The position numbers and the translations under genes are program-made. From NCBI RefSeq assembly GCF_904846675.1, contig NZ_CAJHBT010000001.1:186001-250000 (forward strand): a stretch of DNA of 64,000 nt, read 5' to 3'. The notes under the pieces are model-generated. The model worked only from the letters and a program-made list of their open reading frames with translations. It had not been told where the DNA came from and made no database searches. Source of the stretch: Psychrobacter urativorans (GTDB lineage Bacteria > Pseudomonadota > Gammaproteobacteria > Pseudomonadales > Moraxellaceae). Below are positions 1 to 64,000 of the stretch, piece after piece. Numbering within the stretch: position 1 is the stretch's first letter; the number at the start of each line of letters is the position of its first letter.

Positions 1-779
1 TTATGTAATACTGCGTAAGCAGCAATTGGAACTTGGCAACCACCTTCTAAATGGCGATTTAAAGCACGCTCAGCAATTAGACGAATACGCGCTTTATCAT
101 CATTCAGCGGCGCTAGTAATGCCAATATCTCAGCATCACCTTCGCGACATTCAATCGCCAATGCGCCTTGCCCAACAGCTGGCAGGCAAGTATCAATATC
201 TAATTCACCGCGAATCCGCTCGTCAAGCTCAATACGCTGTAGACCACTGGTCGCCAAAATAATCGCATCGTACTCGCCTGCATCTAATTTGCCCAAGCGC
301 GTGCCAACGTTACCGCGTAAAGTTTTGATTTGTAGGTCTGGACGATGTGCCTTAATTTGACACTGACGGCGCAGACTTGAAGTGCCAACGACCGCGCCTT
401 GTGGTAGCTCATCGATATTATTATAAGTGTTAGACACAAACGCATCTGTCGGCGAGGCGCGCTTGCAATAGACTCCCAACATTAAGCCCTCAGGCAACTG
501 CATAGGCACATCTTTTAACGAGTGCACGGCAATATCTGCTTGATTATCATATAACGCCTGCTCAAGCTCTTTTACAAACAAACCCTTGCCACCGATTTTT
601 GCTAAGGGAGTGTCCAAAATTTTGTCACCCTTAGTGACAATTTTTAGTAGGTTAATCGTCAACTCTGGGTACAACTCCGACAGACGGTCACGAATGTGTT
701 CAGCTTGCCATAATGCCAATGGGCTTTGGCGAGTAGCGATGTTTAAAGTGGTTAAAGCAGGTTGCGGTATGGTGCTCAT
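1..779 (-). CDS. hemC: Hydroxymethylbilane synthase (porphobilinogen deaminase), 3' end cut by window
   Basis: HemC joins four porphobilinogen molecules into hydroxymethylbilane in the tetrapyrrole (haem) pathway, in the cytosol. About 259 codons are visible, reading from ATG at 779 to the window edge without a stop; the family is usually near 310 residues. The early segment [18 protein letters not shown], the AVHSLKDVP segment and the cofactor-binding cysteine in EGGCQVPIA (about residue 249) are all present, so the visible part looks functional. It lies downstream of algR on the same strand, as in Pseudomonas (argH / algZ-algR-hemC), but a terminator separates the two genes, so hemC probably has its own promoter between about 780 and 830. 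Confidence is high. Confidence 0.96.
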
Positions 780-836
780 AAGTGGCCTCAGTAAGGTTGG
801 TGCTATAGGATTTTGCTATACAGGGACGCAAAAAAA

Positions 837-866
837 CACCCCTATTTAAGCATAAATAAGGGTTTT
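837..866 (-). terminator. Intrinsic terminator downstream of algR
   Basis: Read on the minus strand, an 11-bp stem (ACCCTTATTTA pairing with TAAATAGGGGT, one G-U pair) around a four-base loop is followed by a run of T residues at about 830-836. It lies between the algR stop (903) and the hemC start (779), so it should separate the two transcription units. Confidence 0.7.
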
Positions 867-902
867 AAGATATGGGCGGTTTAGTAGACCTTAAGCTTTT
901 GG

Positions 903-1640
903 CTACACACTTTGGATTTTATCCCGTAGCGCTGACAAGTGGCGACGACTAACCGATAAGGTCTCATCAATACCCTTAAAGCACACTTGGTATTGACCAG
1001 GATCGATAGTCTCTAAGAAATCCAAATAGCTTAAATTAATAAGGGCATTACGATGAACGCGGAATAGTCGCGCTCCAAATTCTTGTTCTAGCTCTTTTAA
1101 GGTCTCATCAATCAGTACAAAGCCGTTTTTATGACGAACTTTGACATACTTTTGATCCGCAGTACAATAATAAATATCTGTCAGCTTTATCAACTCAACA
1201 CCGCGATGCGTACGCGCAGCTATATGCTCACGAATGGGTCGCGCTGTCGGATCTTCTAGCTTACGAATTTCATTCAGTTGCGCCGCATTGAGGCTTTTCG
1301 CTTTGCCTAACGCCTCTAGCAGCTCATCTTTATTGGCAGGCTTCAATAAATAACCAACCGCATTGGCCTTAAAGGCGGCAATCGCATAATGATCATAAGC
1401 GGTGACGAAGATAATCGCTGGTGGATGCTCAAGCTCATTCAAGGCAGTAGCACAGCGCACCCCGTCCATCTCCGGCATACGAATATCGAGCAAGATCACA
1501 TCTGGCTGCTGCGTTTTTACCGCAATAATAGCTTCAGCGCCAGTCGTTGCCTGTGCAACCACCTCATGACCTGACTCTTGCACAATTCTGACCAAACGCT
1601 CACGGGCCAATGGCTCATCATCACAAACTACAATCCGCAT
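903..1640 (-). CDS. algR: LytTR-family response regulator AlgR
   Basis: A 245-residue two-domain regulator. The receiver domain (about 1-115) has the acidic pair D7/D8, phospho-acceptor D52 in LLDIRMPEMDG, T80 and K100. The LytTR DNA-binding domain (about 140-245) carries the usual YVKVRHKNG and FRVHRNALIN segments. In Pseudomonas AlgR controls twitching motility and exopolysaccharide with the sensor AlgZ/FimS; here the partner gene lies upstream at 2145-3290 and is interrupted by a stop codon. A good ribosome-binding site (AGAGGAAAGTAC then ATG) fixes the start. Both family and synteny support the name. An unusually long gap of about 500 bp separates algR from the kinase gene. Confidence 0.92.
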   Translation of the reverse strand: MRIVVCDDEPLARERLVRIVQESGHEVVAQATTGAEAIIAVKTQQPDVILLDIRMPEMDGVRCATALNELEHPPAIIFVTAYDHYAIAAFKANAVGYLLKPANKDELLEALGKAKSLNAAQLNEIRKLEDPTARPIREHIAARTHRGVELIKLTDIYYCTADQKYVKVRHKNGFVLIDETLKELEQEFGARLFRVHRNALINLSYLDFLETIDPGQYQVCFKGIDETLSVSRRHLSALRDKIQSV

Positions 1641-2144
1641 GTACTTTCCTCTTTGATAGCCTACCGGACAAAATTTATTGGCTTTTATTATGGGTTTTAG
1701 TCATACCTATCTTTAAACTATTACCTTAGCGCTATCAAGGTTTTCTTGCGACCTTAGCAGCAAATAAGGCTTATTTTACCCCGCCTTTACGCTTTATTCT
1801 TGACCTTGCTTGCTACCTATCCGGCCATTCTATTTGCAACCTTTCTATCTATATAGTACGCCCATTCATGAATGAACAATGCATAATTTGCAGAAAGTTT
1901 TTATCAGCTGCAGGTTAATAAAAAAGGGTCGAACACCATGATTAAAGATAACTTAATATAGCTTATATCTAAAAGCTGCAATAACTGTGCCATTATTATA
2001 GATAAAAATAGGATATGGTGAGAGCAGCTCGTCAAATGCAGCCTGACAAACAAATAACTATGGGCACAACCTAGGTCAGTGCTAAGTATTAGAACTGTAT
2101 TGATAAAAAATATTAATCAATAGCGAAATTCACCATAAGACCCA
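1641..2144. other. Intergenic gap between algR and the algZ-type gene
   Basis: About 500 bp with no coding region I can support. A weak hairpin (ATTGAT / ATCAAT around 2099-2121) follows the kinase stop codon and could end that transcript. The length suggests that algR has its own promoter, but no convincing -35/-10 pair was picked out. Confidence 0.4.
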
Positions 2145-3290
2145 TTAAAGACCTACATCTTGTAAGGGATAGTCAATAATTGACACAATCCGTTTGCTGG
2201 TGACTGTACTCTGAATATCGGCGCTTTGACCAAAACAAGCTCTAAGACGTTCCGTTTGAATATGAAAGTCCATATGTCGGCGCAGGTCATGAACCACCAT
2301 AAAAGTTTCGGTTGGCAGCTGCACGGTGACGGTGATGCGGTGCTGTCGCCAAGTGACTTTGATATCAATCACAATCGTTTCGGTGGTCATCTCCACCACA
2401 TTAAGCAGCATCTTCTCTAACATACTTTGTAGCGTCAACGCGGTGATGACCATATCGTACATCACATCATCGTCCGGTAGCTGCCACGTGACCGCCAGCT
2501 TATCCGATAAACGGCTCGACTCAATTGCCAGATAGTGTTCACACAGCGCCACTTCTTCCTCAAACCCAATCTCACGCGTCCCATTAAAACTAGCGCGAAA
2601 TAGCGCTGAGACGTGCTGCAACAGCTCGGAGGCACGCGGAAGGTTGGTCTCTATTAAAGAGACCAGATTATTAATAGTATTAAAGAAAAAATGCGGAGCA
2701 AGGCGGGCTTTCATGATATCGTTTTGTGCGGCAAGCTTGTATTCAAAGGATTTTTTGAGTGCCCTCAACTCACAATGCCGGCGCAAAAAGTATAATAAAA
2801 GCACCAACGTAAAGCCGCCGGTAGTCACCACATTAAATAGAGCATTGGAGATAAATGCTGGGCGATCATACTAAAGCCAGCCGATATTAATCATCGTCAG
2901 CTTGACGAGGGTCGCGGATACCGCAGCGCTACTCATGAGTAGTAGCACAATACGTATGCTGACAATGAGAAAGCTATCGTGTCTAAAGACCGGACGCAGA
3001 TAGTCTATAAGGTAAAATGCAGGAATAATAGTAATCGTATTTTGTATGATACGGCTGATAAACTTGATTAAAAACTCTGACCACGTCGCCAAATCATGAC
3101 GATCAATCACGGTGACAAATAGTGACCAAAAAAAGATATATAACAGCCACTGCCAAGGTTTCATCATTTCCATGAACTTGGGGATAAAAAACTCTAGGCG
3201 CTCCGCTAGTAAGGTAACCTCATCCTTTGCTATACTCGAGTTCTTATTCTCTTGACTTGTCTTAGACCGATATGAACGCCACTTCCTCAA
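2145..3290 (-). pseudogene. algZ: AlgZ/FimS-type sensor histidine kinase interrupted by an in-frame amber codon
   Basis: A membrane sensor of the LytS/His_kinase family expected to act with AlgR. Two open segments, 3290-2871 and 2870-2145, are in the same frame and separated only by TAG at 2871-2873; read through, the product is about 381 residues, close to the Pseudomonas protein. The N-terminal part holds the membrane segments (EFFIPKF then hydrophobic stretches) and the second part the phospho-acceptor region LAPHFFFNTINN. The C-terminal ATP-binding domain looks degenerate: the usual N-box is LEKMLLNV and no glycine-rich G-box is visible. The only upstream start in frame is TTG at 3290, overlapping the divergent argH start; a start within the first 40 codons is also possible. 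Position between argH and algR supports the identity. Either a pseudogene, two separate polypeptides, a suppressed stop or a sequencing error. Confidence 0.8.
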
Positions 3291-4780
3291 ATCCTAGTAA
3301 TCCCGAGCAAAATAAAAATTCACGTGCGCCTGATTCTAGCACAGATGCTTCTAGAACAAACAGTCCTGCACAAAACGGCGACGTACAAAATAGCCCAGGC
3401 CAGCAAATGTGGGGCGGGCGCTTCAGCGAAGCGACAGACAGCTTCGTGGCGGCCTTTACCGCGTCCGTAGGCTTTGATCAGCGTTTTGCACGCCACGATA
3501 TCGAAGGCTCAATCGCTCATGCGACCATGCTTAAAGAATGTAATATTTTAAGTAGCGACGACGTTGCCACCATTATTGATGGCCTAAAACAAGTGCTGTC
3601 CGAGATTGAAGCGGGTGAGTTTAACTGGTCAATTGCACTAGAAGATGTGCATATGAACGTTGAATCACGCTTGACTGATCTCATTGGCCCAGTAGGTAAA
3701 AAGCTGCATACCGGACGCAGTCGTAACGACCAAGTAGCCACCGATATTCGTCTGTGGCTACGTGAAGAAACTGACAACATTATCGCGTTATTAGTACGCC
3801 TGCAAAGTGGTCTCTTAGACTTGGCTGAGCAGCATACCGATACTATTATGCCGGGCTTCACACATTTACAAACCGCACAGCCGGTCAGCTTTGGTCATCA
3901 TGTGATGGCATGGTTTGAGATGCTGTTCCGTGATACTGAGCGCCTTGTTGATGCCCGTCGTCGTATCAACCAATTACCGCTTGGTAGCGCCGCTCTTGCT
4001 GGCACGACCTTCCCAATCGACCGCACGATTACTGCAGAATTACTCGGTTTTGAAGGCATTTGCCAAAATTCGCTCGATGCGGTGTCCGACCGTGACTTTG
4101 CCATTGAGTTTACTGCCGCGGCTTCTATCCTTATGATGCATTTGTCACGGATGAGTGAAGAGATCATCCTCTGGATGTCGGCACAATTTAACTTTGTGCA
4201 GATTCCGGATCGCTTTTGTACCGGCTCATCCATCATGCCGCAAAAGAAAAACCCTGACGTGCCAGAATTAGTTCGCGGTAAAGCTGCACGGGTCTTTGGA
4301 CAACTGATGACTTTATTAAGCCTGATGAAAAGCCAGCCACTCGCCTATAATAAAGACAACCAAGAAGACAAAGAACCGCTCTTTGACTGTGTTGACACCC
4401 TTACCGGCTCGCTATTGGCCTTTGCCGATATGCTACCGAATATTACGCCTAATAAAGAAAATATGCGTGCCGCAACCATGAAAGGCTATGCCACCGCCAC
4501 CGACTTGGCTGATTATTTGGTAAGAAACGGGGTTGCCTTCCGTGATGCCCATGAAGTGGTAGGTCATGCTGTCGCCCTTGGAATTCGTGAAGGGGTGGAT
4601 TTAAGCGATTTATCATTAGCACAATTGCAGCAGTTTAGTGATGCTATTGGCGATGATGTGTTTGATTATCTGACTTTAGAAGGCTCATTAGCTGCCCGTG
4701 ACCATTTAGGTGGCACGGCGCCCAATCAAGTGAAGCAAGCGGTCAGCCTAGGACGTACACGGTTAGAAGTTTTCGCTTAA
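3272..4780 (+). CDS. argH: Argininosuccinate lyase
   Basis: Last step of arginine biosynthesis: argininosuccinate to arginine plus fumarate, as a cytosolic homotetramer. The family signature [12 protein letters not shown] is at about residues 318-329, and the [10 protein letters not shown] and [13 protein letters not shown] segments are present. The 502-residue length exceeds the usual 460-470 because of a polar, low-complexity extension of about 45 residues rich in Ser, Asn, Pro and Gln before MWGGRF. Neither ATG 3272 nor the internal ATG 3407 (a weak AGG lies seven bases upstream) has a strong ribosome-binding site, so the start is uncertain. If 3272 is used, the gene overlaps the divergent algZ start by 19 bp. 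A strong terminator follows at 4894. Confidence 0.96.
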
Positions 4781-4893
4781 GCCGAAGCTTTTAATACTCT
4801 GCAATACTTTGAATTATTGGCTTAAATTGACACCTTATTATCACCTTAGATGCTTAGTAAGTTGAGCACTTTTACTGGCTTCATGACTCCTAT

Positions 4894-4924
4894 AAAAACA
4901 CCCGCCCTTGTTGCGGGTGTTTTT
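4894..4924 (+). terminator. Intrinsic terminator after argH
   Basis: A GC-rich stem (AACACCCGC pairing with GCGGGTGTT) around a seven-base loop, with A residues before and a T run after it. It is nearly symmetrical and could work in both directions. Confidence 0.85.
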
Positions 4925-4980
4925 GTTACCATAATCAGGTAGAGTAGCTGATAACAGATAGATTTTAATAGACTATTTTT

Positions 4981-5017
4981 TACTAAGCATTCAATAACTT
5001 ACTAAGCATTCAATAAC
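4981..5017. repeat. Two-copy direct repeat upstream of yggX
   Basis: The 18-base sequence TACTAAGCATTCAATAAC occurs at 4981-4998 and again at 5000-5017, one base apart. A shorter related piece (CATTTAATAAC) follows. It lies 45-80 bp before the yggX start, so it could be part of the promoter region or simple slippage. Confidence 0.8.
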
Positions 5018-5061
5018 AGCCATTTAATAACAACCAATAAATAATAAACAAGGAGCTAACC

Positions 5062-5358
5062 ATGACTGAGAGCTTTAATCCAAAAGCAAACACCGTATTT
5101 TGCCGTAAATATCAGCAAGATTTACCAAGGATGTCGTACCCTCCTTTCCCTAATAAAAACGGTCAAGCGCTACAAGAAACGGTATCAGATAAAGCATGGC
5201 AAGAGTGGCTTGAACATCAAACTATGCTGATTAATGAAAACCATCTCAGCATGATGGACCCTGAAGCCAAGAAGTTCCTAACCGAGCAACGTGATAAGTT
5301 TTTGGACAATCAAGACTACGAGCGCCCACAAGGTTGGACTCCTGAAGCTAAAAGCTAA
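5062..5358 (+). CDS. yggX: Fe(2+)-trafficking / oxidative damage protection protein YggX
   Basis: A small cytosolic protein (98 residues; the family is about 90) linked in enterobacteria to iron handling and protection of Fe-S clusters from oxidation. The conserved N-terminal [21 protein letters not shown] and the C-terminal RPQGWTPE segments match the family. The start has a good ribosome-binding site (AAGGAGCTAACC then ATG). It appears monocistronic, with a 14-bp hairpin 37 bp after its stop. Confidence 0.93.
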
Positions 5359-5394
5359 GCACTTAACCAACTACGGGCCTTATAAATAAAGCGG

Positions 5395-5426
5395 ACAAAT
5401 GGCTATGAGTCATCATAGCCATTTGT
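5395..5426 (+). terminator. Perfect 14-bp hairpin after yggX
   Basis: ACAAATGGCTATGA pairs exactly with TCATAGCCATTTGT around a four-base loop. The sequence after it is only weakly T-rich, so it may act as a terminator or as an RNA-stabilising 3' hairpin. Confidence 0.6.
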
Positions 5427-5449
5427 TAGTATGATGTTGGTTTACAACA

Positions 5450-5760
<311 letters not shown>

Positions 5761-5811
5761 AGTTTTATAGAAAGTACTTAAATTAATTAGTACCGCCTTA
5801 TTTTAGCTCGT

Positions 5812-5864
5812 AAAAAAGCCCCGATACCCAAAGTATAAACATACTTAGTTATCGGGGCTTTTTT
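5812..5864. terminator. Bidirectional terminator between thiC remnant and fba
   Basis: AAAAAAGCCCCGATA pairs with TATCGGGGCTTTTTT, and a small inner hairpin (AAGTAT / ATACTT) lies in the loop. A and T runs on both sides let it serve the plus-strand remnant and the minus-strand aldolase gene. Confidence 0.85.
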
Positions 5865-5901
5865 ATACTTCTAACTTATCTTTAACGTTCACAGTCCAGC
5901 T

Positions 5902-6792
5902 TTACACCTTCGACGCCTCATAAATCTCATCGATCGAGGTATTAATAGTATCCGCAAATTCTTTATCACTTTGTTGTTTGCTAAGACCTTCAGTAAAGGC
6001 ACGTGAGAAGCTCGCAATCATACCAGGATTCTGCTTCAGCTTAATGCAAGCATCGCTACGGCTATAGCCACCAGATAACGCGACGACTTTAAGCACTTTT
6101 GGATGGTCAATCAGCTCTTGATAGAATCCTGCTTCTTCAGGCAAAGTTAACTTCAGCATCACTTGATGGTCGTCACTTAAGCGCTCAAGGTTATGTAAGA
6201 GATTGATTTTTAACAGTAGCTCACAATCATGCTTTTTTGCGCTATTAATATCAATTTCTGGCTCAACGATTGGCATCAGGCCTTTTGAGATAATTTGCTT
6301 AGCCACATCAAATTGCTGCTGCACAACCAGCTCGATACCGTCAACATTAGGCTCATAAATGACTGAGCGCATTTTAGTACCAAATACGGGATAATTTTTA
6401 GCTTTATCTAATAGTAAGTCTAAATTAGGCATTGGGCGCATCACTTGCACGCCGCTCATCTGTTCTGCTAAGCCTTTATCTACCTTTAAAAAAGGCACGA
6501 TATTTTTATCTTCCCATAGATAATTGGCAGTCGGCTTACCATTAACTTCACGGTCCATAGTATCTTCAAACAAAATCGCGCCAAGAACACGCTCATTATC
6601 AAAGCAGTCGCAAGTCATTATACGGGCACGCATTTCATGTACTTGGTCAAACATAGCCTCATCATTATCATAGGCATCGCCCGTGACGCCATAATTCTCT
6701 AACGCTTTAGGCGTACTGCCACCACTTTGATCAAGTGCAGCGATAAATCCTGAACCATTTTTTATACGTTGTAATTGCTTTTGGTATTCCAT
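5902..6792 (-). CDS. fda: Class I fructose-bisphosphate aldolase
   Basis: Reversibly splits fructose 1,6-bisphosphate into dihydroxyacetone phosphate and glyceraldehyde 3-phosphate in glycolysis/gluconeogenesis, cytosolic. The 296-residue protein begins with QRIKNGSGFIAALDQSGGST, as in the bacterial class I FdaB-type enzymes; no class II zinc-site motifs are seen. The lysine in VMLKLTLPEE (K214) is the probable Schiff-base residue. The gene stands alone between a terminator and the DMT transporter gene about 200 bp upstream, both on the minus strand. The symbol is the usual one for the class I enzyme and may differ between annotations. Confidence 0.93.
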   Translation of the reverse strand: MEYQKQLQRIKNGSGFIAALDQSGGSTPKALENYGVTGDAYDNDEAMFDQVHEMRARIMTCDCFDNERVLGAILFEDTMDREVNGKPTANYLWEDKNIVPFLKVDKGLAEQMSGVQVMRPMPNLDLLLDKAKNYPVFGTKMRSVIYEPNVDGIELVVQQQFDVAKQIISKGLMPIVEPEIDINSAKKHDCELLLKINLLHNLERLSDDHQVMLKLTLPEEAGFYQELIDHPKVLKVVALSGGYSRSDACIKLKQNPGMIASFSRAFTEGLSKQQSDKEFADTINTSIDEIYEASKV

Positions 6793-6994
6793 TGAACGGA
6801 CATCCTATAATTATTAATCAAGGTTAAATGTGACAAGGGTAGACGGCTAGCTTACAGTTTATGCGCATCTAATTATACGGGCCTAGCCGTTTATAGATAA
6901 CCTTACCATAGGACGCCTTATGTGCCTATATGTGTTAAGTTAAAGAATCGGTAAAAACCTGCCATCGCACTAAAAAACTATCAAGCTAAAACTA

Positions 6995-7882
6995 TCATGC
7001 TAAAAACAGCACCGCCACACAGCTAACCGCTAATAACAAACCAAGCATATTAATACGGTTAAGGTGCTCTTTAAATACGCCAACACCAATAAGGGTTGCG
7101 ACCGCGATGACCCCAACATTCATACCGGTAAATACTATACTTGGTGACTCAGATAATAGTTGATGGGCACGAATATAAGCATAAATATTACCTATGTTCA
7201 ACGCCCCAAGCAATAATCCAGCAGCCAATGCGCGACCTTGCCAACGCACACGAATGATAAGCAAATAGATAAATAATAATAAGCCTGCTAGCCCAAAGCT
7301 AATAAATAGCGTTAGCGGAAACGCAGCACCTTGCTTGGCAACTTGCTTAAATAAAATATCAATAACACCGTAGCCTGTCCAGACGCCAAATAACCATAAA
7401 GGCGTGCGTAAGGCGTGTCTTTGTAGCGTGTTATCAGATTTATTCTCATCGTTAGTAGTAATAGTTTCTAACTGCTGCGGACGATAAATCAGTGCACCAA
7501 GTGCCAAGAAACCAAGCACCAACCCAAAGATACGCGTGCCGGTTAACACTTCCCCAAATAATAGAAAAGCGGCAATAATAGGAATAATTAACGATAAACG
7601 CTGGGCCGCATCGCTGGCAACCATACCCACTGCCGCAATCGCACGACCAAGAACTACAAATACGGCCGGTAGCAATATACCAAGCGCGAGAATAATACCC
7701 CATGCCCCGCCAAGCGTATTAATACCGCTGACATCGGGTTTAAGCAATATCCAAGTCAGCAAAAAGGCAACCGGATAACCAGCAACAATGGTCTGGCGAA
7801 TATCTATATCACGTTGGCGTAGTACTTTTAACAGAACAGAAACTGCGACACTGCATAGCACCGCAATTATTAAATACAGCAT
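6995..7882 (-). CDS. DMT-superfamily (EamA-type) membrane transporter
   Basis: A 295-residue inner-membrane protein with about ten hydrophobic segments arranged as two related halves, the pattern of EamA drug/metabolite transporters. The substrate cannot be read from the sequence. A hydrophilic loop at about residues 135-155 separates the halves (QQLETITTNDENKSDN). The start MLYLIIAVLCSVAVSVLLK gives a first membrane helix immediately. It is transcribed away from the ABC exporter gene. Confidence 0.82.
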   Translation of the reverse strand: MLYLIIAVLCSVAVSVLLKVLRQRDIDIRQTIVAGYPVAFLLTWILLKPDVSGINTLGGAWGIILALGILLPAVFVVLGRAIAAVGMVASDAAQRLSLIIPIIAAFLLFGEVLTGTRIFGLVLGFLALGALIYRPQQLETITTNDENKSDNTLQRHALRTPLWLFGVWTGYGVIDILFKQVAKQGAAFPLTLFISFGLAGLLLFIYLLIIRVRWQGRALAAGLLLGALNIGNIYAYIRAHQLLSESPSIVFTGMNVGVIAVATLIGVGVFKEHLNRINMLGLLLAVSCVAVLFLA

Positions 7883-8204
7883 TAGCCTCTACCTTAATTT
7901 AGCTCACTTCTATTTAACGTCCTGTCGTTAAATAGTCGCAAAAGCATAGAATGTAACAAAATATTTCATTTACAGCAATCTATATATTTCAGGCTCAACA
8001 ATTCATTTATAACGTTTATAGCTATCGGCGGCAGATAAGGTCTATAGAAAGGCGTCTGGTGCGTTCAAATTACAATTACCATGCAGGCGCGATTGCGAAG
8101 TTTTGCTAAAATAGGGCACTATCCTACTAACATAAGTCACAGTGCAAGATAACGTTTGCTAACGTTTATCTTGGCGTACTGCTATTGATGTATTTCTATT
8201 GCCT
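7883..8204. other. Divergent intergenic region between DMT transporter and ABC exporter
   Basis: About 320 bp that must contain the two divergent promoters. A -10-like TAAAAT near 8108 could serve the exporter, but no well-spaced -35 is evident. No RNA gene or repeat seen. Confidence 0.35.
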
Positions 8205-10109
8205 ATGAATGCTCTATTTCGCTTTTTTGAATCCCGCCTATCCGCCTTCCCTGATTCGCCGATGCCTCTGCCCCGTGTTGGGCTGATAAAGTTCCTGTGG
8301 GCCTGTACGGAGGGTTTGCGCGGCTGGCTACTCCTGTTTATGATTCTGTCCGCTGGTATTGGCATCTATGAGGCCATGCTGTTTGCGTGGATTGGTAATC
8401 TGGTCGATTGGTTAGGTACTTATACGCCGCAGACACTATTAAGCGAAAAAGGCGATATGCTGATGCTGATGCTGGCGGTACTGATTATCAGTCCCTTCTG
8501 GATTTCCTTGTCATCCTTGATTCGTTTTCAAGCGATCCAAGGCGTATTTCCGATGCAGATGCGCTGGCGATTTCACCAGCGTATGCTCAGTCAATCGATG
8601 CAGTTTTATCAGGACGAGTTTTCTGGTCGAGTCTCAGCTAAGGTGATGCAAACCGCCCTTGCGGTGCGTGATACGGTGATGACGGTCACTGATATGCTGC
8701 TGTATGTCCTCGTCTACTTTATCACTACTGGGGTAATTTTATTTAACTTAGACAGCTTATTATTGATTCCGTTTGCGATTTGGTTTGTATTGTTTGGGCT
8801 GACGATGTGGTTCTTTATCCCGAGGCTTAAACGTACTGCCATCGTACAAGCTGATGCCCGCGCACTGATGGTTGGCCGTATCACTGATGCTTACGCCAAC
8901 ATTATGACAGTCAAGCTATTCAGTCATTCACGCCGTGAGCTTAGCTATGCTAAAGATGCGATGGGACAGTTTTTGGGCACAGTACATGCACAAATGCGCT
9001 GGGTCTCCCAATTAGAAATAGTCAATCATACTATTAGCGTTATTTTAGTCGGCACCACTGCTGGGATTGGCTTATATTTATGGCAAAAGGGAGCGGTTGG
9101 CGTCGGTGCGATTGCAGCAGCGACAGCGATGGCGCTACGGTTAAATGGTCTAACACGCATGATTATGTGGCAAACAGCCAGCTTGTTTGAGAGTATCGGT
9201 ACGGTACAAGATGGCATGCGCACCTTATCCGCACCGCAAACTATCCTTGATATACCCGATGCTAAAGCATTAGTCGTTACGGACGGTAATATTGTATTTG
9301 ATCATGTCAACTTTAGTTACGAAGAGGGTGATGGCATCGAAGATATCGAAGGCGAGCACATCGATGAAATCGAAACCCCACTTACTGCCTCGCGTGTGAA
9401 GTTATTGGACGATTTCTATTTAAATATTAAAGCAGGTGAAAAAATTGGTTTGGTCGGCCGTTCAGGTGCTGGTAAATCAACCTTAGTTAATCTACTGTTA
9501 CGCTTCTTTGATGTGGATAGCGGTAAAATTTGTGTCGACGGGCAAGCGATTAATGAGGTGACACAAGAATCCTTACGCCAGCAAATAGGTATGGTTACCC
9601 AGGATACCTCACTATTGCATCGTACTGTTCGTGAAAATATCGCTTATGGTCGCCCTGATGCCAGTGATGAAGAAATCATGATCGCTGCTAAGCAAGCGCA
9701 GGCATGGGATTTTATCGAAGGCTTGTATGATGACAAAGGCAACACTGGACTCGATACTCAAGTCGGCGAACGTGGTGTCAAACTCTCTGGCGGGCAGCGT
9801 CAGCGCATTGGTATCTCACGTGTAATGCTCAAAAATGCACCTATTTTACTACTAGATGAGGCGACCAGCGCTCTTGACTCTGAGATTGAATTTGCTATTA
9901 CTGAAAGCTTAAACGATATCATGAAAGGCAAAACCGTTATCGCCATTGCGCATCGCCTCTCAACTATCGCAGCCCTCGATAGACTGGTAGTGATGGATAA
10001 AGGTCATATCATCGAACAAGGCAGCCATAATGAACTATTAGCAATGAAGGGCGTCTACGCAGGGTTATGGCAGCGGCAGAGTGGTGATTTCTTAGGCGAT
10101 TTAGTGTAG
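8205..10109 (+). CDS. ABC exporter, fused membrane and ATPase domains
   Basis: A 634-residue half-transporter of the MsbA/multidrug type, presumably acting as a homodimer in the inner membrane. Six membrane segments lie within about residues 40-330. The ATPase domain has Walker A GRSGAGKS (418-425), the Q-loop region MVTQDTSLLH, signature LSGGQ (527-531), Walker B ILLLDEATSALD and the H-loop IAHRLST. An acidic insertion rich in Glu and Asp sits between NFSYEEGD and the start of the ATPase core, which is unusual. ATG 8205 is preferred over an upstream in-frame TTG at 8199. The substrate is not predictable; the neighbouring hydrolase 70 bp downstream may be co-transcribed. Confidence 0.9.
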   Translation: MNALFRFFESRLSAFPDSPMPLPRVGLIKFLWACTEGLRGWLLLFMILSAGIGIYEAMLFAWIGNLVDWLGTYTPQTLLSEKGDMLMLMLAVLIISPFWISLSSLIRFQAIQGVFPMQMRWRFHQRMLSQSMQFYQDEFSGRVSAKVMQTALAVRDTVMTVTDMLLYVLVYFITTGVILFNLDSLLLIPFAIWFVLFGLTMWFFIPRLKRTAIVQADARALMVGRITDAYANIMTVKLFSHSRRELSYAKDAMGQFLGTVHAQMRWVSQLEIVNHTISVILVGTTAGIGLYLWQKGAVGVGAIAAATAMALRLNGLTRMIMWQTASLFESIGTVQDGMRTLSAPQTILDIPDAKALVVTDGNIVFDHVNFSYEEGDGIEDIEGEHIDEIETPLTASRVKLLDDFYLNIKAGEKIGLVGRSGAGKSTLVNLLLRFFDVDSGKICVDGQAINEVTQESLRQQIGMVTQDTSLLHRTVRENIAYGRPDASDEEIMIAAKQAQAWDFIEGLYDDKGNTGLDTQVGERGVKLSGGQRQRIGISRVMLKNAPILLLDEATSALDSEIEFAITESLNDIMKGKTVIAIAHRLSTIAALDRLVVMDKGHIIEQGSHNELLAMKGVYAGLWQRQSGDFLGDLV

Positions 10110-10178
10110 TAAAAATAGAGTAGTAAAAATTAGGCATGAGCGACTCTAAGTTAAAAAACACAAGGATGTGTCACTATC

Positions 10179-11096
10179 ATGGAAGCTTTTGCAAAAAGTA
10201 TCGAAATTAATGGCAAGCAGGCACGTTATTATCAATTGGACCAGTTAGGTCAATTAGGCAAACTAAACCAATTAGAGCAGCTTAATACATCGGCAGAGAT
10301 GACTGTGAATAACCGCCCGCCAGCGCATTTTTATGGCGGTAATGGTTTTACAGTCGGTGCCTATGCGCCATTATTAAAAGCGCTGGCGCCTGACTTCGAT
10401 ATGTCATCGCTGGCAATGCGTGGCTATTGGTATGATAAGCCAACCAGCCGCCGCCTCACCCGCCAGCAAGATGCGGATATGTTGATTGAGTTTTTAGAAA
10501 AAACCCAAGATGCTCCCATCGTTGCTATTGGTCATTCCCAAGGGGCTACCGCTACTGCGATGGCCGCTGCCAAACGTCCTGATTTATTTTCGCAGTTGTA
10601 TCTGATAGAGCCAGTCACTTTTACTAAGGCGCAAACGCTACTATATGACCTGATACCACGCGCCCTAAAGCTGTCCCGTGAACCTTTTAAAAATACCCTA
10701 ACCAAGCAAACAATATGGCCAAGTGTTCAAGAATTTTACGAGCATCTCCGCACGCAGCGTGCCTATCGACGTATCAGTGATGAGCATTTGCACCTATTTG
10801 CTAAAAATAGCTTAACCCAACAAGGAGATGGCAGCTATGCCTTAACGTTTGCCCCTGAGCAAGAACTGGCTAATTATTTTGGTACCCCTTATATCGATAC
10901 TGCCCTTAAGCAACTACGCTGCCCTTATATTCTTATTACTGGCAAGCCCACCTTATTTATCAGTGATAAAGTCCGTAAGAATTGGCAAACCTTTATCCCT
11001 GCTGAGCGTATTATTTCTCTACCGGATTATGGGCACTTACTACCCATAGAAGCCCCTGAGCAATGTGCGGATATTATCCTAAATAATTACTCTTAA
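10179..11096 (+). CDS. Alpha/beta-fold hydrolase
   Basis: A 305-residue hydrolase with the nucleophile elbow GHSQG (S120) and a C-terminal YGHLLPIE segment supplying the probable catalytic His (H286). An oxyanion segment HFYGGNGFT is near residue 48. The N-terminus contains a run of Leu/Gln/Asn-rich residues (QLGQLGKLNQLEQL, about 23-36), unusual for the fold. No signal peptide is apparent, so a cytosolic esterase or lipase-like enzyme is likely; the substrate is unknown. The ribosome-binding site is AAGGATGTGTCACTATC before ATG, somewhat long in spacing. Confidence 0.85.
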   Translation: MEAFAKSIEINGKQARYYQLDQLGQLGKLNQLEQLNTSAEMTVNNRPPAHFYGGNGFTVGAYAPLLKALAPDFDMSSLAMRGYWYDKPTSRRLTRQQDADMLIEFLEKTQDAPIVAIGHSQGATATAMAAAKRPDLFSQLYLIEPVTFTKAQTLLYDLIPRALKLSREPFKNTLTKQTIWPSVQEFYEHLRTQRAYRRISDEHLHLFAKNSLTQQGDGSYALTFAPEQELANYFGTPYIDTALKQLRCPYILITGKPTLFISDKVRKNWQTFIPAERIISLPDYGHLLPIEAPEQCADIILNNYS

Positions 11097-11151
11097 TAAA
11101 GTTACTCATAACATTGAACCTTAACACTATATAAAGTAAAAAAGGGCTGAG

Positions 11152-11850
11152 ATGATGGACGATTTATTTGCGCCCAACCCCACCGACAATCTATTACCTT
11201 ATGACGGCAAGTTGTATGACTTGGGACTGTTGGATATAGAGCACACCCTTTATAATGACAATGACTTATACCAGACACTATTAACCACCTTACCGTGGCA
11301 ATCCGATGTCGTCACCTTGTTCGGTAAGACCCATATCACTAAGCGCCAAATCGTTTGGATGGGAGATGAAGGTCTAAGCTATAGCTATGCCGGTTATACG
11401 CATCTAGCAGCGGGCTGGCATCCTATAGTGTTTCACGTGAAACAGACGATTGAAGATAAAATTCATGTCCTAAATCTCAACGTTGCGGGCTATTCTAACC
11501 TCACTGGCGACGCTTATAAAAATTATATTATCGAAGATGAGCGGCCCTACTTTAATGCCTGCTTACTTAATTATTATCCATCAGGTAGCGAGGGTATGGG
11601 CTATCATGCCGATGATGAGAAAGAGCTGGGTGCGCAGCCTTTAATCGCATCGCTATCTTTAGGAGCAACACGGAAAATGCTCTTTAAACATAAAAAAACG
11701 CAAGATAGAGTAGATCTCTATCTTGCGTCTGGACAGCTTATGGTAATGGCAGGCGTCACCCAAGAGCATTGGAAACACAGTATTGCTAAAACAAAAAAGG
11801 TGCATAGCGGGCGTATCAGCCTCACCTTTCGGCGCATGTCCACGCTGTAA
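11152..11850 (+). CDS. AlkB-like 2-oxoglutarate/Fe(II)-dependent dioxygenase
   Basis: AlkB-family enzymes remove alkyl lesions from DNA or RNA by oxidative demethylation using Fe(II), O2 and 2-oxoglutarate. The 232-residue protein has the HxD iron ligands H152/D154 (GYHADDEKELG), a distal histidine in the EHWKHSI segment and a C-terminal R-rich stretch (GRISLTFRR) for 2-oxoglutarate. The NYYPSGSEGMGYHADDE segment is typical of the ALKBH2/3-like bacterial branch. Two ATGs (11152, 11155) follow an AGGGCTGAG ribosome-binding site. Within the coding sequence (11692-11728) lies a perfect intrinsic-terminator hairpin for the opposite strand. I cannot tell whether the true substrate is DNA or another nucleic acid. 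Confidence 0.88.
   Translation: MMDDLFAPNPTDNLLPYDGKLYDLGLLDIEHTLYNDNDLYQTLLTTLPWQSDVVTLFGKTHITKRQIVWMGDEGLSYSYAGYTHLAAGWHPIVFHVKQTIEDKIHVLNLNVAGYSNLTGDAYKNYIIEDERPYFNACLLNYYPSGSEGMGYHADDEKELGAQPLIASLSLGATRKMLFKHKKTQDRVDLYLASGQLMVMAGVTQEHWKHSIAKTKKVHSGRISLTFRRMSTL
11692..11728 (-). terminator. Antisense intrinsic terminator embedded in the alkB-like gene
   Basis: A perfect 13-bp stem (ACGCAAGATAGAG / CTCTATCTTGCGT) with a five-base loop. Read on the minus strand it is followed by seven T residues, so it is a textbook rho-independent terminator for transcripts coming from the minus-strand genes at 11887-13160. On the plus strand it simply encodes part of the dioxygenase. Confidence 0.8.
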
Positions 11851-11886
11851 TGGCTCTGCTTAAAGCTATTGCAAACTACCTTATTT

Positions 11887-12078
11887 TTATCGTCGTTTAG
11901 AGCGCCTTCTTAACCACTGAATGAAAACTAAAATAGTTAATAAAGCCAACAGCGGATAAATAAACAGTAGGTCAATATGAATGGCTGCGGTAGCACCTTG
12001 TGCCCATTGCTGCATTATAAAATGGTAAGGCACATACAACACCCACGCACACAAGGTGAAAATTTGCAGCTGGGTCAT
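11887..12078 (-). CDS. Small two-helix membrane protein, unrecognised
   Basis: A 63-residue protein with two hydrophobic segments (about 4-22 and 33-54) and a strongly basic C-terminus (RRRSKRR), which should face the cytosol. I do not recognise a family. It lies convergent to the alkB-like gene (36 bp apart) and 59 bp downstream of the dehydrogenase gene on the same strand, so the two may be co-transcribed and ended by the terminator at 11692-11728. Confidence 0.55.
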   Translation of the reverse strand: MTQLQIFTLCAWVLYVPYHFIMQQWAQGATAAIHIDLLFIYPLLALLTILVFIQWLRRRSKRR

Positions 12079-12137
12079 AAGATTTACCTGTGTTTACGCT
12101 TTAACCATAAGTGCTTAAGAGTGTTACTGCACTAGGA

Positions 12138-13160
12138 CTAAGCAGACACTTCCAAAACAATCTTACCAAAGGTACTACCTTTTTGTAATTCGCTATGGGC
12201 GGTGACGACTTCAGATAACGGATAGCTTTGTTGGATATGTAGTTTCAAGGTGCCATCAGCAACTTGCTGGAGAACGCGTGCCATAGATTGTCCCGATGGA
12301 GTTACTGCAAAACCTTCTATACTCAAGCTTTTATCACCACCCGCTTCTTTAAGCTTATCGACCCAAACTGATGGCAACACATAGACGTTACCATCAGATT
12401 TAAGTAGGCTCAGCGCCCGTACGCCTGCATCATCACCAACCAAGTCTAATAGTACATCTGCTTGTAAGTCGGAGAAACTGTCATCTTTAGTATAATCAAT
12501 CCAGCCTGCCAGCTTACTTTTATCTATCAACTCATCGAGCTTGGCATACTTTCCTGGTGAGCAGATAACGGTGACTTTAATATTATTTTGCGCGACTTTA
12601 TCCATTAAAATTTGTATCACTAATTGACCAACACCGCCTGCTGGGGCGTTCATCACCACATGCTCCCCGTCTTTGATATTAGCAAACTCAACAAACTGTA
12701 GCGCTGTTTGGCCTGCACAAGGTAGTGCACCGGCCTGCTTTAAGGTTACAGACTCAGGTACTGTTGTGAGGAGCTCTGCATCTATTGCCACATACTCAGC
12801 GTAACAACCGCCATCAAAATTCAAAGCAGCAACCTTGTCACCGACAGTAAATTGCTCGCTCTCGCTACTGACGACTTCACCGGCCACATCGAAGCCCAAA
12901 ATCGCAGGCTTATCGTCGGCGAATTTATCTTTACGGATATTATCAGCGCCCCAACCTTTACCTTGGCGCGTTTTATAATCAACCGGATTAATCCCAGCGT
13001 AAGCGACTTTTATCAGCACCAGATTGTCGCCAAGCTTAGGAATATCAACACCGCCTTGATAACTCATTACATCAGGTTCGCCAAATTCATTGATGACAAC
13101 GGCATGTTGCTGATTAGCAAGTTTATTATTAGCGTTTGAAGTTGTAGAAGTATTAGACAT
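12138..13160 (-). CDS. Quinone-oxidoreductase-type (MDR) alcohol dehydrogenase
   Basis: A 340-residue medium-chain dehydrogenase/reductase. The N-terminal GroES-like domain has YAGINPVDYKTRQG and GFDVAGEVV; the Rossmann domain carries the NADPH-binding APAGGVGQLV motif at about 171-180. The structural-zinc cysteines of true alcohol dehydrogenases are not seen, so this belongs with NADPH:quinone reductases or zeta-crystallin-like enzymes. Ribosome-binding site AAGGATAATT before ATG. The physiological substrate is unknown. Confidence 0.88.
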   Translation of the reverse strand: MSNTSTTSNANNKLANQQHAVVINEFGEPDVMSYQGGVDIPKLGDNLVLIKVAYAGINPVDYKTRQGKGWGADNIRKDKFADDKPAILGFDVAGEVVSSESEQFTVGDKVAALNFDGGCYAEYVAIDAELLTTVPESVTLKQAGALPCAGQTALQFVEFANIKDGEHVVMNAPAGGVGQLVIQILMDKVAQNNIKVTVICSPGKYAKLDELIDKSKLAGWIDYTKDDSFSDLQADVLLDLVGDDAGVRALSLLKSDGNVYVLPSVWVDKLKEAGGDKSLSIEGFAVTPSGQSMARVLQQVADGTLKLHIQQSYPLSEVVTAHSELQKGSTFGKIVLEVSA

Positions 13161-13295
13161 AATTCATTATCCTTATATTTTTATTTATAATTGCTACTTT
13201 AGTTTATTAGTTTAAGCTGTTATATATTAGTGGCATTTTTAGTAGAACATACTGCCAAAAAATTTCTATCTTTGATATCAATATGGCCTTATTTT

Positions 13296-14072
13296 CTATA
13301 TTAATCCTAACTCCGCACTAATAGGCAAGTGATCTGATAGTTGTGACCACGGCTTACCTGTATGAACCCAGGCGCGCTTGACGGACAAATTACGCACATA
13401 AATACGGTCTAAGCTTAATACGGGTAATTTAGCGGGAAAGGTCGGTAATAGCTTACCATGACAGCGTTTAAAGGCTTCGGTCATACCAAGGCTGCTTGCT
13501 AGCTTGTCACACGACATCTTTTTCCAGTCATTAAAATCTCCTGCCAAAATCAACGGCTGATCAGCGGCAATCTCATGACGCACATAGTCACTAATCGCTT
13601 GATATTGCTTGATGCGATCGCGCTCAAATAGATTGAGATGGGCGCACAATACCACTACCGGCATATCCCATCCCACTGGTTGTACCTCACAGTGCAAGAC
13701 ACCGCGCTGCTCAAGCTTATTCACTGTGATATTGACGTTATGCTTAGGATCTAGCGGAAATCGGCTGAGTACTGCATTGCCGTGATGACCATTTTCATAT
13801 TCTGAATTTTTGCCATAGCTGTTTTGCAAATGCAAAAACTCCCCAAACCACTCATGCTGCGACTGATCCGGATATTCGTTATATTGCATATTGCGCTTGA
13901 GATTTTGTCCTTGCACCTCTTGTAAGCACAGCACATCTGAGCCTACCTCTTCTAGTGCTTGGGCGATACCCTGCATTTTTACTTGGCGGTTCAGCGGCGA
14001 CATGCCTTTATGGATGTTATAGCTGGTTAAGATGAAAGACGATGTTTTATTATTCATAGAATTCGTAGTCAT
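13296..14072 (-). CDS. Endonuclease/exonuclease/phosphatase (EEP) family protein
   Basis: A metal-dependent phosphoesterase-fold protein resembling YbhP. The fold's motifs are in order: LTSYNIHKG (Asn), VLCLQEVQG (Glu), LCAHLNLFERDR (His), LAGDFNDW (Asp/Asn) and LSDHLPISAE (Asp-His). The substrate could be nucleic acid or a phospho-lipid/sugar. The frame extends upstream to a GTG at 14156, which would add 28 hydrophobic residues like a membrane anchor, but it lacks a placed ribosome-binding site. ATG 14072 (MTTNSMNN) is chosen, although it also lacks a strong one, so the start is uncertain. Confidence 0.83.
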   Translation of the reverse strand: MTTNSMNNKTSSFILTSYNIHKGMSPLNRQVKMQGIAQALEEVGSDVLCLQEVQGQNLKRNMQYNEYPDQSQHEWFGEFLHLQNSYGKNSEYENGHHGNAVLSRFPLDPKHNVNITVNKLEQRGVLHCEVQPVGWDMPVVVLCAHLNLFERDRIKQYQAISDYVRHEIAADQPLILAGDFNDWKKMSCDKLASSLGMTEAFKRCHGKLLPTFPAKLPVLSLDRIYVRNLSVKRAWVHTGKPWSQLSDHLPISAELGLI

Positions 14073-14288
14073 ATCACAAGAATTAAAATCAATTATTAGA
14101 ATTAACAAAGTTACTAGTGTTAGGTCAGCAATGAGTATCAGATCAGCAATAATCACCTTAACTCACAACGATGGGGTTACCTGGTCGTCTTTGCCATGCT
14201 GTTAACTATCATAAACCATCGCTATCTAAAACGGTGTAGCAAATAACATAATGCCTAATAAAGGGTTGTTTTGACAGGATTAATACGT

Positions 14289-15104
14289 CTACCCATAAGT
14301 CTTAACTAGATAATCTATAATATCCTGCGACTCGAACATCTCAGTGTCAGTATTAGGGTCAATTAGATAAGGAAATTGCAGCTTACCATTCATTTCTTCA
14401 TTCATGATACGTTCGCGTTTGCCACCTTTAATAGGTTCATACTTGCCAAGGTTAAGACGCTTTCCGAACACCCCAATATCTTCTATCTGCTCACGTGCCA
14501 CGTTATGGTTGATGTAGCCGACTTCAAGCGTACTGAGTTTTTCGCGTACCAAACGGCAGAAGGGACTCGCTTCAAAACCATATAAATGTAGCGGCTCATC
14601 AGGCTTGCCACGTGCTTTGTTCTTTTTCGGATGAGCAGCTTTAACCCCACGCATCATCGATACAACGCTGGCCGCTTTATTAATTAAAGTCGCGTTATCC
14701 TCATCACTCGGTTGTTGGTACTTGTCAGGTGTTGAGCCTTTTTTGGAATAATGGGCAAATAGATGGTCAATGATCGCTTGAGAGTCTAATATTTTATCAT
14801 CAGTATTTTCATCAACTAAAAAAGGAACTTGTTTCTTACCTGATAACTTCTTAAGCTCATCGCGGTAAACGTGACCTCTATGGGGGCTTGGGCAGCTTTC
14901 ATAGTCTAAATTAAGATGCGTCATAACTTCACGCACTCGGCGTGAATAGGGACAAGCTTCAAATTCATATAGAACCAGCGATTCCTCCGGCTGCATAGGC
15001 GTTGGCGTTCCCATATTGCCACGTCCGCCACGTAACAGGGTTGAAGTAGTCGCTTGCAGACTTTTAATCTTAAAACCGATAGCATTATTTGGAATAATCA
15101 TCAT
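14289..15104 (-). CDS. Tandem glutaredoxin / GST-N domain protein
   Basis: A 271-residue protein made of two thioredoxin-fold GST-N/glutaredoxin domains in tandem. The first (about 43-120) has C51-P-Y-S54 and ends with LDSQAIIDHL; the second (about 172-270) has S180-P-F-C183 and ends with FESQDIIDYL. The cis-Pro segments VPFLVDENTD and FPYLIDPNTD are present in each. Both domains keep one cysteine, at opposite ends of the CxxC position, so neither is a classical dithiol site. A linker rich in Lys and basic residues (about 150-168) joins them. The role is probably glutathione-linked redox chemistry, but I infer this from the fold only. Good ribosome-binding site (AAGGATATTA). Confidence 0.85.
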   Translation of the reverse strand: MMIIPNNAIGFKIKSLQATTSTLLRGGRGNMGTPTPMQPEESLVLYEFEACPYSRRVREVMTHLNLDYESCPSPHRGHVYRDELKKLSGKKQVPFLVDENTDDKILDSQAIIDHLFAHYSKKGSTPDKYQQPSDEDNATLINKAASVVSMMRGVKAAHPKKNKARGKPDEPLHLYGFEASPFCRLVREKLSTLEVGYINHNVAREQIEDIGVFGKRLNLGKYEPIKGGKRERIMNEEMNGKLQFPYLIDPNTDTEMFESQDIIDYLVKTYG

Positions 15105-15349
15105 TAATATCCTTATTTTATAGCTATTATTTTTATGGACGTTGTTTGTTTTCGTTTTTTAAGGAATAAACCAGCTAATAATAAACCAACAGTAGGCAAT
15201 ACAAGCCATACTTAATAAAAAAGGAGCATTAGCTCGTATCGAACCAACGCTCCTCTTTATTAGTACCATTTATTAGCGACAATTATTACTGCCAATAGTC
15301 AGTACTAAATTATTGTTGTTAAACCAACTCTTGCAAAACTAGCTTAGTA

Positions 15350-16462
15350 TCAATAGCGGGTGACCAGAGCGATTGGTTGATCTTCACCCATCATTTCTTT
15401 GGGCATAAAGACTGCTTCACCGCCATTATGAATCACATGCTCAATGATTAGACCCACTGCATCATCAGTGACGCCATCGGCTGCAGGATCGTCAGCCATA
15501 GTTAAGGTTTGTGCTTTTTCATCAACTTTGGCAGGTTGGATATAACCGCGACGGACATAAAGGGTCTCACCAGCACCTTGGAAAGCTAAGCGGTAGACTT
15601 CTTGTAAGTCAGTACTTAACATATCGACGCCGCGAGCTTTATCAATCTCGCCGAGAGCTGCTTCATGGAGCGAAGTACGGTAGCTTTCTACGGCTTCTTG
15701 TACACCGTCAATAATATGTTGCGCACTACCATCTTCAAGCTCAACCAAGTTAGACACTGTAGCGATGATATTGTCTGGACGGTCACATACTTCTTGATAG
15801 TAGCTAATGTTACGCGCGTCACCAACGATAACGAGTGGCATCTTATGCTCGCCCCACAGCTCTTGTACGCTTTTATCCACCTGATTGAAAAACTCTTTGA
15901 GATAGCTGTTTTCTTTATCTGCTGAGCGATCAGAACCGGCGTCACCAGTCTTATACAGGCTGTTGTTTTCGATAGGGAATGGAATACTTTCCATATTATT
16001 TTGAATATCAGAATCTTTTTGGATTTCGGCCACGACACGATCGTTTGATGCTTCAATTAGACGAGCACCGTCACGGGTAAGAACCACAGTGTAATAATGT
16101 ACAGCGCTTGCCATATCACGTACTAAATCGCGTGTTGCAAAACGATCTGAAATCATTACCCGCTCTGGGGTATCAAGTGGCATACGAATAATTTTCACGT
16201 CATCGGTGCTAGCAAAGATAGCCAAGGTATCTAGGTTGTAATTATGATCGAGCTCGTCAGTTTTAGCGTGAATATTGTCTAAAATCATAGTCGCTGTACG
16301 TTTATCATATTCATTAGTAATACGTTCTTCTGCAACTTTTAATTGATTTTTTAGGGCAATAGGGTCTTTATCATTATCAGGATGGTCACGGTGGGTCTTA
16401 ACAAAAATACTTACCGCTGGATTTGCTTTGGTTTCACGTAAACTCTTGAGGGTCGCTTTCAT
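15350..16462 (-). CDS. Balon-type ribosome hibernation factor (aeRF1/Pelota-like)
   Basis: A 370-residue protein of the bacterial aeRF1-like family that includes Balon, the hibernation factor described in Psychrobacter urativorans (I recall the NCBI family name AOC03_06830). Balon occupies the ribosomal A site, reaching from the decoding centre to the peptidyl-transferase centre, and is delivered with EF-Tu in the cold or starvation. Three regions match the eRF1 plan: an N-terminal domain (about 1-125), a middle domain beginning HYYTVVLTRDGARLIEAS (about 127), and a C-terminal L7Ae-like domain ending GGEAVFMPKEMMGED and ALVTRY. Neither the catalytic GGQ nor the NIKS decoding motif of true release factors appears, so peptide release is not expected. 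Ribosome-binding site AAGGAAAAGTATTT before ATG. The gene stands alone; the symbol is left blank because no standard one is fixed. Confidence 0.85.
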   Translation of the reverse strand: MKATLKSLRETKANPAVSIFVKTHRDHPDNDKDPIALKNQLKVAEERITNEYDKRTATMILDNIHAKTDELDHNYNLDTLAIFASTDDVKIIRMPLDTPERVMISDRFATRDLVRDMASAVHYYTVVLTRDGARLIEASNDRVVAEIQKDSDIQNNMESIPFPIENNSLYKTGDAGSDRSADKENSYLKEFFNQVDKSVQELWGEHKMPLVIVGDARNISYYQEVCDRPDNIIATVSNLVELEDGSAQHIIDGVQEAVESYRTSLHEAALGEIDKARGVDMLSTDLQEVYRLAFQGAGETLYVRRGYIQPAKVDEKAQTLTMADDPAADGVTDDAVGLIIEHVIHNGGEAVFMPKEMMGEDQPIALVTRY

Positions 16463-17047
16463 AAATACTTTTCCTTATATAGTTATCTTTAAATTTTAAC
16501 ATGACGAGTTAATGTTATTAATGTTTTATTATTTACTTTTTTGCTCGGAAATTAAGAAGATTACCATCTTAATTTTCTCAATTAATAACGCTCTTTTATT
16601 ATGCTTTAAGACTTGTTGTCGACTATTATCTTTTACTTAATTGAGTATTTATTTGATTAATTTACTCACTCGATTAATTCTATCGTATCAACTCTACCCT
16701 GTTATCTATACGGTAGCTTTGCAAATAAATGATGACGCTTTGTAAGCGAGGTAATTAAAATCGTGAATTTGCATCCTCTTTTAACTGAGATCTTGCTACT
16801 AAAAAACAATGACGAATTTTAGCGTTGCAGAGCAGTACTTGAGGATAATTCAGTAGCTTAGAATAAAGAGACGGCTTACTTTCATTTGGGTTGCATTCTT
16901 AACAAATGATACCCATCATTTAGATAGCATCTATATTTAGACAGACCGCTAAAGATGGATAGACCAACAGATAGCTACATAGTTATATAAAATTTATATA
17001 AAAATTTCAATCATAAATAAAACCCTTCTTCAATATTGGATACCTCT
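16463..17047. other. Long divergent intergenic region between the Balon homologue and prlC
   Basis: About 585 bp with no coding capacity I can support. An AT-rich inverted repeat (AAATTAAGA ... CTTAATTT, about 16549-16577) lies about 90-115 bp upstream of the hibernation-factor start. The length of the region would allow elaborate regulation of that gene, but no specific operator is identifiable by eye. Confidence 0.4.
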
Positions 17048-19237
17048 ATGCCTACCCTTGCCCCAGACTTACACCTTGTTGACTTTGCCGACACCGCTAC
17101 CAGTGATTTACAAACGCAAGTGACCACTGCTATTGATAAGGCCAATACCTTTTTAGATGAGTTGACAGCAATCCCTAGTGATGGCAATACCAGTGACAAT
17201 AATATTAGTGCTGCACAAGCATTAACCGACGTAATGACCTTTGATCATATTAATTTAGCATTGGATCGCAGCTGGGGCATTTTGTCGCACCTTAATAGTG
17301 TGATGAGTAATGACGACATTCGCCATGTGCATCATGAATTGCTACCGAAACTGTCCGCTTATGGGACTCGCGTTGGTCAGCATCAGCCACTCTTTATGCG
17401 TTATAAAACCATTGTGAATGATAAGGCGTTTTTAGCAGAGCTTGAGCCTGCTCGTGCGCGTGCTATCGAATTGGCGTTACAAAGCTTTGAGCTATCAGGG
17501 GTAGCATTACCAAAAGCCGAGCAAGATAAGTTTGCTATTATTCAAAGTCAGTTATCGACTTTATCTGCCACATTCTCGGATAATATTCTGGATGCGACTC
17601 AAGCTTATGCATTGCCTCTTAAAGAGGAGCAATTGGCAGGGTTGACTGACAGTGGTCTTGACCTATTAGCCGATGCTGGCAAACAGTACAAAGCACGCGC
17701 GTTAGAAAATGGCACACTATCGCAAGCAGATATTGATGCATTGCCCGAACCCTTTTATGTCGCCACTTTAAATATACCAGTTTATATCGCCGTTATGACT
17801 CACGCGGATAATCGCGAACTACGCGAGACGTTATACCGTGCCTATGTCACCCGCGCGTCAGAGTTTGATAAACATACCAATGCCAAAGGTGTGTCTCTAA
17901 ATAATGCCGACATCATGGGGCAGATATTACAATTGCGCGAACAAAAAGCCCATCTGCTAGGCTTTGCTAATTATGCTGAAGTGTCGTTATCGACTAAAAT
18001 GGCAGATAACGTGCCAGAAGTTGAGACCTTTTTGCGAAATCTTGCAACTGAAGCAACACCAACTGCCGAGCAAGATTCAGCACAATTACATGACAGTGCT
18101 AAAGAGTATGGCATTACCGATTTGCAGCCGTGGGACAGTGCCTATATTGCCGAAAAAGTAAAACAAGATAAATTCAGCTTGTCACAAGAAGAGATTCGTC
18201 CGTATTTCCCACTACCGAGAGTCATTGATGGTTTATTTGCCATCGTTGAGCGCCTATACGGCATTACCGTAAAAGAACAACAGCAAGAGCAAAAACATGA
18301 TGACAACAAGTCTAAAAAAACGGTATCACGTTGGCACGACGAAGTACGTTTTTATCAATTGTTCGATGAAAACAATCATTTAGTTGGCGGTTTTTACTTC
18401 GACCTATTTGCCCGCAGTGGCAAACGTGGCGGCGCATGGATGAGTGGCTTTCAGTCGCGCTACAGTCATGATGCGCAAGATTACAAACAGCTACCAGTTT
18501 GCTTTATGATCGGCAATTTTACCCCAGCGCTGGACGGTAAACCCAGCCTACTCACCCATGATGAGGTACTGACCTTGTTCCATGAGTTCGGTCACGGTTT
18601 ACATCACCTGTTAACCCAAGTATCTGTTGGCGATGTGGCAGGGGTGAATGGCGTCGAATGGGATGCGGTCGAGCTACCCAGCCAGTTTATGGAAAACTGG
18701 GCGTGGGATGCGGAAGGGATTGCCCTTATCAGTAGTCATGTCGAAACTGGCGAGCCACTGCCAAAAGACAAGCTCGATGCGCTACTCGCTGCTAAAAACT
18801 TCCAAAGCGGTATGCAAACCTTGCGTCAGATTGAGTTCGCCTTATTTGATTTACTCATTCATTCGCACACCCCAGCGCTGGATTATGACGGTATTTTGAG
18901 CACTTTAGACAGCGTGCGCAGTGATATTGCCATTATGGAAACCCCTGACTACAACCGTTTCGCCAATGGTTTTAGTCATATCTTTGCCGGTGGTTATGCC
19001 GCAGGTTATTACTCGTATAAATGGGCGGAGCTATTATCTGCTGATGCGTTCAGTAAGTTCGAAGAAGAAGGTATTTTTAATCCTATAACAGGCAAAGCCT
19101 TCCGTGAGACTATTTTATCAGTGGGTGGCAGCTTACCGGCTAAGACCAATTTTAAGAACTTCCGTGGTCGTAGTGCTAGTATCGATGCTTTATTACGGCA
19201 TAGCGGTTTTCATAATAATAATAGCGAGGCCAGCTGA
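17048..19237 (+). CDS. prlC: Oligopeptidase A (M3 family zinc metallopeptidase)
   Basis: A 729-residue cytosolic peptidase that degrades short peptides, including cleaved signal peptides. The zinc site H512-E-F-G-H516 lies in FHEFGHGLHHLL, with the family's VEWDAVELPSQFMENW and GGYAAGYYSYKWAELL segments following. Length is a little above the usual 680; a polar insert (EQQQEQKHDDNKSKK) explains part of it. ATG 17048 is preferred to an upstream in-frame TTG at 17036. Its stop overlaps the yheV start by one base (TGATG), so the two are translationally coupled, an arrangement I believe also occurs in other gammaproteobacteria. Confidence 0.95.
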   Translation: MPTLAPDLHLVDFADTATSDLQTQVTTAIDKANTFLDELTAIPSDGNTSDNNISAAQALTDVMTFDHINLALDRSWGILSHLNSVMSNDDIRHVHHELLPKLSAYGTRVGQHQPLFMRYKTIVNDKAFLAELEPARARAIELALQSFELSGVALPKAEQDKFAIIQSQLSTLSATFSDNILDATQAYALPLKEEQLAGLTDSGLDLLADAGKQYKARALENGTLSQADIDALPEPFYVATLNIPVYIAVMTHADNRELRETLYRAYVTRASEFDKHTNAKGVSLNNADIMGQILQLREQKAHLLGFANYAEVSLSTKMADNVPEVETFLRNLATEATPTAEQDSAQLHDSAKEYGITDLQPWDSAYIAEKVKQDKFSLSQEEIRPYFPLPRVIDGLFAIVERLYGITVKEQQQEQKHDDNKSKKTVSRWHDEVRFYQLFDENNHLVGGFYFDLFARSGKRGGAWMSGFQSRYSHDAQDYKQLPVCFMIGNFTPALDGKPSLLTHDEVLTLFHEFGHGLHHLLTQVSVGDVAGVNGVEWDAVELPSQFMENWAWDAEGIALISSHVETGEPLPKDKLDALLAAKNFQSGMQTLRQIEFALFDLLIHSHTPALDYDGILSTLDSVRSDIAIMETPDYNRFANGFSHIFAGGYAAGYYSYKWAELLSADAFSKFEEEGIFNPITGKAFRETILSVGGSLPAKTNFKNFRGRSASIDALLRHSGFHNNNSEAS

Positions 19238-19494
19238 TGCGTTATCAATCTAGCCGCCCAAAACGCCAGTTCTTATCTGGCGTACGTTGTCCTAAATGTC
19301 AGGAATTGGATGCAGTAGTACAGGTGCAGATAATGACGCCTGAGCCTGATGAATATATTGAATGTACTCAGTGTGGCCATACAGAGCATCGCCCCGACCC
19401 TAATAATATTAGTGCCAAAAACAATCTCGAGGATCAGCTTACACGTGATGCAATGGCAACGGGTACCAGCGGTACGGTAAAATTTAAGACTTAA
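19237..19494 (+). CDS. yheV: YheV-family zinc-ribbon protein
   Basis: An 85-residue protein with a four-cysteine zinc ribbon: CPKC (about 18-21) and CTQCGH (about 43-48). The family is uncharacterised. It overlaps the prlC stop by one base and shares its transcript. A 15-bp hairpin begins about 30 bp after its stop and may end the operon. Confidence 0.85.
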   Translation: MRYQSSRPKRQFLSGVRCPKCQELDAVVQVQIMTPEPDEYIECTQCGHTEHRPDPNNISAKNNLEDQLTRDAMATGTSGTVKFKT

Positions 19495-19525
19495 ATGGTT
19501 AGTGCTAAAGAATTAGTATTAATAC

Positions 19526-19570
19526 TTAATGAGTCGTCGCGATTACACTATAATGGCGACGACTCATTAA
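19526..19570 (+). terminator. 15-bp hairpin after prlC-yheV
   Basis: TTAATGAGTCGTCGC pairs perfectly with GCGACGACTCATTAA around a 15-base loop, then a short T-containing stretch (ACTTATTT). The U tract is weak but the stem is strong; it may terminate or protect the prlC-yheV transcript. Confidence 0.55.
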
Positions 19571-19621
19571 ACTTATTTATCAAAGCTACTTATTAAATCA
19601 GCGACCCATACGGCAACCGTT

Positions 19622-19935
19622 ATGGCTATTTTACAACTAACCCATGACCCTATTTTAAATAGCAATGCCACTTATACTCTATCAAAGCGTTCGTAAAATA
19701 GCGGTACTAGCGCGACATCTTATCTTTACTATGCCACAGAATGATAACTGCCGTACCACAACCAATATATCTATATCTGACACCCTCAACATAGAAACTC
19801 TTCTATTTTGTACCTTTAGATTGGCCCTCTGAAACCTTGACGCTATTTACCCAACATTCGCAAGAACTGCCTAAAGTGCATATTGATTTGCACCCTCCTA
19901 AAACCATTACTCTTGAAAAAGGCTTTCAGCGCTAG
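19622..19935 (+). pseudogene. Possible decayed gene with two frame shifts, unrecognised
   Basis: Three short reading frames follow one another: ATG 19622 (MAILQLTHDPILNSNATY), an overlapping one continuing SVRKIAVLARHLIF and MPQNDNCRTTT, and a third from about 19795 (FYFVPLDWPSETLTLF, then QELPKVHIDLHPPKTITL) ending at TAG 19933-19935. Each looks protein-like, particularly the last, and two single shifts would join them into a protein of about 100 residues. I do not recognise a family. It lies just before the YgjP-like gene. It may instead be chance open frames. Confidence 0.35.
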
Positions 19936-19998
19936 ATAAAACAAATAATCTCTTCAGCAACGCGAGAGCGTGACGGCACTATATAAAGGATAAAACTG

Positions 19999-20499
19999 GT
20001 GACTACTTTAACCCCATTAAAATACATCGCTCATTACCCCGAGCAAATTCAAGCCCAAGCGACAATACTTATCAACAATGGTCGGTTGGGGGATTATCTT
20101 AAAAAAAAATATCCTATCAAGCATCAAGTACAAAGTGATAAAGCCCTGTATCAGTATATAAATGAGATAAGAAATCAGTATATGCGCAAAAGTGGTTCTC
20201 TTTCGCGAGTCAGCTACAACAGTAAACTCACGGCGCTTCAACATGCACTGGGCATTCATACCTATCAATCTCGAGTGCAAGGCAATAAACTTAAATCACA
20301 TAACAACATCACGGTGGCCAGCTTATTCAAAGAGGCACCGCCTGAATTTTTGCGCATGATCGTCGTGCATGAGCTATCTCATTTCAGAGAGAAGGAGCAT
20401 AACAAAGCTTTTTATCAATTATGCTGCCATATGGAACCTGATTATCATCAATTTGAGCTAGATACCCGCTTGTGGTTAGAGTGGCGGGAACTGCGATAA
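19999..20499 (+). CDS. YgjP-like (M48-related) zinc metallopeptidase
   Basis: A 166-residue protein of the YgjP/DUF45 group. The zinc motif H124-E-L-S-H128 lies in VVHELSHFREKEHNKAFY, and the downstream His/Asp-rich CHMEPDYHQFELD segment fits the family. The start is GTG 19999 with a good ribosome-binding site (AAAGGATAAAACTG). The family is predicted to be a metal-dependent hydrolase; a substrate is not known to me. No membrane segment is seen. Confidence 0.82.
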   Translation: MTTLTPLKYIAHYPEQIQAQATILINNGRLGDYLKKKYPIKHQVQSDKALYQYINEIRNQYMRKSGSLSRVSYNSKLTALQHALGIHTYQSRVQGNKLKSHNNITVASLFKEAPPEFLRMIVVHELSHFREKEHNKAFYQLCCHMEPDYHQFELDTRLWLEWRELR

Positions 20500-20871
20500 A
20501 CAGCCATTCTCTAGTTAAAGATCCAGATACTGGAGTGAATACTTAAATAATTTTGATAAATATGACCATTTCGATAGCTTAATATAAGTGGTTTTATTAT
20601 AGCGGTGGATTTTAGGTAGTCTATAAATAAATTTGAGGGATGTAAAAACAGCATAAATTACTGGTAACTCTGAGATATACCTAAAAGAACCAGTATTGAC
20701 AGATTATTACTCATTTAACATAAATTAAATTAGCTCTTTTAACAAAGGATTTGCAAATATATATATATGGGCTAAGGTTGAAGGTTGGTCAATGCCGCTG
20801 TATCACGTGAAGTAAACGTCAAAGCTACCGCGGCTTTCAATAAATAATAACAACTTAGTAGAGTCACATCA
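20500..20871. other. Intergenic region upstream of the VIT1-type gene
   Basis: About 370 AT-rich bases with a short TA dinucleotide run near 20758-20768. A 20-codon open tail (VNAAVSREVNVKATAAFNK) ends at 20847-20849 but has a stop just upstream and no start signal. No RNA gene identified. Confidence 0.35.
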
Positions 20872-21585
20872 ATGAAATCGGACATAGAAAAAAAAGAGGA
20901 CCCGTTACGTAATCACTTTATAGACAAAAGTAATTGGTTAAAAGCGGCTGTCCTTGGCGCTAATGATGGGATTTTATCCACAGCCAGTATTGCAATTGGA
21001 GTCGCTGCTGGAACCGACTCCAGAGAGGTTATATTACTGGCAACATTAGCGGGTCTTGCGGCAGGAGCCTTATCAATGACAGCCAGTAATTTTGTGTCGG
21101 TAAGCTCTCAAAGAGATACAGAAAAAGCTGATATAGAGCGTGAAAAAGTAGAGTTAAGAGAGACACCAGAATCAGAGTTGCTCGAATTGGCAGGAATTTA
21201 TGAAGGAAGAGGCTTAAAGAAAGAGACTGCGCTCCTAGTAGCAAAAGAACTTACCGAAAAAGATGCTTTGGCAGCACATGTTAGAGATGAATTGGGAATA
21301 GATGAAATCACTCAAGCCAAACCTTTGCAAGCTGCCTTAGTGTCTGGGGCTGCGTTTATTTTGGGAGGTGGCCTTCCTCTTCTCGTCACAATATTCTTGC
21401 CCGAAAAAAGTATGGAATATACTTTATATGGATCTGCCATTATTTCCCTAATTATCCTAGGTGTCGTCACGGCCAAAACAGGTGGTTCCAGTATTTGGAA
21501 AGGAATAAGCAGAATCATCTTTTGGGGCTCTTTGGCGATGGCAGGTAGTGCGTTAGTTGGGTATATATTCGGAGTAAACATGTAA
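20872..21585 (+). CDS. VIT1/CCC1-family transporter
   Basis: A 237-residue membrane protein of the vacuolar iron transporter family, which exports or stores Fe(II)/Mn(II) in eukaryotes. The first helix segment LGANDGILSTASIAIGVAAG is diagnostic, and the hydrophilic middle region (about 85-140, rich in Glu and Lys) corresponds to the metal-binding linker. About five helices are predicted. The bacterial role is probably divalent-metal efflux or tolerance. It sits near mntP, which may be coincidence. Confidence 0.87.
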   Translation: MKSDIEKKEDPLRNHFIDKSNWLKAAVLGANDGILSTASIAIGVAAGTDSREVILLATLAGLAAGALSMTASNFVSVSSQRDTEKADIEREKVELRETPESELLELAGIYEGRGLKKETALLVAKELTEKDALAAHVRDELGIDEITQAKPLQAALVSGAAFILGGGLPLLVTIFLPEKSMEYTLYGSAIISLIILGVVTAKTGGSSIWKGISRIIFWGSLAMAGSALVGYIFGVNM

Positions 21586-21766
21586 TAAGACAGAGATTTG
21601 ACAAAAGCTATAAACCCCCTACTAAACAAGTGTAGCCTAATATGACCAGCTAAGCCGTTAAATGTGAATAGTTGTGGATGTCTGCGCGATTAAGACTAAG
21701 ACGCTGAATTGCTCAGTGCCCCTATTTTGTCTATAGTGCGCAGTTAAACAAATTTAGAGAGCCATT

Positions 21767-22051
21767 ATGAACTTGGATGCCAACGCAGGTTATTACCTAG
21801 GTGCTGCCATTGGCACTGCTATGCTCTATGCTTTTCCCGTACTTCTTATTATTATAAGCAAGATTATAAGTAGAGTGAGAAGTAAAAAAATTGTTAAAAA
21901 TACCTCGATTTTGGTGTACGGAATAATATTTTCTATAGTGATGCTTCTGGGTTTATCTTATATCTCTTTGCTAGGTGCTATATTTACTTTCTTTATGTAT
22001 TTACTTTGCTTTTATATCGACTACTTATTTTATGAAAGAGCCAGAATTTAG
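21767..22051 (+). CDS. Small membrane protein, unrecognised
   Basis: A 94-residue, very hydrophobic protein with three predicted helices (about 10-36, 45-64, 66-88) separated by a short basic loop (SRVRSKKIVKN). A ribosome-binding site (GAGAGCCATT) precedes ATG 21767. I recognise no family. It lies between the VIT1-type gene and the convergent PAP2 gene. Confidence 0.5.
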   Translation: MNLDANAGYYLGAAIGTAMLYAFPVLLIIISKIISRVRSKKIVKNTSILVYGIIFSIVMLLGLSYISLLGAIFTFFMYLLCFYIDYLFYERARI

Positions 22052-22224
22052 GCGATTATTTATCACTTATTGGTATAGAGCCGAAAATAAAACAAGAAAT
22101 ACCGTAAAAACTGGGTTTATAGCCTGCTGTCTGCCTCCTCATGCCGTCCATACTCAAAATAGCGCCTTAAAAAAGACGCTCCACAGTCTAAGAAACGTCC
22201 AATTCGAGTGTATCTCAACTTCAT

Positions 22225-23226
22225 TCAAAGTAAGAATGGAAATTGATAGACTTGAGCATATATTAGAGTGCCAATCAGTACATAAACAACACTGAACCAG
22301 ACCATATAAACCTGAGAAATCGACCACCGTATTTGCCATGCAATTTTATGCTTCATACTTAACCATTCGGTCACACTAATCGCTATAGTCAGCCATAATG
22401 CGCCTATTAAATAACCTCCCAGTACATCACTCAAATAATGTGCATTTAACACAAGTCTGCTTAATCCCACCAGTACAAAAAAAAGGACTGTGGCCGCAAA
22501 TATACGGACTTGTCGGATAAAGTTTTGACTAAAACGAATCGCTAAGTAAGCAATAAATCCATATACGGCAATGGTAATCGTGGCATGTCCACTCGGGAAG
22601 GAGTATGTCCGCGCAAGCTCAAGCAACAAACCATCTGCTGGTCGCACGCGGTGAAATAACATTTTACTAAGGAAGGTAAATGTGGCGCTTCCTAGAGTGG
22701 CTACCAGCAATCCTATTAATATATAACGTTGGCGAATTACCCAGCATATGATACCGACTAGAAATATGACTAAGCATGTAATTTTTGTAGAAACTAAACT
22801 GGTAATCAGGACGAAAAAACTTACGACGCTTGATTCATTCAGCATACTCATCTGTTGTGAAACAAAGTAGTCGATTGCCACGATAGAATTTGAATTTACT
22901 ACCTCTTTAACTAGTCCGATAAACAAAGCTAAGATAAAGCCCATTAATAAAAATAAAAGAGTGAGAGGTAAGCCATAAAAATGTTGTCGTTGAAACCTTC
23001 TCGATAAAAAATGATAAAACTTTGGATAACTACTTTTTAATCGAATGAAGAGTTTGCTTTGCTCACAATACTGTTTAAGGGTAATGCCATATCGCATAAC
23101 TTGAGCAAGCATTTTCTTGCCGTAATGGATAATCGCGTACTGCAAAATCCACAAAAGAATAACCACGAATAAAAGAAACATACTCAAGGCAAACAACTGC
23201 TTACTTTCTTGAATTAGTGTAATCAT
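22225..23226 (-). CDS. PAP2-superfamily membrane phosphatase
   Basis: A 333-residue integral membrane protein of the lipid/undecaprenyl-phosphate phosphatase family. The three catalytic motifs are present in order: KMLFHRVRP, FPSGHAT and SRLVLNAHYLSDV. An N-terminal extension of about 85 residues with one hydrophobic helix precedes the PAP2 core and is not usual. It may act in recycling lipid carriers or in phospholipid turnover. The gene is divergent from mntP, with only about 50 bp between the starts. Confidence 0.87.
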   Translation of the reverse strand: MITLIQESKQLFALSMFLLFVVILLWILQYAIIHYGKKMLAQVMRYGITLKQYCEQSKLFIRLKSSYPKFYHFLSRRFQRQHFYGLPLTLLFLLMGFILALFIGLVKEVVNSNSIVAIDYFVSQQMSMLNESSVVSFFVLITSLVSTKITCLVIFLVGIICWVIRQRYILIGLLVATLGSATFTFLSKMLFHRVRPADGLLLELARTYSFPSGHATITIAVYGFIAYLAIRFSQNFIRQVRIFAATVLFFVLVGLSRLVLNAHYLSDVLGGYLIGALWLTIAISVTEWLSMKHKIAWQIRWSISQVYMVWFSVVYVLIGTLIYAQVYQFPFLL

Positions 23227-23280
23227 AGGTGAAAAACTTTCCTTTTAGATCGCTTTTTTGCAATCATTGAGACTATTATT

Positions 23281-23829
23281 ATGTTAGAAATATTGTTGTT
23301 AGCATTAGCACTGGCCGCGGATACCTTCGCTGTTTCAATTACTCTTGGCTCAACTCATCAGGACTATGCTAAGCGGCAATTTTTGAAAATGGCTTTATTG
23401 ATTGGTATGTATTTTGGGGTGGCTCAGGGCGTGATGCCGATAATCGGTTATGCTTTAGGTTCTACTCTGCTTGGATGGTTAGCTGAGGGTTCGTCTTGGA
23501 TTGCGTTTTTGATACTTGTAGGACTTGGGGCTAAAATGCTTTATGAGTCGCGCTCAGATAACGGTGATGATGTTCGTATTAATACAAATCATCGCACCTT
23601 GTTGTCCTTAGCTATCGCAACAAGCCTTGATGCTATGGCAGCTGGTTTTACTTTAAATCTATTGGCAATTAATGCTTATTTAGCCTGTTTAATTATTGCC
23701 CTAGTTACAGGGGTATTGAGTATATTAGGTGCGTATATAGGACGCAAGTCTGTAAACTGGCTCGGGAGTTGGGCTGAAGCAGCCGGTGTATTAGTGCTAA
23801 TAGCGATTGGTGTGAATATGGTGGTGTAA
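23281..23829 (+). CDS. mntP: Manganese efflux pump MntP
   Basis: A 182-residue six-helix inner-membrane protein exporting Mn(II). The conserved acidic AADTFAVSI near the N-terminus and [11 protein letters not shown] in the middle match the family, which has two similar halves. No mntP-type manganese riboswitch fits in the 54 bp upstream. It is divergent from the PAP2 gene. Confidence 0.92.
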
Positions 23830-24194
23830 AGGCAACCTTATATTCAATATTTTTCAGCGTCTAATCAAAAAGATGAGAAGATGAGCGTTTTATGGTAAAA
23901 AGTACCCTGATATGTAAACTGGCGCTGTCTCAAAAACCTAAACCATTGGTATCAAAAGTCCCCCTCTGACCGCCCATAAGACGAAGCACAAAGCATTCGA
24001 TCTCAGCATCGATGGTTACTGAATGCGAGCGAACGCAGAATGATGGCAGAATGGCTAGATCAAGGCGCAACGTACTAATTGGAAGCTGATACAAACTAAC
24101 ACTTAAACACTTCAAAGCCCTGAGCAGAGCCAGTATCATAGCGAGATTGAATGACCCATAAATTATTTGTTGATAATAACAAAAGGAAAATACA
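23830..24194. other. Intergenic region with an unassigned repeat-like segment
   Basis: About 365 bp. The stretch 23921-24140 begins GGCGCTGTCTCAAAAACC, which resembles an insertion-sequence end, and differs in composition from its flanks. A minus-strand open frame of 69 codons (23930-24139) covers it but matches nothing I know. It may be the scar of a mobile element; no matching opposite end was found. Confidence 0.3.
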
Positions 24195-24557
24195 GTGTCC
24201 CAGGCTCAGCCAACTGCCGAACAAAACCCCAATCTAAGAAAAAAACAAAAAACTGCGTTAAAAAATCTAACCTTCACGGGCTACCTAGAAGGCACCTCTT
24301 TCTTATTGCTGCTCTGCATCGCCATGCCACTAAAATACATGATGGGCATCTCAGAAGGTGTAAAATATATCGGTATGGCGCACGGTATATTATTCATCGC
24401 CTACATCATGATACTCATAGTCGCAGCCATCAAAATCAAAATGCCTCTCTGGGCTATACCCGCGGGCGTTCTCGGATCGTTCTTACCGTTTGGCCCGTTT
24501 ATATTCGATCATTTTTTGAAAAAGAGCTTAAAGAAAAGCGTGAAGAAAGAAGCCTAA
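24195..24557 (+). CDS. DUF3817-family membrane protein
   Basis: A 120-residue protein with three predicted helices in the DUF3817 layout: GYLEGTSFLLLLCIAMPLKY, then KYIGMAHGILFIAYI and GVLGSFLPFGPFIFD. The basic ends (RKKQKTALK and KKSLKKSVKK) should face the cytosol. The start is GTG 24195 after AAAAGGAAAATACA. The function of the family is not known. Confidence 0.8.
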   Translation: MSQAQPTAEQNPNLRKKQKTALKNLTFTGYLEGTSFLLLLCIAMPLKYMMGISEGVKYIGMAHGILFIAYIMILIVAAIKIKMPLWAIPAGVLGSFLPFGPFIFDHFLKKSLKKSVKKEA

Positions 24558-24663
24558 AATAAACACTGCTACGGATGATGTAAGCCTAAACTAGAGAATG
24601 TTTTTCCAGTATAAAAACTTATTGCTGGCTTACTTTATCTAAAATAAGTAATATTTAGCCCAT

Positions 24664-24702
24664 AAAAAAACCGCCTTGAGAAATTGCTCAAAGCGGTCTT
24701 TA
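24664..24702 (-). terminator. Intrinsic terminator after pnp
   Basis: On the minus strand the stem ACCGCTTTGAG pairs with CTCAAGGCGGT around a short loop, followed by seven T residues. It lies 52 bp beyond the pnp stop and ends the cluster. Confidence 0.85.
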
Positions 24703-24753
24703 TAATGTTAAGACTATAAGATATTAATTAACAATATATTGCTCAATAATGAC

Positions 24754-26856
24754 CTAGCTCTGCTCAATACCTTTCATAGTCAACTTGATGCGACCACGGT
24801 TATCAACGTCTTGGACGAATACTTTAACGACTTGACCTTCTTTTAGGTAGTCTGATACATTCTCAACGCGCTCTTCTGCAATTTGTGAGATGTGTACTAG
24901 ACCATCAGTATTTGGTAAGACGTTAACAAAGGCACCGAAGTCAACGATACGGGCAACCGTACCTTCATAGGTTTTACCGACTTCAACTTCTGCAGTTAAG
25001 GCTTCGATTTTACCGATAGCGGCTTTGGTTGCTGCTTTGTTTTCACCAAAGATGCGAATCGTACCACCATCATCGATATCGATAACCGCGCCAGTCTCTT
25101 CGGTTAGCTGACGAATCGTTGCGCCGCCTTTACCGATAACTTCACGAATTTTATCTGGGTTGATCTCGATAACGGCATAGTTAGGCGCATGCGCATTGAT
25201 TTCGGTACGGCTTTCAGGCAATACTTTATTCATCGCGTCTAAAATGTGGATACGACCAGCATGGGCTTGCTTAAGCGCTTGCTCCATGATGTCTGGGGTA
25301 ATACCTTCGATTTTGATATCCATCTGAAGGGCGGTAATACCGTCTTTAGAGCCCGCAACTTTAAAGTCCATATCGCCAAGATGATCTTCATCACCTAAGA
25401 TGTCAGACAATACTGCAAAGCGCTCGCCTTCTTTAACCAGACCCATAGCGATACCAGCAACCGGTGCTTTGATTGGTACGCCCGCATCCATTAATGCCAA
25501 GCTTGCGCCGCAAACAGAAGCCATAGAAGAAGAACCGTTTGACTCAGTAATCTCTGATACCACACGGATAACATATGGGAAGCGTTCGCTATCTGGAAGC
25601 ATCGCTTGTACACCGCGGCGCGCTAGGCGACCATGACCGATTTCGCGACGTTTAGGAATACCTTCACGACCGGTTTCGCCCACTGAAAAATGTGGAAAGT
25701 TATAATGCAACATGAAATGGTCACGAATTGTACCGGCTAGCGAGTCAATCATATTGACGTCACGGCTGTTACCAAGCGTAGTGGTGACCAATGCTTGAGT
25801 TTCACCGCGAGTAAATAGCGCTGAACCATGAGTAAATGGTAACACGCCGACTTGCACATCAATGGCACGAACGGTTTCAAGGTCACGACCATCAATACGT
25901 GGCTTACCAGACAAGATATTGTCACGAACCGTACGGTATTTTAGGTCATTATAGATTTCTTTTAGCTCTGAAACATTGCTGCTATAAGTTTCTGACTCTG
26001 CATCACCAGCAAGCGCATCAATAGCGGCTTGTCTAACGTCATCAAGTTTAGTGTAGCGCTCTTGCTTATCAGTGATGGTATAAGCGTCAGCAACTTGTAC
26101 GCCGAACTGCTCTTTCATGCCATTTTCTAGCGTTTCATCATGCTTAGGAGCGGTAAACTGTTGCTTAGCCGTACCCACTTCTGCTGCTAATGAGGCAATG
26201 TTATCAATAACAATTTGCTGCTGCTGATGACCGTATAATACCGCGCCAAGCATTTGATCTTCTGATAGCTCTTTCGCTTCAGATTCAACCATCAATACGG
26301 CAGACTTTGTACCAGCAACGATTAAGTCAAGATCACTTTCTTTAAGCTGCTCAAGATTCGGGTTTAGAACATATTCGCCATTAATAAAACCAACGCGTGC
26401 ACCGGCAACGGGGCCATTAAATGGCGCGTCAGAGATAGCTAGCGCTGCTGATGCACCAATTAGTGCCGCGATATCTGCAGATTGAGTTTTGTCTGATGAC
26501 ACAACCGTAGCCGTAATCTGAATTTCGTTCAGATAACCTTCAGGAAATAAGGGACGAATTGGACGGTCAATTAAACGTGAGGTTAAGGTTTCAAACTCGC
26601 TAGCACGGCCTTCACGTTTGCCATAAGCACCTGGAATCTTACCAGCTGCGTACATCTTTTCTTGATAATTGACCGTCAAAGGGAAAAAGTTCTGCCCTGC
26701 TTTAGCTTCAGACTTTACGACTGCTGCGACTAGTACAGAAACGCCGCCCATGTGTACCATGATTGAGTTGGCTTGACGAGCAATACGGCCAGTCTCTAAA
26801 ACGACTTGCTGATCACCGTATTGGAATTCACGCTTAATAGTGTTAAACATTGTCAT
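24754..26856 (-). CDS. pnp: Polynucleotide phosphorylase
   Basis: A 700-residue 3'-5' exoribonuclease that degrades RNA phosphorolytically and is a core degradosome subunit. Two RNase PH domains (about 1-225 and 310-545) flank a helical linker; a KH domain ([20 protein letters not shown], about 563-582) and an S1 domain ([20 protein letters not shown], about 626-645) follow. The PH-domain catalytic segment [17 protein letters not shown] is intact. Start ATG ACA ATG at 26856. It follows rpsO at a distance of 650 bp, far more than in E. coli, so it may have its own promoter there. Confidence 0.98.
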
Positions 26857-27509
26857 ATAATTTTCCTAATGTTGAATGACGAAAATAATATCAACTATAT
26901 AAATAATCTGATATCGGTCGTTAAAATTTCTTTGTGCCTTGTAGCCATAACTCAAGCTGTCGTACTTATAAGTGTAATATATATCAGCGCTACGTTCACT
27001 AACCCTGCTTACAAGTACCGTCACATTTATCTGTCACACATCTATCTATAGTGCTATTACATCAGTACTGCTGCATTTTATTACAGCTACAAATTCGGTT
27101 TTCTATTTTACAGCTCTAGAAAATACAGTATCTACAATATTCGTTGTTTATAAATACCAATCGAATAATCATCTTTATAAGGTTGACGTTTTAATCCTAT
27201 CTATAACATGCCCCGTGCTATTTACTTCGTTTGACATCCATATTGATGTCTATATAAGCACAGCCGTAAAAACTCACAGTGCACTATTTTACAGGGATTT
27301 ACATCCCTTGACCAATTAATTCCAGAACTAGATAAATATCCATAGTTCATGGGTTAAGTTATGGTCGTAACGAGGGATAAAAACTATCATGAACCTGCAG
27401 GTAGTAGCCATAAAAAAACGGCGTGAAACTATTCCACACCGTTTTTGTACTGCTTAATATTCATATTGGTACTGATATTAGTATTGGCATTTAAACAGCT
27501 ATTGTTGAA
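26857..27509. other. Long rpsO-pnp intergenic region
   Basis: About 650 bp. It holds the rpsO terminator (27412-27446) and a small hairpin AGGGAT / ATCCCT near 27292. In E. coli this spacer carries RNase III-cut pnp leader hairpins; nothing by eye matches those specifically. Confidence 0.4.
27412..27446 (-). terminator. Intrinsic terminator after rpsO
   Basis: Minus-strand stem ACGGTGTG / CACGCCGT (one G-U) with a nine-base loop, followed by seven T residues. It should uncouple rpsO from pnp. Confidence 0.8.
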
Positions 27510-27776
27510 TTAACGACGTAGACCAAGCTGGCTGATAACTGTGGTATAACGACTAAGATCTTTACCTTTTAGGTAGTCAAGCAATTTGCGACGGGTGTTA
27601 ACCATACGGATAAGACCACGGCGGCTATGATGATCCGCTTTGTGTTCTTTAAAATGGTTTTGCAAATCATTAATACGCGCGCTTAACAAAGCCACTTGTA
27701 CTTCAGGTGAGCCTGTGTCATTTTCGCCACGTTGATATTGGGCGATGATTTGTTCACGGTCAGCGTTAGTTAGCAT
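27510..27776 (-). CDS. rpsO: Ribosomal protein S15
   Basis: An 88-residue primary 16S rRNA-binding protein of the 30S subunit; it binds the central-domain three-way junction and in E. coli represses its own translation. The typical start [14 protein letters not shown] and the segments [15 protein letters not shown] and [12 protein letters not shown] are present. ATG 27776 with ribosome-binding site CCGGAGAAATTT is chosen over an upstream in-frame ATG that would add ten residues. It is cut off from truB by an inserted cassette and has its own candidate promoter. Confidence 0.98.
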
Positions 27777-27941
27777 AAATTTCTCCGGCAATGCTAAAAG
27801 CTCCAAAGTAGCTCAATAAGGTTGAGCCGTTATGGAACAGTAGAATAGTATAAATAAAATAGTCTGCTCGCCATTCAGGACAACCCTGCATTACTAGAGT
27901 TGACCTAGTGACCAGCAAACACAATATATTAGCGTGGTGCA

Positions 27942-27972
27942 ATTATAACAAAAAACTACTGAACTAACAGCA
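27942..27972 (-). promoter_or_regulatory. Candidate promoter of rpsO
   Basis: A consensus -10 TATAAT (27942-27947 on the minus strand) follows immediately after the cassette terminator; the -35 region is weak. It would supply rpsO with transcription now that the gene is separated from the upstream operon. Confidence 0.45.
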
Positions 27973-28003
27973 ATTTTCCATGTTAGTTTTCAGCAGTTTT
28001 TTT
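27952..28003 (-). terminator. Terminator between the stress cassette and rpsO
   Basis: On the minus strand an arm AAAAACTGCTGAAAACTAACA pairs, with small bulges, with TGTTAGTTCAGTAG, then runs into six T residues. It ends transcription from the 29172-28074 cassette just before the rpsO promoter. Confidence 0.7.
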
Positions 28004-28073
28004 GACAGTAATGTTGATAATTAATCAATTTACATAAAAGCCTTGAGATATTAGTCCAAAAGGCTTTAAACAC

Positions 28074-28253
28074 TTATTTTGATTTACTAACATCATCCTG
28101 CGTAGCATTACCACCAAGTGCATCATCGGCTAATGGTACGGTTGTTGCTTCAGCAACACTATCAGGAATAACCTCTTCACTAGGATTGATATCATCAGCT
28201 AACTGTTGTATTTTCTTTTCTTCTTTATCCATATCTTTTTTTGGCTTATCCAT
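28074..28253 (-). CDS. Small hydrophilic protein, 59 residues
   Basis: Begins MDKPKKDMDKEEKKIQQLAD and ends LGGNATQDDVSKSK. The N-terminal third is Lys/Glu/Asp-rich, the rest acidic, and there is no cysteine or hydrophobic core, so it is probably disordered. A clear ribosome-binding site (TAGGAGAACTATC then ATG) and its place in line with two other genes support it. No family recognised. Confidence 0.6.
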   Translation of the reverse strand: MDKPKKDMDKEEKKIQQLADDINPSEEVIPDSVAEATTVPLADDALGGNATQDDVSKSK

Positions 28254-28379
28254 GATAGTTCTCCTAGTATGTTTTATTATTAAAATTCAACTTTGATAAA
28301 ACTTGATACTAAAAATGCCAACCTATTAAATAGTCAGCATTTATAGTGGATAGCTTATAGCAGAAACAAAAGTTAAGAC

Positions 28380-28547
28380 TTACTTATCTTTCTTATTCTC
28401 AGCTTCTTCTGCATTCTTAGCGATACGGTCTGCTGCTGCTTCAGTATCTTTTGTATAGTTACTTTCAGTTTGATTCTTCAACGATGCAGTAGCTGCATCA
28501 GAACGTTCCTGCTCAAGTTTAGTATCGTTTGGATTAGGGTTTGCCAT
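28380..28547 (-). CDS. Small hydrophilic protein, 55 residues
   Basis: Begins MANPNPNDTKLEQERSDAAT and ends RIAKNAEEAENKKDK. It is Ala/Asn/Glu/Lys-rich, lacks cysteine and tryptophan and is likely a single helix or disordered. Ribosome-binding site AAAAAGGACATTACC before ATG. The composition resembles small stress-induced hydrophilins, which is an inference only. It lies 97 bp after the PfpI-type gene on the same strand. Confidence 0.6.
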   Translation of the reverse strand: MANPNPNDTKLEQERSDAATASLKNQTESNYTKDTEAAADRIAKNAEEAENKKDK

Positions 28548-28644
28548 GGTAATGTCCTTTTTCGTTATAGTTAAGTGATTTGAGTTTAATCATTTAGATT
28601 AAACTATTTAAGCAGTTAAAAATTGATAGTATTGAATACAATGT

Positions 28645-29172
28645 TTATGCAGATAACGCTTTATCGATAGCATCAACAAAATTCTTGATATCATCAGGAT
28701 TACGAGACGTAATTAGATTACCATCGATCTGTACGGTTTTATCTACAAAATTTGCGCCTGCGTTTTCTAAATCAGTCTGCAATGTATTATACGCAGTCAA
28801 AGTTTTACCTTTAGCAATTCCAGTATTAATAAGAATCCAAGGAGCATGACAGATGACAGCTAGTGGTTTTTTTGCATCATTAATAGCGTTGACTATATCA
28901 TGGGCTTCCTTGTTGCCGCGTATAGTATCAGCATTTACAGTACCACCTGGCACTACTAGAGCATCATAATCAGCTACTTTGGCATCTTTGGCAAAAATAT
29001 CAGCAATAAAAGTATCACCTTTATTGACATCTTGATTCATACCTTGGACTTCTTTGTCCTTATTAGTAGTAATAAGAATAGTTTTATAACCTTTATTTTT
29101 TAGTTGGTTATTAACGTCTTCATATTCTGCTTGTTCAAAGTTGTTGTGTAGTAAAAAAGCGATCGTTTTCAT
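28645..29172 (-). CDS. DJ-1/PfpI-family protein
   Basis: A 175-residue flavodoxin-like class I glutamine-amidotransferase-fold protein. The nucleophile elbow AVICHAPWIL carries C108-H109, and GLU18 in AEYEDVNNQL is the likely partner acid. The family includes stress-induced deglycase/protease-like proteins (PfpI, YhbO); the exact activity is disputed in the literature. Ribosome-binding site AAGGAATATT before ATG. It heads a three-gene cassette placed between truB and rpsO. Confidence 0.85.
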   Translation of the reverse strand: MKTIAFLLHNNFEQAEYEDVNNQLKNKGYKTILITTNKDKEVQGMNQDVNKGDTFIADIFAKDAKVADYDALVVPGGTVNADTIRGNKEAHDIVNAINDAKKPLAVICHAPWILINTGIAKGKTLTAYNTLQTDLENAGANFVDKTVQIDGNLITSRNPDDIKNFVDAIDKALSA

Positions 29173-29338
29173 AATATTCCTTATTTTTATAATAGTGTTC
29201 GTATTATTACGATGTTTATAATGAAATTTATTATATTTATAATTTATTTTTTATAGATTTCACTAATACTTATAGCCATTTTTATAATTTTTGATTATTC
29301 TTTTTATTGCAGCCTTCCTTAGATGATTTAATGAGTAT

Positions 29339-29374
29339 ATAAAAAAAGCAGATTTTGCGATAGGCGAAAACTGC
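29339..29374 (-). terminator. Intrinsic terminator after truB
   Basis: Minus-strand hairpin with arms GCAGTTTTCGC and GCAAAATCTGC, followed by seven T residues. It closes the rimP-to-truB part of the cluster. Confidence 0.75.
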
Positions 29375-29473
29375 AATTAAATGTGACGATATGTGATTAA
29401 TGTAATATGCTAGTAAGTTGTGCGGAGGTTGAGTTAGCAAATCGGAGTGATGATTCCTATAAAGTGCACTGCT

Positions 29474-30526
29474 CTATAATTGAATGAGTTTCTTAGGTTG
29501 CAGACGCCCATTAAGACTGACTGCACCCAAGCCGATGAACTGACCTTGCTCATCAAGCAGGCGAATATCTACCGGTTGCTCATGTTGTAATAGCAGCGCT
29601 GGATCATTTTGACTGTCAGCATCTATATCCTCGGCGACGATTGAAGTGCTAGCTTCAGGCTGCATTGCCTGCAAGGTACTCAAAATATACTCTTGCAAGA
29701 CAACTGTGAGTTGGCCAAATACATTCAGACGCTGACCTTGGCGCACACGTTCGCATTGTCCATCTGTCAGTATCAGTTCAGCTACAATATCTACGCAAGC
29801 ATCTACCGGTAATAATTGCGCCATCCGACTATCTGGCGCTTGCTCTTCTAATTCTACCAAGGTAATAGAGTCTCTAAGGCGAAACTCGCCGACTTGCAGA
29901 CGACGTAAGGCAGTCAAATGACCCAATGTGCCTAATGCTTTGGAAATATCTTCTGCTAAAACACGCACGTAGGTGCCTTTAGTACAGGTGACCGTCAGCT
30001 GAAGCTGGCTCTCATCAATCCCGATTAGATCAATAGTCTTAATTACAATGTCTCTGGGCGCACGTTCAATCTCTATTCCAGCACGTGCATATTCATAGAG
30101 CTTCTTGCCATCTTTTTTTAAGGCAGAATACATCGGTGGAATTTGCTGCTGAGCGCCTAAAAACCGCTTAGAGAGATTGTTCAACACTACCTCATCAAAT
30201 ACTGGTATAGCCATTTCAGCAGTAATCTGCCCATCGGCATCACCCGTATCCGTCTGAGAGCCGAGTAATATGGTTGCTTGATAGGATTTATCAGCATCAA
30301 GCTGATAGTGACTGAACTTGGTCGCCTCCCCTAAACAAATAGGCAGTAGTCCGGTTGCCATAGGATCAAGAGTTCCGGTATGACCGGCCTTTTTACTGTC
30401 ATGTAAAGGTGATTTAAATAAATATTTAACCTTAGACACTACTTGCTGTGAAGTCATACCTTTAGGTTTATCGATTAAGATAACCCCAGAGACTTTTTGT
30501 TTAGCTGCTTGCTTCGCAATAGACAT
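29474..30526 (-). CDS. truB: tRNA pseudouridine-55 synthase
   Basis: Makes pseudouridine 55 in the T-loop of nearly all tRNAs. The catalytic Asp is D54 in AGHTGTLDPMATGLLP; KPKGMTSQ near the N-terminus and the C-terminal PUA-like region (about 245-350) fit. At 350 residues it is longer than the usual 300-315, from an insertion (ASTSIVAEDIDADSQND, about 293-309) in the C-terminal domain. It starts 9 bp after the rbfA stop, so the two are coupled. Confidence 0.97.
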   Translation of the reverse strand: MSIAKQAAKQKVSGVILIDKPKGMTSQQVVSKVKYLFKSPLHDSKKAGHTGTLDPMATGLLPICLGEATKFSHYQLDADKSYQATILLGSQTDTGDADGQITAEMAIPVFDEVVLNNLSKRFLGAQQQIPPMYSALKKDGKKLYEYARAGIEIERAPRDIVIKTIDLIGIDESQLQLTVTCTKGTYVRVLAEDISKALGTLGHLTALRRLQVGEFRLRDSITLVELEEQAPDSRMAQLLPVDACVDIVAELILTDGQCERVRQGQRLNVFGQLTVVLQEYILSTLQAMQPEASTSIVAEDIDADSQNDPALLLQHEQPVDIRLLDEQGQFIGLGAVSLNGRLQPKKLIQL

Positions 30527-30535
30527 AATAGTTAC

Positions 30536-30955
30536 TTATTCGTCAGTTTGTTTCTGATCTATCTCTTGCTCGTCAGCTTCGTTTTGCTCAGTTTTGGTCA
30601 CTGCTTGGCTAATCAAATCCATCATATAGTTACCACGAGCAGTAACTTCATCATAATGGAAACGCAGACGCGGGGTGGTACGCGTTTTTAGACTATGGCT
30701 AAGCTCAGTACGTAAAAATCCAGCCGCTTTATTGAGCATTTTTACACTTTCTTCATGATTGCTTTTAGTCATGGCATCATTAAGCTCTGGTTCCATAATG
30801 GTGACATAAACATCGGCATAGCCCAAGTCAGGACTGACTTTAACACTAGAGATAGTCACAAAACCAGTAAGACGAGGATCGTTCACTTCATCACGAATAA
30901 GAACAGCAAGCTCGCGTTGAATCTGATCCGCTAAGCGTTGTAAGCGTTGGTTCAT
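30536..30955 (-). CDS. rbfA: Ribosome-binding factor A
   Basis: A 139-residue 30S maturation factor with a type II KH fold, important for cold growth. The family's LADQIQRELAVLIRDEV, DPRLTGFVTISSVKVSPDL and LRTELSHSLKTRTTPRLRF segments are present. The C-terminal tail is acidic and Gln-rich. A terminator-like hairpin lies between it and infB upstream, which may modulate its expression. Confidence 0.96.
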   Translation of the reverse strand: MNQRLQRLADQIQRELAVLIRDEVNDPRLTGFVTISSVKVSPDLGYADVYVTIMEPELNDAMTKSNHEESVKMLNKAAGFLRTELSHSLKTRTTPRLRFHYDEVTARGNYMMDLISQAVTKTEQNEADEQEIDQKQTDE

Positions 30956-31093
30956 ATTATTATCCTGTTTTTTAATAATTATTTAATAGCAATTAAATAA
31001 TAGTTTTATAGCACTTTAATGACTGTTTAATAAATAGGAACTGCTAACAAATATAGTTTTCAATAAAAGGCCAGCAGGCTTGTTATATATAAT

Positions 31094-31128
31094 AAAAAAA
31101 GGCCTAGCAGGATGAACCTGTTAGGCCT
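31094..31128 (-). terminator. Terminator-like hairpin between infB and rbfA
   Basis: On the minus strand GGCCTAACAGG pairs with CCTGCTAGGCC (one mismatch) around a five-base loop, then seven T residues. It follows the infB stop by 64 bp and precedes the rbfA start by about 140 bp, so it could attenuate read-through within the operon. Confidence 0.75.
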
Positions 31129-31191
31129 AAATACAGCATGATATCAGTCAGCAATGCTAAAGATGCTCAGCTGATTAGGCTTATCGCGTGC

Positions 31192-33918
31192 TTAGATAGT
31201 ACGCTCGAACTCTTGAATTTCAAAGACTTCGATTTTATCACCAGCTTCAACATCATAGCCCCGAACGGCAAGACCACATTCCATACCAGTGCGCACTTCA
31301 TTAACATCTTCTTTATAACGACGTAGTGACTGCAATTGACCGGTAAAGATAACTTGGTCATCACGCAGGACACGGATTGGTTTGTTACGATAAATCGTTC
31401 CTTCAACCACCATACAACCGGCAGCCGCACCGAACTTACTAGAGCGGAACACTTCACGGACATCAGCAATACCCAAGATTTTCTCGCGATGTTCAGGCGC
31501 AAGCAAACCACTCATTGCTGCTTTTACATCATCGATTAAGCCATAGATTACACTGTAATAACGAATATCCATATCAGCGGCATCTGCTTTACGGCGTGCA
31601 GTACTATCAGCACGAACGTTAAAGCCTAGGAGCACAGCTTCGCTAGATTCAGCAAGGGTTACATCGGACTCAGAGATTGGACCGACACCTGAGCTAATAA
31701 CTCTTACTTTAACTTCATCAGTTGATAGCTCATCTAATGCTGCAAGTAACGCTTCGAGTGAACCACGAACATCAGTTTTTAGGACGATATTCAAGAATGA
31801 CACATCACCTTGTTCCATCTGTTCAAACATGCTCTCTAAGCGCATTTTGTTCTGACGTTCAAGTTGACGCTCACGCTCACGGTTGGCTCTAAAGTCTGCG
31901 ACTTCGCGGGCTTTTTTCTCATCAGTCACGACTAAGAATTCACTACCCGCAGCTGGAGTTTCAGGTAACCCTAAAATCTCAACAGGGATAGATGGGCCGG
32001 CTGATTGAATACGCTGACCATTTTCATCAATCATAGCGCGGACTTTACCATAATATTCGCCCGCTAATACTAAGTCGCCTTGTTTCAAGGTACCTTTTTT
32101 AACCAGTACACTCGCAACAGGACCACGACCTTTCTCAAGCCTTGATTCAATGACTACACCTTGAGCGGCGCCATCTAATGGTGCTTCTAATTCCATTAGC
32201 TCTGCTTGCAAGCTAATATATTCTAAAAGCTCATCAATCCCTTCGCCAGTTTTGGCTGAGATACGCGCCATTGGCGTATCGCCGCCCCATTCTTCTGACA
32301 CGACTTGTTTGGCGGTTAATTCATTCAACACGCGATCTGGATCAGCACTGGGCTTGTCCATTTTATTGATGGCAACGATTAGCGGTGTGCCAGCAGCACG
32401 GGCGTGATCAATCGCTTCTTCAGTTTGTGGCATCATGCCATCGTCAGCTGCAACTACCAAGACCACGATATCCGTCGCTTGGGCACCACGTGAACGCATG
32501 GCGCTAAAGGCCGCATGACCTGGAGTGTCAAGAAAAGTAATGACACCGCGATTGGTCTTAACATGATACGCACCGATATGCTGAGTAATACCACCGGCCT
32601 CGCCTGTGGCGACTTTAGTTTCGCGAATTTTGTCTAATAATGATGTTTTACCATGGTCAACATGACCCATAATAGTAACCACTGGAGGGCGCGCTTGGAC
32701 ATTGCTGCTACGCTCATCAACAGCATCATGCAGATCGTCTTCAACTTTAGTATCACTAACGGGTACTGGATTGTGACCCATCTCTTCTACTATCAGACTG
32801 GCTGTCGCTTGGTCAATGGTATCTGACTCAGTAGCCATCTCACCCATTTTCATCAACAATTTAGTGACTTGACGAGCTTTAACGGCCATACGCTGAGCCA
32901 GATCTGCTACTGCAATTTGCTCGCTAATCTCGACATCATAAACGATTTTTTCAACAGGTTTTTCAAACTTATGCTGTGATGATTGTGTTGAGCGTAAGCC
33001 ATTTTTACGGTTTTTAACCTCGCGCTCATCTTGGTTCTTACGGCGACGACCACGGGCACCAGTGCTACTTGCGCCACGCTTAATCTCGCGACGTTCTTTC
33101 TCAAACGATTCTTCTAACGCATCACCGACCAAACCTTCGGCTAATGGTTCGTCCTTACGAACTTCAGCAGCAGGCTGATCAGTATACTTACCGGCCATTT
33201 TACGCATTTGCTCAAGAGTGCGCTTTTGCGCCTCTTTAGCTTGTGCTTGACGAGTTTCTGTTTCGATTTGACGTAAACGATTTTCTTCTTTTTCACGCAC
33301 TTCGCGCGCTTTACGCTCGGCTGCGGTTTCAACTTTTGGCTTAGTGGCTGCTACTTTTTTCTTCTCTTTTCCTTTAGTCTTGATCTCAACGGTAGCTTTA
33401 CCGCCTTTTTTGACCACTACTGAAGAGGTCGACGTTTTCTCATTCTTACCTTCTGAGCTCTTGCCTGAGCCGAGACTGCTACGCATCGCTGCTAAGGTTG
33501 CTGCTTGACGTTCTCCAGCTTTCTTCTTAGTGGCCTCACGCTCTTCAGCTTCTTTTGCAGCTCGAGCTCGCGATTCAATCATTGCCTGTTCGCGAGCAGC
33601 GAGTTCTTCAGCCATTTTTTCTGGATCAGGCTTCTCGAATACTTTCTTTTTGCGCACTTCAACATTAACGCTCTTCGATTTACCTGAAGAACCGGTCACG
33701 CGCGCAGTACTGGTCGTCTTAGATTTTAGGCTAATACGGCGCTTGTCTTGCTGGCCATGACTTTGTTTTAAATACGTCACCAACTTCTCTTGCTCAAGTT
33801 CGGTGACTGAGTCATCCTCACTACGAGCAGGCAGCCCAGCATCCACTAATTGCTGTTTTACAGCACTCGGGGTTTTGCCTACCATATCTGCCAGTTCTTT
33901 GACGGTCTTATCTGCCAT
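31192..33918 (-). CDS. infB: Translation initiation factor IF-2
   Basis: A 908-residue GTPase that brings initiator tRNA to the 30S subunit and promotes subunit joining. It has an N-terminal IF2-N domain ([15 protein letters not shown]), a long Lys/Glu-rich region (about 60-330), the G1 motif GHVDHGKT (418-425), [12 protein letters not shown], then domains II-IV with the C-terminal [17 protein letters not shown]. The lengthy charged linker is usual in this order. It lies 163 bp downstream of nusA. Confidence 0.98.
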
Positions 33919-34081
33919 TGATTATCACCTACTGTCTATTGTTTGCTATATGTTCAATTCAATTGTTGGCCACAAATGATTGCGTTAAGGCTGATATCTG
34001 CGTCATTTATTAACGTAAAAACAATACCAGCGCTTTTTATCGATAGCATATCACCAAAAGACAGCGATATGCAGTTAACGC

Positions 34082-35566
34082 CTATTCATTGAACCAAGAT
34101 TCCCGAGCCTTCATAATGAGCTGTCCTGCTGTTTCAGTATCTAAGCCTTCAATATCTTCTAAATCAAATACTGCTTGCTCAGCTAAATCATCAACGGTAA
34201 CAATGTCTTTTTGTGCCATTTTATAAGCCCAACTGACCGTCATACCTTCAAGATCTTGCAGCTCTTGAGTCGGCTCTTTCATATTCTGTTGTTTAACCAG
34301 CTCGTCTGCAATGACCACTTCTTTTGCGCGTTCTTGAACCATATCGATCGCGTCATCATCTAAACCTTCAATATCATAGAAGGTTTCGACCGGTACATAC
34401 GCCACTTCTTCAACACTGGTAAAACCGATATCTACTAGCGCTTGAGCTAAATCGCGATCTACTTCTAAGCGTTCATAAAATAAATCAATGAACCCTTTGG
34501 TCTCATTGGCTTGACGCTGTTGATACTCTTCCTCAAGCATCATATTAAGCTTATAGCCTGTCAGCTCAGAAGCCAAGCGTACGTTTTGACCTTGTGAGCC
34601 AATAGCACGAGCCAGCTGATCGTTAGTGCTAAATACAATATCTGCCGTTTGAGTATCTTCATCTAAAATGATACTGCTGACGTCCGCAGGCTCAAGAGAG
34701 CTAATAATGAATTGGGCAGGATCATCGGACCAAACCACTACATCAATACGCTCGCCATCAAGCTCTTGCTGTACCGCTTGGATACGCGTACCACGCATAC
34801 CAATACAAGCGCCCACAGGATCAATGCGATGATCGTTGGTTTTAACTGCTATTTTAGCACGAGTACCCGGCAAGCGAGCAACGTTACGAATTTCAATAAT
34901 CTGCTCAGCAATCTCAGGCACTTCTTTCTGCATGAGTGCTGAAAGCATCTCAGGATGAGTACGTGATAGCAATAACTGTGCACCGCGATTTTCGCGATTG
35001 ACATGATATAAAATGGCGTTGATACGTGATTTTACGCGCAGCTGCTCACGTGGGAGCATCTGGTCACGTGACAGATAGCCTTCCGCATTATCACCTAAAT
35101 CAATAATATAACCATCGCGGGTCTGTTTCTTCACTTCACCATACATCATCTCACCAACACGCGACTCGAAAGCATCTGCCACTAGAGCGCGCTCAGCTTC
35201 ACGAATTTTTTGGATAATGACCTGCTTAGCTTGGGTGGCAGCAATACGACCAAATTCAATAGACTCAATCTGCTCTTCTTTAATATCCCCAATTGACCAT
35301 TCTTCTTGGTCAAGATCCGTGATAGCAAGCTGACAGGCTGGCATTTCATGGTCTTCGTCGGCCACAACTGTCCAATAACGATAAGTATCATAGTCACCAG
35401 TCTCACGATTAATCGCGACCCGTACCTCAACTTCTGGCTGTTCGGTGTATACTTTTTTCTTGGTCGAAACCACTAAAGCGTCTTCTATAGCCTCAAAGAT
35501 GTCTTCAGGATTTAAGCCTTTCTCATTACTTACGGTCTCTACTACCGTTAAAATTTCACGACTCAT
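34082..35566 (-). CDS. nusA: Transcription termination/antitermination protein NusA
   Basis: A 494-residue RNA polymerase-binding factor controlling pausing, intrinsic termination and rho-dependent antitermination. In order: N-terminal domain (1-125), S1 (about 135-200, GYIIDLGDNAEGYLSRDQML), KH1/KH2 (about 230-345, DPVGACIGMRGTRIQAVQ and AIGSQGQNVRLASELTG) and two acidic repeats (about 365-494). This full C-terminal architecture is typical of gammaproteobacteria. Confidence 0.98.
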   Translation of the reverse strand: MSREILTVVETVSNEKGLNPEDIFEAIEDALVVSTKKKVYTEQPEVEVRVAINRETGDYDTYRYWTVVADEDHEMPACQLAITDLDQEEWSIGDIKEEQIESIEFGRIAATQAKQVIIQKIREAERALVADAFESRVGEMMYGEVKKQTRDGYIIDLGDNAEGYLSRDQMLPREQLRVKSRINAILYHVNRENRGAQLLLSRTHPEMLSALMQKEVPEIAEQIIEIRNVARLPGTRAKIAVKTNDHRIDPVGACIGMRGTRIQAVQQELDGERIDVVVWSDDPAQFIISSLEPADVSSIILDEDTQTADIVFSTNDQLARAIGSQGQNVRLASELTGYKLNMMLEEEYQQRQANETKGFIDLFYERLEVDRDLAQALVDIGFTSVEEVAYVPVETFYDIEGLDDDAIDMVQERAKEVVIADELVKQQNMKEPTQELQDLEGMTVSWAYKMAQKDIVTVDDLAEQAVFDLEDIEGLDTETAGQLIMKARESWFNE

Positions 35567-35758
35567 GCTATACCTGTCCTATACTTGCTTAAATTTTATA
35601 ATTTGTGTATTGACGTTATGTTGCTACTGTAAGCCATACGCTATTTAAAGATTCGACATTCTATCTCTGATGCTAAGTATTCTTATCACTTATATAGTGC
35701 TTATTTATTCTATGTTCTTTGCGTAATACTTAGTATTTTACTGACCGATTGTTTCAAT

Positions 35759-35800
35759 AATTAATTTATATCTCTGATTAATTTATATCTCTGATTAATT
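35759..35800. repeat. Short tandem repeat between rimP and nusA
   Basis: The 17-base unit TTAATTTATATCTCTGA occurs at 35761-35777 and 35778-35794 with a partial third copy, abutting the rimP stop codon. Probably replication slippage. Confidence 0.85.
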
Positions 35801-36299
35801 AAGCATCTTCATAAATTAAGTTGGCTTTATCAATATTACTTAAAGCAATCTCGAACTGCTCACCATCGATGGCTGTCAGCTTTAACATCGTGCCATCTAT
35901 ACTATCTAGGCTACCGGTGGCTTTACGGCGTTTTTTATCGCCTTGTCCTATCGCTTGTATCAAGCGTAGGCTCACTGTTTGTCCGATATAATCATGCATT
36001 TGCTCATCGGAAAAAAATGCCCGATCAAACCCAGGTGATGACACTTCTAATATATACTCACCAGCAATGGGGTCAAGCACTTCAAGTATACCGCTGACTT
36101 GATGGTTGACTGCTGCACAGTTTTCGATCGTCACATGCTTATCTTGTGCCAGCTCTTCCGGCAACGATTCAATATAGATACGCAATAAAGAGCGCTGCCC
36201 TTGTGGTACAAATTCCACACCCCATAGTGCTACATCACAAGCGGCAACAGCTGGGGCGATAATACTGGTCAATTCTGCGACTTTGGTCGAAAGTTTCAT
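35799..36299 (-). CDS. rimP: Ribosome maturation factor RimP
   Basis: A 166-residue 30S assembly factor. The family's CDVALWGVEFVPQGQRSLLRI, LDPIAGEYILEVSSPGFDR and a C-terminal SH3-like domain are present (the first segment spans about 20-40). First protein gene of the conserved rimP-nusA-infB operon; it lies about 560 bp downstream of the tRNA-fMet gene, which has its own terminator. Confidence 0.96.
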   Translation of the reverse strand: MKLSTKVAELTSIIAPAVAACDVALWGVEFVPQGQRSLLRIYIESLPEELAQDKHVTIENCAAVNHQVSGILEVLDPIAGEYILEVSSPGFDRAFFSDEQMHDYIGQTVSLRLIQAIGQGDKKRRKATGSLDSIDGTMLKLTAIDGEQFEIALSNIDKANLIYEDA

Positions 36300-36777
36300 A
36301 ATCTGTTTATAGCTTCCTATTCACTTGTATGTGGAGCTGAGTGAATTATATAATGGGTTGATATGTATTTTTAAAGGGTTACTTAACACTATTTTTAATA
36401 CTGACTAACCACACTGTTATTATTTATGCTTTTATAATTAATAAAGCACTTTTATTATGGTAGTTACCTATTACAGCTATAGTGGCTATGAATAGGAGCA
36501 ATATTAAATAGTAGTAATATCGTTATCAACAAAGCAGCTGTCAAAAAATAGATTTCTATAAAATAGCATTTACGACAGTAATACTATAAAGATAACTGCT
36601 ATAAATTAGAGTTATGAAAGTAGCAGTTATTATGAATAATAGTCATAAACAAGTATGAGGTAAATAAAAGGCAGTGTTGCTTACGAGTCATCGCGCAAGT
36701 GGCGGGTATCGTACTCTATGGGCATAGAGCTTAGCATAAGTAGAATAGATACCGCGGTAACACTGACTAGCAGATAC
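36300..36777. other. Gap between tRNA-fMet terminator and rimP
   Basis: About 480 AT-rich bases. A short hairpin CTCTATG / CATAGAG (36714-36729) is present; the rimP-nusA-infB promoter should be here but I cannot choose one. No coding region supported. Confidence 0.35.
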
Positions 36778-36808
36778 AAAAAAACCCACAAACATAATAA
36801 TGGTGGGC
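36778..36808 (-). terminator. Intrinsic terminator after tRNA-fMet
   Basis: Minus-strand stem GCCCACC... pairing through CCCAC / GTGGG with a 13-base loop, followed by seven T residues. It lies about 50 bp after the tRNA 3' end. Confidence 0.75.
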
Positions 36809-36854
36809 TATTTGTCACTGACAAATTTAGTGTAAAAAATATCAGTATAAAAAG

Positions 36855-36931
<77 letters not shown>

Positions 36932-36947
36932 TCAATCTAGAACGCAC

Positions 36948-36976
36948 ATTATAGGGAGGTTTTGTAGAAGTGTCAA
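36948..36976 (-). promoter_or_regulatory. Consensus sigma-70 promoter of tRNA-fMet
   Basis: Exact TTGACA (36971-36976) and exact TATAAT (36948-36953) on the minus strand with a 17-bp spacer. Transcription would begin about 10 bases before the tRNA 5' end. Confidence 0.92.
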
Positions 36977-37060
36977 TCTTTATTTCAAATTAATTAAAAT
37001 TAAAATTGAAGATTTCTTTTCTGTTATAGCCAACTTAATGTCGTGCTGTGTAAAAAAAGT

Positions 37061-37145
37061 TGGTGCGATTGGGGGGACTTGAACCCCCACAGCTTGCGCC
37101 ACCACCCCCTCAAGATGGCGTGTCTACCAATTCCACCACAATCGC
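37061..37145 (-). tRNA. leuU: tRNA-Leu (GAG), 85 nt
   Basis: Acceptor GCGATTG pairs with CAATCGC, followed by ACCA. The anticodon loop TTGAGGG gives GAG, and a long variable arm (GGTGGCGCAAGCT region) marks a class II tRNA. D-loop GAATTGGTAGAC and T-loop GGTTCAAGTCC fit. It stands between secG and tRNA-fMet as in E. coli. Confidence 0.94.
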
Positions 37146-37408
37146 CTATGCTTACTTACTACTTTAACTTCTTTTACTAATCTGTTGCTCTCGCTGCATT
37201 TATACTATGGTGCTATACCATGAGGATGGTACTTATGATAACTGCAGACCGCTTAAACAGGAAAGCATTGTAAGACTAACCTGCTAAAATAGCAAGGGCT
37301 GTCAATAAAAAATGCAAACACTGTAATTCAAGGGCTTACGAGAAGTTAAGAGCTAAGCTGTATAAAAAGCTGAGCTACCGTTTATAAACCATACTTAATA
37401 AAAGCAGG

Positions 37409-37717
37409 CTACTGAGGATTTTCGGTCAAAGGACGTGGCGTTTGCGGTGCTGAGACTGGCGCGTCTAGGCGAAACTGATCTTCTGCCTGCTTACGAGCCT
37501 GTACTGCCAATGTCATACTGGTCACAAAAAATATGGCGGTCAATACAGCAGTAGCACGAGTCAAGAAGTTGGCGGTGCCTGCAGCGCCAAATACAGTTCC
37601 TGAAGAACCCGCACCAAAAGAAGCCCCAGCGTCTGCCCCTTTACCATGCTGTATCAAAATCAAGCCGGTCATGGCAATTGCCACGATAATATGAAGGGCT
37701 AATATAAACGTGTACAT
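37409..37717 (-). CDS. secG: Preprotein translocase subunit SecG
   Basis: A 102-residue accessory subunit of the SecYEG channel with two transmembrane helices (about 4-22 and 53-72) separated by the typical glycine-rich loop containing LIQHGKGADAGASFGAG. The C-terminal tail is polar with a proline-rich end. Its place before tRNA-Leu is conserved. Confidence 0.95.
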   Translation of the reverse strand: MYTFILALHIIVAIAMTGLILIQHGKGADAGASFGAGSSGTVFGAAGTANFLTRATAVLTAIFFVTSMTLAVQARKQAEDQFRLDAPVSAPQTPRPLTENPQ

Positions 37718-38122
37718 GGTGTCCTCTTTTGCCGTGTAATGACGACTGATAACGGTTATTAAATCTTTGGGTTAATACATTGACATTAAAGTATAAAGGG
37801 ATTAAATAAGGCGCATTGTACACGATTGCAAGGTCACTGTTAAACACACTCATCACAATTTATTAGGGCGCTTTTAGTTGTCTAGCTATTTAGCTTAGGT
37901 ATTTAATGGATTTAGGGTGTGTCATCATTATTTTTATAGCTTAAAGCAGCGGTTGGGGCAAGAACTCTTATTAGCGACACCAGGTATTCGTCCCGCAGAT
38001 AGCGACTAAGATTCAAAAGCACGATGATCAAAAGTATATTGTTACAGCACAACAAGTGTAGATATAACTTTAAAAAAGTAAAAATCATCACTTTAAAAAA
38101 CTATTACCTTAAAAAACAATCA
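37718..38122. other. Intergenic region with an insertion-sequence-like scar
   Basis: About 400 bp. TAGGGTGTGTCATCA near 37914-37927 resembles TAGACTGTGTCATCA at 38708-38722, where a transposase fragment ends. On the minus strand a short open frame here ends in YKNNDDTP at this site, as the fragment at 38709 ends in LIDDTV. Possibly a second insertion-sequence end. Confidence 0.3.
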
Positions 38123-38656
38123 CTACCACATTAAATCATCTGGAATCACATAGGCCGCATAAGGATCGTCAGTCGCAAAATCCTCATCTGGTTTATCGTT
38201 AGATACAACCATAAAACCTTCCAATTTCGTATTTATACGATCTGCCAAAGGACGAGGGAGCAGAGCATAACTTTCCTCCAATCGTGCAATAACCACATGA
38301 CCAGCCACTATTTGATCATATAGTTTTTGGGTGATATGGATTTTTTTCACTTTAGAGTAATCAACAAACTGATAGTCTACATCACCCTGTGTATCAGTAA
38401 TCTGATGCTGCTTAATCATTTGAATAACATTAGCTTTTAGCATTTTCTGTTCTAAAGCTTCTTGTTTTTCCTGATTAAGCTTTAGATCCTTTTTCGTTTT
38501 TTTTGCTTGGGCTTCTGCCAAATCTTTTTTAACTTCAGCTGCTGCTGAATCGCCAGTACGCTTGGCATGTTGAGACTGTTTGCTTAGTTGCTTGGCTTTT
38601 TTGCTGTCAACTAATCCAGCTTTCAAAAGTTGAGCCTGTAGGGCATTTTTAGCCAT
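38123..38656 (-). CDS. DUF2058 family protein (YaiL-like)
   Basis: A 177-residue soluble protein; the family is labelled nucleoprotein or polynucleotide-associated but its function is not established. The N-terminal LQAQLLKAGLVDSKKAKQL, a Lys-rich coiled middle (about 25-75) and the C-terminal domain with VDYSKVKKIHITQKLYDQIV fit. It lies between secG and tpiA, which are usually adjacent, so it is an addition here. Confidence 0.85.
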   Translation of the reverse strand: MAKNALQAQLLKAGLVDSKKAKQLSKQSQHAKRTGDSAAAEVKKDLAEAQAKKTKKDLKLNQEKQEALEQKMLKANVIQMIKQHQITDTQGDVDYQFVDYSKVKKIHITQKLYDQIVAGHVVIARLEESYALLPRPLADRINTKLEGFMVVSNDKPDEDFATDDPYAAYVIPDDLMW

Positions 38657-38708
38657 AATCCAATCACCTAAATAATAAAACCTAAAAAATATGGTAGCAA
38701 ATTTTGCT

Positions 38709-38805
38709 AGACTGTGTCATCAATTAAGTCAAACGACACCAGATGAATAGCACATTGATTATGACTTGCTAACTTATCATATCGGGTTGCAATAGCACGG
38801 TATAT
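38709..38805 (-). mobile_element. IS5-like transposase C-terminal fragment
   Basis: The minus strand reads YRAIATRYDKLASHNQCAI and, further on, SFDLIDDTV before a stop at 38709-38711. IATRYDKLA is the hallmark near the C-terminus of many IS5/IS4-type transposases. The frame has a stop immediately upstream, and nothing else of the gene is present, so this is a scar. The element end would be TAGACTGTGTCATCA. Confidence 0.6.
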
Positions 38806-38930
38806 TCATCGTCAGAGTCTTCAGATAGAAGGCCGAAGACATGCCGTCTTGTCATGGTATCTAGTTTCATGTTCCTAAATATAGGATCAGTATAGCTTAT
38901 TCTAAAATACGCTTTCTAATTGCTGACACA

Positions 38931-39770
38931 CTAGACTTTAGCACGACTAAAAGCATCCGCAATCGCCAAAAAGCTGTCAGCCTTCAACGCTGCACCGCCG
39001 ACCAAGGCACCATCTATCATAGGGCTCGCGGCAAAGTTATCTGCGTTATCCGCATTAACACTACCGCCATATAATACGCTAATATTCGAGAGCGGCTTAG
39101 CAAAACTGGCAACAGTCTGCTTAATATATTCATGAGTGGCACTGACGTCAGTCACAGTAGGCACTTTGCCGGTACCGATTGCCCATACGGGTTCATAAGC
39201 AATGATTAAGCGGGCCGCTAGCTTCTGCGCAAACTCAGGTTCTTGGTTTGGTTGCTGAGCCAGTAACTCTTTTATCACCGCCAGTTGCTCTCCTAATACC
39301 TCAAGGGTTTGCTTATCATCATACTGCACTTGGGTTTCGCCCACACACAGCACAACGCCTAAATCTTGCGTGAGTGCATTATTGAGTTTTTGCACGAGAG
39401 TTTCATGAGATTCTTGATGATATTGCCTGCGCTCAGAGTGTCCTAATAGCGTCCACGACGCGCCAGCGTCTGCCACTTGCTGGGCGGAGCAGTCTCCAGT
39501 ATACGCACCGGTGCTAGGACTATGAGCGCTGATATCTTGCGCAGCGCACAACATTGGCGATCCTTGCAGACTCGCGCTGACAGATGCTAAATGAATACAG
39601 CTGGGTGCGACCATTAATCGGCAAGCAGGTGTGTTATGTTTATTAACAGCATTTTTATCAACAGCAGCGTTGTCCATGTTAATAGCAGTTAACAAACTAT
39701 CGATTAGCATATTAACGTCGTGGTTCGTTGCTGGATTTTGCTTCCAATTTCCAATTACCCAAGCTTGCAT
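38931..39770 (-). CDS. tpiA: Triosephosphate isomerase
   Basis: Interconverts dihydroxyacetone phosphate and glyceraldehyde 3-phosphate. The 279-residue protein has the substrate lysine in GNWKQNP, catalytic His in [11 protein letters not shown], Glu in [11 protein letters not shown] and the phosphate loop YGGSVNADN. It exceeds the usual 250 residues through an insertion after the first helix ([12 protein letters not shown], about 34-46). Ribosome-binding site ACAAGGTAGATAAATA. Confidence 0.97.
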
Positions 39771-40100
39771 TATTTATCTACCTTGTGTCGTTTGTCATGG
39801 CCAGTGCGGCTGATATGCGCGTCAGTATAACAAATATTTTACAAGTGCTATAGTATAGGCTCTGTTCAATCATGGCTTCGACAATATCTAATCTTTGCTG
39901 TTTATAAACCATCCAACCTGTTGGCAATGACATGGTTGCGTCTTGAACCATTTAAATCATTTTTTTAACTCTTTCTTTATTAAAAGGCTATTAGTCACGA
40001 TTTAGTAACCTCAATTGTCACGTTTCTTGCATATATGTCAGAAAGTAGTTTCAGCATGTTTATTGTTTTTTTGTATATCCAGCATTAAGGAGAGGGCTTT
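39771..40100. other. Divergent region between tpiA and pilB
   Basis: About 330 bp. A 57-codon minus-strand frame (39951-39778) ends eight bases before the tpiA start but has no ribosome-binding site. No repeat or RNA gene found. Confidence 0.35.
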
Positions 40101-41810
40101 ATGTCTACCACAATCATTAAGTTTGGTAGTCTAGCGCAGCAACTGATTAGCGAAGGCGTCATTAATGAAGCACATATGAAAACGGCGCAGACTGAATCGC
40201 AGCAGCAGCAAATCGGACTGGTGACGTATCTGATAGACAATAAAATGGCTGATGCCTACTCCTTAGCTCAACTACTGTCGCAGTCATTCGATGCTCCGTT
40301 CTTTGATCTCAATGTGCTGAATAACGATGTCACACCCAAAGACTTAGTTGATGAAAAGATCATCCGTAAGTTTAATGCCTTGCCGATATTTAAGCGTGGG
40401 CAGCACCTATTTGTGGCGCTCAGTGACCCCACACGCATTGATGCTATTGATGCCATTGCCTTTAACTCAAGACTGTCTGTCGACACGGTGGTGGTCGAAG
40501 AAGATAAGCTTAAAAAGCATATTGATAGCATTTATGCTGATACTATGCAAAATTTTGGTGGTTTTGCTGATAGTGATTTAAATGTCGACTTTGAAGATAG
40601 CGAAGATGATGAGGGCGAAACCAAACTTAACGACAGCGTTGATGAAGCGCCGGTGGTGAAGTTTGTCAATAAAATGCTGGTGGAAGCCATTCGTATGGAT
40701 GCCTCCGACTTGCATTTTGAGCCCTATGAAAAGTCCTATCGCGTACGCTTTCGAGTCGATGGGGTGATGCAAAAAATGGCAAATCCACCGGTACAACTTG
40801 CTGGTAAAATCGCCGCACGCCTCAAAGTAATGTCACAAATGGACATCTCTGAGCGCCGCGTACCGCAGGATGGCCGTATTAAGCTAAAAGTATCCAAAAA
40901 TAAAGCCATCGACTTTCGGGTAAGCTGCCTGCCAACCCTATTTGGTGAAAAACTCGTCCTACGTATCTTGGATCCTTCTTCAGCGATGCTAGGTATTGAA
41001 GCGTTGGGCTACGAGCCTGATCAAAAAGATATGTTTCTAGAAGCGCTTAATAAACCACAAGGTATGCTCCTGATTACCGGTCCTACCGGCTCGGGTAAAA
41101 CGGTGTCCCTTTATACGGGGATTAATATTTTAAATACCGGCGAGACCAATATCTCAACCGCCGAAGATCCAGTTGAGATTAACCTTGAAGGCATTAATCA
41201 GGTTAACGTTAATCCGAAAGTAGGCCTTACCTTTTCTAACGCTCTCAAATCATTCTTACGTCAAGATCCAGACATTGTGATGGTGGGTGAAATTCGTGAC
41301 CTTGAGACCGCTGAGATTGCAATTAAAGCAGCACAGACGGGTCACATGGTGCTCTCAACTCTGCATACTAACTCTGCGCCTGAGACCTTAACCCGCCTCC
41401 GTAATATGGGCGTGGCGTCATTTAATATTGCCACCTCAGTAAATTTGGTCATTGCCCAAAGGCTGGCACGGCGCTTGTGCAAAAACTGTAAAAAGCCAAT
41501 TACCGTTCCGCAAAAGAGCTTGCTAGAGCTAGGTTTTAGTGAGGTCGATTTGAATAATCCCGATAATATAATTTATGGGCCTGTTGGCTGTAATGACTGC
41601 CGCGACGGCTACAAAGGTCGGGTAGGTATTTATGAGGTGATGAAAATCAGTCCCGACATCTCCCGTATTATTATGGAAGATGGTAATGCGATTGATATTA
41701 AAGATGCCGCGCTCAAAAATGGCTTTCGCGATTTACGCCGCTCAGGCATCTTAAAGGTATTACAAGGAGTTACCAGTATCCAAGAGTTGATGCGTGTTAC
41801 TTCTGAATAG
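40101..41810 (+). CDS. pilB: Type IV pilus assembly ATPase PilB
   Basis: A 569-residue hexameric ATPase powering pilus extension. The N-terminal MshEN-like domain (1-150) precedes the ATPase core with Walker A GPTGSGKT (327-334), an Asp box around RQDPDIVMVGEIRD, a His box TGHMVLSTLHTN and the tetracysteine zinc site CKNC...CNDC (about 463-500). ATG 40101 follows AAGGAGAGGGCTTT. First gene of pilB-pilC-pilD. In this genus pili support twitching and DNA uptake, which is inference for this strain. Confidence 0.97.
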   Translation: MSTTIIKFGSLAQQLISEGVINEAHMKTAQTESQQQQIGLVTYLIDNKMADAYSLAQLLSQSFDAPFFDLNVLNNDVTPKDLVDEKIIRKFNALPIFKRGQHLFVALSDPTRIDAIDAIAFNSRLSVDTVVVEEDKLKKHIDSIYADTMQNFGGFADSDLNVDFEDSEDDEGETKLNDSVDEAPVVKFVNKMLVEAIRMDASDLHFEPYEKSYRVRFRVDGVMQKMANPPVQLAGKIAARLKVMSQMDISERRVPQDGRIKLKVSKNKAIDFRVSCLPTLFGEKLVLRILDPSSAMLGIEALGYEPDQKDMFLEALNKPQGMLLITGPTGSGKTVSLYTGINILNTGETNISTAEDPVEINLEGINQVNVNPKVGLTFSNALKSFLRQDPDIVMVGEIRDLETAEIAIKAAQTGHMVLSTLHTNSAPETLTRLRNMGVASFNIATSVNLVIAQRLARRLCKNCKKPITVPQKSLLELGFSEVDLNNPDNIIYGPVGCNDCRDGYKGRVGIYEVMKISPDISRIIMEDGNAIDIKDAALKNGFRDLRRSGILKVLQGVTSIQELMRVTSE

Positions 41811-42090
41811 CTAGAAATTCTATAAATGCAATGTACGATAACAGTCTAGACTTAAAATAAAAGCACATAACGGATACTATATTGGGCTAAAATAGTGTTC
41901 ATTAAAATTTAGCTTAAGACAATGTTAATTTAGAATAACTCTGAATAAACAATTAATTATAAAAAACCCATTAGTAAATATTCGTTAATCAACACTAATT
42001 AGATGGTTTATAAAGTTATTACTTATTAATGGTTACGGACCGCATTAAGTAGAAACACCAAGCACAATAGGCAAACTTTGGGGTAGAGAC

Positions 42091-43314
42091 ATGGCAAAAG
42101 CAAAGACCGACATGCTATTAGACTTTGTCTATGACGGCGTCAATCGGCGTGGTCAAAAAGTGAAAGGTGAAACCACAAGTCGTAGTTTAGAGCTGGCAAA
42201 AGCCACGTTACGCAAACAAGGCATCACGGTTAAATCTATTAAGAAAAAGTCTAAGCCACTATATACCTTTAAAAAAGCCATTAAACCAATTGATATTGCT
42301 ATCTTTTCGCGGCAACTGGCGACCATGATGAAGGCGGGCGTACCGTTAACCCAGTCGTTTGAAATCGTTGCGGATTCGCTAGACAACCCCAGCATGAAAG
42401 AGTTGGTCTTACAAATTAAGGGCGATATCGAAGCCGGTGGTACCTTTGCCTCCGCGCTACGTAAGCATCCGCGCTACTTTGACGATCTCTTTTGCTCGCT
42501 GGTCGATTCTGGTGAGCAGTCAGGGGCGCTCGAGACTATGTTAGAGCGGGTTGCCACTTATAAAGAAAAAAGTGAGTTACTCAAAGCAAAAATTAAAAAA
42601 GCGCTGAAATATCCGATGGCGGTCGTTATCGTGGCAGTCATCGTTACTATGATTTTGCTGATTAAAGTGGTCCCTGTATTTTCTGGACTATTCGAATCTT
42701 TCGGAGCCGAACTACCCGCCTTTACCCAAATGGTGGTGGGCATGTCTGAATGGATGCAGTCATGGTGGTTCATTTTGATTATTGCTATTGGTGGCGCTAT
42801 CGTGGGTTTCTCTGAAGGCAAAAAACGATCTAAGAAATTCCGTGATTTTTTAGATCGGGCGACTTTAAAAGCGCCTATATTTGGCAATATTGCTTACCAA
42901 GCCGTTATCGCCCGTTTTGCCCGTACCTTATCCACCACTTTTGCCGCAGGTGTGCCTCTGCTTGATGCGCTAGACTCTACTGCTGGTGCAACCAATAATG
43001 TGGTATTTTATAATGCCACTCAACAAATAAAGAACGATGTAGCTACTGGCCAGCAACTACAATTTTCGATGCGTACCACTAACTTATTTCCAAGTTTAGC
43101 CATTCAAATGGTGGGTATCGGTGAGGAATCAGGTAGCTTAGAGGAGATGCTTGATAAAGTAGCCGTCTATTACGAAAATGAAGTCGATAATGCCGTTGAC
43201 GGCCTGACCAGTCTAATGGAGCCACTGATTATGGCAGTGCTCGGGGTATTGGTTGGCGGTTTGGTCATCGCTATGTATTTGCCAATCTTCCAGATGGGCT
43301 CAGTGGTAGGATAA
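42091..43314 (+). CDS. pilC: Type IV pilus inner-membrane platform protein PilC
   Basis: A 407-residue member of the GspF/PilC family with two duplicated T2SSF domains (about 70-195 and 275-397) and three to four membrane segments. The conserved FSRQLATMMKAGVPLTQSF and FARTLSTTFAAGVPLLDAL repeats show the duplication. It follows pilB after a 280-bp gap, longer than usual. Confidence 0.97.
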   Translation: MAKAKTDMLLDFVYDGVNRRGQKVKGETTSRSLELAKATLRKQGITVKSIKKKSKPLYTFKKAIKPIDIAIFSRQLATMMKAGVPLTQSFEIVADSLDNPSMKELVLQIKGDIEAGGTFASALRKHPRYFDDLFCSLVDSGEQSGALETMLERVATYKEKSELLKAKIKKALKYPMAVVIVAVIVTMILLIKVVPVFSGLFESFGAELPAFTQMVVGMSEWMQSWWFILIIAIGGAIVGFSEGKKRSKKFRDFLDRATLKAPIFGNIAYQAVIARFARTLSTTFAAGVPLLDALDSTAGATNNVVFYNATQQIKNDVATGQQLQFSMRTTNLFPSLAIQMVGIGEESGSLEEMLDKVAVYYENEVDNAVDGLTSLMEPLIMAVLGVLVGGLVIAMYLPIFQMGSVVG

Positions 43315-43355
43315 ATGATAATCATAAACAAAGATAATCATAGGGCAGTCACTTG

Positions 43356-44246
43356 ATGCAATTATTACAAGACAATATGGGCGTAGCGCTAGTCGTATTT
43401 ATCCTATTAGGGCTTTGTGTGGGCAGTTTTTTAAATGTGGTAATCCACCGCATACCCCTAATGATGCACTACGAATGGCGTCAAGAATGCAGCCAATTTT
43501 TGGCGCAACAAAGAGATATGCCAGCTGAGCATACAAGGGTACTGACCAGTGTCGTCGATAATGATGTGCCCGTTACTTTGAGCCTACCTGCCTCACGCTG
43601 TCCACACTGCGCGCATAAAATAAAATGGTATGAAAATATACCATTAGTCAGTTGGATGCTATTACGTGGACGCTGCTCAGACTGCAAAGCAGCTATTGGT
43701 ATACGTTATCCTATAGTGGAGTTGGCCACCGCCCTACTCTCAGGCTTAGTGATTTATCATTTTGGGGTTAACGCAACTGGGCTGTCTGCTTTAGTATTAG
43801 TGTGGACACTAATAGCACTGACTGGCATTGATTTTGATACCCAGCTGTTACCCGACCGCTTAACTTTTCCTTTAGCAGGGCTGGGCTTGGCAGTTAATTC
43901 ACAAGGCTGGTTTGTGAGCCCAACCAAATCTATTTGGGGCTTATTACTGGGATTTTTATCGCTGTGGATAGTGGTTAAGGTATTTTACCTTATCACCAAA
44001 AAACATGGCATGGGACAAGGCGACTTTAAATTACTGGCGGTATTGGGTGCATGGCTTGGCCCTGTAATGTTGCCGTTAATCATTCTACTATCCTCCCTGC
44101 TAGGCTCGATAGTGGGTATTATCTTGATGAAAATACAAGGGGAGAGTAAACCGTTTGCCTTTGGTCCTTATATTGCTATTGCGGGCATTGTTGCCCTATT
44201 ATACGGCTCCGATATTGTCAACTGGTACTTGGGAATGTACGTTTAG
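43356..44246 (+). CDS. pilD: Prepilin peptidase / N-methyltransferase PilD
   Basis: A 296-residue bifunctional membrane aspartyl protease that cleaves and N-methylates type IV prepilins. The zinc-binding CPHC...CSDC pair (about 85-114) and the two catalytic aspartate segments (TGIDFDTQLLPD and GMGQGDFKLLA) are intact. ATG 43356 chosen; TTG 43353 directly before it is less likely. Followed by a strong terminator. Confidence 0.96.
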   Translation: MQLLQDNMGVALVVFILLGLCVGSFLNVVIHRIPLMMHYEWRQECSQFLAQQRDMPAEHTRVLTSVVDNDVPVTLSLPASRCPHCAHKIKWYENIPLVSWMLLRGRCSDCKAAIGIRYPIVELATALLSGLVIYHFGVNATGLSALVLVWTLIALTGIDFDTQLLPDRLTFPLAGLGLAVNSQGWFVSPTKSIWGLLLGFLSLWIVVKVFYLITKKHGMGQGDFKLLAVLGAWLGPVMLPLIILLSSLLGSIVGIILMKIQGESKPFAFGPYIAIAGIVALLYGSDIVNWYLGMYV

Positions 44247-44318
44247 ATAGTTATAAATTACAATACAGTAAAGCAATACCCACATTTTTATTGATAGTAG
44301 CCGTTAATCTAAGGAATT

Positions 44319-44358
44319 GTTAATCTAGGCAATAGCGATTGCTTAGATTAACTTTTTT
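44319..44358 (+). terminator. Intrinsic terminator after pilBCD
   Basis: A 15-bp stem (GTTAATCTAGGCAAT / ATTGCTTAGATTAAC, one G-U) with loop AGCG and six T residues. A partial copy of the 5' arm (GTTAATCTA) lies just before it. Confidence 0.88.
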
Positions 44359-44430
44359 GCTTTTATAAGCTAATTGCTCATATCTATTTATCCCTACAAC
44401 CCTATTCTACCAGCCAAATAAGTCATTATT

Positions 44431-45132
44431 ATGTCAAAAAATTCTAATACATCGTCTCATCACGCTGTTGCTAGCACCGGCCTGACACATCAGCAAACTA
44501 AAGACAAAACCTTAGTCGTAGGATTAACCGGAGGTATTGGCAGTGGCAAGTCTTCTGCTAGTGACTGGTTTGCGATGCAAGGAATCGATATTATCGACGC
44601 TGATGTCATTGCTCACGAGGTAGTTGCAAAAGGCAGTGCTACCTTACGCAAAATTCAGAAAAAATTCGGTGATTGGGTCATTAGCCCTGCTGGAAATATG
44701 GATCGTGCAGCTGTACGTAGCCATGTCTTTACTCATCCTGAAGCACTGATGGAGCTTGAATCTATCACTCATCCGGCGATACGTGAGGCGGCAAAGGAAC
44801 AATTAGCGGCAAGCACTTCAGCGTATGTAGTCCTGTCAGCACCACTACTGATTGAAGCAGCAGAAGCAGGATTGGCCAATCTATGTCAGCGCATCTTAGT
44901 CATTGATGTGCATGAAGACACCCAGCTGGCGCGTGCCAGCCTACGTGATGAACAAAGCGCGACTAAAATTAAAGCCATTATGGCGAATCAGCTCAGCCGC
45001 GAGGTACGTAATGGTCATGCTGATGATGTGATTGTTAATGAAGCTGATTTAGCTGCTCTACATTTGCAGCTACAACCCCTACATCAAACTTATCTTACGC
45101 TTGCGCAGCAGCTAAAGTACGCTGCCGATTAA
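44431..45132 (+). CDS. coaE: Dephospho-CoA kinase
   Basis: Last step of coenzyme A synthesis. P-loop TGGIGSGKS (33-41), with the IIDADVIAHEVV and ESITHPAIRE segments of the family. The 233 residues include a polar N-terminal extension of about 27 residues (MSKNSNTSSHH...) not seen in most homologues; the start has no clear ribosome-binding site. Its 3' end overlaps the convergent rlmB gene by 38 bp. As in other gammaproteobacteria, coaE follows pilD. Confidence 0.95.
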   Translation: MSKNSNTSSHHAVASTGLTHQQTKDKTLVVGLTGGIGSGKSSASDWFAMQGIDIIDADVIAHEVVAKGSATLRKIQKKFGDWVISPAGNMDRAAVRSHVFTHPEALMELESITHPAIREAAKEQLAASTSAYVVLSAPLLIEAAEAGLANLCQRILVIDVHEDTQLARASLRDEQSATKIKAIMANQLSREVRNGHADDVIVNEADLAALHLQLQPLHQTYLTLAQQLKYAAD

Positions 45133-45865
45133 CCTCATATAGTGCCATTCCTGTTGCGACACTGACGTTGAGGCTTTGCAAATTGCCATGCTCGTTGCCG
45201 GACATTGGAATATAGACCAGCTCATCACAGCTCTCTGTCGTTAGACGGCGCATCCCTTCGCCTTCTGAGCCCATGATAATGGCGGTTTTGCCAGTCAAGT
45301 CAGCGGTATGTATTGGTTTAGCATCGGCATTGAGCGCCGTACCAAATACGAATACACCTGCACTTTTAATTTTTGTTAATGCCCGCGCAAGGTTAGTAAC
45401 GCTAATAATAGGCATCATTTCAGCAGCACCTACTGATACTTTTGCTACCGTAGGAGTCAAACTGGCAGCATGGTGTTTGGGACAAATGACTGCATCCACC
45501 CCCATTGCAACGGCAGTTCGCAGGCAGGCACCAAAATTATGCGCATCGGTAATTTGATCTAATACCAGCAATAAACAGTTATCTCGAGTGACAAGCGTAT
45601 CCAACAGCCCCTCATCGGCAAACCCTAATGGACGTGCATGCAGGACTACTCCTTGATGCTGCGGGCTACCACATAACTGTGTCAGGTTGTCTTTTTGAGT
45701 CGGCTGAAGACTCACGCCATTGGCTTGTGCTTGCTTTATAATGGCTTGCACATGGCTGTCCGTTTCGCGTCCTTGTTGCACAAATAAACTAAGTGCATCT
45801 AAGGGGCGATACTCAAGTAAGGCCTCAATAGCATGAATGCCATAAAAATAGCTGGGTTTTGCCAT
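45095..45865 (-). CDS. rlmB: 23S rRNA (guanosine-2'-O-)-methyltransferase RlmB
   Basis: A 256-residue SpoU-family enzyme that 2'-O-methylates G2251 of 23S rRNA. N-terminal YGIHAIEALLEYRP and the knotted SAM domain with AIIMGSEGEGM and LQSLNVSVATGMALYE are present. The usual motif before SLNVSVA carries an extra HGN here. The 3' end overlaps coaE tail to tail by 38 bp. Confidence 0.94.
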   Translation of the reverse strand: MAKPSYFYGIHAIEALLEYRPLDALSLFVQQGRETDSHVQAIIKQAQANGVSLQPTQKDNLTQLCGSPQHQGVVLHARPLGFADEGLLDTLVTRDNCLLLVLDQITDAHNFGACLRTAVAMGVDAVICPKHHAASLTPTVAKVSVGAAEMMPIISVTNLARALTKIKSAGVFVFGTALNADAKPIHTADLTGKTAIIMGSEGEGMRRLTTESCDELVYIPMSGNEHGNLQSLNVSVATGMALYEVNRQRTLAAAQA

Positions 45866-46073
45866 AACGTGCCTGCTGTTTGAAAAAGGGGTATCATTTA
45901 ACGGGATAAAAGGTAGATGACTGCTATCAATAATATGATTACAAGACTAAAAACTAGCACAGTCTTGCGTGTTATTTTGTAGTATATATCTCTACGGTTT
46001 TCAGTCCAACTGGTATGTATTAACGCTCTTAACTGACTATCTACATTTTAGATAGGCAGTTGAGCATCTAACA

Positions 46074-46409
46074 CTAACCTTCTAGATGGCAAACATACTG
46101 GGCGATTTCTTCGGTGCGTAAACTGAAGCCGCTATTACCTTCGACGACAAATGATTGGCCAGCCCGGTAATAGCTAAATTCTTCATCACCGTTGATTTTG
46201 ACCTCACACTCACCGCTAATAATCTCAATGCGCTCAGAGGTGTTGGTGCTAAATTGATAGTGCTCCACACTATTATCGCACGGTAAAATAATACCTAAAG
46301 TTTTATGGCGGCCATCTTCGAACATAATTGTACGGCTGGAACAACGCCCATCATATGATATCGTGGCCTGAGCATCGACCGTCACGCTGGTAAATTGTGC
46401 CGCTGTCAT
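46074..46409 (-). CDS. ppnP: Pyrimidine/purine nucleoside phosphorylase PpnP
   Basis: A 111-residue cupin-fold nucleoside phosphorylase (formerly YaiE/DUF1255). The SGECEVKINGDEEF and YRAGQSFVVEGNSGFSLR segments are typical. Length slightly exceeds the 94-residue E. coli protein at the N-terminus. The ribosome-binding site is AAGGAAGTCACT before ATG. Confidence 0.9.
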   Translation of the reverse strand: MTAAQFTSVTVDAQATISYDGRCSSRTIMFEDGRHKTLGIILPCDNSVEHYQFSTNTSERIEIISGECEVKINGDEEFSYYRAGQSFVVEGNSGFSLRTEEIAQYVCHLEG

Positions 46410-47064
46410 AGTGACTTCCTTATCAAATAATTATTGCTAAACTAAAAAATAAGTGACTGATTAAACTAGTTAATCTAAACTCTCGCCTGATTTTCACCTA
46501 ACTTCTCCCACGATAAAAAGGCACTGACACCTTATTAAGTAGCGTCATATCGCAGATGGTTGTGCCGTGAGTTATGATTAGGTGAGATTATGCTACCACA
46601 TTATATCTATAAAGTTTGTTACAGCGCATCTAGGAATCGTACTTAGAACCTATAATTACTGCTATACAACAGGGCTAATCTGCTGTAGTACTAAGGGTAA
46701 GCTGCTGTATTTATTAAGTACGATTATTATAAAATAATTGGCAGAATAGCTTAGAATGAAAGCATAAACACCGCTACATTTAACGATGCGGGTAGTCTAC
46801 TGTTTTAAAGTATTCAATAATGCCTAGAGCCTTTAATAACCCTTATTAGGGTAATAGCCGTTATAATAGTAGCCATTATAGAAAGTGTTAATGATCCAGT
46901 TGTGTATTTTCGTTCAGTTTTAAATAGTAGCCTAATTTGTATTTGGACTCATTTAACCTTATATACTGACCAGTACTTCCACCCAATTGACCTTTTTTTA
47001 AATCTACTTTCATAAATATTTATAAGATTTATTTGCGGTTAATTGTCCGCCATGAGAGGCTTTG
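46410..47064. other. Long divergent region between ppnP and recN
   Basis: About 650 bp with no coding region or RNA I can identify. No E. coli-type SOS box precedes recN, in keeping with the different damage response of Moraxellaceae. Confidence 0.4.
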
Positions 47065-48747
47065 ATGCTGTTATCGTTAACCTTATCCCAGTTTGCGCTG
47101 ATCGCTGAGCATGAGCTAAATGTTGCTGATGGCTTTAATGTGATCACCGGTGAAACGGGCGCAGGCAAGTCTTTACTGTTGGATGCTTTGTCCTTATGTG
47201 CTGGTGAGCGCGCAGATAGTGCAATGGTCAGACATGGCGCGGCACATGCGGATATCTATGCTCAATTCGACATCAAAGATAATGCGGTAGTCAATAACTG
47301 GTTTGCGGCGCATGAGCGCACTTTAGCAGAACCAGAAGTTCTCATTCGGCGGCAGCTGAGTAGTAGTGGGCGCTCAAAAGCTTGGCTTAACGGACTGCCA
47401 GTCAGCCTAGCTGAACTCAAAAGCTTAGGGGCGTTACTGGTGAACATTCATAGCCAACATGCCCAGCAAGCTTTGCTGAAACCACAGTTTGTGGTGCAAT
47501 GGTTGGATGCAATGGCACAGATAACACCATTAGCGCTACAGACTGCCACTAGTTATCAGCAGTATCAACAGCTCAAACGCCGAGCAGATGACTTGGCTAG
47601 CCGCGAAGCCCAACGCCAAGATAGAATGCAGCTATTACAGAGTCAGTTGGCTGATATTGTCCCGCTACTCGCAGTTGACTATCGGGAGATTGAGGCAGAA
47701 CACGAAGAGTTATCTAATATCGAAGCTTTAATGCAAGAAGCCAGTCATGGTCTGCATCTACTCGATAATGACAGTGATGAGCCCGATGTCATGACCCTTT
47801 TGGGACAAGCGATTAAGCTATGCGACCATCAAATAGAAGTCAGTCAAACCTTTGGGCAAGTATCAGAGCAACTGCATTTAGCCCAGCAGCAAATTACCGA
47901 AGTGACAGCGCTGTTATCCGATTATGCTGAACAGCAACTGCCTGACCCTGAGCGTCTGCAAGAATTGGATAGTTTAATAAGTCTGGGTCACCGCTTATCA
48001 CGTAAGCACAGCTTGCCAGCAGGGGATTTGATAAATGAGGCAAAGGGCTGGCAGCAGCAATTAGCGCAGCTAGAGAATGAGCCCAGCAGTGATGCCCTTG
48101 CCGCACAAATTGATGAGGCATGGCAGAATTATCTCACACTAACCCAGCAGTTACATGAAGCGCGCTCGCAAGCAGCACCTACAATATGCGAGCAGCTCGT
48201 AGCCCAGTTGCAACCGCTGGCGTTACCGAACGCACGCTGCGAATTTGTCTTCAGTAAAAAAGCCGATTCAGCGCATTACAATGCTCAGGGTTGCTACGAT
48301 ATTGACCTGTTATTTAGTGCCAACGTCGGTATGCCGCTGCAGCCGCTATATAAGATTGCCTCAGGCGGTGAGCTGTCACGCATGGCGTTGGTGATGCAAG
48401 TATTGCAAGCGACCAGTAGTGATAATAATGCGGCAAAACCTATGCTGGTATTTGATGAAGTCGATGTCGGTATCAGTGGCGGCACTGCGCAAGTGGTCGG
48501 TGAGTTATTACGCACCCTCGGGCACACCCAGCAATTATTAGCGATTACCCATCAAGCACAAGTCGCTGCTCAAGCCCACCAGCATATTTTGGTGCAAAAA
48601 CACCACCATAAGCAGACCCAAAGTGAGATGTTTATTTTGACTGATAGCGCGCAGATCGATGAGCTGGCGCGGATGTCAGGTGGCGTTACCATTACCGAAG
48701 TCACTCGCGAGCATGCTCGTAGTTTGCTGACCGATGTAAAAATTTAA
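47065..48747 (+). CDS. recN: DNA repair protein RecN
   Basis: A 560-residue SMC-like ATPase for double-strand-break repair. P-loop G29-ETGAGK-S36, coiled-coil arms (about 150-360), signature KIASGGELSRMALVMQ and Walker B MLVFDEVDVGISGG are present. ATG 47065 selected; an in-frame TTG lies directly before it. The upstream gap is long and AT-rich. Confidence 0.97.
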   Translation: MLLSLTLSQFALIAEHELNVADGFNVITGETGAGKSLLLDALSLCAGERADSAMVRHGAAHADIYAQFDIKDNAVVNNWFAAHERTLAEPEVLIRRQLSSSGRSKAWLNGLPVSLAELKSLGALLVNIHSQHAQQALLKPQFVVQWLDAMAQITPLALQTATSYQQYQQLKRRADDLASREAQRQDRMQLLQSQLADIVPLLAVDYREIEAEHEELSNIEALMQEASHGLHLLDNDSDEPDVMTLLGQAIKLCDHQIEVSQTFGQVSEQLHLAQQQITEVTALLSDYAEQQLPDPERLQELDSLISLGHRLSRKHSLPAGDLINEAKGWQQQLAQLENEPSSDALAAQIDEAWQNYLTLTQQLHEARSQAAPTICEQLVAQLQPLALPNARCEFVFSKKADSAHYNAQGCYDIDLLFSANVGMPLQPLYKIASGGELSRMALVMQVLQATSSDNNAAKPMLVFDEVDVGISGGTAQVVGELLRTLGHTQQLLAITHQAQVAAQAHQHILVQKHHHKQTQSEMFILTDSAQIDELARMSGGVTITEVTREHARSLLTDVKI

Positions 48748-48846
48748 ATGGTACGCAGACTATAACTGTAACAGACGTCTGTTGCTTTCTTGGTCGATAT
48801 CGCCATATAGTAATATCTCACCCCTTTTTATGTTGCGTTTGCCTCT

Positions 48847-49410
48847 ATGCCTAAAACCAATTTGACACATCATTTTTTAATTGCAGCACCCGAGCTATCA
48901 GACCCACGGTTTGAGCGGGCGCTGATATATATCTGTCGTCATGATAAACAGGGCGCTTTAGGTTTGATGGTCAATCGCCCGCTTGGCCAAGCTCGCGTTG
49001 GCAAACTGCTAGAGGATTTAGATATTGAAGTTACCGATCCGCAAGTGATGGAAGATTTGGCATTAGATGGCGGGCCTATGTATCCTGAAATTGGGTTTGT
49101 GCTGCATACCGGTCAGCCACAGTGGGCATCCTCCTTTGCTATCTCAGAAAACGTCTGCATTACTACCAGTCAAGATATTCTCAAGCGTATCGCGGCGGGT
49201 CAAGGAATTGGTCATTATCAGCTGTGCTTGGGCCATGCCAGCTGGGGCAGAAAGCAGCTTAATCGTGAAATTAATAACGGTGACTGGTTGATTTGCCCTG
49301 CTGATTTGACCTTGTTATTTGACACCCCATTTGATGAACGCTGGCAATTGGCGGCTGATAAAATCGGAGTGAATTTTGATTATTTAAGCAGCGACATCGG
49401 TCATGCCTAA
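48847..49410 (+). CDS. yqgE: YqgE/AlgH family protein (UPF0301)
   Basis: A 187-residue protein of unknown biochemical role, historically tied to alginate regulation in Pseudomonas. Conserved [31 protein letters not shown] and [15 protein letters not shown] are present. Followed 86 bp later by ruvX; the yqgE-ruvX (yqgF) pair is a conserved gammaproteobacterial operon. Confidence 0.92.
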
Positions 49411-49496
49411 TATAAAGAACTTTTAGTAAAAATATTTAAAAAAATCTTTATATAAGATAAGTTTAATGTAAATAAATATGGGAAAAACTTGCTTCT

Positions 49497-50060
49497 ATGA
49501 CCACAGTAGACACTAATACTTCAACAGATATTGGCATTGAGATTAACAGCGAGAGTGAGGGTGAAAACTTGCTTATTGATAATACTGAGCCAGCACCAAA
49601 AGCGCATCTTATTCTAGGGCTAGATTATGGCGTCAAGAAAATGGGCATGGCGTTAGGCAATACCATTACTGAAACTGCGAGCGCCTTTGATATCTTGGCG
49701 ATGAATAATGGCCAACCCGATTGGGACAATCTGCTCGGTATTATTAAAGTTTGGAGCGTGTCACAAGTGGTGGTTGGACTGCCGCTAAATATGGATGGCA
49801 GTAGTTCAATGTTGTCCAAACGTGCCCATAAATTTGCACGAAGGCTGGCACATCGACTGATGGAACAGCATATACCGGCAACGGTAATGCACTGCGATGA
49901 GCGTCTGACCTCAGTGGGCGCACGTGAGATTGCTTGGGAGCAAGGCTGGATTAAAAACGAGCGTGACCCGATTGATGATATCTCCGCCTGTATTTTGCTA
50001 TCCACTTATTTTGCTGATCCTGATAGTGCCATAGCCATTGACGCTATAAAAGCAGATTGA
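49497..50060 (+). CDS. ruvX: RuvX/YqgF-family Holliday-junction-resolvase-like nuclease
   Basis: RNase H-like protein implicated in 16S rRNA 5'-end processing and recombination. The first catalytic Asp is D43 (LGLDYGVKKMG), with the VVGLPLNMDGS and DERLTSVGARE segments following. The protein is about 40 residues longer than usual because of an acidic Asn/Glu-rich N-terminal tail. If the start were later, none of the in-frame ATGs before the core shows a better ribosome-binding site. Confidence 0.92.
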   Translation: MTTVDTNTSTDIGIEINSESEGENLLIDNTEPAPKAHLILGLDYGVKKMGMALGNTITETASAFDILAMNNGQPDWDNLLGIIKVWSVSQVVVGLPLNMDGSSSMLSKRAHKFARRLAHRLMEQHIPATVMHCDERLTSVGAREIAWEQGWIKNERDPIDDISACILLSTYFADPDSAIAIDAIKAD

Positions 50061-50160
50061 ATAAAAACCTCTAATAACAATTATCAGCTTTAAGCATCAA
50101 TCACTATAAGCACCTATATACTTCTCTTAATAATATCTACCCAAAAGATGACAGCTTGTT

Positions 50161-50643
50161 ATGACCACTGCCCCAGACCAATCTTCGCAAAACGCCTCAC
50201 AACACGGTTTTGCTCCGCTTGCTATTGCCCGTATTAAAGGCGCACAGCGAGCGAACCAAATTGCGATATACCTGATTTATGCCGCCATCTTCGCCTTTAT
50301 GGTCTTTGGAACGATTGCCAGCATAAAGATGTTTCATGACAATCAGCTGCTGTATCGATTGTTTTTTAATCTACCCTATATCCTGATTGCCCTGACCATT
50401 CCTATGACGCTTTATGATGCGTTTATTATTTATCGCTATCGTCTTAATCAAGCCTCGATGGTAGTCATGACTATTGGGGTCTCGAGTATTATCCTTATCG
50501 GTGGGCTATTATTTGCAGATACCGCTTGGTTGGGATTGGCTTCGTGGCTGGGCGTGGCATTTTTATTTAAAGTCAGCTTTAAGCGCTTTTTTGACTTTTT
50601 AGAGGTGGATGAAGATGAAATCACTGAAACAGCTGATGATTGA
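50161..50643 (+). CDS. Inner-membrane protein, unrecognised
   Basis: A 160-residue protein with four predicted helices (about 38-58, 68-90, 100-118 and 122-140) and a short acidic C-terminus (EVDEDEITETADD). I do not recognise a family. It lies between ruvX and tusA on the same strand, with 100 bp and 88 bp gaps. Confidence 0.7.
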   Translation: MTTAPDQSSQNASQHGFAPLAIARIKGAQRANQIAIYLIYAAIFAFMVFGTIASIKMFHDNQLLYRLFFNLPYILIALTIPMTLYDAFIIYRYRLNQASMVVMTIGVSSIILIGGLLFADTAWLGLASWLGVAFLFKVSFKRFFDFLEVDEDEITETADD

Positions 50644-50731
50644 GAAAATCCACCGCTATGAATAAAGACCATGCTCAGACTTGAGCTCAACCCTATTCAA
50701 ATTCATTAATTTACTTTGTAAAGCTAAGACT

Positions 50732-50992
50732 ATGACAACTTCGACACTAAGCAACACTATCAACCATCATTTGGATACTCAAGGGCTAATTTGCCCAGAG
50801 CCCGTGATGATGCTGCACAAAACCATTCGTAAAGCCGATGGCGGCGATATTATCGAAATATTGGCTACCGATCCGGCCACTACTCGCGACATTCCTAATT
50901 TTTGTCGTCATTTGGGGCATACTCTTGTCCAGCAAGAAACACTGAATGACGCACCAACATATCGCTATTTGGTCAAGAAAAAGAGCGCTTAA
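50732..50992 (+). CDS. tusA: Sulfur carrier protein TusA
   Basis: An 86-residue persulfide carrier used in tRNA thiouridine modification. The CPxP motif is C21-P-E-P24 in GLICPEPVMM, followed by the conserved ATDPATTRDIPNFC segment. ATG 50732 is chosen because it gives the family length; an upstream in-frame start would add 17 hydrophobic residues. Confidence 0.92.
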   Translation: MTTSTLSNTINHHLDTQGLICPEPVMMLHKTIRKADGGDIIEILATDPATTRDIPNFCRHLGHTLVQQETLNDAPTYRYLVKKKSA

Positions 50993-51124
50993 TAGTTGCT
51001 AATTGTCGGTTGCCAACTTGAATGCATTCAAATGACCATAGAACACAGATAACAGCGCAATACCCAACGCAAAATATCTTTGTGTTATAGAGAACATATC
51101 ATTCACAGGTTAAAGGTAGGCCGC

Positions 51125-52342
51125 GTGTTACCAACAGAAAAGCAGTATGTGCAGTGGTTTGAGAACGAAACCTTACGTCATCGTCATGCCCGCTGGTTGT
51201 CCCAAAGCAATCAAGTGCCGCCTGCGCGTATTGTTTCGGTCGACGACAAGACAACAGCAGATGAAGCCTATCGCTTGGCTTGCGCGGGCACGTCAATGCT
51301 GTGGTACGGTGACTTTCAGAATGCGCGGCAATTACTGCAAGCCCTCACTCGACGCATTGAGCGCAGTGAGCAGCGCAAAATCAGCAAAGCGGCCAACAAG
51401 AATAAATCTGCTGAACCTACGGCTGAGTCTTTGGTATTACCTGAAGTGTTATCTAAACGGATACCTAACTTGTTTCATCAGCAACGCCAAGCCCAAGCCC
51501 AGCGTTCGCGCATCTTAAGCCGTTTGCTATTAGAGCTTGATGCCGGTTATGTCAGCCAGTTACGTCGCGCCCCCGATGTGAGTGCTGCCTGTACCGCTGC
51601 TTTTGGTGAGCTGGATGAGTCGTGCTTACTCTCGTTTCGTGACCTGCAAGGTGTGTTAGGCGCGGCGGGGTGGCGCGCGAAAGGGGTACCTATTGAAAGT
51701 TTAGGCCTATCAGTTTTTCCGCATTATGGTGTGTTTGCGCCAACACGTCATGAGTATGTACAGCTCTTGCTGGATGCACCGCTGCCGGATGCTTGTGATG
51801 TCGCCTTTGATATTGGTACCGGAACCGGTTTGCTGGCAATTATCTTGGCGCAGCGCGGTGTGCAACAGGTCGTTGCGACGGATTTAAATCCGCGTGCTTT
51901 GGCCTGTGCAAGCGAGAACTTTGCGCGTTTGGAGTTAGATGCCGTGCAGTTGCAGCAAGCAGATTTGTTTCCGACTGATGCGCCACTGGCCAATCTGATT
52001 GTCTGTAATCCACCTTGGTTGCCCGCTAAGCCCACCTCGCCATTGGAATACGCCGTCTATGATGCCAATAGCGCGATGTTGCGTGGGTTTTTGCAGGGCG
52101 CGAAACCGCACTTAGCCGAGCAGGGAGAGGTCTGGTTGATTCTGTCGGATTTAGCGGAGCATTTGCAGTTGCGCAGCCGTGATGAGTTATTGGGCTGGTT
52201 TGCGGATGCCGGTTTGGAAGTGAAATATCGTCTTGATACCCAACCTAAACACGGTCGCAGCCAAGACACTACTGACCCACTGTTTGCGGCGCGCAGTGCG
52301 GAAATCACCTCTTTATGGTGTTTAGTGCCTTTTGATAATTGA
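51125..52342 (+). CDS. Class I SAM-dependent methyltransferase
   Basis: A 405-residue methyltransferase. The SAM-binding motif FDIGTGTGLLAI (about 235) and the N295-P-P-W298 motif, typical of N-methylation of amino groups on bases or glutamine, place it with PrmC/RlmG-like enzymes; the exact substrate is unknown. The N-terminal 200 residues form a helical region not found in PrmC. GTG 51125 with AAAGG eight bases upstream is preferred to TTG 51080. Confidence 0.85.
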   Translation: MLPTEKQYVQWFENETLRHRHARWLSQSNQVPPARIVSVDDKTTADEAYRLACAGTSMLWYGDFQNARQLLQALTRRIERSEQRKISKAANKNKSAEPTAESLVLPEVLSKRIPNLFHQQRQAQAQRSRILSRLLLELDAGYVSQLRRAPDVSAACTAAFGELDESCLLSFRDLQGVLGAAGWRAKGVPIESLGLSVFPHYGVFAPTRHEYVQLLLDAPLPDACDVAFDIGTGTGLLAIILAQRGVQQVVATDLNPRALACASENFARLELDAVQLQQADLFPTDAPLANLIVCNPPWLPAKPTSPLEYAVYDANSAMLRGFLQGAKPHLAEQGEVWLILSDLAEHLQLRSRDELLGWFADAGLEVKYRLDTQPKHGRSQDTTDPLFAARSAEITSLWCLVPFDN

Positions 52343-52491
52343 AGTAATACCTGAATAGTACCTGAAACATAAAAACTGCTTAACAAAAATTTTATTAATA
52401 CTTTATTAACATTGCTATGCGCTAAAACTAGGCGATAAACTTCTAAACGAATCAACCTATCCTGTCCTATACAACCACCGAGTATTGCCTT

Positions 52492-53430
52492 ATGAGTCGC
52501 GACCGTGCCGTACAGCCGCGCCAGCCCAAAGCGTTGACAGTAGATGACGAGCCGACTTATATGACCGAGTTTCGTCAGGCCATGCTCGCTCGTGGTTTGG
52601 CAACTCGTACTCGCAATGCTTATGTGCGCGATTTGCGCGCCTGTGAGCTGACCAGTCATACCGCACTCACGCGTTGGCAACCCGAAGATATACTGCACTG
52701 TCTATCAATCCTCGCCCAAGACGGCAAAACACCACGCACTCAAGCACGAATGCTCTCCAGCCTACGGCAATTCTATCTATGGATGATTGCCAGTAATCTG
52801 CGTGAAGACAATCCTTGTGAGCGTATCAAAACCCCAAAGATTGGTCGTCCATTGCCCAAAGACTTAAGCGAGGCAGATGTTGATAATCTACTGGCGGCAC
52901 CCGATAGTAGCACGGCGCTTGGTCTACGTGATAAAGCCATGTTAGAGGTGCTATATGCCTGCGGTCTGCGGGTCAGTGAATTGGTGAACCTATCTATTGA
53001 ACAAGTGAATTTGAACTCAGGTTGGCTACAAATCACGGGGAAAGGTAATAAAACACGCTTAGTACCATTAGGAGAATATGCGGCGGATGCGTTAGAGGAC
53101 TATTTAGCCCATGGACGCGGTGATTTGATTGCTCATTTGAAGGCAGGAAATTGCCAAGCAGTATTTTTGACCACCCAAGGCGGCTATATGACGCGGCAAA
53201 ACTTTTGGTATCTGCTAAAGAAATATGCCAAAGTTGCCAGCATTGATAAAGACTTATCGCCGCATACTTTACGTCATGCTTTTGCCACGCATCTGCTAAA
53301 TCATGGCGCGGATTTACGTAGCGTGCAGTTGTTATTGGGTCATAGCGATCTATCGACTACGCAGATATATACGCATGTGGCGACGGCTAGATTGCAGAAG
53401 TTGCATGCGGAGCATCATCCGCGGGGTTGA
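52492..53430 (+). CDS. xerD: Tyrosine recombinase XerD
   Basis: Resolves chromosome dimers with XerC at dif. The 312-residue protein has the full tyrosine-recombinase set: R160 (CGLRVSEL), H258-T-L-R261, H284 (LLGHSD) and nucleophile Y293 (TQIYTHV). The end HAEHHPRG and FWYLLKKYAKVASI segment resemble XerD rather than XerC. It has an extra N-terminal tail of about 20 residues. There is no dif-like site next to it that I could recognise. Confidence 0.93.
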   Translation: MSRDRAVQPRQPKALTVDDEPTYMTEFRQAMLARGLATRTRNAYVRDLRACELTSHTALTRWQPEDILHCLSILAQDGKTPRTQARMLSSLRQFYLWMIASNLREDNPCERIKTPKIGRPLPKDLSEADVDNLLAAPDSSTALGLRDKAMLEVLYACGLRVSELVNLSIEQVNLNSGWLQITGKGNKTRLVPLGEYAADALEDYLAHGRGDLIAHLKAGNCQAVFLTTQGGYMTRQNFWYLLKKYAKVASIDKDLSPHTLRHAFATHLLNHGADLRSVQLLLGHSDLSTTQIYTHVATARLQKLHAEHHPRG

Positions 53431-53506
53431 TAGGTTTGTTTGTTTTTTAAAATATAGTTTGGCGAAATCTTGTTATAGCTCACTTTTAAATTAAAGGAAA
53501 ATATTT

Positions 53507-54100
53507 ATGGACGCTAATCTCTACTTTGCGCTTTCTTCAGGTTTTCCTCAGATTGTTGGCTTGCTTGCAACTTTTTACTCTATCAATAACGATAAAATTG
53601 GCCTAGATGATTTTAAAGAATGGTTAGATGAGACAAATAATGAATACGCTATTAAAATGATTGAAAATAGCACCCAGCTACAAAACAATTTATCAAATTT
53701 TATGAATGCTAATCATGAAGAAAATATGAATAAGTTATCTGAACTAACTGATTTAGTAATTGATATAGCTAGTAAGATTGAAGGCTTGGATAAACTGACT
53801 GATTCGTTTATTGTCAACAACAACCTATCTGAACAAGCTGTTAGTATACTAAGACAGTTCGTAAAATCGAAAAGTCCTAATATGCATTATATGAATAACA
53901 GCTCTCTTGACGGTTACCAGCATGACTATATTCTAGAAGGCCCTTATGATATTGAATATGATGATTCAGTTTTCATAGAAGACGATATTAAAAGTCTCGT
54001 AGATAAAGGCCTGATAACCAAGACGTTTAACAGTAAAGGCGGCATAATTTATAATATAACTAGACAAGCCGTTGCTTTTATTAAGTCTACAGATAACTAA
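53507..54100 (+). CDS. Hypothetical protein, unrecognised accessory gene
   Basis: A 197-residue protein with a clear ribosome-binding site (TTAAAGGAAAATATTT). The N-terminus is mildly hydrophobic (SSGFPQIVGLLATFYS), followed by a predicted helical, possibly coiled-coil stretch (about 45-120, NFMNANHEENMNKLSEL) and a C-terminal region resembling a winged helix (SLVDKGLITKTFNSKGG). Its base composition is more AT-rich than its neighbours and its codon use differs, suggesting transfer. It sits between xerD and a repeat, a common place for insertion. No function assigned. Confidence 0.65.
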   Translation: MDANLYFALSSGFPQIVGLLATFYSINNDKIGLDDFKEWLDETNNEYAIKMIENSTQLQNNLSNFMNANHEENMNKLSELTDLVIDIASKIEGLDKLTDSFIVNNNLSEQAVSILRQFVKSKSPNMHYMNNSSLDGYQHDYILEGPYDIEYDDSVFIEDDIKSLVDKGLITKTFNSKGGIIYNITRQAVAFIKSTDN

Positions 54101-54447
54101 TTGAATTAATGTTGCTTCAAAGCAGCCCGTAGGGTGGGTTAGCGAATGCGTAACCCACCAATCATGGAATTATGAATGTAGGTTACGTTACGTCTGCGCC
54201 TTACAAGCTTGCAAAAACTAACACGCCCTTGTATCTATCTTGACTAGATGCTAAATCACACATCAACACACGTAATTCTCTTATATCACTTCCTCTCAAC
54301 ACCAATCACAATTTCTACTAACCCATAGCTGCAAAAATCCCTTTTTCTCGTTACAATACCCACTATAAAACGTCCGCTTATTTTGGCTTATTGATTGTCA
54401 TCAATTGGACGCACTAAACCTTTTCATATCCATTATCCGAGAAAACT
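54101..54447. other. Intergenic region carrying a palindromic repeat
   Basis: About 350 bp. The GTAGGGTGGGTTAGCG ... CGTAACCCACC repeat occupies 54130-54160; the rest is featureless. Confidence 0.5.
54130..54160. repeat. GTGGGTTA-type palindromic repeat
   Basis: GTGGGTTAGCG is followed after five bases by CGTAACCCACC, an imperfect inverted repeat. Sequences of this kind (GTAGGGTGGGTTAGCG...) recur in many bacterial genomes as dispersed palindromes. A degraded relative (GTAGGTTACGTTACG) lies about 20 bp downstream. Confidence 0.6.
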
Positions 54448-55056
54448 ATGAGCCATAGACCTCCTGCTGACCTATTAGAAAAAGCAAAACACTGGCGCGA
54501 TGACATTACCTTTCGTCAAGACGTACTGGGCAAGCCTTTTGACTTTGCGACCACGTGGGGTATTTTTTCGCCACAAAAGCTTGATGATGGTAGCTTAATG
54601 CTTCTCGATTATATCGATTTTGAGCAAGATGATGATTCGATTGATTTGGGTTGTGGTTATGGGGTACTGGGCATGACAACAGCACGCGAGTGTCCAAATG
54701 GTCAGCATACTTTGATTGATAAAGACTTTATGGCTGTAGAATATGCACGTCGTAACTGCGAGAAAAATGGTCTAAATAATGTTGATGTACATTTATCAAA
54801 CGGTTTCAATCATGTCGATAAAGCGAAGGATTTTAGCCTAGTGATGTCAAACTTGCCGGCGAAGGTCGGTAAAGAGCAACACTATCTCTATTTCCTCGAT
54901 GCGCATGCACGGATGCGTAAAGGCGGCCGCTTTTATGTGGTAACCATTAATGGCTTACGTCAATTTATGAAGCGCTCATTTACTGAAGTATTTGGTAATA
55001 GCGAAAAAGTAAAGCAAGGTAAAACCTATACTATTACTATGGCGACCAAAGACTAA
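54448..55056 (+). CDS. RsmC-like SAM-dependent methyltransferase
   Basis: A 202-residue enzyme of the methyltransferase-small/RsmC group. The SAM motif SIDLGCGYGVLGM (about 68-80) is good; the catalytic NPPY-type motif is replaced by SNLPAKVG (about 133-140), which occurs in some RsmC relatives. In E. coli RsmC makes m2G1207 in 16S rRNA. The core domain is single, so the activity is uncertain. Good terminator downstream at 55114. Confidence 0.82.
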   Translation: MSHRPPADLLEKAKHWRDDITFRQDVLGKPFDFATTWGIFSPQKLDDGSLMLLDYIDFEQDDDSIDLGCGYGVLGMTTARECPNGQHTLIDKDFMAVEYARRNCEKNGLNNVDVHLSNGFNHVDKAKDFSLVMSNLPAKVGKEQHYLYFLDAHARMRKGGRFYVVTINGLRQFMKRSFTEVFGNSEKVKQGKTYTITMATKD

Positions 55057-55113
55057 GTAACCACTATTAAGTAGTGAAATTCGAATAAAAAATTTAAGCC
55101 AAAAAGTTAAATT

Positions 55114-55157
55114 AAAAAAGCCCACTAAAACACAATAGTTTTAGTGGGCTTTTTTTG
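55114..55157. terminator. Bidirectional terminator between methyltransferase and lptG
   Basis: AAAAAAGCCCACTAAAA pairs with TTTTAGTGGGCTTTTTT around a short loop, with A and T runs on both sides, serving convergent genes. Confidence 0.9.
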
Positions 55158-55173
55158 GCTAGTTATAACTATA

Positions 55174-56427
55174 TTACATCTGCCGTTTTATCAGATAGCC
55201 ACCCAATATCGTACTGCCAATAATTGGTAATAGCACCATCAGCAGCGGTGAAAATCCCGTCGCCAATGACACAAAGCCGACCAAGTCCTGAACATAGCTG
55301 AACAACAAACCGAATAATAATGCCACCACAATACGCAGACCTAAACTGTGCGTTCGTAATGAGCCAAAAACGAATGAGCAGGCGACAATCACTAGCGATA
55401 GGATCGATAAAGGCGACAGCAGCTTTTGCCAAAATGCCAGCTCGTGGGTCAATGAGCGTTTACCTTGCTGACGCATAAACTGGCGATGTTCATACAGTTG
55501 GGTAAGCGATAGACTGTCAGCCTCCCGCGTGAGTAAATAAACCGACTCTGGTGCAAAAGGCAAACTTAAGGTATCTGAGGCGGCTTTGGATTGAGTACTA
55601 TCAAAGCCTTCATTGATAGTGAGCTTAGTCATATTGCTCAGTTGCCACTCGTAGCGATATTGCTCGCTAGGTTTAGCACTGGCCTCGTTCACTGTCTCAC
55701 GACCAGAATAGCGCCCGCCTTCAGCATGAACCGCCGTTTGTAGATTGCCATTATTATCCAAATGCCAGCGCTTTACCTCGCCGATATTGCCTTGCACATC
55801 GGCATAATCTATATAGAGAATATCATTACCATCTGGTTGTACACTTGCCATATCTGAGCTGTTATTAACATTATCAGAACTATCAGCAGCCTTAAAGCGT
55901 GGTTGTACCGTCCAATAACCACTCACTGAGGCGACCAGAGAGCCGCTATTTTCGTCATTAATTTCATTTGCCAGCTGATTGCTATGCGGCAGTACAAACT
56001 GGTTGATTGCTAATGCTAATAACACAAATACCAACGCGGGCTGTAATACCCAACCGACAATACGGTAAATACTGACCCCAGCGGCACGCATTACTATCAG
56101 CTCGCTTTTATTAGCCAGCAGACCTAAACCAACGACTGCGCCTAACAGCGCACCGGTCGGCATAAACTCTTCTAAAAAGTAAGGTGATCGATAAAAGATA
56201 TACTTAAGCGCATCAGACATCGTGTAAGTGTCTGAGAGCGAATCAAGCTCGGACAAGTAAGAAAACAAAACTTGTAATGCCCACAATCCCAAGACGGCAG
56301 CGATAATCGCTAATAACGCATTGGTTTTGACGTAGCGCCCTAGCACTTGTAGGTTGGCAGATTGCGAATGAGAGGTCTGAGCCTTAGATGGCTTTTTTGA
56401 TAGCTTTGTAAATGGTGAGGAGCGCAT
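55174..56427 (-). CDS. lptG: LPS export permease LptG
   Basis: A 417-residue inner-membrane subunit of the LptB2FG ABC transporter that extracts lipopolysaccharide. Six helices frame a periplasmic beta-jellyroll (about 145-310). The start overlaps the lptF stop by one base (TAATG), so the pair is coupled. The N-terminus has a polar extension before the first helix. Confidence 0.95.
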   Translation of the reverse strand: MRSSPFTKLSKKPSKAQTSHSQSANLQVLGRYVKTNALLAIIAAVLGLWALQVLFSYLSELDSLSDTYTMSDALKYIFYRSPYFLEEFMPTGALLGAVVGLGLLANKSELIVMRAAGVSIYRIVGWVLQPALVFVLLALAINQFVLPHSNQLANEINDENSGSLVASVSGYWTVQPRFKAADSSDNVNNSSDMASVQPDGNDILYIDYADVQGNIGEVKRWHLDNNGNLQTAVHAEGGRYSGRETVNEASAKPSEQYRYEWQLSNMTKLTINEGFDSTQSKAASDTLSLPFAPESVYLLTREADSLSLTQLYEHRQFMRQQGKRSLTHELAFWQKLLSPLSILSLVIVACSFVFGSLRTHSLGLRIVVALLFGLLFSYVQDLVGFVSLATGFSPLLMVLLPIIGSTILGGYLIKRQM

Positions 56428-57731
56428 TATAACTGCCCTCCTTGTGAGCGGTTTGGCGTTTCAGTAGTGACTTGTTGCTTATCTTTTAAGCGCACCCGTA
56501 GTCGATGCTGGATGCGACTGCCCCAGTTTAGATACAGCGCTAGAGCCATAAACCCTACTATCAGCCACGCATATGCCCACACGCTAACGCTGCCTTTACT
56601 CACCGCATTCTTCAGAGAGATGACGCCTAATGCACAGCTGACAAATAATAATATCGCTGGGAACAAGCGTAACCAGCGCCCTTGACGGGGACGCACTTGC
56701 GCCAGCGGTACCGCTAGCATGGGAGCAATAATCATCAGCCATGGGAGTGACAACCGATAGCCAAGCTCAGATTGGGCGGCACGCATGGCATTGACGCCAC
56801 CCACTTCTGCGCTACCGGTCGCCGCTTGCCATAACGGCATAATAGCTTGGGTTTCGATATTGTCTTCGGTCACTACTTCTTTGGATGATTCGGACAAGGT
56901 AATGCGATAGCGATCAAAGCCGACTTGATTATATTTGCGACTGCCTGCGCCCACTTCATAACGTCGCCCTTGGAATAGATCCAATTGGGTCACGCCGCTA
57001 CCGTCCGTATCCACTTGCTCTGCGCGCCTCGCTAAAGTAATAGTATCTTTACTGATAGACGGATTACTATCCATACGCTCAACCAGCTCTTTAGGTAGCT
57101 TGTTGCTTAAATCAGTGCTGGTAATGTCTGCATCGATACTGTTTGAATTGGTACTATTTATATCCGTACTTTTAGCGTCTAAGCCTTTTTCTGGAGGTTC
57201 AGTTTGAATCAGTATCACGTCTTGCAGCTGCTTTTTATCGTCGCTGAGACTGCCAACATACAGATGATAATTGCCGCTACTGATAAACTCATTAGGCCGA
57301 ATTAAATCAAAGGCGCTGGTCAAGGCTTGCTGTTGCCAGATGGTCTCAGATGAGCGCACACCCCATGGCTTACCAACTATGGATAACGCAGCTTCACCTA
57401 TAAATAAAGCTGAGATGAGCGGTATCATTAGCCGCGCAAGCTTACCCCGTGAAATCCCACTGGCATTAATAACCGCCATCTCTTGATCGATATAAAGACG
57501 CCCGAATACCAGCATGAGCGCAATAAAAAAGGCCAATGGTAGTATCAGCTCTAAAAAGTACGGCAGGTTATAACCGATAATGGTAAATAATAAACTGATA
57601 TCTAAGTTGCCTTCAGCAGCAATACCGAAATAACGAATAAGGCGACCGCCAAGCATAAGCACCATCAAAAACCCCAATACCAAAGCGGTGGTTGAGGCAA
57701 CCTGACGGGACATGTAGTGGCGTAATATCAC
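56427..57731 (-). CDS. lptF: LPS export permease LptF
   Basis: A 434-residue partner of LptG with the same six-helix plus jellyroll plan. It has a Ser/Asp/Thr-rich insertion in the periplasmic domain (about 180-225, STDINSTNSNSIDADITS), accounting for its extra length over the usual 365. It is transcribed away from pepA, a conserved arrangement, but here an isochorismatase-family gene separates the two. Confidence 0.95.
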   Translation of the reverse strand: MILRHYMSRQVASTTALVLGFLMVLMLGGRLIRYFGIAAEGNLDISLLFTIIGYNLPYFLELILPLAFFIALMLVFGRLYIDQEMAVINASGISRGKLARLMIPLISALFIGEAALSIVGKPWGVRSSETIWQQQALTSAFDLIRPNEFISSGNYHLYVGSLSDDKKQLQDVILIQTEPPEKGLDAKSTDINSTNSNSIDADITSTDLSNKLPKELVERMDSNPSISKDTITLARRAEQVDTDGSGVTQLDLFQGRRYEVGAGSRKYNQVGFDRYRITLSESSKEVVTEDNIETQAIMPLWQAATGSAEVGGVNAMRAAQSELGYRLSLPWLMIIAPMLAVPLAQVRPRQGRWLRLFPAILLFVSCALGVISLKNAVSKGSVSVWAYAWLIVGFMALALYLNWGSRIQHRLRVRLKDKQQVTTETPNRSQGGQL

Positions 57732-58164
57732 AATAGGGACTCTTAGAAGTTGGCAATTACGCGGTTAGTCGCGAGCATATCGAAAATTATCAGAAATTTT
57801 GGCTGAATGTTAAAGCCCTATTAAGATGCAAAAAGCCTAATAGGCGCAACTGCTAATGCTAGCATATTTTTGTAAAAAATGACTGGGCAATGTGTTTGGA
57901 AAACATTATTTAACCCTTACTAACTGCGCACTTATCGCCTGATAGTCGACATGCTTAAGTTAAGACATAAAAAGATTAGTTAAGACACAACAACAGTAAT
58001 TAAGAAGTCACCATTAAGTTTTAACTGTATTTTATTCCCTACCATTCAAGCGGCTTTGTGTGTTGTACGTATCCTGTACTGAATACTATTAGAATTAATT
58101 GTTAAAATTTAGACCCATAACACTTATTACTTTTCATAATATTAATTACTTAACGGAGAATAAA
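57732..58164. other. Divergent region lptF / hydrolase with repeat copy A
   Basis: About 430 bp. It contains at 57892-57944 a sequence repeated in diverged form at 58792-58843 on the far side of the hydrolase gene. No other feature recognised. Confidence 0.5.
57892..57944. repeat. Diverged direct repeat, copy A
   Basis: GTTTGGA, ACATTA, TAACC, ACTGCG and CTGATA occur in the same order and spacing in 58792-58843; about four fifths of the positions agree by eye. Confidence 0.65.
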
Positions 58165-58770
58165 ATGTCTAACCCTTCTACATTATTAAAACTTGGTGGT
58201 GGTGAATTTGGCACGGTCGATTGGTCAAATTGCGCTGTTGTGTTTATTGATTTTCAGAATGAATATGTCGATGGCGAGATGCCTTTAGGTCAAGCCGGTG
58301 CCAAAGCCACTGCCAATGCTCGCCTAATACTGGATAAAGCTAGAAACGATAATATTCCTGTTTTTCATATTGCCCATCATGGCGAAGATAACGGTAATGT
58401 TTTTGACCCATTATCATCGAAAGTGAATATCGTTGATAGTATGCAACCTGTTGATAGTGAAAAAACCATCGTCAAAATGCATCCTAATGCCTTTTATGAT
58501 ACCCCGCTGCAAGAGCTTATCGAGTCTACTGGTAAAGAGCAGATTATCTTTACTGGGTTTATGAGTCACATGTGTGTCAGCTCCAGCGTGCGCGCTGCGT
58601 TTGATTTGGGCTTTGAGAATTTTGTTTGTCATGATGCCTGTGCGACTCGCGACCTGCCTGATGTCAAAGGCAATGCTATCAGTGCGGATGTGGTACATGA
58701 AACGGCAATGGCAGCACTACAAGATAGATTTGCAACTTTAGTAGCGACTAATGATTTGGTTAATGGTTAA
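58165..58770 (+). CDS. Isochorismatase-family cysteine hydrolase
   Basis: A 201-residue hydrolase with the family's catalytic triad D29 (FIDFQNEY), K104 (KMHPNAF) and C137 (FMSHMCVSSSVRAAF). Isochorismatase-like cysteine hydrolases cleave amides such as nicotinamide, N-carbamoylsarcosine or ureidoacrylate; the substrate here is undetermined. ATG 58165 has ribosome-binding site TTAACGGAGAATAAA. It lies between lptF and pepA, and is flanked by the diverged direct repeats, so it may be an insertion. Confidence 0.87.
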   Translation: MSNPSTLLKLGGGEFGTVDWSNCAVVFIDFQNEYVDGEMPLGQAGAKATANARLILDKARNDNIPVFHIAHHGEDNGNVFDPLSSKVNIVDSMQPVDSEKTIVKMHPNAFYDTPLQELIESTGKEQIIFTGFMSHMCVSSSVRAAFDLGFENFVCHDACATRDLPDVKGNAISADVVHETAMAALQDRFATLVATNDLVNG

Positions 58771-58791
58771 TAAAAGAATAGCGTAGCAGCA

Positions 58792-58843
58792 GGGTTTGGA
58801 CACATTACCTAACCTTTGCTGACTGCGTACTCAGCAGCTGATA
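58792..58843. repeat. Diverged direct repeat, copy B
   Basis: The second copy of the 57892-57944 sequence, beginning 22 bp after the hydrolase stop codon and lying in the pepA upstream region. See copy A. Confidence 0.65.
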
Positions 58844-59057
58844 TGCTACACTACTACCCACGCTTGATAGGCGCACTTATCTAAATTAGCTATTAATTTA
58901 AACTTCAGTATTAATTTAGATCTTTAGATTTGTTACTGATTTAATTTAATAGCATACTTTATCCGCGCTTCCTAAATAACGCACTCGTTATTCGCCTATT
59001 AAGTCACAGTTCTAATCACAGCCCTATAGCGCATTCATCTAATAAGGATAACAACAT

Positions 59058-60671
59058 ATGAATATTAAATTAACGCAACATCTACCAAAAACACATACCA
59101 AAAAAATTCTAAAAAACGAAGCCAAAGACAAAGACGCCGCTTGTTTAGTAGTATTAGTCGATAATAAGAAAAATATACTTGCAGAATCGGCTTTAACTGA
59201 TTATCAAGAACGTATTGAGCAATTAATTGAAGTATCACACTTTACTGGTAAAGCTTGTGAGACTGTTGCTGATTATGCCTTGGCTGGCGATAAAAAAACG
59301 GCTAAAGAAAACCCAGTGCAGTTATTATTAGTGGGCGTTGGTTGCTGCGACAAGCTGAATAACACTATCCTACAGAAAATTGCTAATACCATTTATCAAA
59401 GCACGCAAAAACGTGTAGCTTCTATTACCGTCGCTTTAGGTGATGCGTTAGAAGAAGACGAGTTCGGTCAATTTGCCCTGAACCTATTGGCAGCAAGCTA
59501 TCGTTTTGATAAATATAAATCTGAGCAAACCACACCAGTATTAACAGCCATTTATTTGCTAGCTGATAAAGCATTACAACCCGCCTTAGACTTTGCAGAG
59601 TCGGTATTTACTGGTCAAAGCTTGACCCGTGACGTTGCTAATGAGCCAGGTAATATTTGCTTCCCAGCATTTATGGCAGAGCAAGCACAAGCTTTAGCTA
59701 AAACCTATCCTGACTTATTAAAAGTAACGGTACTAGGCGAAGACGAGATGTCAGCGCTGGGCATGGGCTGCTTTTTAGCCGTGTCGCAAGGCTCTACCAA
59801 AGAAGGCCAATTGGTCATCATGGAATACCAAGGCAAATCTAAATTCAGTGCTAAGGCAGCCAATAGCGGTCTAAAAGCACTTACTGATAAGCTCCCGCTA
59901 ACCGGTACCAGCAAAAAATCTAGCAAGAATGCCGAAAAAGTAAACGCTGATGCACCTATCGCATTAGTCGGTAAAGGCATCACTTTTGATTCAGGCGGTA
60001 TCTCAATCAAGCCTGGTGCGGCAATGGATGAGATGAAGTTCGACATGGGCGGAGCGGCTTCAGTATTGGGTACGATTAAAGCGCTTTGTGAAGCACGTTT
60101 ACCGATCAACGTCGTTGGTGCGCTTGCCTGCGCAGAGAACATGCCATCAGGTGACGCTACTCGCCCCGGTGATATTGTCAAAGCGATGAATGGCAAATCG
60201 GTCGAAATTCTAAATACCGATGCCGAAGGTCGTTTAGTATTAGCAGACACTTTATGCTACGTCCAGCGCTATCAGCCATCAGCTATCATCGATGTCGCCA
60301 CTCTAACAGGCGCTTGTGTGGTTGCGCTTGGTCATGTCCGCTCAGCAGTATTCAGTAATGATGAAGACGTATTGTTTGCCTTAGAAAACGCCAGCGACCA
60401 ATCAGGTGATTTAATTTGGCATATGCCAATGGATGACGCCTATCAGCCGCTACTTGACTCACCTATCGCTGATATGCAAAACATCGGTGGTAAAGGCGCT
60501 GGGGCAGTCACTGCCGCTTGCTTCTTATCACGTTTCATAGAGGACGGTCAAGCATGGGCGCATTTAGATATTGCAGGTACGGCTTGGAGCTCAGGTAAAG
60601 ACAAATCGGCAACCGGTCGTCCTGTGCCATTATTTATGCAATACTTAAAAAATAGTATAGATATGGCATAA
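59058..60671 (+). CDS. pepA: Leucyl aminopeptidase (cytosol aminopeptidase)
   Basis: A 537-residue M17 aminopeptidase with two Mn/Zn ions. The signature N386-TDAEGR-L393 and the metal-site segment GKGITFDSGGISIKPG are intact. An insert of about 30 Lys/Ser-rich residues (about 270-300) before the catalytic core adds length. In E. coli PepA also helps XerCD recombination at plasmid sites. It precedes holC, as usual. Confidence 0.95.
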   Translation: MNIKLTQHLPKTHTKKILKNEAKDKDAACLVVLVDNKKNILAESALTDYQERIEQLIEVSHFTGKACETVADYALAGDKKTAKENPVQLLLVGVGCCDKLNNTILQKIANTIYQSTQKRVASITVALGDALEEDEFGQFALNLLAASYRFDKYKSEQTTPVLTAIYLLADKALQPALDFAESVFTGQSLTRDVANEPGNICFPAFMAEQAQALAKTYPDLLKVTVLGEDEMSALGMGCFLAVSQGSTKEGQLVIMEYQGKSKFSAKAANSGLKALTDKLPLTGTSKKSSKNAEKVNADAPIALVGKGITFDSGGISIKPGAAMDEMKFDMGGAASVLGTIKALCEARLPINVVGALACAENMPSGDATRPGDIVKAMNGKSVEILNTDAEGRLVLADTLCYVQRYQPSAIIDVATLTGACVVALGHVRSAVFSNDEDVLFALENASDQSGDLIWHMPMDDAYQPLLDSPIADMQNIGGKGAGAVTAACFLSRFIEDGQAWAHLDIAGTAWSSGKDKSATGRPVPLFMQYLKNSIDMA

Positions 60672-60717
60672 TTGTTATAAGCTGTTATAACACCTATTAA
60701 TGTGAAATATTTGTCTT

Positions 60718-61209
60718 ATGCAAATTAGCTTTTATGTATTAAGTAACAGTAAAGCCCAAGATTTCTTGGGCTTTATTTGTCAGCTGTCCCAAACGGCGCT
60801 GAATAAAAGCAGCCAGTCGCTACTCATCCTTGCTGAGGATGAAGCGTTGCTTGGCGAACTTGACTCTGCCCTTTGGTCACATGATGCCAGCAGCTTTATT
60901 CCGCACCAATGTCTAGTGGATAATAACAAGACTACCGCTACAGAGGCTATTGCCACAGAACTCATTGTTAAAGAGCAGCCTTTAGCAGCGCCGGTTTTAC
61001 TTGGCTCTTATATGCCAGTGGAATTTAACGGTATCGTAATTAATACTACGGCTCGTCCGGTTAATGACTTTATGAATGCCACCAGTAATGCGCAACCAAC
61101 ACGCGTGCTTGAAACTATCAAGCCTGACGCCACAAGTGTACAAGAAGGTCGCAATAAATATAAGCATTATCAAAGTTTAAAGTATGAGCTAACGCATTTT
61201 AAAGTGTGA
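60718..61209 (+). CDS. holC: DNA polymerase III chi subunit
   Basis: A 163-residue clamp-loader-associated protein that contacts SSB. The start ISFYVLSNS and VLLGSYMPVEFNGIVINTTA follow the family; the C-terminal KYKHYQSLKYELTHFK is the typical region. It follows pepA by 46 bp. A perfect 10-bp hairpin lies inside its first codons. Confidence 0.9.
   Translation: MQISFYVLSNSKAQDFLGFICQLSQTALNKSSQSLLILAEDEALLGELDSALWSHDASSFIPHQCLVDNNKTTATEAIATELIVKEQPLAAPVLLGSYMPVEFNGIVINTTARPVNDFMNATSNAQPTRVLETIKPDATSVQEGRNKYKHYQSLKYELTHFKV
60751..60774 (+). terminator. Terminator-like hairpin inside holC codons 12-19
   Basis: AAAGCCCAAG pairs perfectly with CTTGGGCTTT around loop ATTT, followed by ATTTG. The T run is short, so termination would be partial. 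It overlaps the coding sequence rather than preceding it. Confidence 0.5.
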
Positions 61210-61594
61210 TAGTTTTATTTTATTTATTTGCAATAATAGCTCCTTCCTTTTAATACGCTTTGTTTCTTAGTACACCCTATCTTTTAACACTCCTTCTCTT
61301 CTATTCCTAAACTCATATAATCACTATTATATGAGTTCTTTTGCGTGGTCATTTATCCTTATTTTTTAAGTGCTCGACGCTTTTCCTATCCAATAATTAT
61401 TACTATATCCCAAGCTTTTTCATCCCTGTACTTGTGGGTTACCGTTAGGCTAATATCTAAAAAAGTGCTACCATTCCTCGGTTATTATACGGTTAGTATG
61501 ATTGATTTCTCATGACTGATTTTTGTTATTAGTTGCTATTATTAGTTTCTAGTAGCTGAGTTATCGACTCAGTTACTGTCTCGTTAAAGGTGGA
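61210..61594. other. Intergenic region between holC and sstT
   Basis: About 385 AT-rich bases containing an 11-bp hairpin, AACTCATATAA / TTATATGAGTT (61310-61337), followed by TCTTTT, which may end the pepA-holC transcript. Confidence 0.5.
61310..61341 (+). terminator. Possible terminator after holC
   Basis: An 11-bp stem (AACTCATATAA / TTATATGAGTT) with a six-base loop and a short T run. AT-rich, so weak. Confidence 0.5.
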
Positions 61595-62800
61595 ATGATG
61601 CGTTCATTTATTGCAATGTACCAGCGAATAGGTCTGGTGCCGCTGATTATTATTGGCTTAATATTGGGTACATTAATCGGCTGGCTAGCGCCCAGTTTAG
61701 GTATGGCCCTAGGCATACTGGGGACGCTATTTGTCGGTGCGTTAAAAGCAGTGGCACCGATACTGGTGTTTATTTTAGTGATGGCAGCGATTTGCCAACA
61801 TCGTAGCGGTAATAAAGTCTACGTCAAGCCCGTACTTATTATGTACTTAGGTGGCACTTTCGTGGCTGCTCTAGTTGCCGTGGGTGCAAGCTTTTTATTC
61901 CCGACGGAATTGACTTTAGTGAACGCCACCATTGAGCAAGTCCCACCGGCGAACTTAAAAGAAGTCCTGACCAACCTGTTGCTTAATCTGGTCGCCAACC
62001 CTGTTGATGCGATTGCCAATGCCAACTATATTGGCATTTTAGCCTGGGCCGTTATTATCGGCTTTGCATTACGCCAAGCCAGCGACACGACGCGTACTAT
62101 CATCGTTGATTTCTCTGATGCCATCTCAAAAGTAGTGAAATGGGTGATTGCCTTAGCACCCTTTGGTATCTTAGGACTGGTTGCCAATACCGTCGCTGAT
62201 ACAGGTTTTGCGGCTTTGGCAGGTTATGCTCGAATCTTAATGGTATTAATAGGCTGTATGCTGTTTATTGCTTTAGTGACCAATCCTCTGCTGGTGTTTT
62301 TCAAAACTGGTAAAAATCCTTATCCGCTAGTATTCACATGCTTGCGTGAATCAGGAATTACCGCCTTTTTTACCCGCAGCTCAGCGGCGAACATTCCTGT
62401 TAATATGAACCTTGCGCATAAGTTAGGTCTGCATGAAGACACTTATTCTGTAACCATTCCACTCGGCGCTACTATCAATATGGCGGGCGCTGCAATCACC
62501 ATTAATGTGTTAACGCTTGCGGCGGCTCATACCTTAGGGATTGAAGTCAGCTTTGGTTCAGCTCTGTTATTAAGTTTGGTTGCTACGATTAGTGCTGGCG
62601 GAACATCAGGCGTGGCGGGCGGATCATTACTTCTAATTCCACTTGCTGCTAGTTTATTCAATATACCCAATGATATTGCGCTGCAAGTAGTCGCTATCGG
62701 CTTTATTATTAGTGTGGTGCAAGACTCAGCAGAGACCGCGCTAAACTCATCGACTGACGTATTATTTACGGCAGCCGCTGATCCTAAGTATTCCCGTTAA
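61595..62800 (+). CDS. sstT: Serine/threonine:Na+ symporter SstT
   Basis: A 401-residue member of the DAACS family. The HP1/HP2-type [14 protein letters not shown] and [18 protein letters not shown] segments and the NMAGAAITI motif match SstT. Start ATG 61595 follows AAAGGTGGA. The N-terminal half has the expected six to eight helices. Confidence 0.93.
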
Positions 62801-62840
62801 TTACGATAGCAGCTAACCATTCAAAACATATTTGTTTATC

Positions 62841-62867
62841 AAAAAAAGGGCAGCTACTGCTCTTTTT
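62841..62867 (+). terminator. Intrinsic terminator after sstT
   Basis: AAAAAGGGCAG pairs with CTGCTCTTTTT (one G-U) with a three-base loop and a T run. Confidence 0.8.
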
Positions 62868-62998
62868 GGTCGGCTAAAATTAATGGTTTTTCGCTATGAT
62901 GCAGTACTCGATAAACTAAAATTAAATAGCTGTTATATCCTATATAATAAAGGGTTCAGCTTTATAGCTAAGTCTGAGCACCTGAATAGTAAGATTGA

Positions 62999-63026
62999 TT
63001 GACATCCTATTTAGAACGATTATAAA
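62999..63026 (+). promoter_or_regulatory. Candidate promoter for the 27-codon gene and MFS transporter
   Basis: TTGACA (62999-63004), 16-bp spacer, TATAAA (63021-63026). Transcription would begin near 63033, only about four bases before the 63037 ATG, so the message would be nearly leaderless for the small gene. Confidence 0.5.
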
Positions 63027-63036
63027 AGAAGTTAAC

Positions 63037-63120
63037 ATGAGCATTAATAGAAACATGAACATCGCCAGCTTCACCATATTCTGTATGACCTGTATAGCAA
63101 TAGGAGCTATTGCTATATGA
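63037..63120 (+). CDS. 27-residue hydrophobic peptide overlapping the MFS start
   Basis: Encodes MSINRNMNIASFTIFCMTCI and seven further hydrophobic residues, one probable membrane helix. Its TGA overlaps the MFS ATG in ATGA (63117-63120), so translation is likely coupled. An AAAGAAG lies before the ATG. It may be a leader peptide or a small membrane protein. Confidence 0.5.
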   Translation: MSINRNMNIASFTIFCMTCIAIGAIAI

Positions 63121-64000
63121 GTGTCAACGATGAGAAAAAGCCTGAATTTACTGCTCCCAGCTTACCTATCTGGAAGCTGCTAGCGTTCACCTTGGCAGGC
63201 TTCCTCGCTATCATGACTGAGACTATGCCCGCAGGTCTCTTACCGCAAATCAGTGCCGCTTTAGGAGTGTCAAAAGCGCTCGCCGGTCAGTTAGTTACCT
63301 TTTACGCGTTGGGATCTGTGCTGGCTGCTATCCCCGTTATCGCCGCCACCCGCAGTTGGAACCGCCGCCGGCTGTTCTTGCTGGCAGTCGCGGGGCTATT
63401 AATATTTAATATCGTCACGGCCTTATCTAGCAGCTATACCATTATTATAGTGGCACGCTTTGCCGCTGGGATGGCAGCTGGGGTGATATGGGGCTTACTA
63501 CCAGGCTACGTGCTGCGTATGGTGGCGAGCGATGTACAAGGGCGTGCACTGGCAATAACCGGCGTAGGTCAACCCATTGCTTTGGCTGTTGGCGTGCCGT
63601 TAGGAACTTGGCTCGGCCTATTATTCGACTGGCGCGGGGTGTTTTGGATTATGTCAGCACTAACTTTGCTGTTATTAGTCTGGGTACGATTAGCGATACC
63701 AGACTTTGTTGGCCAGTCGGCCAAACAGCGCCTGCCTATTCAACGCATTTTCTTAATGCCAGGCATTCGTCCCGTATTGCTAACGCTATTCGTCTGGATA
63801 TTGGCGCACAATCTCCTCTATACCTATATCGAACCCTTTTTAGCATCGGTCGGGCTGGATCAACGCGTGGATGTCGTGCTGCTGCTGTTCGGCGTTGCCG
63901 CTATGGTAGGCATCTGGCTTACTGGCTTGTTAGTCGATCACTGGTTTCGCGCTATGGCTTTGACAAGTCTGAGTGCGTTTGCAGTGGCGGCATTAATATT
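63117..64000 (+). CDS. MFS exporter, 3' end cut by window
   Basis: About 294 codons of a major-facilitator transporter. The N-terminal PIWKLLAFTLAGFLAIMTET and GVIWGLLPGYVLR segments, plus TGVGQPIALAVGVPLGTWLG, resemble SotB/AraJ-type sugar or drug exporters. No stop is reached at the window edge. Good ribosome-binding site (AATAGGAGCTATTGCT). Substrate unknown. Confidence 0.85.
   Translation, partial: MSVNDEKKPEFTAPSLPIWKLLAFTLAGFLAIMTETMPAGLLPQISAALGVSKALAGQLVTFYALGSVLAAIPVIAATRSWNRRRLFLLAVAGLLIFNIVTALSSSYTIIIVARFAAGMAAGVIWGLLPGYVLRMVASDVQGRALAITGVGQPIALAVGVPLGTWLGLLFDWRGVFWIMSALTLLLLVWVRLAIPDFVGQSAKQRLPIQRIFLMPGIRPVLLTLFVWILAHNLLYTYIEPFLASVGLDQRVDVVLLLFGVAAMVGIWLTGLLVDHWFRAMALTSLSAFAVAALI

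Follow-up and report, generated by a model that had tools for sequence, protein, structure and literature searches.

Balon was discovered in Psychrobacter, and according to the text of PMC10901736 it occupies the ribosomal A site of cold and stationary cells, where EF-Tu(GDP) accompanies it and RaiA may or may not be present. The same text describes how the HP motif of the P. urativorans protein (AOC03_06830; structures 8rd8, 8rdv, and 8rdw) contacts the decoding centre in a binding mode that is mRNA-independent, and it reports that days into stationary phase practically all ribosomes of this species carry Balon. A balon knockout of P. arcticus is described there as growing slightly faster in rich medium and as showing an early growth defect when recovering from three months' stationary phase. 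The mycobacterial Balons Msmeg1130 and Rv2629 (8v9j, 8v9l, and 8v9k; model NF052288) share A-site binding with the Psychrobacter protein, again according to the text of PMC10901736.

The window, the whole stretch of 64,000 nucleotides analyzed here, carries on its minus strand a 370-aa coding sequence with an ATG start (15350..16462), delimited from the open reading frame list and sequence matches, which we are nearly certain is Balon in both identity and function. When the protein was searched against all PDB chains with phmmer (E up to 10), the single sequence returned was P. urativorans Balon; residues 1-370 aligned with 1-369 of chain 8rd8_B at E 6.8e-206, with 8rdv and 8rdw matched as well, and a value of this size excludes a chance match. 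Chain 8rd8_B is deposited under the title "Methyl-accepting chemotaxis protein". The first-pass annotation had placed the protein in the Balon family and proposed the Balon HMM as a check; with the equivalog model NF052287 (AOC03_06830_fam_RHF), whose curated cut-off is 330 bits, the protein scored 519.2, which bears this out, while the mycobacterial model NF052288 reached 19 bits against a cut-off of 480. The protein is identical to its counterpart in P. urativorans ACAM534 (locus L063) in 311 of 370 columns (84%), so that about 16% of the residues differ from those of that strain; the copy here, known from its sequence, has the same HP, a single one-residue gap, and neither GGQ nor NIKS. Like P. 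urativorans Balon, it comes from Psychrobacter and from a genome with a RaiA-type gene.

The Pfam label leaves room for another reading, in which the protein either belongs elsewhere among the baeRF proteins or is active in release or rescue, and does not serve hibernation. The best Pfam match is baeRF_family3 (107 bits), followed by weaker matches to four other baeRF families, among which only family7 exceeds its cut-off, and a fold search also returns archaeal aRF1, eRF1, and Pelota. From its name, we take baeRF_family3 to be a domain-family label for bacterial aeRF1-like proteins that implies no competing function. Against such a role, both GGQ and NIKS are missing from the 370-aa sequence, as the first-pass annotation had stated, so the protein lacks the motifs of aRF1/eRF1 release factors; no aeRF1 was returned by the sequence search of the PDB, the equivalog cut-off is passed, and the protein is 84% identical to P. 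urativorans Balon, of which ribosome-bound structures have been solved. A release or rescue factor, or another baeRF protein, is thus extremely improbable, and no non-ribosomal aeRF1-like family matches better than Balon.

His27-Pro28, which lies within THRxHP (codons at 16379..16384, minus strand), is the sole HP in the protein and was for that reason taken as the motif, as the text of PMC10901736 gives no residue numbers. Residues T23, H24, R25, H27, and P28 are invariant in 28 aligned proteins (chosen from 73) and in 71 full-length proteins, and 102 positions are the same as in the window protein in all 71. This count leaves out two Psychrobacter loci, L099 and L104, in which the balon frame is broken early, after 35 and 53 codons, and tblastn spans the entire protein; either pseudogenes or sequencing errors would account for the breaks, and the upstream regions of both were retained. 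Since the alignment to P. urativorans Balon contains only a one-residue gap, the lasso loop, the bL27 trap, and the EF-Tu-binding beta-loop would be expected in this copy.

A ColabFold model was built from 28 relatives and has a mean pLDDT of 75.2; its N-terminal part is poor, with pLDDT below 50 at residues 22-33, the region of the HP motif. In Foldseek, the three P. urativorans Balon chains (8rdw, 8rd8, and 8rdv) ranked first, with E values of 3.1e-53 or lower over 366-368 columns, as the proposed structural check had anticipated. Two Msmeg1130 chains (8v9j and 8v9l) came next at E 1.7e-14 or lower, and aRF1, eRF1, Rv2629, and Pelota ranked below them. The mycobacterial Balons thus appear to have the same fold, at 13-15% identity and with the score of NF052288 far below its cut-off. 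The aRF1/eRF1 and Pelota/Dom34 proteins share the three-domain plan and were found via structure search, at 9-15% identity (E up to 0.001); unlike them, the window protein lacks NIKS and GGQ, and none of them was found by sequence search. The chains superpose only loosely (rmsd 8.2, TM 0.61-0.63), as would be expected if domain orientation is poorly predicted; the fold evidence is therefore supportive and the sequence evidence decisive. The full-length alignment to 8rd8_B and, more weakly, the Foldseek result support the presence of the N-terminal, middle, and C-terminal domains, in agreement with the eRF1/Pelota plan that the first-pass annotation had recognized.

By analogy with its P. urativorans orthologue, this copy would be expected to act in the same way, entering the A site when cells are cold or stationary. 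The N-terminal HP motif would touch the decoding centre, leaving the mRNA channel unused, the middle domain, which has no GGQ, would lie at the peptidyl-transferase centre, and the C-terminal domain would meet EF-Tu(GDP). Because of these contacts, Balon could park ribosomes of two kinds: vacant ones, jointly with RaiA, and others that still hold mRNA and tRNA.

Balon matches occur in all 60 genomes examined from the same genus, one of them partial (G032, residues 1-173) and another interrupted by an internal stop (G059). Across the order, 13 of 293 genomes match and nine exceed the cut-off, eight of these belonging to the genus (own genome included) and one to another genus of the same family. 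The genome from which the window derives (63 contigs, 2.73 Mb) holds one balon match. Among named relatives, P. frigidicola has the nearest Balon (92%); these relatives include three Moraxella records with Balons at 54-57%. One raiA-type gene (PF02482) was found in the own genome, about 174 kb from balon on the same contig, and RMF had no match in this genome.

The gene appears to be monocistronic by layout, as the first-pass annotation had noted. Its start codon is preceded by a ribosome-binding site, AAGGA, read from the sequence at 16472..16476 (minus strand), and in all 73 upstream regions compared an AGGA begins 10-14 nt 5' of the start codon. Upstream lies a divergent prlC-like gene for an M3-family oligopeptidase (17048..19237, plus strand; PF01432, 481.6 bits), and prlC adjoins balon in divergent orientation in 68 of 72 loci. 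The gap between the two genes is 585 bp, the figure originally given, if prlC starts with the ATG at 17048, and 573 bp if it starts with the TTG at 17036, the start selected in the open reading frame list. Downstream, a hairpin with a U-tract resembling an intrinsic terminator was located by folding against shuffles (about 15217..15255, minus strand); it folds at -31.1 kcal/mol (z -8.63), and none of 200 shuffles equals its folding. Past the hairpin, 245 bp downstream of balon, lies a co-oriented glutaredoxin/GST-like gene (14289-15104, minus strand). Its product is a glutaredoxin/GST-N domain protein with two GST_N_3 stretches, a tandem N-terminal domain; a GST C-terminal domain was not reported in the domain search, and a match to this protein was seen in 11 of the 72 relatives whose flanks were examined.

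The first-pass annotation had also suggested that the upstream region offers room for control sequences, and a conserved element found there supports this. The 573 bp upstream were compared by blastn with 72 relatives, giving 73 upstream regions with the window included, and two recurrent conserved islands were seen in an otherwise poorly conserved gap. The island closer to balon is a predicted Balon-specific promoter/operator element (16682..16746, minus strand); it was located in the relatives by an ungapped seed match, and 18 selected loci were then aligned with MAFFT. It contains two boxes 21 bp apart, CTTACAAA and YTTGCAAA, which form a direct repeat; the distal TTACAAA (16739..16745) and the proximal TTGCAAA (16718..16724), both on the minus strand, show no variation across the 18 rows aligned (chosen from 73). 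A conserved block with the consensus CCcTAnAG, reading CCGTATAG in the window (16706..16713, minus strand), was derived from 39 non-redundant upstream regions. At a fixed offset from TTACAAA lies an extended -10, TGATACGAT (16682..16690, minus strand), with the pattern TGnTAnnnT, the positions of which define an extended -10.

The element pattern is present in 66 of the 73 upstream regions, 39 of them non-redundant (<85% identity), with the consensus cTTACAAAGcgnnATCATTTgCTTGCAAAntaaCCcTAnAGnnngtnnggtnnannTGnTAgcaTca. Mean information content per column is 0.16 and 0.13 bit in the two outer flanks, against 0.07 when shuffled, and rises to about 1.6 inside the element. The offset of TGnTAnnnT from TTACAAA is 55 in 64 of the 66 upstream regions and 54 in one, the motif being absent in L102, while its background in the same regions is 346 of 7393 overlapping 24-nt windows. 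The pattern is absent in seven regions, four from Psychrobacter (L092, L094, L097, and L103) and three from Moraxella, within up to 840 bases searched in each, or just 411 for L097. Inspected by eye, L092, L094, and L097 seem to retain parts of the element: either the block resembling a -35, or a single box along with the extended -10.

We consider this element probably to be balon's own promoter, and we read it as also holding the site of a putative regulator. The sequence suggests an extended -10 promoter whose transcript would begin near 16675. Counted from the extended -10, the CTTRCAAA boxes would fall near -67 and -46, with the CCcTAnAG block at -35, a spacing that points to this block as the -35 region; no good -35 hexamer is visible in the element. 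An activator site immediately upstream of a weak -35 would be the natural reading of this arrangement, with the putative activator binding the direct repeat and setting the dose of Balon. A sigma-70 consensus scan gave 10 sites, compared with 6.7 (sd 2.2) for shuffled sequence, and was set aside.

As prlC is the neighbor in 68 of 72 loci, the element could instead belong to prlC or serve both genes. Its distance is 159-540 bp to balon and 187-498 bp to prlC, measured in 39 of the 68 prlC loci picked to thin near-duplicates; since the two distances vary alike, spacing assigns no owner, and ownership depends on the direction of the -10. The extended -10 lies on the balon side and points to balon with fixed spacing, and inspection of the other direction revealed no conserved -10. 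Moreover, the second conserved block, closer to prlC (16886..16928, no strand assigned; blastn pieces from a number of relatives at query positions of about 108-150), probably belongs to prlC, as its likely promoter, and can serve that gene. Ownership by prlC, in whole or in part, is thus unlikely, and the element is better read as the promoter of balon.

Strong conservation at 159-540 bp 5' of a start codon could also be expected of a structured RNA leader or a small RNA. RNAalifold on 18 sequences predicted 0 pairs, and this lack of a consensus RNA structure suggests that the element acts as DNA. Furthermore, conservation stops about 25 nt beyond the extended -10, and the element region has no Rfam match at gathering scores, so an RNA in place of a DNA promoter/operator is very unlikely. 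Over the whole window, Rfam at gathering scores reported just two tRNA genes, at 36858-36931 and 37064-37145 (minus strand).

The specificity of the promoter candidate was assessed in 26 genomes, where up to three mismatches gave 43 matches, against three for a reversed control pattern. With no more than one mismatch there were 22 matches, one each in 22 of the 26 genomes, all directly upstream of balon and on the same strand. The remaining 21 matches have two or three mismatches and lie away from balon; six of these were inspected, of which four fall within reading frames of at least 106 aa and two (L122 and L129) outside. At balon, four genomes (G005, G014, G021, and G023) lack a match even when three mismatches are allowed; in G021 and G023 the sole matches are elsewhere, with two and three mismatches, in intergenic-looking places (L129 and L122, position 1501), and these matches near other genes are probably due to chance. 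In the window the element has one match, with none in 100 shuffles, and the CTTRCAAA direct repeat has no second place in the own genome at the stringency searched.

The RpoS model was matched only below its cut-off in 16 of 16 genomes of the genus, and by one of 14 control genomes, presumably E. coli, above it; the sub-threshold hits are probably other members of the sigma-70 family. With no RpoS above the cut-off, the stationary-phase appearance of Balon would need another input, for which the element is a candidate. We therefore raise the tentative idea, which is possible but more doubtful than the promoter assignment itself, that an activator on the 21-bp-spaced CTTRCAAA repeat and the extended -10 form a private balon switch that replaces RpoS-type hibernation control. 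As to the regulator, a resemblance of the boxes to sites bound by regulators of the OmpR family, for example BfmR, gained no support from a literature search and was dropped, as was a resemblance of the 21-bp spacing to AraC/XylS-type sites. Among the literature matches listed for RpoS in Moraxellaceae, nothing was relevant.

As a protein, this is an ordinary Psychrobacter copy of a Balon that is already known, the host genus being the one in which Balon was discovered, and a further orthologue of a characterized family in its home genus by itself changes little. The first-pass annotation was fair in calling it the most likely system of the window, but the protein is not new. The upstream element matters more, as a genus-wide, gene-specific promoter candidate with a well-defined direct repeat, and is still a modest addition. 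As far as a narrow literature search shows, the element is unreported; the same search found nothing on how balon is switched on in Psychrobacter, and the word "promoter" is absent from the main text of PMC10901736. With the element, the control of balon becomes open to direct testing in P. arcticus, a species for which that text describes a Balon knockout. If the private switch is real, finding its regulator would reveal how the bacterium decides on the deployment of Balon.

A wider regulon was also considered. With the direct repeat at one mismatch in 26 genomes, no other place was seen recurring in most of them, and the locus of the raiA-type gene showed no excess (three element matches versus 2.0 expected). 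In the own genome, about 1.2 kb separates this raiA-type gene from one of the matches that fall below the cut-off of the RpoS model (C1:24812-25612 and C1:26783-27076). The arrangement CTTGCAAA...CTTGCACA occurs at a place away from balon in at least four Psychrobacter genomes (e.g., G009:C3:232846 and G003:C13:59202).
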